Shown piece by piece: positions 1 through 64,000 of a stretch of DNA of 64,000 bases. Position numbers and translations under genes: made by a program. The DNA is from Prochlorococcus sp. AG-402-M23 (GTDB lineage: Bacteria > Cyanobacteriota > Cyanobacteriia > PCC-6307 > Cyanobiaceae): NCBI GenBank assembly GCA_003216575.1, contig QCIR01000008.1:1-64000 (forward strand), written 5' to 3'. Position 1 is the stretch's first letter. Each line of letters starts with the position of its first letter. Below the pieces are notes generated by a model. That model was not told the DNA's origin. It worked only from the letters and a program-made list of their open reading frames with translations, and ran no database searches.

Positions 1-773
1 ACTGAATATTTTTTACCAATTGTGTTTAACAATGTTCTCAACTCTTGAGTTTTTGGGAGTATTCTTTGAAATAATTTTTGCCGTAAGAATGTTGATGGTT
101 TGGGGAATTGGTCAGGTGGAATTGTTAGAGTACCGAGTGCTAATGGACTATATGCTAAATATTCAATATTATTTTCATTACATATTTTTTGGATTTTTTT
201 ATCTTCTAAAGAAGGTTTAGTTAACAATGAAAATTGCATTTGTATACTATTAATTGCTATTCCTCGTTCTTTAAGTTTCTTGTATAGAAAAATTAGTCTT
301 TTTGGACCAGTATTAGAGAGCCCAATTTCTGTAATCAAACCTTTTTGGTATAAATCTCCTAGGCCGTTGAGTAATTGTTCTTCTTGCCATGGTGCATAGC
401 GATAAGTACTCCAATGTAGTTGCACCCTTTTCATATTTCCTTTAAGCCGCCTGTTACTTGCTTGAAAAGCTTTATTTAGTCCATTACGACCAATTCTCCA
501 GGGGAAGGGTGCCAGCTTGGTTGCGATAGTTATTTTATTGAGTTTCCTTTTGGGTAATTCTTCAAGGAAATTGCCGATCAGCTTTTCGCTTTGCCCAAAG
601 AAGCTACCTGTTCCATATGAATCCGCAGTATCAATAAGATCTAATCCACCATTTATGGCATCAAAAAAAGTTTTTTTAAGTAAAATATTATCTGTTGCAG
701 GTTCGTAGCCCCATATGAGTTTATTTCCCCATGCCCAAGTCCCAAATCCAATTCCAACTTTTTGCTTAGTCAT
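1..773 (-). CDS. Aldo/keto reductase family protein (3' end beyond window)
   Basis: Open frame on minus strand from ATG at 773 through the left edge; MTKQKVGIGFGTWAWGNKLIWGYEP...LIDTADSYGTGSFFGQSEKLIG is typical AKR. Absent from the ORF track because no stop lies in the window. Confidence 0.88.
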   Translation of the reverse strand, partial: MTKQKVGIGFGTWAWGNKLIWGYEPATDNILLKKTFFDAINGGLDLIDTADSYGTGSFFGQSEKLIGNFLEELPKRKLNKITIATKLAPFPWRIGRNGLNKAFQASNRRLKGNMKRVQLHWSTYRYAPWQEEQLLNGLGDLYQKGLITEIGLSNTGPKRLIFLYKKLKERGIAINSIQMQFSLLTKPSLEDKKIQKICNENNIEYLAYSPLALGTLTIPPDQFPKPSTFLRQKLFQRILPKTQELRTLLNTIGKKYS

Positions 774-822
774 GACTTTATTACTTTATTTAAAATCAAA
801 GATCGAATATTAATTATCTTAC

Positions 823-1002
823 ATGAATAATTTAAATAGAATTAAAGATTCTTCTTTGCAAGAAAATGATGATTACAAGGGATATGAAAAAAATAATGAA
901 AGTAATAATAAACTAGAAAAAGTTTTATGTAACCATTGCGGAAGGACTACTAATAACGGCATTAGATGTAAAGGTATTTGCGTCGCTGATAATGATTATT
1001 AA
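823..1002 (+). CDS. Small 59-aa Cys-rich protein, putative zinc-ribbon-like
   Basis: ATG-to-TAA ORF: MNNLNRIKDSSLQENDDYKGYEKNNESNNKLEKVLCNHCGRTTNNGIRCKGICVADNDY; CxxC...C...C pattern; below the ORF-track size cutoff. Confidence 0.5.
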   Translation: MNNLNRIKDSSLQENDDYKGYEKNNESNNKLEKVLCNHCGRTTNNGIRCKGICVADNDY

Positions 1003-1035
1003 TTTTAAATACTTTGATTTAAATATATTATTAAT

Positions 1036-1467
1036 TTATTCAATCACATCAATAATTCCTTCAGTAATATACCTTGCCATTTTTGTTATGTGCTGTCTGA
1101 TTTCTCCTTCTCTAATATTCCATTTATTGGATAATTCTTTTACTTTTTTATTATCTTTTACATATTTAATCATTTTATTAGCAAGATATACAGGTAGCTC
1201 TTGTTCATTCTTAACAGATAAACTTTCCCATTGCTCTTTATCGATGAGACCAATAGAATAAAGATCTTCTGTATTGGTAAAATTATATAATTCTTTGATG
1301 CCTATAGATATATAAAGCCATCCTAATTCCTCAAGAAAATTATTCGAATTAATACCATTTTCAAATTCACTAATCTTTTGGTCTAATAAAGATTTTTTGT
1401 CAGATTCACCCTCTTTTATTGAATTAAGCAATCTATAAAAAGAACTGAATTCAATTTGATCAGACAC
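1036..1467 (-). CDS. Hypothetical protein
   Basis: 143-aa ORF with coherent composition. Confidence 0.6.
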   Translation of the reverse strand: MSDQIEFSSFYRLLNSIKEGESDKKSLLDQKISEFENGINSNNFLEELGWLYISIGIKELYNFTNTEDLYSIGLIDKEQWESLSVKNEQELPVYLANKMIKYVKDNKKVKELSNKWNIREGEIRQHITKMARYITEGIIDVIE

Positions 1468-1649
1468 TGTTCTTAGTTGTTATAATCATTAATGATAATT
1501 CATCACTTATGTGTTCATGTAGAATTTTTTATTTAATTGTAATGAAAAAAAACTTTCACTTCATGATAATATCTCTTGTGTAGAAATTATTTTCTTATTT
1601 CTTATAGCAAGATTGAGGTTGGATTTTAGAGAATATAAGTTTAATAATT

Positions 1650-1682
1650 AAACAATATAAAGTTATAAGTTTTATATTGTTT
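1650..1682. repeat. Perfect 12-bp inverted repeat / hairpin (AAACAATATAAA-9nt-TTTATATTGTTT)
   Basis: Read directly from sequence. Confidence 0.7.
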
Positions 1683-1943
1683 CTTAACTTATTGACCTTC
1701 TGCTGAAAATAGTAAGCAAAGCAGTAAATATCAAATTTTAATATCAGTTGATCTCTTTATTTTTAAGTCTCCTACTAGTGGATCTTTTATAAGCTAACTG
1801 TAAGAATGTAATTATAATCAGTCGTTTGATTGAAAACTAAAATCAACTTATCTGTCTCTGACCCTTCTTGAAACTTGCAACTCGCTACGAATGGAGCATA
1901 GTGCTGGGAGGCTTTCTCAGGAAAATTAAACGAAAAATTATTA

Positions 1944-2014
1944 AGGCGGCACCCAGATTCGAACTGGGGATAAAGGATTTGCAATCCTCTGCCTTACCAC
2001 TTGGCCATGCCGCC
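1944..2014 (-). tRNA. tRNA-Cys (anticodon GCA)
   Basis: Reverse complement GGCGGCATGGCCAAGTGGTAAGGCAGAGGATTGCAAATCCTTTATCCCCAGTTCGAATCTGGGTGCCGCC+T; cloverleaf with GCA anticodon. Confidence 0.95.
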
Positions 2015-2071
2015 GAAAATGAAATTTTCATTCCCACCTCAAATCGTATCAGTCAAGCTGAACAAAAGCTT

Positions 2072-3292
2072 TTGTTTCTTAGTAATGGACACGGAGAGGA
2101 TACGATTGCTTGCAGAGTCATAGGGTCTCTCTATGAAATTAATCCAGATATTTCTTACGAAGTTATGCCAATAGTCGGTGAAGGGACAGTTTTTGCAAAG
2201 TTTATAAAAGAAGGCTGGTTGTCTAAGATTGGTTCCGCAACAGTTTTACCAAGTGGTGGATTTAGTAATCAGAGTGTGATTGGATTAGTTTTAGATTTAA
2301 AAGCTGGATTACTCAAAAGCCTCTGGATTCAATGGACTCTTATTCGTAAGTCAGTAAGAGAGGGAAAAATCATCGTTGCAGTTGGAGATTTTTTGCCGCT
2401 GCTTTTGGCATGGGCTAGTGGTGCAGATTATTTTTTTATTGGCACTCCTAAAAGTGATTACACGTGGACAAGCGGGCCAAGATTTTCTATTAGTGATATT
2501 TACCATCGGTTGAAAGGAACTGAGTGGGATCCGTGGGAATATTGTTTGATGCGTTCTAGTCGATGCAAGATGGTTGCAGTAAGAGACAAAATAACTTCAA
2601 GGGGTTTAAAAAATCACGGAGTTGAAGCAATTGCACCAGGCAATCCGATGATGGATGGTATAGCGAAGTCAAAATGTCCTAATCATTTTGAAAGATATAG
2701 ACGATTGATTTTGTTATGTGGAAGTCGATTGCCTGAGGCGTATCAGAATTTCAATAAACTTTTAACTGCAATTCAGCTAATTGAAATTCCATCCCCTATA
2801 GCTGTGTTTGTGCCTTTAAATTCTTACTCAATGAAATCAAAAATAGAATTCATATTGATTAAATTAGGTTTTAAAACTACTTATGAGTCAATGAGTGAAT
2901 TAGGGATTTCAGGAATTTGGAAAAAAAAATCATTACTTATTTTAATTGGCTTTAATCAATTTTCTTCTTGGGCTAATTGGGGAGAAGTAGGAGTAGCAAA
3001 TGCAGGCACAGCTACAGAACAATTAGTGGGTATAGGTATCCCATGTGTTTCCTTGCCTGGGGGAGGACCTCAATTTAATTTCAGTTTTGCTAAGCGTCAA
3101 AGTCGTTTACTTGGCGGAGCAGTAGCTATTTCAAAAGGTTATAAAATTCTTGCTGAAAAAGTAGAGTTTTTATTAAATTCTGATATTGATAGAAAGTCTA
3201 TTGGTTTAACAGGATCCAGGCGAATGGGTCCAGAGGGAGGAAGTCAGTCGTTAGCACTTATGATTTCTACTAAATTGTCCCAGAGTTCATAG
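2072..3292 (+). CDS. Lipid-A-disaccharide synthase-related (LpxB-like) conserved protein
   Basis: LLFLSNGHGEDTIACRVIGSL...GNPMMDG...GTATEQLVGIGIPCVSLPGGGPQF. The ORF-track start at 1868 overlaps tRNA-Cys, so the true start lies after 2014 (TTG 2072 used; uncertain). Confidence 0.75.
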   Translation: MFLSNGHGEDTIACRVIGSLYEINPDISYEVMPIVGEGTVFAKFIKEGWLSKIGSATVLPSGGFSNQSVIGLVLDLKAGLLKSLWIQWTLIRKSVREGKIIVAVGDFLPLLLAWASGADYFFIGTPKSDYTWTSGPRFSISDIYHRLKGTEWDPWEYCLMRSSRCKMVAVRDKITSRGLKNHGVEAIAPGNPMMDGIAKSKCPNHFERYRRLILLCGSRLPEAYQNFNKLLTAIQLIEIPSPIAVFVPLNSYSMKSKIEFILIKLGFKTTYESMSELGISGIWKKKSLLILIGFNQFSSWANWGEVGVANAGTATEQLVGIGIPCVSLPGGGPQFNFSFAKRQSRLLGGAVAISKGYKILAEKVEFLLNSDIDRKSIGLTGSRRMGPEGGSQSLALMISTKLSQSS

Positions 3293-3348
3293 TTCGGTGT
3301 AATCTAATATAAGATTTTCATGGAAATTATTTAGTCAAAATTCTGCAT

Positions 3349-3618
3349 ATGCCACTAATTGAAGATCATCATTATCTTAAAATTTGTGCTCAATTGGCAT
3401 CTTCTTTAAGTATTAGTATCGCAGCCGCTCGAAGAAAAGTAGAGGTCGCGGCAGCTAAAGAAGGCAAAAAAGATTTGCAAGCAAGAAAAGAAATTGCTCA
3501 AAAGATCTTGGATCAAATTATTAAGAAGGATTCAGAGCAAAACGAATCTGCCTCTGCATCTTTTGATCAATTATTAAAGGCTTTGAAAGAGGAAGAAAAT
3601 TTTATGCTTGAGGATTAA
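3349..3618 (+). CDS. Conserved hypothetical protein (89 aa)
   Basis: ORF with compact spacing to neighbours. Confidence 0.6.
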   Translation: MPLIEDHHYLKICAQLASSLSISIAAARRKVEVAAAKEGKKDLQARKEIAQKILDQIIKKDSEQNESASASFDQLLKALKEEENFMLED

Positions 3619-3643
3619 TTAAGAATTTTTAGATCTGAAAAAT

Positions 3644-4288
3644 TCAGTGATCAAAAATATTCGTAAATCTTCTTCTATCAAGCTCGGAAAAAGTTGGTAT
3701 GCATTTGAAGCATTTTTGGGCTAATTCCCATCTGTCTTCACGTTTCAACATCTCTTCAAGCTTTTGTTTTGCTCCTAACAAATATCTAACATCATTTGAA
3801 GCGTAAATAAGTTGTTTTTGAGTAAGATCTCCAATTCTTCCCCAGTCACTACTTTGAGCTTGCTTATCTAATTCGACTCCCACAGTTTCCATTACAACCT
3901 CTTTTAAACCATGTCTGGGACTATATGTTCTGCCTATTTTACTTGCGATTTTTGTACAAAAAATTGGATTAACTTCAATATTTAAATTACTTGCTAATGC
4001 TGCCACATCAAATCTTGCGAAATGAAAGACTTTTTCAATTGCTTCTTTCTCAAGAATAGATTTTAAATTTGGAGCTGAATGTTGGTTTTTTTCAATCCGA
4101 ACACAAATAACATTATCTAATTCATCACATATTTGTATTAAGCAAAGCCTATCTCTACCATGAATTAATCCCATGGCTTCTGTGTCTATTGCTAAAGCCA
4201 AAGATGAGCTTAAAGCAATTTCAGTTTCATTATCTATGTCCTTATCAAAGATCTTGAAAGTGGCGGGTTCTTCAAATTTTTGTGGCAT
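3644..4288 (-). CDS. rnd: Ribonuclease D / 3'-5' exonuclease
   Basis: DTEAMGL...VFHFARFDVAALA...SDWGRIGDLTQKQLIYASNDVRYLL; DEDD-type exonuclease motifs. Confidence 0.88.
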   Translation of the reverse strand: MPQKFEEPATFKIFDKDIDNETEIALSSSLALAIDTEAMGLIHGRDRLCLIQICDELDNVICVRIEKNQHSAPNLKSILEKEAIEKVFHFARFDVAALASNLNIEVNPIFCTKIASKIGRTYSPRHGLKEVVMETVGVELDKQAQSSDWGRIGDLTQKQLIYASNDVRYLLGAKQKLEEMLKREDRWELAQKCFKCIPTFSELDRRRFTNIFDH

Positions 4289-4465
4289 AACAAATTGAAT
4301 GGGAATTGAATGTATGAATGGTTTTATTTAGTCAAATTCTAAAGCCTTCAATGATGAAAAAATATCCAGTAATTTTATTGATTTTACCATCTTTATTTTT
4401 TCATGGCTTACTTTTGTAGCTATGTTTTCCAGAACAATTAAAATAGTAAGGATCGTATTTTTGAG

Positions 4466-5023
4466 ATGCAATCTGCATTCTCCTCAACTCTATTTCTTAC
4501 TGTTCTATTGGCGATAGGCTTGGGTTTCTTTCTGCGAGCTGCAAGTAAGGACCGAACAACAATAGTAGATGTTCAGTCTCCTTTGCCTCCACTGGAGGTT
4601 TTAAATGGAGTTAGTCTTTGGCTAGAAGAACGTGGGTGGCAAAAAAATGGAGGTAATGTTGAAGAGAAATTATTGCTCTTTCATGGAAGTGTAGCTTCTA
4701 GCACTTTTTTGGCTATCTTTTTATCTTGCTTGGGAGGACTTGGATCAGCCTGTTTGGGCCTTGTTTTAATTCAACTTTACCCGGCTTTGAGTTGGTGGCC
4801 ATTATTACTCGCCGCAATTGGTGCTCCTTTAACTGGAATCATTTATCGTATTAAATCCCAAAGAGAAGAATCATTAGAACTTAAGTTGTTAAGTTCAGAA
4901 CTCTCAAATATCAGTATTTTACGAATAAAAGCTCATCGCGATGAGCTTATAGCGATTCAAAAGGAATTATCTGAAAGTCTTGAGCTTAGTAGTGAAAATT
5001 CTCTACTTTCTTCTCCGATATAA
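4466..5023 (+). CDS. Membrane protein, possible cofactor assembly of complex C subunit (CCB-like)
   Basis: 185 aa with TM segments; resembles cyanobacterial CCB-family proteins by eye. Confidence 0.5.
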   Translation: MQSAFSSTLFLTVLLAIGLGFFLRAASKDRTTIVDVQSPLPPLEVLNGVSLWLEERGWQKNGGNVEEKLLLFHGSVASSTFLAIFLSCLGGLGSACLGLVLIQLYPALSWWPLLLAAIGAPLTGIIYRIKSQREESLELKLLSSELSNISILRIKAHRDELIAIQKELSESLELSSENSLLSSPI

Positions 5024-5026
5024 GAG

Positions 5027-5851
5027 ATGTTGTTGAAAAAAAATCGATTAATAAATATTTTAAGCTTCGCAATTTTTTTCATATTTTTCTATGCCTTTTC
5101 ACAACTATATTTCATTAAGAATTTAAAATTTATTAATGATTTAGAACTGATCATTGGTCAAGCCTCTAACCTTCCTGCTCGTTGGGTTGGTACTAAAGAT
5201 GTTAATAAAAATATACCTATTTTGATTTTGGCAGGTCATGCTGATTCGCAAGGACTTGCTGGTGCCGGCACCTCTGGTGAGGCTGTTGATAAGCTCGGTT
5301 TGAATCCGATGGACCCTGCAATTAGTGATGAACTTTTTTGGAATTTAAAATTGCAAGAAGCTATTGTTAAACTAGGAAAAATGAAAGGCTTAAATATCAG
5401 ATCTTATGATCCAGGAATAAGAAATATTGATGATGCCAATGATCCAAGAACAAATTGGTCCGTAGGAAAAAATTTTGCCAAAAATGGTGGATATGCTATT
5501 GAGATTCATTTTGACTCATATGGTGACTATGGAGTTGGTTCAGGCTTGATCCCACCTTTCTTTGAGACTCCAAATAAAATTGACGAAGCAATTGCTAGGA
5601 AATTTGGACGTTTCCCTGTGCTATTTAGAGGAGGTTTAGGCGCCCCAAGAAGGCAAATCAGAATTCTTGAAATTGGCAAATTAGAGGGTCTGCTAGAAAA
5701 AAAGCTCAGAAATTTAAAAACTAGGCAAAGAACAATTAAGTTCCTATCGAATGAAATAGTTCAGGCTTTTTTAAATGGAATCAATACACATGCTTCATCT
5801 AATCCAATGCTTGATGCTGAATACACCTTTCTTCCAGTGATTTATCTGTGA
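5027..5851 (+). CDS. Putative N-acetylmuramoyl-L-alanine amidase-like protein
   Basis: N-terminal [14 protein letters not shown]...[12 protein letters not shown] motif arrangement as in amidase_3-type folds. Confidence 0.5.
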
Positions 5852-6845
5852 ACCATTCTTGAGGTTTAGTAAATAAATCGGTTAGTAGAGATTCACGTGA
5901 ATTTTCTTCTGGTTTAAATCCATACTCCCATCTTGCTAAGGGTGGTAATGACATCAATATTGACTCCGTTCGTCCATTTGTTTGTAATCCAAAAATGGTG
6001 CCTCTATCCCATACGAGATTGAATTCAGCATATCTACCTCGCCTATAAAGTTGGAATTCTCTTTCTTTGGATGAATAGCTTTGATTTTGACGTTTTTTTA
6101 TTATTGGCTCATAGGATGGTAAAAATGCTTTTCCGCATGCTTTTGCAAGAGAGAACAGATCTTCCCAATTCAAGGAGTAGTTACCAATCTCCTTTGAGAT
6201 GTTTGAGGCTCTCCCATTAACGTTTTGTCCTTTGTAAAGTAAACCTGTTCCATCTTGATAGTCATAAAAAATACCTCCGACTCCTCTTGTCTCATTTCGA
6301 TGTTTTAGGAAAAAATATTCGTCACACCAAGGTTTGAAAACCTTATGCAGATCTGTATTGATTGTGTCACATGCAGCTTTATGGCATGAATGAAAGTGAC
6401 GAGTATCAGATAGATATGGATAAAAAGGAGTTAGATCTGCTCCTCCGCCAAACCACCACACAGGACCTGCTTCAAAATATCTGTAATTAAGATGAACAGT
6501 TGGAATGTAGGGACTTTTTGGGTGAAGAACCATTGAGGTTCCTGTCGCAAACCAAGAGTGACCTTTCGCTTCAGGTCTTTGACTGATGATGGAGGGTGGA
6601 AGTTCATTGCCGTGCACTTCAGAAAAGTTTACCCCTCCTTGTTCAAATATTTGTCCATTTTTTAATACTCTCGACCGTCCTCCTCCCCCCTCAGGTCTTT
6701 CCCATGATTCTTCTAAGAATTTGCCTTCTCCATCAATATTTTCAAGGCCAGAACAAATTTCATCTTGAAGCCCTAAAACAAGCTCTTTGGCTCGATCTCT
6801 TGAATTTTTCGCCGGTAAATTGGCTGGATCTTTTGAGGAAGACAA
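5799..6845 (-). CDS. hemF: Oxygen-dependent coproporphyrinogen III oxidase
   Basis: [15 protein letters not shown]...[13 protein letters not shown]...RGVGGIFYD...[28 protein letters not shown]. Confidence 0.97.
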
Positions 6846-7025
6846 AATTAATTTTATTTTTCTTTCTTTAGAAAAATACTTTCAAATGATGCAAATTTCA
6901 CATCAAAATTGGAAAAGTTTGTATAGCGAATAGTTTTTACTTTTTCCCAAAGGCCATATCATTGGATGAGGAAGTGGAAATTGTGTTGTTTTTTAAACTA
7001 TTATCAATTGTATTAGAAATTTAGA

Positions 7026-8108
7026 ATGACAACTAACGAGAAGGTTTTAAAGGCTTTTCATTCAATCAAAGATGTAGGTAGTGATCGTTCTATTAGTGAG
7101 CTTGGATGGTTGAAAATAGTTTCAGTCATTCCACCGAAAATTGTGGTAAGACTTAATCTCCCTGATTTTGCTCAAGCTCAGAGAGACAGAATTGCAAATG
7201 ATATTAGAGAAAACATCAAATTTCTTGAGGGCATAGAGGAAGTTCAAATTGAGATAGGTAATTTATCTTCATCTGATCAGTCTCCTATTGGGCAAGCAGG
7301 TCATGGTGGTCAATCTCCAGGATTAAATCCAATACCAAATGTCAAGCATGTTCTTGCCATAAGTAGTGGGAAAGGTGGAGTAGGGAAAAGCACGATTTCC
7401 GTTAATTTGGCATGTGCTCTTAGTCAAAAGGGTTTCAAGGTTGGTTTGCTTGATGCGGATATTTATGGGCCCAATACCCCTTATATGTTGGGAGTTAGCG
7501 AAATCACTCCTGAAGTAAGTGGTTCTGGGGCAGAACAAAAGATTATTCCAATTGAAACTTGTGGAATTGGGATGGTTTCAATGGGTTTGTTAATTGATCA
7601 AAATCAGCCTGTAATTTGGCGCGGGCCAATGCTTAATGGAATTATTCGACAATTTTTATATCAAGCATCATGGGGAGAACGTGATTTCCTGATAGTGGAT
7701 CTTCCTCCTGGAACAGGAGATGCTCAACTTTCTCTGGCTCAATCTGTACCTATGGCAGGAGTAATTATTGTTACTACACCTCAAAATGTATCACTACAAG
7801 ACTCTAGAAGAGGTTTGGCAATGTTTAAACAAATGAATATTCCTATCCTTGGAGTAATCGAAAATATGACGTATTTTATCCCTCCGGATCAGCCTGAAAA
7901 ATCATATGAGATTTTTGGTTCAGGCGGGGGGCAGCAATTAGCTAATGAAAATAATGTCCCTTTACTTGCTCAGATACCAATAGAATCAGATATATATTCA
8001 GGAACAGGTAGAGATCTTCCAGTAGTTTATACATCTCGAGCTTCAATCACAGCAAAAGTATTTTTAGAACTAGCTGAAACTTTATGTCAATTAGTATCTT
8101 TTAAATAG
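7026..8108 (+). CDS. mrp: Mrp/NBP35 family ATP-binding Fe-S carrier
   Basis: ISSGKGGVGKSTISVNLA; LLDADIYGPNTPYMLG; IVDLPPGTGDAQLSLAQ. Confidence 0.95.
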   Translation: MTTNEKVLKAFHSIKDVGSDRSISELGWLKIVSVIPPKIVVRLNLPDFAQAQRDRIANDIRENIKFLEGIEEVQIEIGNLSSSDQSPIGQAGHGGQSPGLNPIPNVKHVLAISSGKGGVGKSTISVNLACALSQKGFKVGLLDADIYGPNTPYMLGVSEITPEVSGSGAEQKIIPIETCGIGMVSMGLLIDQNQPVIWRGPMLNGIIRQFLYQASWGERDFLIVDLPPGTGDAQLSLAQSVPMAGVIIVTTPQNVSLQDSRRGLAMFKQMNIPILGVIENMTYFIPPDQPEKSYEIFGSGGGQQLANENNVPLLAQIPIESDIYSGTGRDLPVVYTSRASITAKVFLELAETLCQLVSFK

Positions 8109-8123
8109 TAAATTAAAATAACG

Positions 8124-9389
8124 ATGAGTTTTAGTCTCAAGAAAATATCTACTTTCAAATCAGTTAGAAAGAAAAATTGGAAAAATATTGATTATACAAT
8201 TTGGATTGTCCCTTTTATTCTAGTAAATTTATCAAGTTTTTTAATAGCAAGTACTCAGAGAAATCAAGGAATTACAGGTTGGTATCAACATGCAATTTTG
8301 GCATATATAGGTCCTTTAATTGTTTATTTTTTAGCTCAATTGCCACTAAATAGATTACGTAATTATATTTTACCAATATATTTCCTTACCATTTTAATGC
8401 TTTTATATGTAAATTTTAGTGGCACCTCAGCGCTTGGAGCACAAAGATGGTTGAGCTTTGCCGGATTAAATGTTCAACCATCAGAATTTGCAAAAATAAC
8501 TTTGATACTCGTGTTGAGTTCTATTTTAGACCGACAAAGATTTTCTAATTTATATCATGTAATTAAACCCATACTATTTTCTTTTTTTCCGTGGATTTTG
8601 GTTTTTTTGCAACCGGATCTTGGAACATCCCTTGTCTTTGGAGCAATACTTTTAGGCATGTTGTATTGGTCAGGAATGCCTTATGAGTGGGCATTTATTA
8701 TTCTAGCTATGTTAGTAACAGGATTATTGGCTTGCTTATATCAATTCGGACTTATTTTTTGGCTACCAATAATTGGTTTTTTAGCTTATAAATCTTTACC
8801 AAATAGAAAAATATTAACATTAATTGTCATTCTTTTTCATTCACTAATAGCAAAAATCACTCCATGGTTTTGGCAAAATGTTTTAAAAGATTATCAAAGA
8901 GATCGCCTAATTAGTTTTCTTGATCCTAGTCAAGATCCATTAGGCGGTGGATATCATATGCTTCAAAGTAAAATAGGGATTGGATCAGGGGGATTGCTTG
9001 GCACCGGCCTTATGCAAGGCCAATTTACTAAATTAAAATTCATACCAGAGCAACATACTGATTTTATCTTTAGTGCTCTTGGTGAAGAAACAGGTTTTTT
9101 AGGAACTTTATTCGTTATCTTTTTGTTTTTTATTTTAATTTTTAAATTAATTAAAATCGCCTATCAGGCTCGTTCTGATTTTGAATCTTTAGTGGTTATT
9201 GGAATAGCGTCCATGTTTATTTTTCAGATTATGGTGAATATATTTATGACTATTGGTCTAGGTCCTGTTACTGGAATCCCATTGCCTTTTATGAGTTATG
9301 GAAGAACCGCACTTTTAGTAAATTTTATAAGCTTAGGCTTTTGTTTGTCAGTCTCTAGGAGAGGTCAATCAGTAAGAAAAAATCTTTAA
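8124..9389 (+). CDS. rodA: Rod shape-determining protein RodA (FtsW/RodA/SpoVE family)
   Basis: GAQRWLSFAGLNVQPSEFAKI; FLQPDLGTSLVFG; PEQHTDFIFSALGEETGFLG; PLPFMSYGRTALLVNF. Confidence 0.95.
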   Translation: MSFSLKKISTFKSVRKKNWKNIDYTIWIVPFILVNLSSFLIASTQRNQGITGWYQHAILAYIGPLIVYFLAQLPLNRLRNYILPIYFLTILMLLYVNFSGTSALGAQRWLSFAGLNVQPSEFAKITLILVLSSILDRQRFSNLYHVIKPILFSFFPWILVFLQPDLGTSLVFGAILLGMLYWSGMPYEWAFIILAMLVTGLLACLYQFGLIFWLPIIGFLAYKSLPNRKILTLIVILFHSLIAKITPWFWQNVLKDYQRDRLISFLDPSQDPLGGGYHMLQSKIGIGSGGLLGTGLMQGQFTKLKFIPEQHTDFIFSALGEETGFLGTLFVIFLFFILIFKLIKIAYQARSDFESLVVIGIASMFIFQIMVNIFMTIGLGPVTGIPLPFMSYGRTALLVNFISLGFCLSVSRRGQSVRKNL

Positions 9390-9452
9390 TTAAATGTTTG
9401 TATTCATTTCTTTTATAAAAGTGTTAAGTGATCTTCACGGAACTTTTGATTC

Positions 9453-9614
9453 TCAGTTGGTTTGACTTGTATTTACCATCATAGAGCCGATTTTATTGGT
9501 TGTGTAAAGGAAGGAATCCTCACTATCAGCTGAAACACTAATTTCACTAAATTGGTTACTCTTAATTTCTGTAACTCTTTGATTTGAATTACACCCAGTA
9601 CTCTTGGGTAGCAA
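9453..9614 (-). CDS. Possible small ORF / decayed small lipoprotein-like gene
   Basis: Open frame with TTG start: LLPKSTGCNSNQRVTEIKSNQFSEISVSADSEDSFLYTTNKIGSMMVNTSQTN*; below track cutoff; no good upstream ATG. Confidence 0.25.
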   Translation of the reverse strand: MLPKSTGCNSNQRVTEIKSNQFSEISVSADSEDSFLYTTNKIGSMMVNTSQTN

Positions 9615-9819
9615 AACAGTTAGGGCTAATTATCTTGACTGATTCAAAAAAACTTTTTTAATTTATTGCTTTGACATTCTTCAAATCAACAATTAATTAT
9701 AAAACAGTCTAGAGAAGATTATTTCACTAGATTTTAACTTTTATTTTTATGTTTTTTCATCCTTTAAAATTTAGTCATACAAATGAATTTAGAGGATTGA
9801 AAGAGCTTCGGAGGTTTTT

Positions 9820-11211
9820 GTGAGCAAGCCTCTTGTAACTATCGAAGATTTACAAAAAAGAATGGCTCAAGGGGTCCCACTGACTTCAGGAAGTGAATCT
9901 GCAGTGCGTCGCATGTGGTGGGCAGCCTTAGATACTTTGCAATCCGACATATTGTTACCCATGAATCTGACTAGAGGTTTGTGGTTGTCTTCTCCCCTTC
10001 CAGCATTATATGAACCCAAATTACTAAAAAAATTTCAAGGATGGGTATGGGCCCCAAAGGATTTGGTAAACCTTACCAATCCTTCTATCGGGATTTTACC
10101 TCCCAGTCAATCCATAGCGATGGATATACAAAATGATTCCTCAGATTATGAACGCTTGACTCTTTTAGAGGAAGATGGCAATGATCCATTACTTATAGTT
10201 ATTACTCCTGAAATTCAAATTGCTTTGGCTTTAGAAGGCAAATCTGATGAGAGAAAATTATTAATGCGAAGCGATCCTGAAACTTTAAGTGATCTATTAA
10301 CATTGCTTGATAATAGATTGAATACTGAGAATATTGAACAAGCTAATAACCTCAGAAATGCTCTTGGAGAGATGGGTCAGCTAAAAACAAATGATGATTT
10401 ATCTAAGGTATTTTGGCCTTTATTGTCTCAACGACTTGCAGATATTGCTCCAAGTTTAAATATTCAAACTTTGCCAGAAAATATAATTAATGATCACAAT
10501 TTAAATTCAAAAAATAGTGAAATCTCTTTACTAGAAGCCTTAACTCATGAAATTAGAACTCCATTAGCGACGATAAGAACCTTAATAAGATCTCTTCTTA
10601 GGAAAAAAGATTTGACACGAGTTGTTAAAGATCGTTTGAAGCAAATAGATATTGAATGCACAGAGCAAATTGATAGGTTTGGTTTGATTTTTAATGCAGT
10701 TGAGCTTGAGAGAAGTAAACCTGAACAAACCAATTTGGCTTTAACTGATTTAGGGAAAATGCTTACAATGCTCTCTCCAGTTTGGAGTAATCAGTTAGAA
10801 CGAAAAGGTTTAAAACTTTTACTTGACATTACTCCAGATTTGCCAAAAGTATTAAGTGATTCAGAAGGTCTTGAATTAATGTTGACAGGTCTTATTGACC
10901 GAAATACTAGGGGATTGCAAACAGGTGGAGAATTAACTTTGAAATTAAGGCCAGCTGGACAGAGACTAAAGCTTCAAATCTTGACGCAAATTCCCGCTGA
11001 AAATAATCAAGATTTATCTGACAATGTTTCTAATGAAGAAATTGGCCCAGTACTTAGTTGGAATCCAGCCACAGGTAATTTACAGTTAAGTCAAGCTGCA
11101 ACTCAAAGGCTTTTGAAAAGTCTTGGTGGCCGTTTGACTAATAGGAGAGATAGTGGAATTACAATATTTTTTCCAATTTCTGATTTAAAAGAAATTGATA
11201 TGCTTTCGTAA
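9820..11211 (+). CDS. Sensor histidine kinase-like protein (degenerate ATPase domain)
   Basis: GTG start; H-box ALTHEIRTPLATIRTLIRSLLRK; C-terminal HATPase-like region lacks an obvious DxGxG. Confidence 0.75.
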   Translation: MSKPLVTIEDLQKRMAQGVPLTSGSESAVRRMWWAALDTLQSDILLPMNLTRGLWLSSPLPALYEPKLLKKFQGWVWAPKDLVNLTNPSIGILPPSQSIAMDIQNDSSDYERLTLLEEDGNDPLLIVITPEIQIALALEGKSDERKLLMRSDPETLSDLLTLLDNRLNTENIEQANNLRNALGEMGQLKTNDDLSKVFWPLLSQRLADIAPSLNIQTLPENIINDHNLNSKNSEISLLEALTHEIRTPLATIRTLIRSLLRKKDLTRVVKDRLKQIDIECTEQIDRFGLIFNAVELERSKPEQTNLALTDLGKMLTMLSPVWSNQLERKGLKLLLDITPDLPKVLSDSEGLELMLTGLIDRNTRGLQTGGELTLKLRPAGQRLKLQILTQIPAENNQDLSDNVSNEEIGPVLSWNPATGNLQLSQAATQRLLKSLGGRLTNRRDSGITIFFPISDLKEIDMLS

Positions 11212-11294
11212 TGTTGACGCGTGTGAAGTTGACATGAATTGAGTCAAAAGGCACAAAATAAAGTGCTAATTTAAAGTTATAAAGAAAAAGCAGA

Positions 11295-11732
11295 TTGAAT
11301 CAAAACATGACCGAAGTTTTACCTGGATCTCTGCCAAAGCACATTGGAAGCACTGGTGGGCTATTAAACTCAGCAGAAACAGAAGAAAAATATGCAATCA
11401 CATGGACCAGTAAAACCTCTGAAGTTTTTGAACTCCCTACAGGAGGCGCCGCAGTAATGAATGAGGGTGATAATCTTATGTATTTTGCTAGAAAAGAACA
11501 GTGTTTTGCTTTGAATACTCAATTAAGAGGATTCAAACCAAGAATAGAAACTTGTAAAATATATAGAATATATCCTGGTGGTGATAGAGAATTACTGTTT
11601 CCTAAAGATGGGGTTTTCTCTGAAAAACCTAATGAGGGAAGACTCAAGGAAGGTTACAATAATAGGCGTATTGGAGAAAATCCTAATCCAGCAAGCTTGA
11701 AATTTAGTGGAAAAAAAACTTACGATGCTTAA
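11295..11732 (+). CDS. psaD: Photosystem I reaction center subunit II (PsaD)
   Basis: GGSTGGLL-like N-term; [62 protein letters not shown]. Confidence 0.98.
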
Positions 11733-11793
11733 CTAATCTATTTTAAGCTTGTGTCCCCTTTAAATATGTATATTGGGCTGCCATTATGCAGTC

Positions 11794-13314
11794 ATGCATA
11801 GTTTAGATAAGAAACAATTTCTTCTTTCAGCATCCTCTGGGGCAAACTATATCCCTTTGGCAAAAAGTTGGCCTGCAGATCTGGAAACTCCTCTCACAAC
11901 CTGGCTTAAAGTTGGGAATGCTAGTCCTTCAGGTGTATTACTTGAATCAGTCGAAGGTGGAGAAACTATAGGTAGATGGAGTGTGGTGGCATCAGATCCT
12001 TTATGGAAGCTGACAGTAAGAGGTGATGAATTAACAAGGTGTTGGAGAAATGGCCAAAAAGAAAAGTTCCATGGCAATCCAATTGCAATACTCAGAAAAT
12101 TGCTAGAGCCATACAAATCTGTTTCTTTATCAGGTTTACCACAACTAGGCCAACTCTTTGGAATGTGGGGGTATGAACTAATTCAATGGATTGAACCCTC
12201 AGTTCCTAGTCATGCTCTATCTGATCAGGATTTGCCAGATGGTATTTGGATGTTTATGGATAAAATTCTTATTTTTGATCAAGTCAAGCGTTTAATAACA
12301 GCTGTCGTATATGGAAATTTGAGTACCGGGGTTTCTCCAGAAAAAGCTTATGAGACTGCACTTATTCAAATTAATGAACTTCAAGATTTAATGGCTGCTC
12401 CTTTAAAACCTATAAAGTCTTTGAAGTGGAGTGAGAAAGGCACTAGATCTCTTGATATGAGATTTAATACAACAAAAAATGAATTTGAAAAGAGTGTTAA
12501 TGCGGCAAAAGAATTTATTAAAAAAGGTGATGTTTTTCAGTTAGTTCTTAGTCAAAAATTGGAATCAACAGTTAATCAAAAACCATTTGAATTGTATAGA
12601 AGTTTAAGGATGGTAAATCCTTCACCATTTATGGCGTTTTTTGATTTTGGAGATTGGCAACTAATTGGCTCAAGTCCAGAGGTGATGGTTAAGGCCCAGC
12701 AAACAGAACAAGGTATTCAAGCTAGTTTGCGACCAATCGCAGGGACTCGTCCAAGAGGTAAAAATGATTTGGAAGATGCATCACTAGAGAAAGATCTTTT
12801 AAAAGATCCTAAAGAAAGAGCTGAACATGTGATGTTGGTAGATCTAGGTCGAAATGATTTAGGTCGAGTTTGCTTCCCAGGTAGTGTATTTGTAAAAGAG
12901 TTAATGGTGATAGAAAAGTACTCGCACGTGATGCATATTGTCAGTGAGGTGGAGGGCATTTTAGAAAAAGATAAGGATGTTTGGGATTTATTGATTGCTT
13001 CTTTTCCTGCCGGGACTGTTAGTGGAGCCCCAAAGATCAGAGCAATGCAATTAATCAATCAATTAGAAAAACAGCGCAGAGGCCCTTATTCGGGCGTTTA
13101 TGGGTCTATAGATTTAAATGGAGCATTAAATACAGCTATTACAATCCGAACAATGGTGGTTCGTAAAAAAAATAAAAATATTTTCAATGTTCAAGTTCAA
13201 GCTGGCGCTGGGGTAGTTGCAGATTCGATTCCTTCTAATGAGTATCAAGAAACTTTAAATAAAGCGAAAGGTATGTTTACTGCCTTAGCTTGCTTAGAAG
13301 CTCCTGATTTATGA
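11794..13314 (+). CDS. trpE: Anthranilate synthase component I
   Basis: GDVFQLVLSQ; IAGTRPRG; GRNDLGRVC; SFPAGTVSGAPKIRAM. ORF track starts upstream at 11773; internal ATG chosen. Confidence 0.95.
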   Translation: MHSLDKKQFLLSASSGANYIPLAKSWPADLETPLTTWLKVGNASPSGVLLESVEGGETIGRWSVVASDPLWKLTVRGDELTRCWRNGQKEKFHGNPIAILRKLLEPYKSVSLSGLPQLGQLFGMWGYELIQWIEPSVPSHALSDQDLPDGIWMFMDKILIFDQVKRLITAVVYGNLSTGVSPEKAYETALIQINELQDLMAAPLKPIKSLKWSEKGTRSLDMRFNTTKNEFEKSVNAAKEFIKKGDVFQLVLSQKLESTVNQKPFELYRSLRMVNPSPFMAFFDFGDWQLIGSSPEVMVKAQQTEQGIQASLRPIAGTRPRGKNDLEDASLEKDLLKDPKERAEHVMLVDLGRNDLGRVCFPGSVFVKELMVIEKYSHVMHIVSEVEGILEKDKDVWDLLIASFPAGTVSGAPKIRAMQLINQLEKQRRGPYSGVYGSIDLNGALNTAITIRTMVVRKKNKNIFNVQVQAGAGVVADSIPSNEYQETLNKAKGMFTALACLEAPDL

Positions 13315-14432
13315 AAAACTTTATGCTTTTAAAGGGCTTTGAAGTAGAGCTTTTTACTGGCACATTCGCTGGGGTAAATGTAGGGGTTGCATCTTCTGTT
13401 ATTGAAGATCTTTTAGATTTTGAGAAAGAGCCTGATCAAAGAAACCTTGAGTACATAACTGTTCCAGATAAGAGATATGCTGTTTTAAAACATTCTCTTT
13501 TATTACCAAGAAAAAAACTTAGGAAATGGCTTAATTGCAGAAAATTGACAATTCTTCCAGGAAGCACGTTAAGCCTTGGAAATGCAAAAACTTTTGAAAG
13601 GTCAGATTTAAAAAACTCATATCATTCGTTTATAGAAAAAACTTATGGAACCAATGTTGTAACTGCAAGTATTCATATTAATTTGGGGATTGAAAATTTA
13701 TCTTTACTGTTCGCTGCCCTTCGTTTGGTTAGAACCGAAGCATCATTATTTCTTGCATTAAGTGCTAGTTCTCCTTTCTTAGGTGGAACTGTAACGGGGG
13801 TACATTCTCAAAGATGGATTCAATTCCCAAAAACACCATTGCATGTTCCTATGTTTTTGGACCATGGTCATTATGTGTCATGGGTTGAAGAGCAACTTTC
13901 TCAGGGAAATATGCAAAATGAAAGACACTTATGGACATCAGTTAGACCAAATGGTCCAGAAAGACCACATATTTTAAATCGCTTAGAGCTAAGGGTATGT
14001 GATTTAGTAGGTAATGTGGATTTGCTTTTAGCTATTACTGCTTTGCTAGAACTTAGAATTATTAATCTTAAAAACAACATAAAAAAGTATGATCCAATTG
14101 AAGCAAGCTCTAAAACTCAAAAGGAATTGGCTGCTTTGTCAGATGAAAATGATTTGAATGCAGCTAAATCTAGTCTTGATGCAAATTTATCCCATTGGAG
14201 GAATGGCGAAAAAATAAAGTGTCGTGATTGGATAAAGGAACTTCTTTTAGATGTAACTCCTCTGGCCAAAGATCTTGATATGCTTGAGTTACTTCAACCT
14301 ATTGAATCGGTTTTAAGAGAAGGGAATCAATCAATGAAATGGCTTGATTCTTATTCGCAGGGTGTATCAATTCAGTCTTTGCTTCAGGAGGGTATTATCG
14401 CAATGGAGAAAGAAGAGGCAAATTTCATTTAA
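13311..14432 (+). CDS. gshA: Glutamate--cysteine ligase, cyanobacterial type
   Basis: [29 protein letters not shown]2-like layout; overlaps trpE end by 4 nt. Confidence 0.82.
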
Positions 14433-14449
14433 ATGAAATCAATCCATTA

Positions 14450-17400
14450 GTGACTAAGTCGATAGAACTGCCTCATAATAGGTTTATGTTGAAAAATCTT
14501 TCTAACGAAAATATCGCTAATCACTCAACGTTAGATGTTGAGTGTCAAGACCCTGGGAATTTATTGCAGCAAAGGCTTGAACTCGTCGAGGACCTTTGGA
14601 AAACTGTTCTCAAGAGTGAATGTCCTCCTGAGCAAACTCAGAGATTATTACGTTTAAAGGAATTAAGTGACCCTAGCAAAACAAATCAAGAGAATTCTTC
14701 GCAGGCAATAGTTCAATTAATTACAGAAATGGATTTAGCAGAGGCTATCGCTGCTGCAAGGGCGTTCTCTCTTTATTTTCAGTTGGTGAATATTTTAGAG
14801 CAACGTATAGAAGAAGATAGTTATCTAGACAGCATGAAGAAAGGGAAGCTAGAACCCAGCACTGAAAAAATAGATCCTTTTGCTCCAGCTTTAGCTAGTC
14901 AGACTGCCCCAGCAACTTTTAGGCAATTATTTGAGCGTTTACGTCGTTTGAATGTCCCTCCAGCTCAACTTGATGCTTTGATGAGGGAAATGGATATTCG
15001 TCTTGTTTTTACAGCTCATCCAACTGAAATAGTTAGACATACTGTTCGACACAAACAACGTCGAGTAGCCACACTTTTACAACAACTTCAATCTAACAGT
15101 TCAATTTCTGATTCAGAGAAGGCAATATTTAGGTTGCAATTAGAGGAAGAGATAAGACTTTGGTGGAGAACTGATGAGCTTCATCAATTTAAACCAACTG
15201 TTCTTGATGAGGTTGATTATGCACTTCATTATTTTCAGCAAGTGTTGTTTGATGCTATGCCTCAACTAAGAAGGCGACTTACTACTGCATTAGCTTCAAG
15301 TTATCCAGATGTAGAGATTCCGAATGAAGCTTTTTGTACATTTGGGTCTTGGGTAGGTTCAGATCGTGATGGAAATCCCTCTGTTACTCCTGAAATTACT
15401 TGGAGAACAGCCTGTTATCAAAGACAATTAATGTTAGATAGATATATTGCATCAGTTCAAGAACTAAGAGATCAATTAAGTATATCTATGCAATGGAGTC
15501 AGGTAAGTTCTCCTTTGTTAGAGTCATTAGAAATGGATAGAGTCCGTTTCCCTGACATCTATGAGGAGAGAGCTGCGAGATATCGTTTAGAACCTTATCG
15601 TTTGAAACTGAGCTATACCTTGGAAAGGCTACGACTTACTCAGCTACGGAATAAGCAATTAGCTGATGCTGGATGGCAATTTTCGCCCGAAGGGAAACCT
15701 TTAATGTCTACTAATAATAGTTTTGATGAATTTTTGCACTATAGATCTGTAGATGAATTTAAGAACGAGTTAGAACTTATTAAAAATAGTTTAGTTAGTA
15801 CAGATCTCAGCTGTGAACCTCTAGATACTTTGTTGAATCAAGTTCATATCTTTGGCTTCTCTTTGGCAAGCTTAGATATTAGGCAGGAAAGTACAAGACA
15901 TAGTGATGCTTTAGATGAACTTACTCGCTATTTGGATCTGTCTAACTCATATGGAGAAATGGACGAAGAAAGTCGAGTTAAATGGCTAATGAAGGAATTG
16001 AAAACTAGGAGACCACTTATTCCCCCTGCGTTTGAGTGGTCTAAAAGTACTCAAGAAACTATCTCAGTATTTCATATGCTTCATAGGCTGCAGAAAGAAT
16101 TTGGTACTCGTATTTGTCGCTCCTATGTTATTTCAATGAGTCATACGGCTTCGGATTTATTAGAAGTTCTTCTTTTAGCTAAAGAGTCAGGGTTAATTGA
16201 TCCAACTTTAGGAGCTGCTGATTTTCTCGTTGTTCCATTATTTGAAACGGTTGAGGATTTACAACATGCCCCCTCTGTCATGGAGTCGTTGCTTCAGAAA
16301 GAAGTTTATCGCGACTTACTTCCACGAGTAGGAGAAAAAATCCAACCACTGCAGGAACTGATGCTTGGGTATTCGGATAGCAACAAGGATTCTGGTTTCC
16401 TTTCAAGTAATTGGGAAATTCATAAGGCTCAAATTGCACTTCAGGATCTTGCTAGTAGACAAGGAATTGCTTTACGTATCTTTCATGGGAGAGGTGGATC
16501 TGTCGGAAGGGGGGGAGGACCAGCTTATCAAGCAATTCTGGCTCAACCTAGTGGCACAATTCAAGGACGGATAAAGATAACTGAGCAAGGCGAGGTTCTT
16601 GCCTCTAAATATAGTCTTCCAGAATTAGCTTTATATAATCTTGAAACTGTAACTACAGCTGTTCTCCAGAACAGTTTAGTTACTAATAAATTAGATGCTA
16701 CGCCAAGTTGGAATGAATTGATGACTAGACTTGCAGCTCGTTCAAGAGAACATTACCGTGCACTAATACATGATAATCCTGAATTGGTTCAATTTTTTCA
16801 AGTAGTAACTCCAATAGAGGAAATAAGTAAGTTACAAATTTCTAGTCGTCCTGCTCGAAGAAAGACTGGCGCAAAAGATTTATCAAGTCTTCGTGCTATC
16901 CCATGGGTATTTGGTTGGACTCAAAGTCGTTTCCTTTTGCCAAGTTGGTTTGGGGTGGGCACAGCTTTAGCTACTGAGCTTAAGACAGATCACGACCAAA
17001 TTGAGATGTTACGCATGTTGAATCAAAGATGGCCATTTTTTAGAATGTTGATTTCTAAAGTAGAGATGACTCTTTCAAAAGTTGATTTGGATGTTGCCCA
17101 TCATTATATGGTTAGTTTAGGTGGACAAGAGGATCGAGATGCTTTTGCTCGTATTTTTGAGATTATCGCAAGTGAATATGCTTTGACCAAGAAATTAATT
17201 CTAGAAATTACTGATAAGCCAAAATTATTAAGTGCAGATCCTGCCTTACAGTTATCTGTAAATCTCAGGAATAGGACTATTGTACCTTTAGGCTTTTTAC
17301 AAGTCGCTCTTTTAAAACGCTTAAGAGATCAGAATCGTCAACCACCAATTAGTGAGGATTTAAGTATTGACTCTACTCAGAGTTCACGAACCTATAGTCG

Positions 17401-17470
17401 AAGTGAATTATTACGTGGAGCATTATTGACAATCAATGGTATTGCTGCGGGCATGAGAAACACAGGATGA
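14450..17470 (+). CDS. ppc: Phosphoenolpyruvate carboxylase
   Basis: 1006 aa; [62 protein letters not shown]. Confidence 0.98.
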
Positions 17471-17471
17471 C

Positions 17472-17924
17472 ATGCTTGGATTGAATTCCGGAAATAAATT
17501 TCCTCAAGTGCCTGAAGGCTTTGTACTTCTTAGGAATGAAAGTGTTTCTATAAGAAAAGTTAATAGGCTCCTTTCTAGATGTAATCAAGATACTCATCAA
17601 CCAAAAAAGTTAGAATTAGCCCTGAGCAGTAGCGATTTTTATCTAACTCTTCTTCAAAAGATTAATGAAAACCTTGTAGGTTTTGTTCGTGTCACTAGTG
17701 ATAAAGGTTTAAATGCAAATTTGTGTGATTTAGTTGCAGAACCCGGTGATAAACAAGAAGAGTATATTTCTATTGTAGTTTTTAAGGCAATTGAAATTAT
17801 TAGGCGAGAGTTGCCAGGCTGTAGCATTTCTGTTGCTGCTCCATTGATTTCACTTAAAGCCTTAAAAACCAATGGATTTTTATTGGATCCAAATGGTATC
17901 AAAACAATGGGATTTAGATTTTGA
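17472..17924 (+). CDS. GNAT-like N-acetyltransferase / conserved hypothetical
   Basis: FVRVTSDKGLNANLCDLVAEPGDKQEEYISIVVFKAIEII; GNAT-like core. Confidence 0.6.
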   Translation: MLGLNSGNKFPQVPEGFVLLRNESVSIRKVNRLLSRCNQDTHQPKKLELALSSSDFYLTLLQKINENLVGFVRVTSDKGLNANLCDLVAEPGDKQEEYISIVVFKAIEIIRRELPGCSISVAAPLISLKALKTNGFLLDPNGIKTMGFRF

Positions 17925-17936
17925 AAAATTAATTTA

Positions 17937-18010
17937 CGAGCATGGAGGGACTCGAACCCCCGACCCTCAGAACCGGAATCTGATGCTCTATCCAACTGAG
18001 CTACATGCCC
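17937..18010 (-). tRNA. tRNA-Arg (anticodon CCG)
   Basis: GGGCATGTAGCTCAGTTGGATAGAGCATCAGATTCCGGTTCTGAGGGTCGGGGGTTCGAGTCCCTCCATGCTC+G. Confidence 0.95.
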
Positions 18011-18089
18011 AAAAAGGGTTGTTATTTAAAAAGGTCAAATAACTGAGACCTTATTAAAATTAGCTTACATACAAATTCCTTAAAGAAAC

Positions 18090-19190
18090 ATTCAACTTCA
18101 TCAGTTAGAACTTAACAACTTTCGAAATTATCGACGTTTTCAGTTTGAGTTAACTGAAAATCGGTTGATAGTTATAGGTCAAAATGGAGTTGGAAAATCT
18201 AATTTACTTGAATCTGTAGAGCTATTATCTAGTTTACGTTCTCATCGATCTAACCGAAATCAGGACTTAATTTATTGGGACCAAGAGAGGGCTTTTTTAA
18301 CGGCAATGATTGAAGATGATCAAAAACTTACATTAGAATTAAATAGAAAAGGTGGAAGAAAAGCTTATAAAAACGAAAAACTCTTAACTCGTCAAATTGA
18401 TCTGATTGGTCCTATAAGAAGTGTGGGTTTTAGCGCTCTAGATCTTGAATTAATAAGAGGAGAACCTTCTTTAAGACGAAATTGGCTTGACAGAATTGTT
18501 CAACAACTAGAGCCTATTTATTCTGACTTGATGGGTAGGTTTTCTAGATTACTTAGACAAAGAAGTCAGCTTTGGCGTAATTTAAGTATTGAATCTAATC
18601 ATGATCAGAATATTTTATTAGATTCTTTTGATATGCAAATGGCTTTGGTGAGTACAAGAATTCATCGAAGACGTAGGCGTATCTTAAATCGTCTACTCCC
18701 AATAGCTTCTAGTTGGCAAAAACATCTAAGTAACAGCAAGGAAAACCTTAATATTCTCTATTTGCCTGGGAGTAAACTTGAGGGTGAAGAAAGTGAAAGG
18801 CTTTGGAGGGAGAGTATTGAACGGCAACTTTTAGAAATGAGGTCTGAGGAAGAAAAAACTGGGAATTGTCGAATAGGTCCTCATCGTGATGATGTTCAGT
18901 TTTTACTCAATGGAGTAGATGCCAGACGCTTTAGCTCTGCCGGTCAGCAAAGAACTATTGTTTTGGCTTTGAAATTGGCTGAATTAGAATTAATTAAAAC
19001 GTTGTATGGCAAATCACCAATTTTGCTTTTAGATGATGTTTTAGCAGAGTTGGATCCTAAAAGGCAATTATTGCTTCTTGATGCTGTTGGTCAAAAACAT
19101 CAATGTTTAATAAGTGCAACACATGTGGAATCGTTTGAAGGTGAATGGATTCAAAACTCTCAATTAATGAAATTAGATTCCTTTGGTTGA
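18090..19190 (+). CDS. recF: DNA replication and repair protein RecF
   Basis: [46 protein letters not shown]...[21 protein letters not shown]...[13 protein letters not shown]-terminal homology extends upstream of the track start (18165); ATT at 18090 is the only plausible start before a stop. Confidence 0.93.
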
Positions 19191-19231
19191 AACTATTGGT
19201 CGGTTATTGTGGAAATGATTTTTCAATAGAT

Positions 19232-19702
19232 ATGGAACCTTTTTTGCCAGAGTTACATCCAAATCCTGGATGGAATGAATCTACTAAGTCAAAAGATATA
19301 GAGAATTTAGATGTTATTTCTAGAGAGAATATTGGAAGGCACTGCATACTTGAACTGTATCAATGTGATGAGGCAAAGCTTAATGATGAGGCTTTCGTCA
19401 GAACAACTCTCACATCATCAGCCAAAATTGCTGGTGCAACACTTATAAATTTAGTAACACATAGTTTTAAGCCCCAGGGAGTAACTGGATTAGCTTTGTT
19501 GGCTGAATCCCATATTTCAATACACACATGGCCAGAGATTGGTTACGCAGCTATTGATGTATTCACTTGCGGTGACCATACAATGCCTGAAAAAGCTTGC
19601 AAGTTAATCTCTAAAGAGTTTTTGGCTCAGCACTCCTCTTTGAAAAATATAGAAAGGGAGATTCCTTCCGAAGTTCAAATTTTGCACCGTGAACCCTGCT
19701 AA
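19232..19702 (+). CDS. speD: S-adenosylmethionine decarboxylase proenzyme
   Basis: [32 protein letters not shown] contains the conserved self-cleavage serine region. Confidence 0.93.
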
Positions 19703-19748
19703 GAATGCAAGATAGATCAAAAATAATTTTGCTTTTTAAGTTTACTTG

Positions 19749-20591
19749 TTAAGTAGTTTTTATAGCTCTCGTGAGTTTTCCACTAATTAAACCTTCCAGA
19801 TCTATGCTGATTGAATGAAAACCTAAAGATAAAAAATATTTAATTAATTTTTTTCTCTCAATAATTTTTAGAAAGTTATCTATTTCATTTGCGGGTAATT
19901 CGATTCTGGCAGATAGGCCTTGACTTCTTACACGTACTGTTGAAAAACCTTGATTAATAATCCATTCTTCCGCTAAAGCTATCTGCTCAAGCCTTTTTGA
20001 ACTTATTGCCTCTCCAAAAGGAATACGAGAGGCCAAGCATGGTTGGGCAGGTTTATCCCACCAGGGTAAACCTAATGATTTAGAAATTGAACGAATTGAT
20101 TTTTTATCTATTTCTAGTTCAGCTAGAGGTGAGACCACGCCAGCCAGATGAGATGCCTCAATGCCTGGTCGAAAGTCATGAAGATCGTCATAATTCACTC
20201 CATCAAGAACCTGAGCATTATGGAATTTTTTTGAAATTTGATTTAAATGTTTATGCAATTCTTTTTTGCATGCAAAGCATCTATTTTCTGGATTTTTAAA
20301 GTAATTGGGTTCATTGATTTCATTCGTTTGGCATTCTTCATGATGAATGCCAATCCAAGCTGCTTGAAGACGCGCTTGCTTTAGCAAATATGGAGCTAAT
20401 GAAGGGGAGACACCCGTTACCGCAAAAGCTTTTGAACCTAATTGTTCTTGCGCTATAGTGGCTACCAAAGAGCTATCAACACCTCCAGAGAACGCAACAC
20501 AGACATGGTTTATATCTTTGATAAACTCCCTTAACAATTTTAATTGGGTTAGTTCGGAGTCAGTTAAAGATTCAAGTTGACTAAAAAACAC
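19749..20591 (-). CDS. larE: ATP-dependent sacrificial sulfur transferase LarE-like (PP-loop, ExsB/TIGR00268 type)
   Basis: AFSGGVDSSLVATIA; ENRCFACKKELH; QPCLASRIPFGE. Confidence 0.85.
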   Translation of the reverse strand: MFFSQLESLTDSELTQLKLLREFIKDINHVCVAFSGGVDSSLVATIAQEQLGSKAFAVTGVSPSLAPYLLKQARLQAAWIGIHHEECQTNEINEPNYFKNPENRCFACKKELHKHLNQISKKFHNAQVLDGVNYDDLHDFRPGIEASHLAGVVSPLAELEIDKKSIRSISKSLGLPWWDKPAQPCLASRIPFGEAISSKRLEQIALAEEWIINQGFSTVRVRSQGLSARIELPANEIDNFLKIIERKKLIKYFLSLGFHSISIDLEGLISGKLTRAIKTT

Positions 20592-20723
20592 TTTTTAAGA
20601 GGTCATTAAAGTGATTAAATTGAGACTCCTGCACCTTTTCATCTTTGTATGTATTTACCATATTCTATGACGTCTAATGTAGAAGAAGTTAAGTTGCATG
20701 CATAAGAAGCAGAATTATCGATC

Positions 20724-21875
20724 GTGGTATCAAACGGTATAGGAATTACGACTGCATCGGAAAGCCAGGAACGTAGTCACGGACAATTACATATTTACGA
20801 CGGAGAGGGTAAAGGTAAGAGCCAGGCAGCATTAGGGGTGGTTCTAAGGACTATAGGTCTAGGTATATGTGAGAAAAGACAAACAAGAGTATTACTTCTT
20901 AGATTCTTGAAAGGATCGGGTCGCACGTATGACGAAGATGCAGCCATTGATGCTTTGCAGCAAGGCTTCCCTCACCTGATTGATCAAGTTAGGACTGGGA
21001 GGGGCGAGTTTTTTAGCGTTGACGAATCGACCAAATTTGATTATCAAGAAGCTCAAAGAGGATGGGACATAGCGAAGGGGGCAATTGCTAGTGCCTTGTA
21101 TTCAGTTGTTGTCCTAGACGAATTGAATCCTGTTCTGGATTTGGGATTATTGCCTGTTGAAGAAGTTGTTAAAACACTTACTGCAAGACCAAACGGTATG
21201 GAAATTATCGTCACTGGAAGAGCGGCACCAAACTCTCTGATTAAAGTTGCGGAACTTCATTCTGAGATGAGAGCTCATAGACGTCCTGAAATTAATAACG
21301 ATGAAATTCTTGATGAGAATAGTGTTGGTGGGATTGAAATTTATACCGGTGAAGGGAAAGGTAAATCAACTAGTGCTTTGGGTAAAGCTTTACAAGCTAT
21401 CGGTAGAGGAATTAGTCAGGATAAAAGTCATCGTGTATTAATTTTGCAATGGCTTAAGGGAGGTAGTGGCTACACTGAGGATGCTGCTATTGCAGCTCTT
21501 CGAGAAAGTTATCCTCATCTAGTCGACCACCTTCGATCTGGAAGAGATGCGATTGTTTGGAGAGGCCAGCAAAAGCCCATTGATTATATTGAAGCTGAAA
21601 GAGCATGGGAAATTGCAAGAGCTGCGATTTCAAGTGGTCTTTATAAGACTGTGATTTTGGACGAATTAAATCCAACCGTCGATTTGGAGCTCCTACCAGT
21701 TGAACCTATTGTTCAAACCTTGCTTCGGAAACCTTCAGAGACTGAGGTGATTATTACAGGAAGATGTAAAAATCAACCTATTTACTTTGATTTAGCAAGT
21801 GTTCATTCTGAGATGGTGTGTCACAAGCACTATGCAGAAAAAGGAGTTGATTTAAAAAGAGGAGTTGATTATTAG
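20724..21875 (+). CDS. cobO: Cob(I)yrinic acid a,c-diamide adenosyltransferase, two tandem domains
   Basis: Two homologous halves: LHIYDGEGKGKSQAALG...VVLDELNPVLD...RPNGMEIIVTGR and IEIYTGEGKGKSTSALG...VILDELNPTVD...KPSETEVIITGR. Confidence 0.88.
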   Translation: MVSNGIGITTASESQERSHGQLHIYDGEGKGKSQAALGVVLRTIGLGICEKRQTRVLLLRFLKGSGRTYDEDAAIDALQQGFPHLIDQVRTGRGEFFSVDESTKFDYQEAQRGWDIAKGAIASALYSVVVLDELNPVLDLGLLPVEEVVKTLTARPNGMEIIVTGRAAPNSLIKVAELHSEMRAHRRPEINNDEILDENSVGGIEIYTGEGKGKSTSALGKALQAIGRGISQDKSHRVLILQWLKGGSGYTEDAAIAALRESYPHLVDHLRSGRDAIVWRGQQKPIDYIEAERAWEIARAAISSGLYKTVILDELNPTVDLELLPVEPIVQTLLRKPSETEVIITGRCKNQPIYFDLASVHSEMVCHKHYAEKGVDLKRGVDY

Positions 21876-21881
21876 TTTTAA

Positions 21882-23027
21882 TTAATTTTTTTCGTTATTC
21901 CAAGCTTCAATACCTCCTTTAACATTAATACCTCTAATTCCAAATTTGTTTAGATGCTTTAATGCCCTCAATGATCTTTTCCCACTTTTACAAAATACAT
22001 AAAGATTTTTTTTTGCCGTAAGAATTTTAATTTCTTGAAGAGCCTCTCCGCTTTCAATAGTGCTAAGGGGTATCAACCTTGAGCCTGAAATTGAATATTG
22101 ATAGTGTTCATTTGGATTGCGGACATCTATTAATTGTATTGCATTTGGCGATTGGCTAAGGAGTATTTTTAATTCCTTGATTGAAATATTTTTTATATCA
22201 CTACCTGTCTCATTTTTAACCGTAACTTCTGAACAGAAACTTTTATAATCTATTAATTTATCGATATTTCTATTCTCTGGATTTGATTTCAATGTTAGCT
22301 CTTTAAATTGCATCTTTAATGCATTAAAAATGAGGAGCCTACCATTTAACGGGTAACCAATATTTGTTATTATTTTAATGGCTTCTGTTGCTTGAATTGT
22401 ACCAATAATCCCCGGTAGAATTCCCATAACTCCTGCTTCAGAGCATGATGGAATTAATTCTTGTGGAGGTGGTGTGGGAATAAGATCTCGATAATTAGGA
22501 CTATTTTTCTTTAAATTAAACACACTGACTTGACCTTCAAATCTTGCGATTGAACCATATATATTAGGTTTATTAAGTATTAGACAAGCATCATTAATTA
22601 GGTAGCGAGTAGGGAAGTTATCGGAGCAATCACATATTACATCATAAGTTTTAAGTATTTCCAAAGCATTGCTACTTGTTAGCTTTTGATTGAATAAATC
22701 AACTCGACATAAAGGATTTATTTTGAGTATATGTTGTTTAGCAGAATCTGTTTTTAATAAACCTATTGAATTTGTTGTATGAATGATTTGTCTTTGTAAG
22801 TTTGAGTATTCAACTATATCAAAATCAACTATTCCGATTCGTCCAATTCCAGCTGCAGCAAGATAAATCAAAAGTGGAGATCCGAGTCCTCCTGTCCCAA
22901 TGCAAGCAATCGAGCTTTTCTTTAATTTTTCTTGGCCTTTAAAACCTATTTCAGGAAGACTTATGTGTCTTGCATACCTAGCAATTTCTTCAGAATTTAA
23001 ATTTGCTTCATTCTTGCTTTGCTCCAT
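21882..23027 (-). CDS. moeB: E1-like ThiF/MoeB adenylyltransferase with C-terminal rhodanese domain
   Basis: GTGGLGSPLLIYLAAAGIGRIGIVDFDIVEYSNLQRQI; C-term IDVRNPNEHYQYSISGSRLIPLS...LYVFCKSGKRS. Confidence 0.93.
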   Translation of the reverse strand: MEQSKNEANLNSEEIARYARHISLPEIGFKGQEKLKKSSIACIGTGGLGSPLLIYLAAAGIGRIGIVDFDIVEYSNLQRQIIHTTNSIGLLKTDSAKQHILKINPLCRVDLFNQKLTSSNALEILKTYDVICDCSDNFPTRYLINDACLILNKPNIYGSIARFEGQVSVFNLKKNSPNYRDLIPTPPPQELIPSCSEAGVMGILPGIIGTIQATEAIKIITNIGYPLNGRLLIFNALKMQFKELTLKSNPENRNIDKLIDYKSFCSEVTVKNETGSDIKNISIKELKILLSQSPNAIQLIDVRNPNEHYQYSISGSRLIPLSTIESGEALQEIKILTAKKNLYVFCKSGKRSLRALKHLNKFGIRGINVKGGIEAWNNEKN

Positions 23028-23050
23028 GAATCAAACCTTCCATGATTAAT

Positions 23051-23563
23051 TTAGGCTAAAGAAAAATTTTTAATTTTCACGCTATGAAAGTTTAATTTAT
23101 TTTTGATCCACCATGCTTTTAAATTTCCATCCTTATTTGAAATAACCATAAGGCCAGGCGATTGGTGTAAGAATAAATCCATTTCTGAAGGTTTGTTGAT
23201 ACCTGCTGGATGAGAGTGAGCACAGCATAAAACTTCTAGACCATTCTCTCTTGACCATTTTTGAGATGCAATTTGATCTTTAGGATCTATTTCGAAGCGA
23301 TTTTTTTTGGACAATTGCATATTTTTTTGATTGGGAAACTCTCTTAAACTTTGATGAATTAATTTCGATTCTTTTTCTCCCCAAATATTTCGACAATTCC
23401 AGATGTGAGTTATCTCCCAAATATTTCTTTTGTGATCTTTATCTGAACTGTTTGTTTTGCCAATTAATATACAGCAGCCTTCTTCTGGCTCTACCGCCTT
23501 TAAAATTCTTGATAGAATACAATCTGTTTTGTTATGGAATTCAATATATTTTGGAATTTTCAT
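23051..23563 (-). CDS. JAMM/MPN metalloprotease family protein (Mov34/JAB1)
   Basis: JAMM signature AHSHPAGINKPSEMDLFLHQ. Confidence 0.85.
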   Translation of the reverse strand: MKIPKYIEFHNKTDCILSRILKAVEPEEGCCILIGKTNSSDKDHKRNIWEITHIWNCRNIWGEKESKLIHQSLREFPNQKNMQLSKKNRFEIDPKDQIASQKWSRENGLEVLCCAHSHPAGINKPSEMDLFLHQSPGLMVISNKDGNLKAWWIKNKLNFHSVKIKNFSLA

Positions 23564-23686
23564 GAAAAAAAATGATTTGATTCGGCATCCTCTCTATTTT
23601 GGTTCGGACTTATCTCTATTCAGCCTATGGCATTTATTAAATTAATTCGATACGCTCAGTCCATATTTGCTTAGTAGCTTGTGTTC

Positions 23687-24049
23687 ATGTCTGATGTAAA
23701 TCCTGATTCTAAAGATGAATCAAAGGCAGGGAAAACAGAAGGTGTTAATTTTTCAGAACGTTACAGTGATGTAATGGGAAAAGTTAATGAATCCTTAAGT
23801 AAAGTTGATTGGACTCAAATGGGTAAGTATGGCAAGGCGGCAGGTATCATTGCCGTTGTCATTTTAGCTCAAGTTTTAATCAAGGTTGTTATTGATACAG
23901 TTAATTTTTTCCCAATTCTTCCTGGTTTGTTAGAACTTCTTGGAATTGTTGTGTTGGGCCAATGGAGTTGGCAGAACTTAACAACTAGTGAAAAAAGAAC
24001 AGCTGTATTCGATAAAGTTCAGAATCTTAAAAAGGAGTATTTAGGATAA
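23687..24049 (+). CDS. CAAD-domain membrane protein
   Basis: Two TM helices and C-term GQWSWQNLTTSEKRTAVFDKVQNLKKEYLG typical of CAAD. Confidence 0.75.
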   Translation: MSDVNPDSKDESKAGKTEGVNFSERYSDVMGKVNESLSKVDWTQMGKYGKAAGIIAVVILAQVLIKVVIDTVNFFPILPGLLELLGIVVLGQWSWQNLTTSEKRTAVFDKVQNLKKEYLG

Positions 24050-24070
24050 ATCAATAAGATAGAGAACATT

Positions 24071-24110
24071 AGATCTGAGGTTTCGTTAAACGCGATATCT
24101 CAGATCTTTT
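24071..24110. terminator. Hairpin between convergent genes: AGATCTGAG...CTCAGATCTTTT
   Basis: 9-bp perfect inverted repeat followed by T-run; sits between the 3' ends of the CAAD gene and the fructosamine kinase gene. Confidence 0.55.
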
Positions 24111-24973
24111 AGTATAGTTAAGGACTTTTCTTTGTAGGATCCACCAAATATATTCGCGTGATTAAGCAAATGGTAAAGATTATAAATATCAGTTCTATCT
24201 TTTGAAAATTTATCTAGTGGCCATATTTCTTCGTATCCTTGATAAAACTCTCTATTAAAACCACCAAATAGTTTAGTCATTGAGATATCAACTTCTCTGT
24301 CAGCCCAATAACTAGCAGGGTCATAAAGACTTCCCAAACCATTGTTAGTACTTCCACAATTACCGGACCATAGATCACCATGAACTATTGAGATCCTTGG
24401 GTGATGATCATTTAGATATGAACTTAAATAGTTTAAAATATCCTCATAATCATCAACTCTAACCCCCCAAGCTTTTGCTTGTATAAGTTGTGGTTTAAGA
24501 CGATAATTTATAAAAAATTCTCCCCAGTTACTGTCCCAACCTCTTATTTGGGTGCTAGAACCTATAAAACCTTCTTCTTCCCAACCAAATTTTTTTTGGT
24601 TCCATTCACTCGAAGATTTATGCAGTAGCGCTAAGCCTTTCCCAAGGAGATTTTGATTGGATTGTTTGAGATCTAACCATTCTAAAAAGAGTATAGACAT
24701 ATTTTGATAACTTATGAGATCAAGTATTTTAGGAACGCAGACATATGATTTATTGGCAAATCTTTTTAGAACTGAAAGACACTCACTTTCGAACTTAAAC
24801 ATATTAATATTGTCAATATGATTTGATTTGGCAAAAACTCTCTTGCCATTTTGGAAATAAATGCACCAAGCTTTATGGATACAACCTCCGCCTACAGGAA
24901 TTATTTTTTCTATTAATGAGTTGTTGCTTATTTTATTTGAACTTGAGAGGGCCTTTTGAATTAATTCCTTCAT
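24086..24973 (-). CDS. Fructosamine kinase family protein
   Basis: GGCIHKAWCIYFQNGKRVFAKSN; HGDLWSGNCG; YDPASYWADREVDISM. Start at MKEL chosen over the upstream M at 25021. Confidence 0.9.
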   Translation of the reverse strand: MKELIQKALSSSNKISNNSLIEKIIPVGGGCIHKAWCIYFQNGKRVFAKSNHIDNINMFKFESECLSVLKRFANKSYVCVPKILDLISYQNMSILFLEWLDLKQSNQNLLGKGLALLHKSSSEWNQKKFGWEEEGFIGSSTQIRGWDSNWGEFFINYRLKPQLIQAKAWGVRVDDYEDILNYLSSYLNDHHPRISIVHGDLWSGNCGSTNNGLGSLYDPASYWADREVDISMTKLFGGFNREFYQGYEEIWPLDKFSKDRTDIYNLYHLLNHANIFGGSYKEKSLTILKDLRYRV

Positions 24974-25001
24974 GCACACTTTTCTCGCTTGATAATTTTT
25001 T

Positions 25002-26519
25002 ATGTCTGAAGAATCTATCATTGTTGTTGGGGGAGGGATAGCTGGCTTAACAGGTGCTGCTCTTCTCGCTAAGGAGGGTTATCAGGTAACTTTGGTGGAA
25101 TCACATAGTCAATTAGGTGGTTGTGCAGGCACTTTTAAAAGAGGTTCTTATACCTTTGATGTAGGCGCCACCCAAGTTGCAGGCCTTGAGAGTGGAGGGA
25201 TTCATCATCGTCTATTTAATTATTTAGATATTCCGTTACCTGATGCAAAAATTTTAGATCCTGGATGTTCAGTTGATCTAGGTGATGGGAGTACGCCAAT
25301 CAATCTTTGGTATGATCCATTGAGATGGCAGAAAGAAAGGCAAGAACAGTTTCCTGGGAGTGAGATCTTCTGGTCATTATGTTCTAAGATTCACGAAAGT
25401 AACTGGGGATTTGTGGAAAGAGATCCCATACTTCCGGTAAGAAATTTTTGGGATTTAAGTCAATTAATTAGAGCCATACGTCCTTCAAATCTTTTAACAG
25501 GTTTTTTGAGTAAGTTGACTATTTCAGACTTGCTCGCATTAACTGGTTGTCATAAAGATAGACGTCTACGTAGTTTTCTAGACCTTCAATTAAAACTTTA
25601 CTCTCAAGAGCCAGCAAGTAGAACGGCAGCTTTATACGGTGCAACTGTTCTTCAAATGGCCCAATCCCCTAGAGGTCTATGGCATATTCATGGATCAATG
25701 CAAATTCTTAGTGAATTGTTAAAAGATAGTTTTTTGAGAGATGGTGGAAGCCTTTTGATTGGGAATAGAGTGACCAAAATATTAAGTAAGAAAAATTCAA
25801 ATATTTTTGATGTTAATGTAATAGATAGAAGAAAGAATTTGATACAGCTGAAAGCATCAGATATTGTTTTTAGCTTGCCTCCTCAATCTCTTTTAGATTT
25901 AATTCCTATTGATGGAGGTTTATCCACAACATACCGTGAAAATATAAAAAAATTACCCAAACCTAGTGGTGCTATTGTGTTTTACGGAGCTCTCCGTCGT
26001 TCAGACTTGCCAGTTGATTGTCCAGGGCATATTCAAATATTCGATGAGAATTTTGGCTCTTTATTTATTTCTATAAGTATGGAAGATGATCAGCGTGCAC
26101 CAGCTGAAATGGCTACTTTAATTGCAAGTGCATTTGTTGATATTGATCAATGGTCTAATCTAGATAGTCAATTATATGACAGAAAAAAAAATATTTTAGC
26201 AAAACAGATTAGAACTATTTTAAATAAAAAGTTTGATTTGCAAGATATGAGTTGGGACCATCAAGAACTTTCAACCCCAAGAAGTTTTGAAAGGTGGACA
26301 GGACGTCCTGGTGGAATAGTTGGGGGGCTTGGTCAACATCCAGATCAATTCGGACCTTTTGGCTTGTCAAGTAGAACCCCTCTCAGAGGTTTATGGCTTT
26401 GTGGGGATTCGATTTACCCCGGCGAAGGTACAGCTGGCGTAAGCCAATCAGCAATGATGGTTGTTAGACAACTAATGGAGTCTAAAGGTAGACATTTGAA
26501 TATTCCTGTCTTTAATTAG
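25002..26519 (+). CDS. crtD: C-3',4' desaturase / carotenoid oxidoreductase CrtD-type
   Basis: [67 protein letters not shown]. Confidence 0.8.
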
Positions 26520-27387
26520 TAGGTTTTAAAACGAAATTCTGTCTTTCTTGCTGTGTTTTAACTAGTATTTTTTCTAGTTCAATCCAGTTCTCTTCAAGTA
26601 AATATTTTTCAAATAGATCTAGAGAATATCTATAAGATGCTAAATGTCTCTCTATATTTTTCTTGTTCAATTTTGTCATAGAGACTCCTAGCTCTGGGTT
26701 GCCACCTCCGACCCTGGAGGTGTCAGCAAACCCACTGGATGCAATACTTTTTGCAAGTGAATATAAGGAAGGCTTTACATCTGTACTGAGTGTATTGAGC
26801 AATGCCGCGCTAATTAGAACTGGTAAATGTGAAATCAAACCAACAGCTTCATCATGTATTTGAGCTTCAGAGCTTATCCATTTACTCCCAAGTGATAAAG
26901 AAATTTGGTGAACTATTTCTAGGGCTTTTTGATCAGTTTCTTTATTTGGAGTAACGACCCATGGCTTATTTTTAAATAAATCATGTTGACCTGCGTTAAC
27001 ACCAGATTCTTCAGTTCCTGTCATTGGATGACTGGCTACAAAACGCGGATGTAGCTTGTTCCAAGTATTTAAAATAGGGACTTTTACAGATCCAACATCA
27101 GTAACAACAGCATTCCTAGGAATGCTGTTGATTAAAGCGGATGAAGGATTTAGGAGTTGCTCAAGTGGTAAAGCAATATACACAAGAGAACAATTTTTTA
27201 ATACACTTGGATCAGTACTAATAATTTGGGCTAGTTTTCTTTCTCTGGCTTTGTGTGCAGTTTTTTCTCGATGAGTAATCCCATAAACTGTATATCCAAG
27301 TTTTTGGAGATCTAAGCCTAAGGAGCCTCCAATTAGACCTAATCCGACAATTCCAATATTTTTAGAGGGTTTTGTTTTAAGCTCCAT
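26512..27387 (-). CDS. tyrA: Prephenate/arogenate dehydrogenase
   Basis: [59 protein letters not shown]. Confidence 0.92.
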
Positions 27388-27460
27388 AAATACTATTGTT
27401 CTATATCTTTATTGATAGGGCAACATGATTAAAAGAATTTATTGATAAAAGGTCCTACTA

Positions 27461-28909
27461 ATGCTTGAGGTGAATTCACATAAACATTTAAAAAAATACT
27501 ATCAAAATAATCTTGCTCTATGGCCTCATAATTTGACCCTAACTAGATTGATCTCTAGAAGCTTAAGTCGGAAAGATAATACTTTTATTCAATTATCAAG
27601 TGACAGTAAAAATTTTTGGTGGCCTGGCCTTTTGATTCCACTTTGCTTGCATAACAAGAATATTGTGCTGATTCTTTCAGAGAGACAACATCGACTCTTG
27701 TTTGAAGTGGAATTACCAAAGTTAAGACCTAGTCAATTAGGTTTTGATTATGTAGAAGGAATTGAATTAATTCCTTCAGATAAAAAAATTTGGGTTCTCA
27801 AATACCAAGATTTTATTTTTGCAAATGAAAAAAATTTATTAAAAAATCGCCAATTAATTTTTCCTGAATCCGAGTTTATTTCTAATGAGCTCAGAGAATC
27901 TATGTCTATTAAAATCACTTCAAAAGATTGGGAGAATTTAATTGCTTCTCACTCACGTTTTGAAGCTCCAATTATTGAAGTTCATGAGCGTCTAAGTCGA
28001 CGTCTTTTCAGTCATTCGGTAAGTTCTGATGCTGTCATAAGAATTGATCATAGGGAACTTTTTGTATTAAAAGAAATTCTCAAAGATGACTTGCCTTCGG
28101 CAATGCCTTGGAAACGAGCTCTTAATATTGTCAACAATGAATGGGTAACATGGGCGAAACTCGATAATCAAAAACTTAGTTGGGATTGGTATATTCAACC
28201 TTTGCTTCCTTTGCAAACTCTCTCAGGTCTACTATCAAAAAATACTCTTTTGATGTTGACTAACTCAGTTCAAAATGATTCTTTCTTTTTAGATTTAAAT
28301 AGACAAAAATTTACTTTCAATGTGAAGGTGAATTTGGGAAATAAATTTGATCAAGAACCTATTTCTTTATTTGTTCCTAAAAGACAACCTTTGCCAAATA
28401 CATCTCATTTTTTTCGTCATATTATAAGACAGTGTCAAAGATTAATTCTTGGTCGTACTCATCCAACTATTATTTTGGTAGATGATTTGCAACTACGACT
28501 TCAGATCACTAGTGAATTGGCTGGAGAATTTGGATTGAGAGTCGTTCATGAAACAACTAATATTGAGACTAATGGAATTATTTGTTGTGGCTGTAATTGG
28601 TGGATTATTAATCAGTACAATTTGCCAACTCCAGATCAATTGATTTTTCCAGTGATTCCATTGCCTACTTTAGAATTACCCTGGATTGCCGCTAAAGTTG
28701 AAATGCTTAAGCATCAAGGTCGCGACTGGTTTCGAGAATTCCTTTTCCCAGAAACCCTTACTATTCTTCTTAAATCGCTTGCAATCATTAGGGGGAAAGA
28801 TGTTCGAGTCGCCATACTTGACGGCCGTATGCACTATAGAAGTTGGGGAAAACTAATATTTGAAGCTCTTGAACCGTGGATTGCTTTAGAGCGTTTATTG
28901 CCTTATTAA
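27461..28909 (+). CDS. Degenerate DinG/Rad3 helicase-like protein
   Basis: C-terminal LLKSLAIIRGKDVRVAILDGRMHYRSWGKLIFEALEPW resembles DinG-type motif VI region; no Walker A seen. Confidence 0.5.
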   Translation: MLEVNSHKHLKKYYQNNLALWPHNLTLTRLISRSLSRKDNTFIQLSSDSKNFWWPGLLIPLCLHNKNIVLILSERQHRLLFEVELPKLRPSQLGFDYVEGIELIPSDKKIWVLKYQDFIFANEKNLLKNRQLIFPESEFISNELRESMSIKITSKDWENLIASHSRFEAPIIEVHERLSRRLFSHSVSSDAVIRIDHRELFVLKEILKDDLPSAMPWKRALNIVNNEWVTWAKLDNQKLSWDWYIQPLLPLQTLSGLLSKNTLLMLTNSVQNDSFFLDLNRQKFTFNVKVNLGNKFDQEPISLFVPKRQPLPNTSHFFRHIIRQCQRLILGRTHPTIILVDDLQLRLQITSELAGEFGLRVVHETTNIETNGIICCGCNWWIINQYNLPTPDQLIFPVIPLPTLELPWIAAKVEMLKHQGRDWFREFLFPETLTILLKSLAIIRGKDVRVAILDGRMHYRSWGKLIFEALEPWIALERLLPY

Positions 28910-28947
28910 AATCAATCTCTTAGATTAAAAAATATTGTTTTTTTATA

Positions 28948-29187
28948 ATGGGAGAAGCACGCCGAAGATCTAAGCAAGGCTTAAAACCTCGTAGTAAGAA
29001 AAACTCTAGGAATGACTCACCTCGTATTGTCTCTTGGTTTCCTATTACGCAAGCGCAAAGAGATCAATTTATACAATTAAGTATTCGTGCAGGATGGGTA
29101 GGTATAGCTGCTTTAGTTATTCTTTGGATCATTGTTCGCTTTGTTGGACCTGCTGCAGGCTGGTGGATTCCTGCTGATATAAGATAA
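28948..29187 (+). CDS. DUF2839 domain protein
   Basis: MGEARRRSKQGLKPR...RFVGPAAGWWIPADIR. Confidence 0.75.
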   Translation: MGEARRRSKQGLKPRSKKNSRNDSPRIVSWFPITQAQRDQFIQLSIRAGWVGIAALVILWIIVRFVGPAAGWWIPADIR

Positions 29188-29207
29188 AGCCAAATATGTT
29201 TTTATCT

Positions 29208-30341
29208 TTAACCGTTCGCTGAAACTTGGCTTAGGTTTGGTCGTGATGAAGCCTGTCGAGCAGCTGCCGCTAATGGTCTCATTGAATTAGCACTTACTTC
29301 TGAGCCTTCAGTTAATTTTTCTTTAACTAACTTTTCAATTATTTCTTTTGATTCAGGATTTTGTTCAAGCCAAGTGATGGTATTGTCTCTCCCTTGCCCA
29401 ATATTGTCACCTTCATAGCTATACCAAGCTCCTTTCCGAGTGATGACATTAGTCTCATCTGCTAAATCAAGAAGACAACCAAGAGTACTAATTCCTTTTC
29501 CAAAAAGAATATCAAATTCGGCTATTCGAAATGGAGGCGCAACTTTGTTTTTTGCGACTTTCACTTTTGCACGAATTCCATATTCTTCAGTTCCTCTCTT
29601 TAATGTTTGAATACGACGAATATCTAATCTTACAGAGGCATAAAATTTAAGAGCGTTTCCACCAGTTGTTGTTTCTGGATTCCCATATGTAATACCAATT
29701 TTTAGACGTAATTGATTTAAGAAAATAACTGTGCAACCAGACTTCCCAATATTTCCAGTAATTTTTCTCATTGCTTGACTCATTAGACGAGCTTGAGCAC
29801 CTACTGAATGATCACCCATTTCTCCTTCTATCTCTGAACGGGGCGTAAGTGCAGCGACTGAATCAACAACAACTAGATCGACTGCAGCAGATCTAATAAG
29901 TTGGTCAACGATTTCTAATGCCATCTCGCCTGTATCCGGTTGAGATACGAGAAGATTCTCTACATCAACACCAAGAGAAGCTGCATAAACTGGGTCAAGA
30001 GCATGTTCTGCATCTACAAATGCAGCAACTCCGCCATTACGTTGAATCTCAGCTATCGCATGTAATGTCAGCGTTGTTTTCCCAGAACTTTCGGGACCAT
30101 AAACTTCAATTACACGTCCTTTGGGATAGCCGCCACCAAGAGCTAAATCAAGAGTTAAAGCACCCGTAGATATTGTTTCTACTCGCATCTTTGACGCGTC
30201 CCCAAGACGCATGATCGAACCCTTCCCGAAATTGCGTTCTATTTGCCCAACTACTAAGCTCAATGCTTTTTCTTTCTCTCCAGATTTTGCTTCTATTTTC
30301 CTAGATTCAGTTGATTGGAGTGACTTACCTTCGTTTGACAT
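29208..30341 (-). CDS. recA: Recombinase RecA
   Basis: [56 protein letters not shown]. Confidence 0.99.
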
Positions 30342-30453
30342 GACAAATAACGTTAATTCAGAGGGATAACAACAGACGTTGGGATTGATGATGAAATACT
30401 CAGTTCCTCAACGAATAGCAATTAAACCGATAGTACAGACGTACGCTATTAAG

Positions 30454-31233
30454 TCAAGACCACTTCGAAATAGGTTCTCGTAAGGTATCTGAATTTAATA
30501 ATTTAATACGGGAAGGAAGATTATTTTTATCCTGAGGTTTTAAGTATCCCCAGCTTGCTAAGTAACAAGGTATGGATTTCAGCTTTGGATCTTCCAAGAC
30601 TTTTTCTAAGGTTGTTCTTCGATCTTCAATGAAACCTTGAATTATTCTTGTCTGTAAGAGTTGGTTCAAGACATCGACTTTACTTCCTGATTCGTGTCCG
30701 AAAACAAGTTTTGGCTGAAGATCGAAACAATCCAAAAGTTTTTTTGTGAACTCAATACTTTTTGTTGTTAAAACAGCAAATTCAATACCTTCTTTCTGAA
30801 GTGTCTTGAGGCGTTGAGTGACTAAAGAAAAAGGCTGATGAAAATTTAACCACTGATTGAAATTGTTTGATATTGCTTCTCTTCTAGTTTGATTTAAAGC
30901 TTCTTGTAATTGAACAGGTGTCCAGCCCCATTTTTCAAGAGCTAAGGAGCATTCTATTTCATAATTTTTTGAGAATTTTTCTAAACCTTGTAAATTTAAT
31001 TGACTAGTTTTATTTGAACATTCAGCAGCCAGAATAACCATTTCCCAACCATGATGAACCCATGGCCTCATGGCCTTAAAAGCTTTGGGAATCTCACTAG
31101 AAAAAGAAATAATTTCTTTGTCTTTGGCAGAAAGTATATTTAGACAAGTTTGACGAGAACTGGACCAGTACTCCTTAATGCCGTCAACGATGACGCCATC
31201 AAAATCAAGAACAAGTAGAGGTTTATCTATCAC
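30454..31233 (-). CDS. HAD family hydrolase
   Basis: LLVLDFDGVIVDG; AVLTTKS; FIEDRRTTL. Confidence 0.85.
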   Translation of the reverse strand: MIDKPLLVLDFDGVIVDGIKEYWSSSRQTCLNILSAKDKEIISFSSEIPKAFKAMRPWVHHGWEMVILAAECSNKTSQLNLQGLEKFSKNYEIECSLALEKWGWTPVQLQEALNQTRREAISNNFNQWLNFHQPFSLVTQRLKTLQKEGIEFAVLTTKSIEFTKKLLDCFDLQPKLVFGHESGSKVDVLNQLLQTRIIQGFIEDRRTTLEKVLEDPKLKSIPCYLASWGYLKPQDKNNLPSRIKLLNSDTLREPISKWS

Positions 31234-31246
31234 TAACTGTTGAAAA

Positions 31247-31318
31247 CTGGGCCGCTAGGATTCGAACCTAGGAATGTCGAGACCAAAACCCGATGCCTTA
31301 CCACTTGGCGACGGCCCA
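31247..31318 (-). tRNA. tRNA-Gln (anticodon TTG)
   Basis: TGGGCCGTCGCCAAGTGGTAAGGCATCGGGTTTTGGTCTCGACATTCCTAGGTTCGAATCCTAGCGGCCCA. Confidence 0.95.
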
Positions 31319-31501
31319 TTGTTCCAGATCTATCTTTGCAATTGAAAGACATAGATTTGGATTCTTTCTCTTCGATAATTGCATATTTGATTCAATCCTG
31401 TCATGTCTTTATCCAGTTTTTTTTAGTTAATCGGAAGATTTCTTCATTTATACAGCTCAAGGTGGACTTTCGAATGATTGATTTAGCTATGGAAAATCTA
31501 A

Positions 31502-32524
31502 TTATAAAGATTTTCTTACAAGCCAAGGGTTTATCAGTCGTTTTGCCTCTGCAAGAGCGGCCTCCCAGCCTTCAGGCCACTCTCTAAGACTAATTCTTTT
31601 TCGTTGAGCCTCTTCTAACCATGGTTGGATTATCTTCCTTGCTTTTCCTCCAAAAGCCACTCCTTCAGGCCCTTTGATCTCTGGTAAGTACTTAATGGTC
31701 GATTCATTAGTCCCTCCAGCAAGTTGTAAAGGGCCTGGTGGGGCTAGTGGGCGTATTTTTTCCCACAGTTTGACTGCAATTTTGGCCGCACCTGCTCCGA
31801 GATCTCCACTCATTCGACGTCCATCAATTTGCCAAAGAGGTTTTTGATTATGAATTCTTAGAAATTTATGTCGTTGCCAAAGTTCTTCTGCTAATTTTTC
31901 ATGGTTTATTCCATGCCCTTGTAAACCGCAGCTGACAGATAATCGTTGTAGCTCCAGATCGACTTTCAAAATTTCCTTGATTGTTTTTTCAAATTCTTGG
32001 CCTCTTCCTGGAGCCGTATGAATTTCTACTGCATCTGGTCTGATAGTTGTTAACAACGGAGCAAAATCTTTCAGAGTTAATCTTCGATCCTTTTCTTGAA
32101 TGATTCCTAATGGGCATGTATCAATACATCGGCCACATCCATAGCATTTATGAGCCTTTACACCACCTTCGTTTTCAATCGCTTGAGCTGGGCAAATGCT
32201 TTGACAGGGTCTTAAGCAATTCGAAGGACATAGGTCTGGATTAAACCAAGCTTTGCGAAAATGTGCATCTTTCCCATCACTTAAGCTGATCATCAGCCAA
32301 GGTTTTTTCCCATAAGTTTCGAAAACCCAATCAATAGCATTGCGAGCTGCATGTATAACAGCTTCGTCGGCAGCGAGGTCAATGCAATGCACCCCTGCAG
32401 CTCCATAAATCGAGCAAAGATCATTTATTGCAGGCAAGTCTTGATTACTTGCACCACAAATTAATTTTACCCAGTTACCTTTTTTGAGAGCTTCAGAATT
32501 GCAAATTGAATTTTGAGTAATCAC
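31502..32524 (-). CDS. ldpA: LdpA-type Fe-S protein (light-dependent period)
   Basis: Two ferredoxin-like clusters CPSNCLRPCQSICP and CYGCGRCIDTCPLG; position next to ndhN. Confidence 0.85.
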   Translation of the reverse strand: MITQNSICNSEALKKGNWVKLICGASNQDLPAINDLCSIYGAAGVHCIDLAADEAVIHAARNAIDWVFETYGKKPWLMISLSDGKDAHFRKAWFNPDLCPSNCLRPCQSICPAQAIENEGGVKAHKCYGCGRCIDTCPLGIIQEKDRRLTLKDFAPLLTTIRPDAVEIHTAPGRGQEFEKTIKEILKVDLELQRLSVSCGLQGHGINHEKLAEELWQRHKFLRIHNQKPLWQIDGRRMSGDLGAGAAKIAVKLWEKIRPLAPPGPLQLAGGTNESTIKYLPEIKGPEGVAFGGKARKIIQPWLEEAQRKRISLREWPEGWEAALAEAKRLINPWLVRKSL

Positions 32525-32536
32525 CTTGATGAATTT

Positions 32537-33001
32537 CTAATCTCTATTGATGAATTCATTTAATGGTTGCCACTTAATACTTCGAGCCCCTCCCATCTCA
32601 ATAACAATTTTGATTCGAGGTTCCTTTTGGCATAGATTATTTATTGCTAATAGTTCTGATTTAGATAAAACTTGACCCTCTAATAACCATAGAACCAAGG
32701 GTTTATCTTCGACTAATAATTCATTTAATTGAGGAATAACTTGTTGAACTTCCCCTAAGGCCCCATTCCTCCCAACATTTTGATGTCCCAAATGTGGTGG
32801 TCTGATTCCATGTAATTGGGTAAGAAAGACAACTGGATCTCCCAATCCTCTAGCGGAAGTTATCTGTGTTTGATATCCGCCAGCTCTAAGTCTTCGAAGT
32901 AAACGAGTTTCTGCTCCACCTTCTAATGGGCTAAGGATGGCAAGGCAGCCGAATGATTCAAGATCAGTGCGAAATTTCTGACCAGAGAGTAATAAAGGCA
33001 T
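32537..33001 (-). CDS. ndhN: NAD(P)H-quinone oxidoreductase subunit N
   Basis: [64 protein letters not shown]. Confidence 0.95.
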
Positions 33002-33093
33002 CCTTAAATCAAATTCTTTATCTTATTCAAGTGAAGCATCACACAAAATGGGTGTTAATAGTGTAATCTTTTAAGTTGCTAAAGCTTTTCTAT

Positions 33094-33157
33094 GCCCGCT
33101 CGCTAGCCGGGCCTCTAGACGCTTGAGCAGACTAGGCGTTTGCGTTTAGTTTTTTTG
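33094..33157 (+). promoter_or_regulatory. Structured r-protein operon leader with terminator/attenuator-like hairpin
   Basis: GCCCG...CGGGC hairpin (33094-33112), then CTAGACGC (33115-33122)...GCGTTTAG (33142-33149) followed by a T-run; lies between divergent ndhN and rplC. Confidence 0.5.
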
Positions 33158-33371
33158 GCCAGAGCCGAAGAATTTATTTTCTTTTGTCGAGATACTCTTT
33201 GAACTTTTTGAAAAGTTTGAAAAAGTCTCAGCCAGCTGATTGTCGCTAGCATTTTTCCAAATAAATTGAACTTTAATTAACTTCAACTTTTTTGGCTAGA
33301 TAGGCGATTTAATTCAGATTCCAAGTCTCTCTCTTTACAGATTGACCTTTTAGCTGGCGTTTATTTAACTC

Positions 33372-34028
33372 ATGTCTTTAGGAATCTTAGGTAAGAAGTT
33401 GGGCATGTCCCAACTCTTCGATGATCAAGGCAGAGCCGTTCCAGTCACTTTGATCGAAGCGGGTCCCTGTCGAATCACTCAATTGAAATCTGCAGATACG
33501 GATGGCTATGCTGCCGTGCAGATAGGCTTTCAATTGATTCGTGAAAAACTTATTAATAAGCCTTCAAAAGGTCATCTTGCAAAATCAGGAGATGACCTTT
33601 TGCGTCATCTTCGAGAGTACCGAGTAGAAAATTCTGGTGAATTTAAACTCGGAGCTGTAATAACCGTCGATGATTTCGAAAAAGGTCAAAAAGTTGATGT
33701 TAGTGGCGACACTATGGGTAGAGGATTCGCAGGTTATCAAAAGCGACATGGTTTTAGTCGGGGTCCTATGAGTCACGGTTCAAAGAATCATCGATTGCCT
33801 GGTTCGACAGGTGCTGGAACAACTCCTGGCCGTGTTTATCCTGGGAAAAGGATGGCTGGTCGTATGGGTGGTAAAAAAGTCACTACCAGAGGCCTTGAAA
33901 TTCTAAAGATAGATACAAATCACAATTTATTAGTAGTTAAAGGATCTGTCCCAGGGAAGCCTGGATCTCTTTTAAACATAAGACCGGCCAAAAGAGTTGG
34001 CATTTCCACTCAGCAAGGAGGTAAATAA
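33372..34028 (+). CDS. rplC: 50S ribosomal protein L3
   Basis: [54 protein letters not shown]. Confidence 0.99.
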
Positions 34029-34030
34029 TT

Positions 34031-34666
34031 ATGGCTAACTGTACTGTTCTTGATTGGCAAGGAAAAGAGGCTGGAGAATCATCAATTGATTTGAAAATTG
34101 CCAAAGAATCCTCGGCGGCAGATTTATTACATCGTGCTGTTTTGCGCCAACAAGCTCACAGTCGGCAAGGAACTGCAAGTACTTTGACGAGATCTGAGGT
34201 TCGAGGAGGAGGCCGAAAACCCTACAAGCAAAAGGGTACTGGTAGAGCAAGGCAAGGCTCAATTAGGACTCCCCTTCGACCAGGAGGTGGAATTATTTTT
34301 GGCCCTAAACCTCGCAAATATAACTTGGAAATGAATAGGAAGGAACGAAGACTAGCTCTTCGTACTGCATTAATGAGTAGGATTTCAGATTCAAAAATAA
34401 TTAAAGATTTCGGTTCAAAGCTTGAAGTTCCTAAAACAAGTGAAATTGTTGCTTTACTCAAGCGAGTAGGAATTGATTCTGATGGGAAAATTCTTATTAT
34501 TCTCAACAAGCCATCAGAAATTATAAAGCGTTCAATTAGAAACTTAGAAAAAATAAAGCTTATCTCTGCTGATCAATTAAATGTGTTTGACCTTCTCAAT
34601 GCCAATTCTTTGGTAATAGGCGAAGACGCATTATCAACCATTAAGGAGGTCTACGGTAATGACTAA
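34031..34666 (+). CDS. rplD: 50S ribosomal protein L4
   Basis: [30 protein letters not shown]. Confidence 0.99.
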
Positions 34667-34970
34667 ATTTTTTGATAAACGATTAACTGATGTGATTAAG
34701 CGTCCTTTGATAACTGAGAAGGCTACAAAAGCTCTGGATTTAAATCAGTACACTTTTGAAGTCGATCCAAGAGCAGCTAAGCCTGATATAAAAGCTGCTG
34801 TAGAAAAGATGTTTGATGTCAAGGTTCTTGGTATTAGTACTATGAATCCCCCAAGAAAAAGCAGGAGAGTTGGTAGGTTTTCTGGTAAGAGACCACAAGT
34901 TAAGAAAGCTGTTGTCCGACTAGCAGAAGGCAACTCCATTCAGTTGTTCCCAGAATCCGAGGAGGCTTAA
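34659..34970 (+). CDS. rplW: 50S ribosomal protein L23
   Basis: [45 protein letters not shown]. Confidence 0.98.
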
Positions 34971-34974
34971 AACA

Positions 34975-35838
34975 ATGGCAATAAGAAGTTTCAAACCTTA
35001 TACACCTGGTACTCGTACAAGAGTAGTAACTGACTTTAGTGAAGTCACATCCAACAAACCTGAGCGCTCACTTGTCGTATCTAAACATCGAAAGAAAGGC
35101 CGCAACAATAGAGGAGTAATTACTTGTCGTCATAGAGGAGGTGGGCATAAAAGGTTATATAGGATTGTTGACTTTCGTCGAAATAAACATGGTATTGCAG
35201 CGAAAGTCGCCGCAATACATTATGACCCTCATCGCAATGCAAGGCTTGCTTTGCTCTTTTACTCTGATGGTGAGAAGAGATATATTCTTGCGCCTTCAGG
35301 CATAACAGTTGGACAAGAAGTTATTTCGGGCCCTGATGCGCCAATTGAAACTGGTAATGCTTTGCCACTTTCTTCAATGCCCTTAGGTTCCAGTGTTCAT
35401 TGTGTTGAGTTATATCCGGGTCGAGGAGGACAAATGGTTCGTACCGCAGGAGCTAGTGCCCAGGTTATGGCGAAAGAAGGAGAATATGTTGCATTGAAAT
35501 TACCTTCAACTGAGGTTCGTTTAGTTAGACAAGAATGCTATGCCACTCTTGGAGAGGTGGGAAATTCTGAAATTAGAAATACAAGTCTTGGAAAAGCTGG
35601 AAGAAGAAGATGGCTTGGAAGAAGACCTCAAGTGAGAGGAAGTGTTATGAATCCATGTGATCATCCTCATGGAGGAGGAGAGGGCAAGGCACCAGTTGGA
35701 CGTGCCGGTCCTGTGACTCCTTGGGGTAAAGCTGCTCTTGGTTTAAAAACTAGGAAGAAAAATAAACCTAGTAACAAGTACGTTCTTCGAAAACGTCGCC
35801 GAGTATCTAAACGTAGTAGAGGGGGTCGCGATTCATGA
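34975..35838 (+). CDS. rplB: 50S ribosomal protein L2
   Basis: [44 protein letters not shown]. Confidence 0.99.
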
Positions 35839-35873
35839 TTTCTATCTATCTTTACCAATTCTTTTAAATTTTT

Positions 35874-36149
35874 ATGGGACGTTCACTTAAAAAAGGGCCT
35901 TTTATTTCAGACAGTTTGCTTCGTAAAATCGAGAAGCAAAACTCAAATGAAGATAAAACTGTCATCAAAACTTGGTCCAGAGCTTCAACAATTTTGCCAA
36001 TGATGATTGGTCATACAATTGCTGTTCATAACGGAAAGAGCCACATACCTGTCTTCATAACAGAGCAAATGGTTGGTCACAAGTTAGGTGAGTTTGCACC
36101 AACACGAACCTACAAAGGTCATATCAGAGATAAAAAAGGAGCTCGTTAA
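35874..36149 (+). CDS. rpsS: 30S ribosomal protein S19
   Basis: [44 protein letters not shown]. Confidence 0.99.
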
Positions 36150-36151
36150 TT

Positions 36152-36532
36152 ATGACTACTTCATCAACTACAACTTCAGCCCAAGCTCATGGTCGTTACA
36201 TCCGCGGTTCTGCCTCAAAAGTTCGACGTGTTCTTGATCAAATAAGAGGCAGGACTTACAGAGATGCCCTAATTATGCTTGAATTTATGCCTTATCGATC
36301 AACTGAGCCAATCACGAAGGTATTGCGATCAGCTGTTGCGAATGCCGAACACAATCTTGGGCTTGATCCTTCTTCTTTAGTAATTTCAACTGCTACAGCT
36401 GATATGGGTCCACCAATGAAACGTTATAGGCCCAGAGCTCAGGGCAGAGCATTTGCTATTAAAAAGCAGACCTGTCATATCAGCATTTCGGTTTCGGCCA
36501 ATCAATCAACCAATTCTGAGGAGTCAGACTGA
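36152..36532 (+). CDS. rplV: 50S ribosomal protein L22
   Basis: [29 protein letters not shown]...[16 protein letters not shown]. Confidence 0.98.
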
Positions 36533-37266
36533 TGGGACATAAAATTCACCCCACTGGAATTAGGCTTGGTATAACCCAAGAACATCGTTCTAAATGGTAT
36601 GCACCCAGTAAAACTTATCCGTTGCTACTTCAAGAAGATGATCGAATTCGCACTTTCATCAAGAAAAAGTATGGAGCTGCGGGTGTAAGTGATGTTTTAA
36701 TTGCTCGAAAAGCAGATCAGCTTGAGGTCGAATTAAAAACTGCTCGGCCTGGAGTAATTGTTGGTAGGCAAGGAAGTGGAATTGAAGAACTCAGATCTGG
36801 TATTCAAAAAACAATTGGTGATAGAAATAGACAAGTTCGTATAAATGTGGTTGAAGTAGAAAAAGTTGATGCAGATGCTTATCTTCTTGCCGAATATATT
36901 GCACAGCAATTAGAGAAGAGAGTTGCATTTAGACGAACAATTAGAATGGCTGTTCAAAGAGCACAAAGAGCTGGTGTTTTAGGTTTGAAAATACAAGTTG
37001 GTGGAAGGTTGAATGGCGCTGAAATTGCACGTTCCGAATGGACACGTGAAGGCAGGGTCCCTCTCCACACTTTGAGAGCAGAAATCGATTACGCAACCAA
37101 AGTAGCTAGTACAACCTATGGCGTTTTAGGAATCAAAGTATGGGTTTTCAAAGGAGAAGTGCTTCCTAAAGAAGAACAGCCCTTACCTGTTGGTTCTTCT
37201 CCTCGACGAACTAGGGGGAATCGAAGACCTCAACAATTTGAGGATCGTTCCAATGAAGGTAAATAA
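36532..37266 (+). CDS. rpsC: 30S ribosomal protein S3
   Basis: [39 protein letters not shown]. Confidence 0.99.
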
Positions 37267-37278
37267 GGAGTTTTAATC

Positions 37279-37758
37279 ATGCTTAGTCCAAAAAGAACCA
37301 AATTTCGTAAACAACAAAGAGGCCGTATGCGCGGTGTTGCTACTAGAGGCAACAAAATCGCTTTTGGTCAGTTTGCATTGCAAGCACAAGACTGTGGATG
37401 GGTCACCTCAAGGCAAATTGAGGCAAGTCGACGAGCAATGACTCGTTATGTCAAAAGGGGAGGGCAGATTTGGATTCGTATTTTCCCCGATAAGCCAGTA
37501 ACTATGAGGCCCGCTGAAACAAGAATGGGATCAGGTAAAGGTAATCCAGAATTTTGGGTTGCAGTTGTCAAGCCTGGTCGAATCTTGTTTGAAATGGGTG
37601 GAGATGAAATTACTGAGGAAATTGCAAAAGAGGCAATGCGTCTTGCTCAATACAAGTTGCCTGTAAAAACAAAATTCATTTCCCTTGAGCAAGATCCACC
37701 ACAAGGGAAGACTAATACTGCTGAAAAATCTAATAAAGCAGCTACTACGGAGTCATAA
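37279..37758 (+). CDS. rplP: 50S ribosomal protein L16
   Basis: [49 protein letters not shown]. Confidence 0.99.
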
Positions 37759-37760
37759 CT

Positions 37761-37973
37761 ATGAGCAAAACAACTACGAAAGATGTACGGAATCTCTCTG
37801 ATTCCGAGATATCAGAAAAGATTGAAAATCTTCGTAAAGAACTTTTTGATCTTCGCTTTAAGCAAGCCACTAGACAGCTGGCTAAAACTCACCGTTTCAA
37901 AGAGGCACGAACCGAATTGGCCCAACTTTTAACGGTTTCTAACGAGCGAAGCCGCTCAAACACTTCATCTTGA
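37761..37973 (+). CDS. rpmC: 50S ribosomal protein L29
   Basis: [29 protein letters not shown]. Confidence 0.97.
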
Positions 37974-37983
37974 TTTTTTAGTT

Positions 37984-38250
37984 ATGGCACTTAAGGAAAT
38001 GGTCGGCACTGTTGTCAGTGACAAAATGCAAAAAACAGTAGTTGTAGCTGTGGAAAATAGATTTCCGCATCCCATCTACCAGAAAATTATTAGTCGGACA
38101 ACTAGATATAAAGCTCATGATGCAGAAAATCATTGCAAAGTTGGAGACAGGGTTCGGATTAAAGAGTCTCCTCCTATGAGCGCTCACAAACGATGGACGG
38201 TCACAGATGTTCTAGTTAAAGGTATGAAATCTAAGGAGGCTGCAAAATGA
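37984..38250 (+). CDS. rpsQ: 30S ribosomal protein S17
   Basis: [39 protein letters not shown]. Confidence 0.99.
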
Positions 38251-38612
38251 TTCAACAAGAAACATTTTTAACCGTTGCAGATAACAGTGGGGCCAAGCGT
38301 TTGCAATGTATTAGGGTATTGGGATCCAATCGCCGATATGCCCATGTTGGCGATGTGATCGTAGCTTCTGTTAAAGATGCGATGCCAAATATGGGAGTCA
38401 AAAAATCAGATGTAGTGAAAGCGGTTGTTGTTCGTACTAGAGCAACAATGCGAAGAGAGACTGGAAATTCAATTCGCTTTGATGATAACGCTGCTGTTCT
38501 TATCAATGATGATCAAAATCCAAGAGGGACTAGGGTGTTTGGTCCCGTCGCACGAGAATTAAGAGAGCGCAATTTTACTAAAATTGTTTCCTTAGCCCCT
38601 GAGGTTATTTAG
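38247..38612 (+). CDS. rplN: 50S ribosomal protein L14
   Basis: [26 protein letters not shown]. Confidence 0.99.
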
Positions 38613-38614
38613 TC

Positions 38615-38971
38615 ATGCCAGCAATTAACAAGACCAAAGCTTCTTCTGACCGGATCAAAATGAAGATCCGTAAAGGAGATACAGTTCAGGTCATTTCTGG
38701 AAAGGATAAGGGTAAAACCGGGGAAGTTCTTCAAACACTTCCTTATGAAAATAGAGTTTTAGTTCAAGGAATTAATCAAAGAACAAAGCATGTAAAACCA
38801 TCACAAGAAGGAGAAACTGGTCGAATAGAGACCAAAGAAACTTCTCTGCATGCTTCTAATGTAATGATCTACTCAACCAAGGAAAAAGTTGCTAGTAAGG
38901 TCGAGATCTTTGTAGATAAAGATGGATCAAAGAAACGACGATTAAAGAAGACAGGGGAATTAATTGATTAA
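38615..38971 (+). CDS. rplX: 50S ribosomal protein L24
   Basis: [49 protein letters not shown]. Confidence 0.99.
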
Positions 38972-39059
38972 TTCACTTTTCCTTTGTCTGAAGTATTTAA
39001 AGCAGACTTTCTTTCCTAATTGAATTCTGACCAAGACCAGAATTAACTTTTTCCCAGCC

Positions 39060-39599
39060 ATGTCACTAAAAACCCGCTATCGAGAGACAATTAGACCAAA
39101 GCTTTTAAAAGATCTTGGTCTCAAAAATGTTCATCAAGTTCCTAAAGTGCAGAAAGTCACTTTAAACCGAGGTCTTGGTGAAGCTGCATCTAATTCAAAA
39201 GCTTTAGAAGCTTCTCTAGCTGAAATGGCAACGATTTCCGGTCAAAAAGCTCTTGTGACAAGAGCCAAGAAAGCAATTGCCACCTTTAAAATCAGACAAG
39301 GAATGCCTATAGGTTGCTCAGTCACACTTAGAGGTGATCGTATGTACGCATTCTTGGAAAGGTTCATTAATTTGGCACTTCCAAGGATCAGAGATTTTCG
39401 TGGTGTGAGTCCAAAAAGCTTTGATGGCCGAGGAAATTACACCATTGGAGTCAAAGAGCAACTTATTTTCCCTGAGATTACTTTTGACAAAGTCGACACC
39501 ATTAGAGGCATGGATATCACAATCGTGACCAGTGCTTCTTCTGATGAACAAGGTAAGGCGCTTCTTAGTGAAATGGGAATGCCCTTCCGTAAAAAATGA
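39060..39599 (+). CDS. rplE: 50S ribosomal protein L5
   Basis: [51 protein letters not shown]. Confidence 0.99.
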
Positions 39600-39618
39600 G
39601 TTTGATTAGCTAAATACT

Positions 39619-40020
39619 ATGGCCAACCACGATCCAATTTCAGACATGCTCACTCGCATACGAAATGCAAGTGAAAAGCGTCATGAAAAAACCAAAGTCC
39701 CTGCTTCAAGAATGTCTCTTAGTATCGCTAAGGTTCTTCAACGTGAGGGCTTTATCGCAGAAATCAATGAAGAAGGAGAAGGCTTTCGAAAGCAGCTCAT
39801 TCTTGGATTGAAATATACTGGTAAGCATCGCTCACCCATTATTCGTTCCATGCAGCGAGTGAGTAAACCGGGATTGAGGATTTATAAAAATACTCGAGGA
39901 TTACCAAAAGTGTTAGGAGGTCTTGGAGTTGCAATAATTTCTACCTCTAAGGGAGTCATGAGTGATCGTGATGCTCGTAAACAAGGGGTTGGAGGAGAAG
40001 TCCTCTGCTACGTCTGTTGA
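39619..40020 (+). CDS. rpsH: 30S ribosomal protein S8
   Basis: [41 protein letters not shown]. Confidence 0.99.
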
Positions 40021-40037
40021 TTGATTAGGTATTTATT

Positions 40038-40577
40038 ATGTCTCGTACTGGAAAAAAACCAATCTCCCTTCCTGAGAAGGTAGATGTAAAATTCGAAGGA
40101 CTTTCCATCACTGTAAAAGGTCCAAAAGGGGAACTGCAACGAACTCTTCCTGATGGAGTAAGCCTAAGCAAGAATGACAACTGCATCGTTGTTCAACCCA
40201 TAAATGAAAAGAGACAGTCCAGAGAAATGCATGGCCTATGCAGATCACTTGTTGCCAATATGGTTGAAGGGGTTACTAATGGTTTTACAAAAAAACTGGA
40301 GATTGTTGGTGTTGGTTCAAGAGCACAAGTTAAAGGAAAAACTCTTGTCGTTAGTGCCGGTTATAGTCATCCAGTTGAGGTTGTTCCTCCAGAGGGTATA
40401 ACTTTTAAAGTTGAAAACAATACAAATGTAATTGTGACTGGACCTGATAAGGAATTAGTTGGCAATGAAGCTGCCAAAATACGAGCGATCAGGCCTCCAG
40501 AACCTTATAAAGGTAAAGGAATTAAATATGAAGGAGAAGTGATAATTAGAAAAGCTGGTAAATCTGGCAAAACATAA
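40038..40577 (+). CDS. rplF: 50S ribosomal protein L6
   Basis: [45 protein letters not shown]. Confidence 0.99.
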
Positions 40578-40612
40578 AACTTTGCTTCTTTTTATTTTCA
40601 ATTTTTTCAGTC

Positions 40613-40981
40613 ATGTCAAAACTTTCTAGAAAACAACAGACCCAAAAACGACATAAACGCTTGAGAAGGCATTTAAGCGGAACGGAAGCCCGGCCAAGAC
40701 TTGCTGTTTTTCGTTCTAATAACCACATCTACGCTCAGATAATAGATGATGATGCTCAAAACACTATATGTGCTGCATCAACCCTTGATAAAGACTTGAA
40801 AGCTTCTCTAAAAGTTAATGCTGGAAGTTGCGATGCTTCCACAGCAGTAGGAGAACTTGTTGCCAAAAAAGCTTTATCAAAAGGCATTAAACAAGTTATC
40901 TTTGACAGAGGTGGGAACATCTATCATGGCAGGGTTAAAGCTCTAGCCGAAGCTGCCAGAACGGCAGGCTTGAACTTTTAA
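40613..40981 (+). CDS. rplR: 50S ribosomal protein L18
   Basis: [28 protein letters not shown]...[28 protein letters not shown]. Confidence 0.99.
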
Positions 40982-40995
40982 TTATTGCCTTAATA

Positions 40996-41622
40996 ATGAC
41001 AGACTCCAAAAACCAGTCCCAAAATAAAAAAACTTCTGGTTCATCAGATGGTGCTCCTTCCGCTGATGGCCGACAAGAAAATCGTCGTAACAGAGGCGAC
41101 AAACGTGGAGGGCGAAGAGACAGAAGAGGGCAAGAAAGAGACTCTGAATGGCAAGAACGTGTTGTTCAAATTAGAAGGGTCTCCAAAACAGTTAAAGGTG
41201 GTAAGAAAATGAGTTTTAGGGCAATAGTTGTAGTAGGCAATGAAAAAGGTCAAGTTGGTGTAGGGGTAGGGAAAGCTGGAGATGTAATTGGTGCTGTGCG
41301 TAAGGGTGTTGCTGATGGTAAAAAACATTTGGTTCGTGTTCCGCTAACACGAAATAGTTCTATCCCAACTCTTTCTAATGGAAGAGATGGAGCGGCAAGT
41401 GTATTGATTCGTCCTGCAGCGCCTGGAACAGGTGTAATTGCGGGAGGTTCAATTCGCACAGTTTTAGAGTTGGCAGGTATTAAAAATGTACTGGCCAAAA
41501 GATTAGGCAGTAAGACGCCTCTCAATAATGCTCGTGCTGCAATGGTTGCCCTGAGTGAGTTGAGAACTCATAAAGCCACGGCTAAAGAGCGTGGTATTTC
41601 ACTTGAGCAGATTTATTCTTAA
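40996..41622 (+). CDS. rpsE: 30S ribosomal protein S5
   Basis: [42 protein letters not shown]. Confidence 0.99.
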
Positions 41623-41627
41623 AAATC

Positions 41628-42080
41628 ATGACTATTAAATTGGAATCTCTTCAGTCAAATAAAGGATCTAGACGTAAGAAAATGCGTAAAGGTCGAGGTA
41701 TTGCAGCTGGGCAAGGGGCAAGTTGTGGATTTGGTATGAGAGGGCAAAAATCTAGATCTGGTAGACCTACTCGACCAGGCTTTGAGGGAGGGCAGATGCC
41801 TTTATACAGGAGAGTGCCAAAATTGAAGCATTTCCCATTAGTTAATCAGAAGAAATTTACTGTCATCAATGTTTCTAATTTGAATGCATTGAAAGATGGA
41901 ACAGTTGTTAACCTTGATTCATTGGTCAAGGAAGGTATTCTGACAAAGCCAAAAGATCCTCTTAAAATTCTTGGCAATGGAAAATTAGAAGTCAAATTGA
42001 CTGTTCAGGCGGCAGCTTTCACCATTTCCGCTAAAAAGAAAATTGAAGAAGTTGGAGGTACATGTGAGGTCTATACTTAG
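41628..42080 (+). CDS. rplO: 50S ribosomal protein L15
   Basis: [49 protein letters not shown]. Confidence 0.99.
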
Positions 42081-42140
42081 CTTTGCATCCTTGAAAATAG
42101 TTTTTTTATACATTAGCCTCAAATAAATTACCATTTTTAA

Positions 42141-43460
42141 ATGTTAATAAGTCGTGGTAGAAATCCAAGTGCAGGCGAAGTAATTACCCAGCTTTTCACT
42201 AACGAGGAGCTTCGAGGAAGAGTTATTACAACCCTTGGCTTGTTGCTAATTGTTCGCCTAGGAATTTATATTCCTATGCCTGGAATTGATAGAGAAGCTT
42301 TTAAAACCTTCATTGATCAGGGAGGTCAACTGATTGGATTTCTCGATATTTTCACAGGTGGTGGTATTTCAACTTTGGGTGTTTTTGCATTAGGTATTCT
42401 TCCATTTATCAATGCGTCAATCATCATTCAGTTGCTCACTGCATCTTTACCACAACTGGAGGATCTGCAGAAAAATGAAGGGGAAGCAGGCAGAAGGAAG
42501 ATTGCTCAAATTACCAGGTATGTCGCCTTGGGGTGGGGATTAGTTCAAAGTACAGTTTTTGCATTAATACTTCGACAATATTCAATAGAGGGTCTTGGTG
42601 AAACTGAATTTGTTATTCAAACATCCTTGGCTTTGGTTACTGGATCAATGATAGTTATGTGGCTTAGTGAAATTATTACTGAAAAAGGTATAGGTCAGGG
42701 AGCGTCTTTGGTGATTTTCTTGAATATTGTTGCCACTTTACCAAAGGCACTTAGTTCAACGATTGAAAAAGCTCAAACTGGTGATAGGGCAGATGTTTTA
42801 GGTATCATAATTCTTTTAATGGTTTTTTTAATTACCATTGTTGGTATTATTTTTGTTCAAGAAGGTGCTAGAAGAATTCCAATAGTAAGTGCAAAAAGTC
42901 AAATGGGAGGAACAGCACTTTTGCCAAGTAGGCAAAGTTATCTTCCTCTCAAGTTAAATGCTGGCGGTGTTATGCCGATAATTTTTGCATCTGCATTGAT
43001 TTTTCTCCCTATAACAATTGCAAACTTTACTCAAAATCCCTTACTAATTAAGGCTGCAAGTTCATTAAATCCAGGTTCTTCTAACCCGTGGCCATATGCG
43101 ATTACCTTTTTTGCATTGATATTAGGATTTGCTTATTTTTATGCTTCACTAACAATTAATCCAATAGACATTGCCTCTAATTTAAAAAAAGGTGGTGTTG
43201 CAATTCCTGGCGTTAGGCCAGGTGGTTCTACTGCTAATTATCTTTCAGGTGTTCAAAACAGACTAACTTTGCTGGGGGGCTTATTTCTTGGCTCAGTGGC
43301 CATTGTTCCTGCTGCAGTAGAGAGAGCAACCAATGTTCAGACTTTTCAAGGTCTTGGGGCGACTTCATTGTTAATTCTGGTTGGAGTTGCCATAGATACA
43401 TCTAAACAAGTTCAAACTTATGTAATTTCTCAAAGATATGAAGGATTAGTTCGTCAATAA
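42141..43460 (+). CDS. secY: Preprotein translocase subunit SecY
   Basis: RLGIYIPMPGID; FTGGGISTLGVFALGILPFINASIIIQLL; GISLIIF-like region; LKLNAGGVMPIIFAS. Confidence 0.99.
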   Translation: MLISRGRNPSAGEVITQLFTNEELRGRVITTLGLLLIVRLGIYIPMPGIDREAFKTFIDQGGQLIGFLDIFTGGGISTLGVFALGILPFINASIIIQLLTASLPQLEDLQKNEGEAGRRKIAQITRYVALGWGLVQSTVFALILRQYSIEGLGETEFVIQTSLALVTGSMIVMWLSEIITEKGIGQGASLVIFLNIVATLPKALSSTIEKAQTGDRADVLGIIILLMVFLITIVGIIFVQEGARRIPIVSAKSQMGGTALLPSRQSYLPLKLNAGGVMPIIFASALIFLPITIANFTQNPLLIKAASSLNPGSSNPWPYAITFFALILGFAYFYASLTINPIDIASNLKKGGVAIPGVRPGGSTANYLSGVQNRLTLLGGLFLGSVAIVPAAVERATNVQTFQGLGATSLLILVGVAIDTSKQVQTYVISQRYEGLVRQ

Positions 43461-43481
43461 AATATTTACTATGATTTTTAA

Positions 43482-44030
43482 ATGAAAAAGAAATTACTTT
43501 TCCTTGGTCCTCCTGGTGCAGGTAAAGGAACCCAATCTGTTCTCTTTTGTAAAAAATATGGCTTAGAGCACCTTTCTACTGGAGATTTGCTTAGAAATGA
43601 AGTTTCATCAGGATCTGTTTTAGGGCTGAAAGCTGCGGAAATAATGAATCAAGGAGAATTAGTCAGTGATGAATTGGTACTCTCAATTGTTGAGAATAGA
43701 TTAATAAATATCACTCAAGGTTGGCTGCTTGATGGGTTTCCTAGAAATGTTAATCAAGCTAATTCGCTGAAAAAGCTTTTAGAAAAAATCAATCAACCTT
43801 TAGAGGCAGTAATTCTAATAAAGGTTCCTGACGATTATTTAATCAAAAGGCTTTTAGAAAGAGGAAGACAGGATGATAATGAAGAAGTAATAACTAATAG
43901 ACTTAAAATCTATAGAGAGAAAACATCTCCTCTTATTGATTTGTATTCCAAACAAGGAATTCTTAAGGAGATAGAGGGTAATGCTGAAATAGATGTTGTG
44001 TTTTCATGTATTGAGAAAGCTTTAGGCTGA
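43482..44030 (+). CDS. adk: Adenylate kinase
   Basis: LLFLGPPGAGKGTQSVLFCKKYGLEHLSTGDLLR; LLDGFPRNVNQA. Confidence 0.98.
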   Translation: MKKKLLFLGPPGAGKGTQSVLFCKKYGLEHLSTGDLLRNEVSSGSVLGLKAAEIMNQGELVSDELVLSIVENRLINITQGWLLDGFPRNVNQANSLKKLLEKINQPLEAVILIKVPDDYLIKRLLERGRQDDNEEVITNRLKIYREKTSPLIDLYSKQGILKEIEGNAEIDVVFSCIEKALG

Positions 44031-44074
44031 TGATGTAGTAAAGTTATAGTTTGCAAACAGGAGAGTCTCGCCAA

Positions 44075-44191
44075 ATGAAGGTCAGATCCTCAGTCAAAAA
44101 AATTAGTCCTGACGACCAGATCGTGAGGAGAAGAGGCCGAATCTATGTGATCAACAAGAAAAGGCCTCGTAATAAACAGCGTCAGGGTTAG
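44075..44191 (+). CDS. rpmJ: 50S ribosomal protein L36, zinc-ligand-free form
   Basis: 38-aa [41 protein letters not shown] between adk and rpsM; below ORF-track cutoff. Confidence 0.95.
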
Positions 44192-44302
44192 TTCCTGATT
44201 TTTAAGAAGCTTGAACGATTAATTTTCTTTTCGTTTAATTCTTAAATATTGTCATCATTAAATTATGATGATTTTCATTGTCCTCTTCTATTTATTCCCT
44301 AA

Positions 44303-44668
44303 GTGGCACGGATTGCAGGCATCGACATACCTCGCGAAAAGCGAGTAGAAGTTGCCCTTACTTACATCTATGGTATCGGCTTAACAAGATCCCAGAGTAT
44401 CCTTGAAAAATCAGGAGTTAATCCTGATATTCGTGTAAAGGATTTAGATGATAGTGATGTTCAGAAGCTCAGAGCTGTTACTGAAGAATTCACTCTTGAA
44501 GGAGATTTAAGGCGCCAAGAAGGAATGGCATTAAAACGACTTCAAGATATAGGATGTGTTCGTGGACGTAGGCATCGAATGAGTTTGCCTGTTCGTGGTC
44601 AAAGAACCAGAACTAATGCTCGTACTCGCAGAGGAGCTAGGAAAACTGTTGCAGGAAGAAAGAAATAA
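44303..44668 (+). CDS. rpsM: 30S ribosomal protein S13
   Basis: [29 protein letters not shown] start. Confidence 0.99.
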
Positions 44669-44730
44669 TTTCTTAAGTCTCCTGTTTCCACTTGTAAATT
44701 TTTAAATCTTTTTAATTAAGGAACAGCCTA

Positions 44731-45123
44731 ATGGCTACAACCTCAAAGAAATCCGGTTCTAAGAAGTCAAAGCGCAACGTTCCAAATGGAGTTGTGCATA
44801 TTCAAAGTACCTTCAATAACACCATTGTCTCAATTACTGACACTTCTGGTGAAGTCATATCCTGGTCCTCAGCAGGTGCAAGCGGGTTTAAAGGAGCGAG
44901 AAAAGGTACTCCTTTTGCTGCACAAACCGCTGCTGAAGTTGCAGCCCGTAGAGCCTTGGAGCAAGGAATGCGACAAATAGAAGTTCTTGTTAGAGGACCT
45001 GGCTCTGGTCGTGAAACCGCAATACGGGCGTTGCAAGTAGCTGGTCTAGAAATTACTTTAATCAGGGATGTCACTCCTCTTCCTCATAACGGTTGCAGGA
45101 GACCTAAACGCAGACGCGTTTAG
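44731..45123 (+). CDS. rpsK: 30S ribosomal protein S11
   Basis: [46 protein letters not shown]. Confidence 0.99.
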
Positions 45124-45176
45124 GTTCTCTATTCACTCAGTGAACTTTTCTTTTCTTTCCACATCGTATTTAGACC

Positions 45177-46115
45177 GTGTTGCAATACCAGATTGACAGG
45201 ATCGACCATCAAGTTTCTAATGATCGTTCCCAAACAGGTGTCTTCCTCATTGGGCCTCTAGAAAGAGGTCAAGCTACAACTTTGGGTAATTCTTTACGCA
45301 GAGTCTTAATGGGCGGACTAGAGGGGAGTGCAGTTACCGCAGTAAGGATTGCAGGTGTTAATCATGAGTATGCGACAATCCCTGGTGTTAGAGAAGATGT
45401 GCTAGACATTCTTCTAAACTGCAAACAAATCTCAGTTGATAGTCGCAGTCAAGAACTTGAAATAGGAAGACTAGTTGTAACAGGTCCTGCTGAAGTTAAA
45501 GCAAAGGACATTCAGTTTTCATCTCAAGTTGAAGTTGTTGATGGTGACCGTCCAATAGCAACTGTTCAGGAGGGCCACAACCTAGAACTAGAATTACATG
45601 TTGAAAGAGGCATAGGATATCGCCCGGTCGATAGAAGAAACGAAGAAACAAGCGCAATTGATTTACTTCAAATTGATGCTGTATTTATGCCAATAACTAG
45701 AGTTAATTTTACTATTGATGAAACAGCTGTAGCTGAGGGTGGATCTAGTCGAGAAAGATTGAAAATGGAGTTAGTCACTGATGGATCAACATCCCCAGAT
45801 GATGCATTAGCAGAGGCTGCAAATCAATTAATCGAACTTTTTCAGCCTCTCGCTACTGTATCAATGGTAGAAGAGATTCCTGAGGAGCCAGAACCAGCAG
45901 CAGAGGCACAAATACCACTTGAGGAGTTAAACTTATCTGTAAGAGCTTATAATTGCCTTAAACGTGCCCAAGTGAACTCCGTTTCAGACTTGATGGGTTT
46001 CAGTTATGAGGATTTGTTAGAAATTAAGAACTTCGGTTCTAAATCTGCTGATGAAGTTATTGAAGCTCTCGAAAGGATAGGAATTTCTATTCCACAAAGT
46101 AGAACTTCTGCATAA
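45177..46115 (+). CDS. rpoA: RNA polymerase alpha subunit
   Basis: [38 protein letters not shown]-type N-term; C-terminal [23 protein letters not shown]. Confidence 0.99.
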
Positions 46116-46154
46116 CTTTCGATTTTTTCATTACTAAATTTCAAAGCTAGTACA

Positions 46155-46505
46155 ATGCGTCATCAACGTCGAATTCCACAATTGAGTCGTCCTGCTGACC
46201 AAAGGAAGGCACTTTTAAGGGGATTAACTACACAATTAATTCGTGAAGGAAGAGTCACAACAACTAAGGCTAGAGCAAAAGCTTTAAGAGATGAAACTGA
46301 GAGAATGATTACTTTAGCTAAGGACGGTAGTCTTTCCTCAAGAAGGAGAGCTATCGGTTACGTATACGATAAACAATTGGTTCACGCTTTGTTTGAAAAG
46401 GCTCAAGAGAGATATGGTGATCGTCAAGGCGGTTATACCAGAATCGTGAGAACAACTCCTCGACGTGGTGATAATTCTGAAATGGCTATTGTTGAGCTTG
46501 TTTAG
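46155..46505 (+). CDS. rplQ: 50S ribosomal protein L17
   Basis: [42 protein letters not shown]. Confidence 0.99.
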
Positions 46506-46541
46506 TTAATTAATTTTTAGATATAATTTGATCCTTTAAAT

Positions 46542-47384
46542 TTGATTAATAGAATTGCACTTGTTATTCAGTATGATGGTTCAGGTTTTAGTGGTTGGCA
46601 AAATCAAAAAGATCAAATAACTATTCAAGGAACTCTTGAAGAGAAAATTGCAGAATTAGAACCAAGCGGCCCAGTCAAAGTAATAGCAGCTGGAAGAACT
46701 GATTCAGGTGTGCATGCGTCTGGACAGGTTGTCCATTTTGATTCTTCTGGCCCAATTCCAATTCACAAATGGGCATCAGCATTAAACGGAAGGCTTCCAG
46801 CATCAATTAAAGTTCTCGAAGCGGTAAATGTTGCCACTGATTGGCATGCTTGCTATTCGGCGAAATATAGAAGATATAGATATTCTATATTTAATGGTTC
46901 CTATCCAAATCTTTTCCTTCAACATATCTGTTGGCACAAATATAAGTTTCTATTAGATATCAATTTAATGAAGCATGCTTTGGATGATTTATTAGGCATG
47001 CATGATTTTGCAGCATTTGAAAAAGCAGGAAGTAATAGATCAAATTCAATGACTACGGTGCAAGAAGTTTCTATTTCTAGGGACGGTGATATCGTTACAG
47101 TTGAAATTCAGGCTAGTGGTTTTTTATATGGAATGGTAAGACTTTTGATGGGTCAATTAGTCGCCGTGGGAGAAAAACGATTGACTCTGAAAGAATTTAA
47201 ACATAGATGGAGAAAGGGTTTGCGTTCTGAAGTCAAGGAAGCTGCTCCACCTCATGGTCTGTGTTTGATTAGAGTTGGTTATGAACCGAAAATCTTTTCA
47301 AAAGAGAAAAGCTTTGACACTTTTCCTGCTTTTTCTCTACCAATATTTGAATCTTCAAAAAAATCAAAAATTTTCAAGGATTAA
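46542..47384 (+). CDS. truA: tRNA pseudouridine38-40 synthase TruA
   Basis: [37 protein letters not shown] start. Confidence 0.97.
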
Positions 47385-47572
47385 TAAACACAGACTTGAA
47401 ATTTCTTTAAATTAGTAATTTAAATTTTATGAGTACAAAAAAGCCAGTTTTCAGCCATGAAAGTGTAGAATTATTTTTCTGGAGAATCAGTTCAATTATT
47501 TGACTTGATAACTTCCAATAAGATCATTATCAAAGCGATAATGTTTATTCAGTGTTAAAGCTGTTCAGAAAA

Positions 47573-48025
47573 ATGAACAAGACATCCGTTCCATCACCGG
47601 ATTCAATTGATCGCCAGTGGTTTCTGGTAGATGCAGAGAATCAGACTCTTGGTAGATTAGCAACTGAAGTTGCTAGTGTTCTTAGGGGTAAGACAAAGCC
47701 AAATTTCACCCCTCATTTAGATACTGGTGATTTTGTCATTGTCGTAAATGCAGAAAAGATCAAAGTCACCGGGAAAAAGTCTGATCAAAAACTTTATCGA
47801 AGACATTCTGGGCGTCCAGGAGGAATGAAAGTTGAAACTTTTAGGGCTCTTCAATCAAGAATTCCTGAGAGAATAGTTGAAAAAGCAATAAAAGGAATGC
47901 TTCCTCACACAAGGTTAGGTAGGCAATTATTTAATAAACTAAAAGTCTATAAAGGTTCTGAGCATCCCCATTCAGCGCAAGAGCCTAAAATTCTCCAATT
48001 AAATTCTGAATCTGTTTCTCAATGA
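47573..48025 (+). CDS. rplM: 50S ribosomal protein L13
   Basis: [50 protein letters not shown]. Confidence 0.99.
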
Positions 48026-48429
48026 CAAGTTCTACAAGCAAAGTTGTTTACTGGGGAACTGGTAGACGAAAGACATCAGTAGCCAGAGTGAGGCTGACTC
48101 CAGGGAAAGGTGAAGTAGTTATTAATGGTCGCCCTGGTGATCACTATTTGAATTTCAATCCTGCCTATATATCTGCTGTTAAGGCTCCTTTAAAAACTTT
48201 AGGATTGAGTGATAGTTACGATGTTTTAGTAAATGTATATGGAGGCGGATTGACTGGGCAGTCTGATGCAATTAAACAGGGAGCCGCTCGCGCTTTATGT
48301 GAATTATCTATTGATAATCGAAAACCTCTAAAAGTAGAAGGACACCTAAGCAGGGACCCTAGAGCAAAAGAGAGACGAAAGTATGGTCTCAAAAAAGCTC
48401 GTAAGGCTCCACAATTCTCAAAGAGATAA
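48022..48429 (+). CDS. rpsI: 30S ribosomal protein S9
   Basis: [47 protein letters not shown]. Confidence 0.99.
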
Positions 48430-48465
48430 TTTTACTTTTTAACCTTAAATCTTTCTTTTTTTATC

Positions 48466-48726
48466 ATGCCTAAATCAGATATACATCCTACTTGGTACCC
48501 AGAAGCAAAAGTTATTTGTAATGGTGAAGTCGTTATGACAACAGGTTCTACGCAGCCAGAAATTCAGGTTGATGTGTGGAGCGGAAATCATCCTTTCTTT
48601 ACAGGAACCCAGAAGATTTTAGATACGGAAGGAAGAGTGGACAGATTTATGCGTAAATATGGAATGGCTTCATCTGATTCAAGTGAAGAAAAAGGTAAAA
48701 CATCAAAAGAAAAAAAAGAAAGTTGA
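48466..48726 (+). CDS. rpmE: 50S ribosomal protein L31
   Basis: MPKSDIHPTWYPEAKVICNGEVVMTTGSTQPEIQVDVWSGNHPFFTGTQ. Confidence 0.98.
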   Translation: MPKSDIHPTWYPEAKVICNGEVVMTTGSTQPEIQVDVWSGNHPFFTGTQKILDTEGRVDRFMRKYGMASSDSSEEKGKTSKEKKES

Positions 48727-48761
48727 TAGCGGTTGATTTATTGACTTAGGGAATACAAAGA

Positions 48762-49859
48762 ATGGATTCTTCAACCCTAATCAAACGTTTAGAAACAGCT
48801 AAAAGTAGTTTTCAAAATTTGGAGTTGCAACTTGCAGATCCTGATGTTGCAGCAGATCCTAAACAACTTGAAAAAATTGCTCGAGAGAGATCGCGCCTAG
48901 AACCTTTAGTTAATGATTATTTGAAACTTCAATCTATAGAAAGAGAATTTACAGAAGCTAAAAGTTTATTGAAAGAAAGTAGAGACGATAAGGAGATGGA
49001 ACTTTTAGCGCGAGAAGAACTTCAAAATCTTGAACTTACAAGAGAAGAATTAATTCAAAAATTGACTGTAGCTCTTTTACCAAAAGATCCAAGAGATGAA
49101 AGAAGTGTAATGCTTGAGATAAGAGCGGGAGCAGGAGGAAGTGAAGCTTGTTTATGGGCTGGCGACTTAGCACGAATGTATGAGAGATATGGACAAAAAT
49201 TGGGGTGGAATGTAAAACCTATAAGTTCTACAGAAGCTGATGTTGGTGGTTTTCGTGAATTAATTATTTCAGTAAAAGGAGACTCTGTTTATAGCCAATT
49301 AAAATTTGAAGCTGGTGTTCATCGAGTTCAAAGAGTTCCCTCAACTGAATCTCAAGGTAGAGTTCATACTTCTACTGCAACTGTCGCTGTAATGCCTGAG
49401 GCTGATCCAGTAGAGGTGAAAATAGAATCTACTGATTTAGAAATTAGTACAGCCAGATCAGGGGGAGCTGGTGGGCAAAATGTTAATAAAGTTGAAACAG
49501 CTATTGATTTGTTTCATAAGCCATCAGGTATAAGAGTTTTTTGTACACAGGAGCGTTCTCAATTACAAAATAGAGAGCGAGCGATGGAGATTTTGAGGGC
49601 GAAGTTATTAGAATTAGAGATAGCTGAGGCTAATGCAAAAGAAAGGTCTGCACGTTTATCTCAGGTTGGTACTGGCGATAGAAGTGAAAAGATAAGAACA
49701 TATAACTATAAAGATAATCGAACCACTGATCATCGATTAGGACTTAATTTTCCTCTTGAACAGGTGTTAGCAGGTCAATTGGAGGATGTGATTGGCGCAT
49801 GTATTGCAGAAGAACAGAAAAGGCAAATGGAAGAATTAAGTAATCAATCTGCAGACTAA
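48762..49859 (+). CDS. prfA: Peptide chain release factor 1
   Basis: [69 protein letters not shown]. Confidence 0.98.
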
Positions 49860-49863
49860 TGAA

Positions 49864-50370
49864 TTAGGCGACCCATCCAATTACATATTTACTCCATTCT
49901 TTATGGCGACCAGAGTGGATTTGTTTTGTAGTTTCAAAACTCATATTATTTAATGGTTTATATGGTTTTGTTCTTAATGGCATATTGGCTTCTTCAGGAG
50001 TTCTATTACCTTTCATTACGTTGCATTGAAGACATGCAGTAATTACATTCTCCCAATTGTCTTTCCCTCCTCGGCTGCGGGGTAAAACATGATCAATTGA
50101 AAGTTTTTTATTCTTCTGACCACAATATTGACAAAGGTTATTATCTCTCTGAAAAATATTTTTTCTATTTAGGGAAATATCACGATAAGGAACTCTAATA
50201 AATTGTCTCAACCTAATCACAGTAGGGGCTTTGACATGTTGCCGAATATTATGATTTTCATCTTCTTCAAGCGTTTCAGCTTTACCCTTAAGCATTAAAA
50301 CGGTCGCGCGACGCCAAGAAGTTATGTTCAATGGCTCATAAGATGCATTTAAAACAAGTACTTGACTCAT
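49864..50370 (-). CDS. HNH endonuclease family protein
   Basis: MSQVLVLNASYEPLNITSWRRA; CQYCGQKNKKLSIDHVLPRSRGGKDNWENVITACLQCNVMKGNRTPEEA. Confidence 0.92.
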   Translation of the reverse strand: MSQVLVLNASYEPLNITSWRRATVLMLKGKAETLEEDENHNIRQHVKAPTVIRLRQFIRVPYRDISLNRKNIFQRDNNLCQYCGQKNKKLSIDHVLPRSRGGKDNWENVITACLQCNVMKGNRTPEEANMPLRTKPYKPLNNMSFETTKQIHSGRHKEWSKYVIGWVA

Positions 50371-50443
50371 GCAAGCATGCCATTTAAGCGGCATGCTAAT
50401 GGTATTACCACCTTATTGCAGTTTTCCTTTTTAAAATGCTTGG

Positions 50444-51652
50444 ATGCTGAACATGACGAACTTCAATAAAAGTGAAGAATTTGTCACTTTTGGAGGGGCA
50501 ACTAAAAGTTCACTCACGCCTGACCCCTGCAGTAGAGCATGGGTTGAAGTTGACTCGAAAGCGATTGAAAATAATTCAATAGTCTTGAAAAATTTTGTTG
50601 GAAAAGATTGCTTATTAATGGCAGTTGTCAAAGCTGATGGATATGGGCATGGTGCAGAAACAGTCGCTAAGGCTGCTTTGAAGGGTGGGGCTGATAGCCT
50701 TGGGGTCGCGACTTTAGAAGAGGGGATTGAATTAAGAAAGGCTGGATTGGGTTGTCAAATATTGATTCTTGGAAATTTAATTAATTCTGAAGAACTATAT
50801 TCATCTCTCTATTGGGATCTGGTCCCAACTATTAGTGGAATTCGTGAGGCAATTATATGTAATAATGTTGCTAAAAGTAATAATAAGAATTTTAATATTC
50901 ACTTAAAAGTTGATACAGGAATGACCCGACTCGGTTGTAGCTGCAATGAAGTAGAAGAATTGGTTTTTAAAATTGATTGTTTAGAGAACGTATCATTAAA
51001 AGGAATATACAGCCATTTAGCAATGGCTGATTCAGCCCACATAAATAATAACGATAAAACTTTTACTCGGATTCAGTTAAATAGATTTAATAACGTCTTA
51101 AAAGCTTTAGGGAAAAGGAATAATTTTTTATGTCGGCATTTAGCAAATTCTGCAGGGACTCTTTCCGATAAACATCTTCATTTTGATATGGTGAGAGTTG
51201 GACTTAGCTTGTATGGCTACCTACCGACAAATGATTTTGGGATTGATTTGGGCCTAAAGCCAGCTCTAACGGTTAAGGCCAGAATTACTTTAGTTAGAGA
51301 TGTTGAAAATGGCACAGGAGTAGGGTATGGACATTGTTTTACAACTCAAAGAAGAAGTAAACTTGCAGTTGCAGCAATTGGTTATGCGGATGGAGTTAGT
51401 AGGGCTTTGTCTGGCAAGATCTCTGCTTCAATAGATGGTGTTTTAGTTCCTCAAGTTGGTGCAATTGCTATGGACCAAATGGTTTTTGACATAACTAGTA
51501 AACCAGAAATCAAGGTAGGACAGGTATTAACCCTTCTTGGAACTGATGGTGAAATGTTTATTTCACCTCAAAAATGGGGTTATTTATCTGGATCTATTCC
51601 ATGGGAGGTTCTTTGCAGTTTTAGAAATCGTCTTCCACGGGTTGTCACTTAA
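50444..51652 (+). CDS. alr: Alanine racemase
   Basis: AVVKADGYGHGAETVAKAAL; HLKVDTGMTRLGC; AIGYADGVSRAL; AIAMDQMVFDI. Confidence 0.96.
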   Translation: MLNMTNFNKSEEFVTFGGATKSSLTPDPCSRAWVEVDSKAIENNSIVLKNFVGKDCLLMAVVKADGYGHGAETVAKAALKGGADSLGVATLEEGIELRKAGLGCQILILGNLINSEELYSSLYWDLVPTISGIREAIICNNVAKSNNKNFNIHLKVDTGMTRLGCSCNEVEELVFKIDCLENVSLKGIYSHLAMADSAHINNNDKTFTRIQLNRFNNVLKALGKRNNFLCRHLANSAGTLSDKHLHFDMVRVGLSLYGYLPTNDFGIDLGLKPALTVKARITLVRDVENGTGVGYGHCFTTQRRSKLAVAAIGYADGVSRALSGKISASIDGVLVPQVGAIAMDQMVFDITSKPEIKVGQVLTLLGTDGEMFISPQKWGYLSGSIPWEVLCSFRNRLPRVVT

Positions 51653-51712
51653 CGTCTGAAGAGGATCACAAAATATTCTTTTGGATAGTTGACTTGATAG
51701 GGTATTAATAAT

Positions 51713-51801
51713 GGAGAGGTGGCTGAGTGGTTGAAAGCGGCTCCCTGCTAAGGAGTTACAGGAGGCAACTTCTGTCGAGGGTTCGAATCCCTCCCTCTCC
51801 G
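51713..51801 (+). tRNA. tRNA-Ser (anticodon GCT); island boundary
   Basis: GGAGAGGTGGCTGAGTGGTTGAAAGCGGCTCCCTGCTAAGGAGTTACAGGAGGCAACTTCTGTCGAGGGTTCGAATCCCTCCCTCTCC+G; long variable arm. Confidence 0.97.
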
Positions 51802-51937
51802 TTCTTAATTAGTGTCACAGGGTGATATAAGAGGTTAGGAAGGCAAATAAATCAGTTACTACAGAATTTGCATGGTCAGGGATTCTTTAGTGTGACATAG
51901 CAAGTCAAGACTTTGTTGTAGGAAATGTTGTAGGAAT
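51785..51937 (+). mobile_element. tRNA-Ser att site plus left-end repeat (copy i)
   Basis: GAATCCCTCCCTCTCCG-TTCTTAATTAGTGTCACAGGGTGATATAA...TTTAGTGTGACATAGCAAGTCAAGAC-TTTGTTGTAGGAAATGTTGTAGGAA; near-identical arrangement recurs at 56746-56900. Confidence 0.7.
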
Positions 51938-52142
51938 GGATATTTCTTCCTCATGCTGGTGCTGCCTTTTATGCTGCTTCCTTCTCTCAAAAATCAGGAA
52001 CCATCAATACGTCATCTATCTCTTCAGAAAGAGGGTTGCAAGGATCCAAAACAATAGTTTTACTTCTTAGGAGTCTTTTTCTTTATTTAGATTCATGTTT
52101 TAATGCATATTGTTTAATAATTTAGTGTGCAGATAATTTATT

Positions 52143-53066
52143 ATGAAAAACTACGATAAAGTTGATTCGATACCTACTGGATTTAATATTGACTGTCTTT
52201 ATTCCCCTACTTATATAACAAAAATTGGAAGTAGATATTTTATTATTGATTGTTGGCATCATAGGATAATTTACTCTGAAAGTCTTGAAAAACCTATTAA
52301 ATATTGGAACAAACTTGATGAAAATATACCTTCTCCCCATTCATTGGCAGGTAATTCAAAACTTTATATCGCTGATTCAGCAGGTTCTGATTCTATTAGA
52401 TTATTTAATAACAATTTAAAAAATATAACTCCCATTTATGAAGTTAAAAATATCGGCAAAAGACCTCATAGAATATTATATGAAAATGATATTAAATTAT
52501 TTTTTATAATATGTTCTCTGGAAAATAAAATTTGTATAATAGATGTTAAAAATCAAGATAAACTTAAATTTTCATTTGTTCTGATACCTGAGTTAGAGTC
52601 TTCATATACACGTTCTATAACAATTTACAATAAACAAATATATTTTACATGTAGCAATTTTATTATTATTTATAATATTAAAGATAATGAATTTTCCTTC
52701 GTAAGGAAAATTCAATTACATAATAATTATAATTCTAAACATGGAATAAATGATTTATTCTTCTTTGATAATTTTAATGGAAAAGGAATATTGACTTTAT
52801 ATCCAAATAAAATGATACTTTTTGATAATATTAATGAATTGATTAATTCCTCTGCAGAAGATATATCATTTTTATTGAAAGGTACTCCATACTATATTAA
52901 TCAATTTGATAATAGGATATGGATTCCTGAAATCGATAACTATTCAAGAATTTGTAGTTATGGAATTACTAATGATACCATTAATGTTGATGATCAAATC
53001 GTTTACTTTGACTCAGTTAAATTAAAAAACGAATCTTTTTTGCGTAAACGAAGTATGCCATTTTAA
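52143..53066 (+). CDS. Hypothetical protein, beta-propeller-like repeats
   Basis: 307-aa ORF with repeated blades, e.g. SPTYITKIGSRYFIIDCWHHRIIYSES / PHSLAGNSKLYIADSAGSDSIRLFN. Confidence 0.6.
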   Translation: MKNYDKVDSIPTGFNIDCLYSPTYITKIGSRYFIIDCWHHRIIYSESLEKPIKYWNKLDENIPSPHSLAGNSKLYIADSAGSDSIRLFNNNLKNITPIYEVKNIGKRPHRILYENDIKLFFIICSLENKICIIDVKNQDKLKFSFVLIPELESSYTRSITIYNKQIYFTCSNFIIIYNIKDNEFSFVRKIQLHNNYNSKHGINDLFFFDNFNGKGILTLYPNKMILFDNINELINSSAEDISFLLKGTPYYINQFDNRIWIPEIDNYSRICSYGITNDTINVDDQIVYFDSVKLKNESFLRKRSMPF

Positions 53067-53132
53067 ATTAATTAACATAATCTTATTTCATCTGATTAAA
53101 GTTTTAATTTATTTTCAGTATATATATTTTCT

Positions 53133-53318
53133 TCAATCAATACCTTTGTGCTTGCCATTCTTTTTGATTCTCATGGTTCCTCTAAAAGAGATACCACCTC
53201 CTTTTTGCTTTGGTTCGATATAGACAACTAATCCTTTACCGCAACCTCTTGAATAGGATTTGTCCTTTATATCAAGAGATTCAATCTCCTTCTTAGTGGT
53301 AATTATGGTGTCTACCTC
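53133..53318 (-). pseudogene. Truncated integrase N-terminal (arm-binding, DUF4102-like) fragment
   Basis: Open frame EVDTIITTKKEIESLDIKDKSYSRGCGKGLVVYIEPKQKGGGISFRGTMRIKKNGKHKGID*; no canonical start, no catalytic domain. Confidence 0.6.
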
Positions 53319-53336
53319 TTATTGAAGATTGTTTTT

Positions 53337-53498
53337 TCATGCCTCTATGTCGCACCTTCTCCATGCGACATTGTTGCTACCTAAACGGATGTTCTTAGGA
53401 AATGTTCCGTCTTCCATCCACCTATAGATAGTCCTTGGGGTGACCTTCCCACATTCCTCTGTAACTTCAGCAATGGGAAGCAGTTCCAATGTTTTCAT
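53337..53498 (-). CDS. AlpA-like helix-turn-helix regulator / excisionase (53 aa)
   Basis: ATG-to-TGA: MKTLELLPIAEVTEECGKVTPRTIYRWMEDGTFPKNIRLGSNNVAWRRCDIEA; below ORF-track cutoff; AlpA pattern TIYRWMEDGTFPKxIRLGxxxVAWRxxDIEA. Confidence 0.85.
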   Translation of the reverse strand: MKTLELLPIAEVTEECGKVTPRTIYRWMEDGTFPKNIRLGSNNVAWRRCDIEA

Positions 53499-53647
53499 GA
53501 TTTAACATTAACTACTTTATTTGTTATATAAGAGATCTAATTTGCTCTCTTGATACTTACAATTATAGACCAAAGTTGTAGTAATTTCAAGGATTCTGCC
53601 ACCTTTATGCCTTGATAAAAAGAACTGCTAATTAACATTTTTAGAGT

Positions 53648-53749
53648 GTTGTAGGAAATGTTGTAGGAATTTCCCCTCTTTTTACAAATGCTGTGACATC
53701 CCTAGTCATAGGGTGTTTTGGCGTGTCACTTGGAATTCCTCCCTCTCCG
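53648..53749 (+). mobile_element. Right-end att scar (copy ii): paired 12-mer plus tRNA-Ser 3' end
   Basis: GTTGTAGGAAATGTTGTAGGAAT ... GAATTCCTCCCTCTCCG (16/17 match to tRNA-Ser 3' end). Confidence 0.65.
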
Positions 53750-54000
53750 TTTTGCATTAGATTCAGACGGATTTAGAAGAGTTCATAATCGCTCAAACCT
53801 ACTGATATGAATGATTAAAGGGGTTCACAAGGATTCAGAGGGATTCATACTAACTCAAACACGTGTTGCTGGTAAATGCTCTGGTCTCCTAAGTAGAGAA
53901 TCCAATCACTTAAGGGGATTTCACCGAATCTGTTGTTGGTCGCTTTCCCTGGAACCAGGAAATAACATCTTTAGATTTCAATTTTTGACGTTAATTTGGT
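53744..54000 (+). repeat. About 250-bp dispersed island repeat, copy A
   Basis: TCCGTTTTGCATTAGATTCAGACGGATTTAGAAGAGTTCATAATCGCTCAAAC...CTGGAACCAGGAAATAACATCTTTAGA; matching copy at 58618-58880. Confidence 0.7.
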
Positions 54001-54371
54001 AATTAGAGGTTGTAGATCGCCCAAATCCTGTTATATCGGTAAAGAGTAATTTGTTCTCTGCTGATTCTGAAAAACCTAATAGGACCTCATGTCTTTGCTC
54101 TACGCCATTATTTAAATTACCGACCCAATAATCGGATCCTCCTTGATCAAGTTCTCTGTTTAACACATTCAAATAAAGGGTCTCTAAGTATTTCTCATTA
54201 GAGATATTGCTCCCATATCTTTCTTTAAATTCTGCAGAAGCAAGAATTGATGATGACACTGCCCTTTCATCATCAATACCATAACTGAAATTGACAATCC
54301 AATATCTAAGTCCATCCGCATCAGGGAAACGAGCAAATGCGGCATTGTATAGACGAAAAATTTTTCTGAGT
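53978..54371 (-). pseudogene. N-terminally truncated DUF4214 protein remnant
   Basis: LRKIFRLYNAAFARFPDADGLRYWIVNFSYGIDDERAVSSSILASAEFKERYG...LYLNVLNRELDQGGSDYWVGNLNNG...HEVLLGFSESAEN; a stop (TGA) precedes the conserved start of the domain. Confidence 0.7.
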
Positions 54372-54473
54372 CAGTATTAATCCTGTGACTTGATCAAAGA
54401 CACCAATTAATTTCAATTATCCGCTGTTTTTTAGTAGTAAAATTGCAGTACCAAAAAAGAGAAAAAATAAAAG

Positions 54474-56465
54474 ATGGTGGATAGTTCTAGTCAAGAAGGA
54501 GAAAAAAAGAAGAAAATTACTGAATTAAAAACATTCCCAATTCCATTTTCTTTAATAGAAAATCAGGAAAATATTACTATTAATACAAATAGAATTTCTA
54601 AACCTTCTAAAGAAGAACTAATTAATCAAGCATTTAAGTTTCATTCACAAGGAAACATTTCAGAAGCAGTAAAATATTATCAATATTTTATAAATCAAGG
54701 TTTCAAAGATCACAGGGTTTTTTCTAATTATGGAGTCATATTAAAAGAAGTTTTCAAACTACAAGAAGCAGAATTATCTACTCGCAAAGCAATAGAAATC
54801 AAACCTGATTACGCAGAGGCGCATTTAAATCTAGGAAACATCTTGAGAGATCTTGGCAACTTACAAGACGCAGAATTTTCATACCGTAAAGCAATAGAAA
54901 TCAAACCTGATTACGCAGATGCACATTTAAATCTGGGAACCATATTGAGAGATCTTGGTAAATCACAAGACGCAGAATTATCCACGCGCAAAGCAATAGA
55001 AATCAAAGCGGATTATGCAGAGGCACATTACAATCTGGGAACCATATTGAGAGATCTTGGAGAATTACAAGACGCAGAATTTTCATACCGCAAAGCAATA
55101 GAAATCAAACCTGATTACGCAGAAGTACATTCCAATCTGGGAACCATATTGAGAGATCTTGGAGAATTACAAGAAGCAGAATTTTCATACCGCAAAGCAA
55201 TAGAAATCAAACCTGATTTCGCAGAAGCTCATTACAATTTGGGAAATGTATTGAGAGATCTTGGAGAATTACAAGAAGCAGAATTTTCATATCGCAAATC
55301 AATAGAAATCAAACCTGATTACGCAGAGGCGCATTCCAATCTAGGAAATGTATTGAGAGATCTTGGAGAATTACAAGAAGCAGAATTTTCATACCGCAAA
55401 GCAATAGAAATCAAATCTGATTACGCAGAGGCATATTCCAATCTGGGAAATATATTGAGAGATCTTGGTAACTTACAAGAAGCAGAATTATCTACTCGCA
55501 AAGCAATTGAACTTAAACCTTCTTATGTTAATGCACATGCCAATTTGGGAACCATATTGACAGATCTTGGTAATTTACAAGAAGTGAAACTTTTATCAAA
55601 ATCAACACTTGAATTAAATTCAATCAATCAAGGAGATAGTTTACTCGCTTTATTGCAAATTACGATCGCTAATTTCCTACAAGGAGATTTTGAAGAAACT
55701 ATATTGAACATCAATAAAACTAACGAATTAATAAAACAAGGAGGTCTTAATCTTATCAAAAATAAAGATATTAAAAAACAAGTCTTAGTTTACTCTCAAT
55801 TCATTTATTCACTCTATCCTCATCTTGAGAAAGATAATAAAAATCTTGATTTAGAAAAAATGCCTCATATCGGAGAAAGTCATTGTCTTTCTTTTGCTCA
55901 TCAAACTCTATCTATATCCTCACATTTTAAACAAATTCAACCAGTTTTAATAATGGGTGGAAAAGCGTGGCATTTTGCTAATAACAAAGAAAATATATGG
56001 AAAGATTCTTTAACTAAACAGATAAAAAATCATAACTATAGTGATAAAGTATTTATTTCTTTCGGAGAGATAGATTGTAGAAAAGATGAAGGCATACTCT
56101 ATTACGCAATTAAGAATAATAAAGACATTTCAGAAGTATGTGAAAAAACAATTAAAGGATATCTTGATTATATGGAAGAAATATTATCTCCAAATTACTC
56201 AGAAAGATATTACTTTGGTGTTCCAGCACCAACAAGAGTAAAGGAATTACTTGATGATTTAGATATAAAGAGAATTAAAATGGTTCAACTATACAATTCA
56301 CTTTTAAAAAAAGAAGTTTTATCTAGGGGTTCTTATTTCTTAGATGTTTATAAATTGACTTCTAACAATGATGGCGTAAATAACAATATTCATATGTGTG
56401 ATAAAACTCACCTTTCCCCTAAATGTCTTTCTATTCTATTTGAAAATTATCTACACAAAAGTTAA
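54474..56465 (+). CDS. TPR-repeat protein with C-terminal SGNH-hydrolase-like domain
   Basis: Eight consecutive 34-aa TPRs (LQEAEFSYRKAIEIKPDYAEAHxNLGxILRDLGx); C-term GESHCLSFA, FGEIDCR, CDKTHLS. Confidence 0.8.
   Translation: MVDSSSQEGEKKKKITELKTFPIPFSLIENQENITINTNRISKPSKEELINQAFKFHSQGNISEAVKYYQYFINQGFKDHRVFSNYGVILKEVFKLQEAELSTRKAIEIKPDYAEAHLNLGNILRDLGNLQDAEFSYRKAIEIKPDYADAHLNLGTILRDLGKSQDAELSTRKAIEIKADYAEAHYNLGTILRDLGELQDAEFSYRKAIEIKPDYAEVHSNLGTILRDLGELQEAEFSYRKAIEIKPDFAEAHYNLGNVLRDLGELQEAEFSYRKSIEIKPDYAEAHSNLGNVLRDLGELQEAEFSYRKAIEIKSDYAEAYSNLGNILRDLGNLQEAELSTRKAIELKPSYVNAHANLGTILTDLGNLQEVKLLSKSTLELNSINQGDSLLALLQITIANFLQGDFEETILNINKTNELIKQGGLNLIKNKDIKKQVLVYSQFIYSLYPHLEKDNKNLDLEKMPHIGESHCLSFAHQTLSISSHFKQIQPVLIMGGKAWHFANNKENIWKDSLTKQIKNHNYSDKVFISFGEIDCRKDEGILYYAIKNNKDISEVCEKTIKGYLDYMEEILSPNYSERYYFGVPAPTRVKELLDDLDIKRIKMVQLYNSLLKKEVLSRGSYFLDVYKLTSNNDGVNNNIHMCDKTHLSPKCLSILFENYLHKS
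54759..55574 (+). repeat. 8 x 102-bp tandem repeats encoding TPRs
   Basis: Near-identical 102-bp units, in frame. Confidence 0.9.
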
Positions 56466-56595
56466 GTTTAATTCAAGCAAATCTCTCTATACAAAATATT
56501 TCCCAGAAGATAAGAAGAAAATAAACTTACAAAACTGGGAAACATATGAAGAGAAGCATTCAAATACTTTCAAACCTAATGAATCAGGTCAATAG
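56466..56595 (+). pseudogene. Fragment of a methyltransferase C-terminal tail
   Basis: SKSLYTKYFPEDKKKINLQNWETYEEKHSNTF in frame with TAG, homologous to SLYKKYFPEDTKQTNLKNWGEVESKHPGIF at 63352-63918. Confidence 0.65.
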
Positions 56596-56745
56596 ATCAG
56601 TTTTTGAGTACAAAATACTTGTGCTAATAACCGATGGGTTCATACTAAGTTAAGCATGTGTTGTTGGTATTTTTTTTTGTAAATGGACGATTTTTAAATA
56701 TTTCCTGGTTCAATCAAGTTCACAGAGGGGCACTGGCTTCATACG

Positions 56746-56900
56746 AAAGTCCTCCCTCTCCGTACTTAATTAGTGTTACAGGGTGATATAAGGAGGTCAG
56801 AAAGGCAAATAAACCAGTTACAGAAAGAATTCGAATAGTCAGGGATGTCTTTAGTGTGACATAGCAAGTCAAGAATTTGTTGTAGGAAATGTTGTAAGAA
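56746..56900 (+). mobile_element. att scar plus left-end repeat (copy iii)
   Basis: CCTCCCTCTCCG-TACTTAATTAGTGTTACAGGGTGATATAAGGAGG...TTTAGTGTGACATAGCAAGTCAAGAATTTGTTGTAGGAAATGTTGTAAGAA. Confidence 0.7.
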
Positions 56901-56970
56901 TTATTGTTTTACAGGAATGATTTCCTGATAAGGGATGATAAATATCTAATTTATATAGTTAATTGATAAA

Positions 56971-58527
56971 TTATTTCTGATTACAGATAAAATTAAGTTT
57001 CTTGAAAGAAGATTTTCTAATAATTGCCATTAAATTTGAATCTTTTTGTATTGTACAGGACACTGAATCTTTTGGATAACTAGGGAAAATTTGATTAATA
57101 AAGTTCATTAGTGCTGCTTCGATATATGATCCTTTTAAATAAATTACCCCATTAACATCTTGTGGATTAATATTATTCACTTGCCATATAGCAACATCCT
57201 TATTATGAAATAAATTTGGATTAAATGATATAATAGGGTTTGAAAAGAGTACGCCATTATCTTTTAACTCTTTATAATTAGCATTTATTTTTTCAATGCC
57301 TTTATTTGTATTTAATTTGTATTCAATGGGTATATTCACTAAATGCTTATTTATGTAATCTAGATTTATTGTGTAGATCATTACACTGGTCAGGATAAAG
57401 AAAGGAAATAGATATTTATTTTTTAAGATAATTTTATTTGTATCTATTTCAGAGTTTATGCAGACAATTGGAAATAAAGTTCCAATTAAGAAAGGAAATC
57501 CATAATGGGCATCTAATAAACCTGCCATTGGACTTACCGCTGTTATATGAACAAGAAACCAAGGAATACATGAAATATAACCAATTATAAATAGCAAGTT
57601 TCTTGTTAATAAAAATGCAGAAATTGATAAAATCAATGGTATTATTAACCAATAATCATGAACTGCCTGTAAATTCAAAAGATCATTAAACCTTAACTTA
57701 AGGAAATGAAAACTCAAATGTGAATAGAAATTTTCGCCAGAGTACACACGCATAAATGCATTATCACTTGTGAAATATATTTTTTGAACGATGATAGATA
57801 TTCCAGAGAACGAAAAACCTAGCAAAGAAAGAACATAAGAAAAATTTTTGTACTGCTTTAAATTTATTTTATTATTATTAAATCTTTTTAATTGAAAGTA
57901 AAAATAAAAGTATAAAGTTAAATATAGAAAACCTAAATGAATTCCAGCATCTTCACGAAAAGTAAAAGCAATTAGTGCTGATATTATTGCTAACTTATTC
58001 TTTCTTCTGATGAAAAAAAATAGACTTAGGGATATCAAGGAAGGTATTATTACCTCGAAGTGTGGAAATTGTACTAATCTCTCTGGTTCTGATAATCCTG
58101 TATAAAGAAAGGAGAAAATATATACACTTACAAGTATAATCCACTTGTTTTTTAAATTAAAATTTTCCTTGATAGAAAAGTAATTCAGAGGAAAAACTAT
58201 CGATTGGCAAATACCAATAAAAATACCTAATTGTATAGGTTGAGAAAATGATTTAAATGGGCTAATTAATGAATATATTGCGATTGCAGGTGAAATATGT
58301 GTATCATAATATGATTCACTAGGTATTACATTTGGATTCCTTAGTTGAATACTTGCATTAGAAATTAAATGACCAAAAAATCCTGTGTCCCAAACAGGAG
58401 CACCAAATAAATAGTAATGAGAATTCATCCATATTACACGATAATAAATTAAACTTATAATTCCTAAAATTATAAATGAAATCTCTAATATGCTAATTCT
58501 AAAAATAGATGATTTAATCTTCAACAT
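56971..58527 (-). CDS. DUF2079 family multi-TM protein (putative glycosyltransferase-like)
   Basis: VWDTGFFGHLIS...DTHISPAIAIYSLISPF...FTFREDAGIHLG...DAHYGFPFL; multiple TM segments. Confidence 0.75.
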   Translation of the reverse strand: MLKIKSSIFRISILEISFIILGIISLIYYRVIWMNSHYYLFGAPVWDTGFFGHLISNASIQLRNPNVIPSESYYDTHISPAIAIYSLISPFKSFSQPIQLGIFIGICQSIVFPLNYFSIKENFNLKNKWIILVSVYIFSFLYTGLSEPERLVQFPHFEVIIPSLISLSLFFFIRRKNKLAIISALIAFTFREDAGIHLGFLYLTLYFYFYFQLKRFNNNKINLKQYKNFSYVLSLLGFSFSGISIIVQKIYFTSDNAFMRVYSGENFYSHLSFHFLKLRFNDLLNLQAVHDYWLIIPLILSISAFLLTRNLLFIIGYISCIPWFLVHITAVSPMAGLLDAHYGFPFLIGTLFPIVCINSEIDTNKIILKNKYLFPFFILTSVMIYTINLDYINKHLVNIPIEYKLNTNKGIEKINANYKELKDNGVLFSNPIISFNPNLFHNKDVAIWQVNNINPQDVNGVIYLKGSYIEAALMNFINQIFPSYPKDSVSCTIQKDSNLMAIIRKSSFKKLNFICNQK

Positions 58528-58581
58528 AATTTCCTTTATGCTGGCAATATTAATTAGTATACATAGCAGTATTTTCTACCT

Positions 58582-58880
58582 CTGTGATTCTCGTATTTCT
58601 TCTAAAAGAGATACCACCTCCGTTTTGCATTAGATTCAGATGGATTTAGAAGAGTTTATAATCGCTCAAATCTACTGATATGAATGAATAGAGTAGTTCA
58701 ATTGTATTCAGCTAGGTTCATACTAACTCAAGTGTGTGTTCGGAATGTTGTTGGGAGAAGTCATTTTTTTTGTTGGCAGAAAATTCAGTTGCTGCAAAGG
58801 ATCTCAGGAAATGTGTTGTTGGGAAAAATTTCTGGAACCAGGAAATATCATCTTCAGACTCAAAATTACGTGCTTAATTT
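58582..58880 (+). repeat. Dispersed island repeat copy B, fused to an integrase fragment
   Basis: 58582-58621 matches integrase remnant (GGGISFR on minus); 58618-58880 matches 53744-54000. Confidence 0.65.
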
Positions 58881-59079
58881 GATAAACGATTCTTGGTTAA
58901 AAGTATTGAAAAAGTTTCATATTTAATGGCAGAAACAACATGGAATCTGGCAAAAGTATCTCACCAAAACCAACGAAGCAGATACCTTTAGGACGATGAC
59001 CAGAAGAGCAAAATCAAGAAACCTCAGGCATGAGATGACTGATGATTCAGGACGCATGTTGGACGTTGTCAACCCCTGA

Positions 59080-59404
59080 GATGTTTATGAATATCTTCTT
59101 TACTCCTATTCTCTTCGCTGGAGTTTTCGCTGCATATGTAATGGATGACAGTGATATTGATAATGGAAAAGTTGAGATGTATTCCCAAGTAACTCATACA
59201 GGAAACGTCGTTTTTATTGGTAACAGGAATGGAATTTTCTATCCTTACCGCTGCTGTCAAATCAAAGGTGAACCACCATGCTGTCTTGATGCTTACCCAT
59301 CACTTTGGTTTCTACATGAGCGACACTCACTTGATGTCGTTGATCAAATAAAACTAATAAAAGAATATCTGATGACTGAAATTAGTCATTTAAGGTCCTT
59401 TTAA
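59080..59404 (+). CDS. Hypothetical small protein
   Basis: MFMNIFFTPILFAGVFAAYVMDDSDIDNGKVEMYSQVTHTGNVVFIGNRNGIFYPYRCC...; in-frame ATG inside the track ORF 59042-59404. Confidence 0.35.
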
Positions 59405-60379
59405 AGCGGGGTTTTCTATCAAGAACTTATGGATTCTCTGAAGAATTAGTTGTATATTTTTTTCTTCATAGATATTAGTCCTTTGAGTGAGTAAATAATG
59501 AACGTGTTTTTGCAGAGAAAGAGGTCCAGATTGTATTACTTTCCAATCTTTATCATAAGGATATTCAGAAATTCTAATGGGCTCCCCTTCTACACAACGC
59601 TTCTCATACCTATTTATATTTAGAAAATAACCATTTTCTGATATCTTATTTTGAATAAATTGAAAATAATATGAAATAACATCAAAGTTCATCTCCATCA
59701 TCGATCTGGTATTAATAAATAAATCTAACTTTATTCTTTCATCTATATTACAATTTGGAGGTAAAATAATAATATCATTCTTATTAAAATCTTCAACAGA
59801 TAAAAATTTGTTTTCATGATAATTATCATATAAAAAAAATTTCTTTTCTGGAAAGATTTCTTTCAGATAATAAGTTTTGATCAAATTTGATTCAGGCAAG
59901 TCTATTGAAAGAAGTTTAATGTCTAAATTATTAATGATTACTTGAGATAAGCTACCAAACCCTCCACCTATTTCACAAAAGGTTTTAGGTACATTATCTT
60001 CTGGAATAGCATCAATTAAATATTTATACCATAGAATATGAGGAATCTTATTTGAATCTAGATAATGATTCTTATAAAAGATGCAATAAGGACTATTACC
60101 AATATTTTTATTTAGCATATTTTTTAGAAAATATTCTTCCGACATACTCTTGATCTTAAAAAATGCTTTAAAATTTTCTAAAGAATATTGCTGCATGTAG
60201 CTATCATCTAGATCGTGTCCTATCCCATTCGTCTCTCTAAAGTTTACAAGTTTTGATTCATTGAAAATGCATTTATTATACCTTTCCCAATACAGACTTT
60301 TATGTCTCATATTTTCTGTATAATTATAAAATTCCTGATGTGCTAAATTAAAAACTTTTAATAGTCGCTTGTTGTCCAT
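59390..60379 (-). CDS. Putative sugar O-methyltransferase
   Basis: FCEIGGGFGSLSQVIINN; NTRSMMEMNFDVISYYFQFIQ; NINRYEKR. Confidence 0.8.
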   Translation of the reverse strand: MDNKRLLKVFNLAHQEFYNYTENMRHKSLYWERYNKCIFNESKLVNFRETNGIGHDLDDSYMQQYSLENFKAFFKIKSMSEEYFLKNMLNKNIGNSPYCIFYKNHYLDSNKIPHILWYKYLIDAIPEDNVPKTFCEIGGGFGSLSQVIINNLDIKLLSIDLPESNLIKTYYLKEIFPEKKFFLYDNYHENKFLSVEDFNKNDIIILPPNCNIDERIKLDLFINTRSMMEMNFDVISYYFQFIQNKISENGYFLNINRYEKRCVEGEPIRISEYPYDKDWKVIQSGPLSLQKHVHYLLTQRTNIYEEKNIQLILQRIHKFLIENPALKGP

Positions 60380-60808
60380 GCTTTAAAAATTAACTAACTA
60401 TTTTATATTTTAAAAATATACTATAGATATATTCTGATTTCCTAAATTAATCGAGAAAGAGTGGGTAACAGACATTTTTCAGTTCAGACGTTTTTCCTGA
60501 AATTATAAGTAGATTGATCTTCCAATCAATCCAATCCCATTCCAATCTCGTTACTGCACTCGCTCTAAGGAATGTCATTAACAAGAGTTTGGTTGCAAGT
60601 ACAACGTGAAAGTTGGATTAGTTTATTCTTTGTCCTTAGATTGAATGATGCTTAGTGCGAGATAATTTGGTTTGGGCTGTAATTTTTAAAAAGTTTGTTG
60701 TGAGAAGTGTTTTGAGAAATGGAAAGGGTGCTTTGATAATGCCATCAGCCAAATCAAGCTATGTCAGTGATTTATTCTGAGAAATATTTTTTAAGGCCAA
60801 AAAATCAT

Positions 60809-61603
60809 TTACATCCCTCTATTAAAGATAATATTCCCCATTCCCTTATTCCATCCTTCCTTGATTCGATCTTGCTCGACTTGATTTGAATCATATTCAA
60901 AACCAAGAGAAAGTAATAGATCAATAATATTCATATGCTCTTCAAGTTTTGAATAGATTTCAATTAAAACAGATTTTACTTTTGGGTTTTTAAGTGTTGT
61001 GATTGCTCCTTCAATAACTTTATGTTCTAAACCATCAACATCTATTTTTATAAAATCAGGAATAGGAAAATATTTTTCTTCAATAAAACTATCTAATTTC
61101 ATTCCTATACAACCTTGCTGAAAGGGAGATTTACCGGGAGTAAGATTAAATTTCAACTCTTCATCAAACATATGCCCAGAAGCAGCACCATCGATTGAAA
61201 ATGTGGAAAGATGAAGCACGCCAATTTTGTTTTCATTGCTCATTGCTAAACAAAAAGGTAACGTTTTTTCATAGAGATTATTAATTACTATATTTCTAAC
61301 AAGATTGGAAAAGTTCTGAGATTCTGGTTCAATTGAAACTACTCTACATTTTTTTACTACAGCTGCATAAACAGAGTAAATACCAATATTGGCTCCTATA
61401 TCTAAAAATGTATCGGTCTCTTTAAGTCTATTTAGCCATGAAATAGTAGAGGGTTCTTTAGTAAATAGAGTATTTATTCTAAATGTTGCCATTTTGCTTG
61501 GGGCAAAAAAATATAATTTCTCTCCTTGCTTAGAATCTATAGAAATTATAGTTGTTTTACCTGTATAACCCTCAAGAAAATTTATTTTGTTCTTTAGTTC
61601 CAT
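60809..61603 (-). CDS. FkbM family methyltransferase
   Basis: DTFLDIGANIGIYSVYAAVVKKCRVVSIEPESQNFSNLVRNI; DFIKIDVDGLEHKVIEGA. Confidence 0.92.
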   Translation of the reverse strand: MELKNKINFLEGYTGKTTIISIDSKQGEKLYFFAPSKMATFRINTLFTKEPSTISWLNRLKETDTFLDIGANIGIYSVYAAVVKKCRVVSIEPESQNFSNLVRNIVINNLYEKTLPFCLAMSNENKIGVLHLSTFSIDGAASGHMFDEELKFNLTPGKSPFQQGCIGMKLDSFIEEKYFPIPDFIKIDVDGLEHKVIEGAITTLKNPKVKSVLIEIYSKLEEHMNIIDLLLSLGFEYDSNQVEQDRIKEGWNKGMGNIIFNRGM

Positions 61604-61732
61604 TGAACCTTGTTCAAGTAAGTTTATTATGATGAATATTTATCTGATTTGCATTATCTTTCTTTCGATTTTATTGAATTTATAAGAAGACTTTAGTTTT
61701 TTAAACCTAATTTAGTTATAAAGTCTTATTTT

Positions 61733-62617
61733 TTATTTTAAAGTGTCTGGAAAATTAAAATTAATATTAACTGAAAATCTAGGACCAATATCAACTTGTT
61801 CATATTCAAATGAATGCCAGCTAGTATTAGATCGGAAGAAAAGCATAGTATATGTATCCTGAAATTTTGTACGAATTGGGGAACAAGTTTGTGTTTTAAA
61901 TATTTCGTAATCCTTATCCCACAATTGTTTATTTGAGGAAGCCATATCATTATTTTCAAAAACTCGATTTCCCATAAGATTTCTTTGTTTCCAAAAAGTA
62001 GTACCTAGATAGCTCTCTCTTTGCTCATCATTCTCAGGAAGGTAAATAAGTATAGAAACAATTTTTCTGGAAACATCAGTATGAGGTTTAATACATCCTC
62101 CCTTTTCTATTCTTGAAATTTCAATACTAGGTATAAAAGGTATCGAATTTGTGGTCAAAATAAAGTTTTCAATATCTTTTTTTTGAAAACCCGGTGTAAC
62201 TCTCCATAAATCTAATTCAGGAACTTGAATAGGTACTAATTTATATTGTTTCTGGTTAATTTTTTTTATTAAATCAAATTTATTTATATCTTTTAGAATG
62301 TTTTTAAATTCTAAATGTTGAATCAGATCTGTATTGCTTTGAAAAAATAAATTACCAATAATTTCTAAAATTATCTTATTTTCAAAAATTGATATAATCT
62401 TTTTGATTGGCTCACTTTTATATAGTTCTTCTTTAAAATCTTTACTATTGCTCACTAATGAATACTTTAACCCTCTCGAATATTGAAGAAATTGATCTTT
62501 TGAAATTTTCTTTATGATTTCTATCAAATCAGTTCTCAGATCTTTTTCAATTAAATTCGAAAAGCCATAGACGGAGTCTCTTATGTCAATTAGTTTTTTT
62601 ACTTCAATGTTTGCCAC
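61733..62617 (-). CDS. 2-oxoglutarate/Fe(II)-dependent oxygenase-like protein
   Basis: IEKGGCIKPHTDVSRKIVSILIYLP (HxD), NTSWHSFE (distal H), GPRFSVNINF. Confidence 0.65.
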   Translation of the reverse strand: MANIEVKKLIDIRDSVYGFSNLIEKDLRTDLIEIIKKISKDQFLQYSRGLKYSLVSNSKDFKEELYKSEPIKKIISIFENKIILEIIGNLFFQSNTDLIQHLEFKNILKDINKFDLIKKINQKQYKLVPIQVPELDLWRVTPGFQKKDIENFILTTNSIPFIPSIEISRIEKGGCIKPHTDVSRKIVSILIYLPENDEQRESYLGTTFWKQRNLMGNRVFENNDMASSNKQLWDKDYEIFKTQTCSPIRTKFQDTYTMLFFRSNTSWHSFEYEQVDIGPRFSVNINFNFPDTLK

Positions 62618-62678
62618 TGAGAAATGAAAATATTCAATCTAGAAAGATTTTAATACTTTTAAAAGTATTTTCTTTTAT

Positions 62679-62793
62679 GTTGTGAGAAATGTTGTGAGAA
62701 AAAGCCTAGTTTTTCAAAAAGTAAGTTCCTATCCGTTCTATACCGTTTGTTTTATCTCTAGTCTGAAACCCTCCCTCTCCTTTCTTAATTAGT
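62679..62793 (+). mobile_element. Right-end att scar (copy iv): paired 12-mer plus tRNA-Ser 3' end
   Basis: GTTGTGAGAAATGTTGTGAGAA ... GAAACCCTCCCTCTCCTTTCTTAATTAGT (27/29 match to 51785-51813). Confidence 0.65.
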
Positions 62794-62969
62794 TTAAAAT
62801 ACAATTTATGCATTCCCATACAAAGCAAAAATATAGTCGAAATAATGGTTTTGAAAATTAAAGCGTTTCAAGCTTTTCCTTAGTGAGCTATAAAGCTTTG
62901 GCATAATTATATATGCCCTTTCGAATCCCAGAGCTGATATATAACTGCAAAGCTACTGTGATTCTTTTT

Positions 62970-63060
62970 TGCAAATCTTACCCAGTTTTGTAAGTTTGTT
63001 TGTTTTTAGCTTCTGGGAAATAGTCCTTATAGCGAGATTTACTTGGTTGAGGCAGTCAGA
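62970..63060 (-). pseudogene. Degraded methyltransferase C-terminal tail copy
   Basis: Minus-strand CTGCCTCAACCAAGTAAATCTCGCTATAAGGACTATTTCCCAGAAGCTAAAAACAAACAAACTTACAAAACTGGG aligns with the tail of the 63352 gene; frameshifted and stopped. Confidence 0.6.
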
Positions 63061-63128
63061 ATTAGATGTAATGTATAAATTTTAGTCATTAACTTACTAA
63101 TTTTTCGAATTTATACTCTAGATTTTCC

Positions 63129-63269
63129 TTAATAGTTCTGAATTAAAAAGTAGTGATTTATCTTTAAAGCTCTTCTTTCATATTCTTTTTCATTATTAGC
63201 AATTAACTCAGGCAGGCCTATCGAAGTTAGAATGCTCGCAGAGACCCTTGCTGCAAAACTTTCTCCTTC
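63129..63269 (-). pseudogene. OGT/SPINDLY-like glycosyltransferase (GT41) C-terminal remnant
   Basis: EGESFAARVSASILTSIGLPELIANNEKEYERRALKINHYF...; matches GT41 motif GxSFAxRVxASLLxxxGLPELI; frame interrupted upstream. Confidence 0.7.
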
Positions 63270-63351
63270 TTAGTGCTAATCTTTCTGCATTAAATATATA
63301 AGTAAATGCCTTGTCCTTTCATTTCATTTTTCTTATCTTTAGCCTAATTAT

Positions 63352-64000
63352 TTATTCGCCTTTAGAAACCCAAAAATGAGGAGTACCCCCAAAGATTCCA
63401 GGATGTTTACTTTCTACTTCCCCCCAATTTTTTAAGTTTGTTTGTTTTGTATCTTCTGGAAAATATTTCTTATATAGAGATTTAGTTTGTTGAGGAAGGC
63501 AGAATCCAAGAAACTTTAATTTGTGGAAGATAAGAGTATCTTCTAGTTGCTTGAAAGTAAAACGATGTTCTTGGTAGTGAAAACAAAGGTCTCGGAAATT
63601 TGATGTAGTATAGAAATCACAATCAGGACCTGTAAGAGAATATAATTCGGGGCATTTTCCAGACAAGATATCTTTTCTTAGATTTCGCATATTATCTATA
63701 TTGGGATTAATATTTTTGGCTTTTATATATTCTCTTGCTTTAACTACTCTCTGTCTTGATAATTCACTATATAATGATAATCTGATATAACCTTTAGGGT
63801 TGAAGATTTCTAATAATGCCTTTAGTCCTTGCTGAGGGTCAGCCATATGGTGTAAAACACCACAACATTCTATGATGTCAAACTTTTCTTTTAATAAAGC
63901 AACTTCTAAAATATCCATTTGAAATAGGTTTACATTCTTTATACCTATTTCATTTATTTTTCTTTGGGCAAAGGAAAGACTGGAATTGCTTATATCTATT
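63352..64000 (-). CDS. Class I SAM-dependent methyltransferase (5' part beyond window)
   Basis: Open through the right edge: IDISNSSLSFAQRKINEIGIKNVNLFQMDILEVALLKEKFDIIECCGVLHHMADPQQGLKALLEIFNPKGYIRLSLYS...; the track start at 63918 is internal. Confidence 0.85.
   Translation of the reverse strand, partial: IDISNSSLSFAQRKINEIGIKNVNLFQMDILEVALLKEKFDIIECCGVLHHMADPQQGLKALLEIFNPKGYIRLSLYSELSRQRVVKAREYIKAKNINPNIDNMRNLRKDILSGKCPELYSLTGPDCDFYTTSNFRDLCFHYQEHRFTFKQLEDTLIFHKLKFLGFCLPQQTKSLYKKYFPEDTKQTNLKNWGEVESKHPGIFGGTPHFWVSKGE

Follow-up and report, generated by a model that had tools for sequence, protein, structure and literature searches.

The tRNA-Ser(GCU) gene of Prochlorococcus sp. AG-402-M23 is followed by a genomic island that occupies the last 12 kb of the window, the 64,000-nt stretch of contig C8 analysed here. 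The source assembly is fragmented (1.68 Mb in 69 contigs, 88% complete). Ribosomal protein genes, prfA, an HNH-like gene and alr lie on the 5' side of the tRNA gene. The far end of the island could not be located in this genome, as neither rpoA nor the native flank had a match in the assembly. Much of the ecological diversity of Prochlorococcus sits in islands, and the usual mobile elements are scarce in this genus. The island contains the features listed below, where "core" denotes a copy of the last 12 bases of the tRNA gene and "arm" a putative arm-type tandem repeat near a unit end.

51712-51802, + strand: tRNA-Ser(GCU), found with ARAGORN; the final 12 bases serve as target core (attB half)
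51790-53749: element A, ~1.95 kb, with identical arms at both ends
51790-51937, + strand: left end of element A, with its core at 51790-51801 and the arm-like repeat TGTTGTAGGAAATGTTGTAGGAAT in tandem at 51914-51937
52143-53066, + strand: element A cargo, 307 aa, no Pfam match
53136-53318, - strand: stub of a ~425-aa tyrosine integrase, reduced to the N-terminal arm-binding domain; 61 codons open, rest missing
53340-53501, - strand: AlpA-type excisionase/regulator, 53 aa (PF05930, 39.8 bits, cut-off 21)
53647-53749, + strand: right end of element A, with the core at 53738-53749 and an arm at 53647-53670 that repeats the left one exactly
53738-53874, + strand: left end of unit B, of the TTTTGCATTAGATTCAGACGG type, with a decayed arm around 53864-53874
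54474-56465, + strand: unit B cargo, 663-aa TPR protein
56651-56762, + strand: right end of unit B, with core 56751-56762 and, near 56655, a half-decayed arm TTGTTGGTA; recognised by alignment with intact ends of G005 and L020
56751-56901, + strand: unit C1 left end, 90% identical to the element A left end; arm 56878-56901
56971-58527, - strand: C1 cargo, 518 aa, no Pfam match; hydrophobic and membrane-protein-like by inspection only
58580-58747: relic in which part of an integrase stub meets, at CCACCTCCG, a copy of the left end of unit B (85% over 123 bp)
60558-60719, + strand: probable decayed C2 left end; at 60558 a core with 4 mismatches, at 60696 (+137) the arm TTGTGAGAAGTGTTTTGAGAA
60809-61603, - strand: C2 cargo, FkbM-type methyltransferase (PF05050)
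61733-62617, - strand: C2 cargo, possible 2OG-Fe(II) oxygenase-like protein (PF13640, 22.4 bits, below the cut-off of 27)
62678-62781, + strand: C2 right end; arm TTGTGAGAAATGTTGTGAGAA at 62678, core 62770-62781 with one mismatch
62782-64000: unit D begins here with left end TTCTTAATTAGTTT; no arm could be recognised

The core CCTCCCTCTCCG at the end of the tRNA gene (51790) recurs exactly at 53738 and 56751 and with one mismatch at 62770 (CCTCCCTCTCCT), always on the + strand and in the orientation of the tRNA. An earlier sequence-only reading of this DNA had noticed the three recurrences, the last of them as a 27/29 match of the tRNA 3' end at 62765-62793, and these observations hold (93% for the 27/29 match). 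It had also asked whether the repeated word is frequent by chance. The exact 12-mer has four copies in the whole 1.68-Mb genome, three of which lie within this 5-kb stretch; the fourth is on contig C13, inside a gene that its ORF identifies as formamidopyrimidine-DNA-glycosylase-like. Across 29 orthologous Prochlorococcus loci, the 10-mer CTCCCTCTCC occurs 32 times in forward and never in reverse orientation downstream of the tRNA (226,876 bp), and in neither orientation upstream of it (246,352 bp). Another 446 kb of sequence contains it twice, and the composition-based prediction given alongside these locus counts is 0.03. The repetition extends beyond the core, as 56751-56901 is a 151-bp repeat of the tRNA-proximal unit. 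Judged from such alignments, the scar copies are joints with longer element ends, more than repeats of the tRNA end alone.

Coincidence of the scars with presence/absence breakpoints in related genomes had been set beforehand as a test, and the two do coincide. In five genomes the site is empty, the tRNA-Ser gene being directly followed by native flank (L012, L013, L016/G029, L021/G030 and G037), which runs into the rpoA-rps11-rps13-adk-secY genes where the contig continues. A conserved word of this flank lies 50-65 bp past the tRNA core in the empty genomes. Six occupied genomes (G032, G036, G014, G024, G010 and G027) show this spacing as well, measured from their last scar, whose core has 0-3 mismatches. 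Nine other genomes have a located native flank whose border shows no clear core, so some joints have decayed or been lost by other events. A short tandem repeat, variable in copy number between species, lies in this native flank ahead of rpoA, just after the tRNA gene (L016, L021).

Alleles that end at individual scars, which the same reading had called for, were found as well. The sequence to the right of scar 53738, the unit B left end, adjoins tRNA-Ser in L018, L027 and L069 with 82-93% identity. The sequence to the left of this scar, the element A right end, is 99% identical over 105 bp in G032, where it ends at the scar and is joined to native flank. The flanking DNA of these two species is only ~81% identical, which argues that at least the element A right end has been moved or exchanged recently. 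The central proposal of the sequence-only reading, serial scars of integrative elements at tRNA-Ser, is thus supported by the breakpoints and the core counts. Its view that this copy is specially informative for its preserved scars fared less well, because serial scars are found genus-wide.

Besides the core, the unit ends have a second sequence element at a predictable distance. In left ends, 122-137 bp past the start of the core (about +125/+135), stand two directly repeated 9-mers whose period is 12 bp; in right ends, a repeat of this kind precedes the core by 88-94 bp (about -92). Repeats at these tight offsets are present in 17 of 25 occupied tRNA-adjacent left ends, on either side of 26 of 41 internal scars, at none of four native flanks and at 0.7-0.9% of random positions; the detection thresholds were chosen after viewing the data, and the random controls were run at identical thresholds. 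Intact arms are fewer in deeper left ends than in tRNA-adjacent ones (Fisher p = 7e-4). The repeats form sequence families, among them TTGTAGGAA, TTGGGTGGA, TTGTTGTGAGG, TTGTTGGTA/TTGTTGGGA, GAGGGGGAT and GTGGGGGGA. Identical arms are found at both ends of full-length units, namely element A and units in G005 and G006; the latter two are clean units with one long ORF each, both methyltransferases. Mismatched ends occur in unit C and in several units of relatives, and units of this sort appear to be composite. The position, direct repetition and pairing of the tandem repeats suggest that they are arm-type integrase sites.

Element A combines its cargo gene with a truncated integrase and an AlpA gene. 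Its 61-residue stub matches the N-termini of full-length 420-440-aa integrases from other genera of the family, the best match being an integrase in G179 (46% identity, E 1.9e-10), and its 307-aa cargo has one 43% homologue among 400 family genomes. In G032 the element A unit is just 217 bp long, exactly as a deletion between the two 24-bp arm repeats would give. Units of 217-226 bp with one shared arm are also present in L028, G033 and G006.

A complete element with the same layout was found in G381, which belongs to another genus of the family. Behind alr and the orthologous tRNA-Ser(GCU), this genome has a 5.46-kb element (core 4170 to core 9627) that comprises, in order, the core, an arm at +125 (TTGTTGGGATTGTTGTTGGGA), small genes, a resolvase-type serine recombinase, a 426-aa integrase, AlpA, an arm at -90 (TTGTTGGGAATGTTGTTGGGA) and the core. 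The integrase-AlpA-arm-core order and the strands are those of element A, and the right arm matches, without a difference over 21 bp, the left arm of the unit next to the tRNA in G002. The N-terminal region of the G381 integrase scores 22.2 bits against Arm-DNA-bind_3 (below the cut-off of 27), and the C-terminal part 26.6 bits against Phage_integrase (just below the cut-off of 27.1). With its tyrosine integrase, AlpA and small serine recombinase, the element looks like one of the tycheposon kind.

No tyrosine integrase was detected at the search threshold in any tRNA-Ser(GCU) island of 41 genomes of the genus; the tyrosine recombinase genes found elsewhere in the genus lie outside these islands. 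Likewise, no full-length integrase with the window's TTGTAGGAA arms was found in 400 family genomes, of which only six matched the arm pattern. A search of viral contigs with three arm sequences gave three matches to two patterns, all inside long predicted ORFs resembling cyanophage structural genes and with no tRNA found, and was set aside as coincidence.

Downstream of element A, unit B (3.0 kb) has ends of the TTGTTGGTA family with decayed arms. The sequence-only reading had counted at least four units and treated 56763-62780 as one of them. Separate units are indeed present, but this third one (6.0 kb) is composite, so that four is an undercount; a single element is ruled out by the left arm TTGTAGGAA against the right arm TTGTGAGAA and by the relics within. 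The relic at 58580-58747 may have arisen when a unit integrated into an integrase gene, at a secondary site resembling the core. The region 60558-60719 is probably the decayed left end of C2 (~2.2 kb), given an arm that matches the right end at 62678; this assignment of the core at 60558 depends mainly on the arm, because 17 island positions have the core with up to four mismatches. Decayed C-terminal pieces of the TPR-methyltransferase family (YFPED..NLQNW..EEKH..) lie at 56460-56600 and 62960-63100, suggesting that genes of this type have been lost repeatedly. In unit D, TPR-methyltransferase genes continue to the contig end at 67462.

The ends shuffle among loci, the same left ends being found beside the tRNA and beside varied right ends, and end combinations differ in nearly every species; the single-linkage clustering of ends merged several families and gives a coarse picture only. 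TPR genes occur in multiple copies over the set of islands. In one type of left end, a further site resembling the core, TTTCTTTTCTCCTCCCTCTCC, lies 189-257 bp inward (L019 at 8091, L024 at 11532, L025 at 11604, L073 at 5375 and, in reverse, L068 at 9940). At this site another unit's left end is attached in L019 and L073, which suggests targets besides the tRNA. A short protein relic, QTFDYGLKDITKLDDFNQVFDWENSSFYQ, recurs scattered over islands, including L129, L068, L153, L024 and L071.

The same end anatomy also accompanies a closely similar core, CCACCCTCTCCG/ACACCCTCTCCG, which is located at tRNA-Ser(CGA) in G217 and G078. In one case, an 889-bp unit with this core type has TTGTAGGAA arms at both ends, and G008 has five CCACCCTCTCCG-type sites within 3 kb behind tRNA-Ser(CGA). 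Parallel scar arrays of this core type were seen in L147 (G008:C30, 768-3757) and L174-L177, at tRNA-Ser(CGA) where the contig has a tRNA; they include 700-889-bp units with one main ORF, and L174-L177 have TTGTAGGAA-type arms.

Together, our results favour the view that small integrative elements, most of them non-autonomous, have accumulated one after another at the 3' end of tRNA-Ser(GCU), joined to the core by a tyrosine integrase (probability about 0.85). Each unit would bring attP-like ends, each with CTCCCTCTCC in its core and a pair of directly repeated 9-mers as arm sites for integrase binding. An AlpA-associated tyrosine integrase of ~425 aa would join the circular unit to the tRNA core, and the incoming unit would restore the tRNA and push the older array outward behind a fresh partial-tRNA scar. 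The newest unit need not always lie nearest the tRNA, since insertion seems to occur at internal core-like sites too (L019, G020). Since the integrase here is decayed to its arm-binding domain (element A) or absent, integration and excision would require an integrase acting in trans, from an intact element with matching arms. As no integrase was detected in the islands of the 41 genomes, either movement needs an integrase from elsewhere or the array is a fossil. Scars, empty sites and the shuffling of ends are all explained by site-specific integration that recurred over time at the tRNA core.

Chance or local repetition of pyrimidine-rich 12-mers without functional meaning would be one alternative, as the 12-mer is of low complexity and ~1.5 matches per 64 kb are expected by chance at up to two mismatches. 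However, the 32 forward against 0 reverse copies, together with the breakpoints, arms and empty sites, make it vanishingly improbable, and the core counts in the genome and across the 29 loci rule out chance repeats. The array could instead consist of fixed fossils: autonomous elements of the tycheposon kind integrated long ago, their integrases were deleted and nothing has moved since, so that differences between genomes reflect homologous-recombination deletion between scars or arms. Such a history is a serious contender to which we give roughly one chance in three, for it accommodates the integrase stubs, the genus-wide lack of an intact integrase in the islands, the collapse between arm repeats in G032 and the decayed arms of unit B. 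It sits poorly with the element A right end, whose near-identity in species with diverged flanks speaks for recent movement or exchange, with end combinations that differ in nearly every species and with single-gene units that have intact matching ends.

Ordinary homologous recombination between chromosomes could also reshuffle the array through the repeated ends, site-specific recombination playing no present part. The left-end repeats of ~150 bp could act as homology, and the TPR genes are present in multiple copies. We consider it unlikely, since homology often stops at the 10-12-bp core, which is too short for efficient RecA-type exchange, and the border of the native flank sits at the core.

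Tycheposons of Prochlorococcus, which the sequence-only reading had named as known tRNA-anchored elements with partial-tRNA repeats, were reportedly introduced by Hackl et al. (2023, Cell). As summarised in sections of PMC10872708 and PMC10187409, they belong to the same group of organisms and likewise have a tRNA 3'-end target, cargo and a distal partial-tRNA repeat; a size range of 4-200 kb is given in PMC10872708. The units here show the tRNA 3'-end integration and the distal partial-tRNA repeat. Of the encoded tyrosine recombinase only the N-terminal stub at 53136-53318 is present, and element A, unit B, C2 and the collapsed 217-bp unit of G032 are all smaller than this range. Because no unit has an intact tyrosine recombinase, the units are not tycheposons as described and resemble non-autonomous derivatives. 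Fixed-spacing arm repeats are not part of the tycheposon descriptions in these sections, which are the basis of the comparison.

The ssrA islands of Dehalococcoides, as described in sections of PMC3146451, resemble this array in that several stand in tandem behind one RNA gene with 20-bp partial-gene repeats, and about half lack the integration module. They differ in using the serine recombinase DsiB instead of a tyrosine integrase and in targeting tmRNA, and those sections report no paired arm repeats. CIMEs, discussed in the same sections, are likewise att-flanked segments without an integrase of their own that adjoin one another; element A corresponds to this definition, with related core and arm ends around a truncated integrase. 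CIME accretion-mobilisation involves a conjugative helper, whereas no conjugation genes were noted here. Additive flexible genomic islands include the tRNA-Lys islands of Ca. Methylopumilus, which concern another tRNA and phylum and whose ends and integrase are not dissected in the relevant part of PMC10872708. Integron cassettes also form arrays of small, some one-gene, units at one preferred site, but the array here has a tRNA target and core and arm sites within the units, and no integron integrase was found in the islands (no Phage_integrase match). Both the Prochlorococcus tycheposons and the stacking of elements in tandem behind an RNA gene, with repeats of part of that gene, are already known, the latter from the sections of PMC3146451 and PMC10872708 considered. 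The corresponding sections of PMC3146451, PMC10872708 and PMC10187409, which for tycheposons are secondary descriptions, do not describe paired arms that fall into families, the recognition of non-autonomous units by such arms, arm-to-arm collapse or single-gene units.

More speculatively, and in our estimate short of even odds, the array may belong to a tRNA-anchored gene-cassette system of picocyanobacteria. Its small, in some cases single-gene, cassettes would have minimal ends (~150 bp left, ~100 bp right) with arms of distinct families, would be moved in trans by helper AlpA-integrase elements and stored at tRNA-Ser, and would lose genes through arm recombination, leaving 217-bp empty shells. 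The shared, predictable end anatomy of core, arm repeat and spacing allows the islands to be parsed into units and makes empty or collapsed units recognisable, and the arm families make it a testable question which helper integrase moves which units. If the units do move in trans, small cargo units would be mobile without mobility genes of their own and would be missed by the usual annotation.
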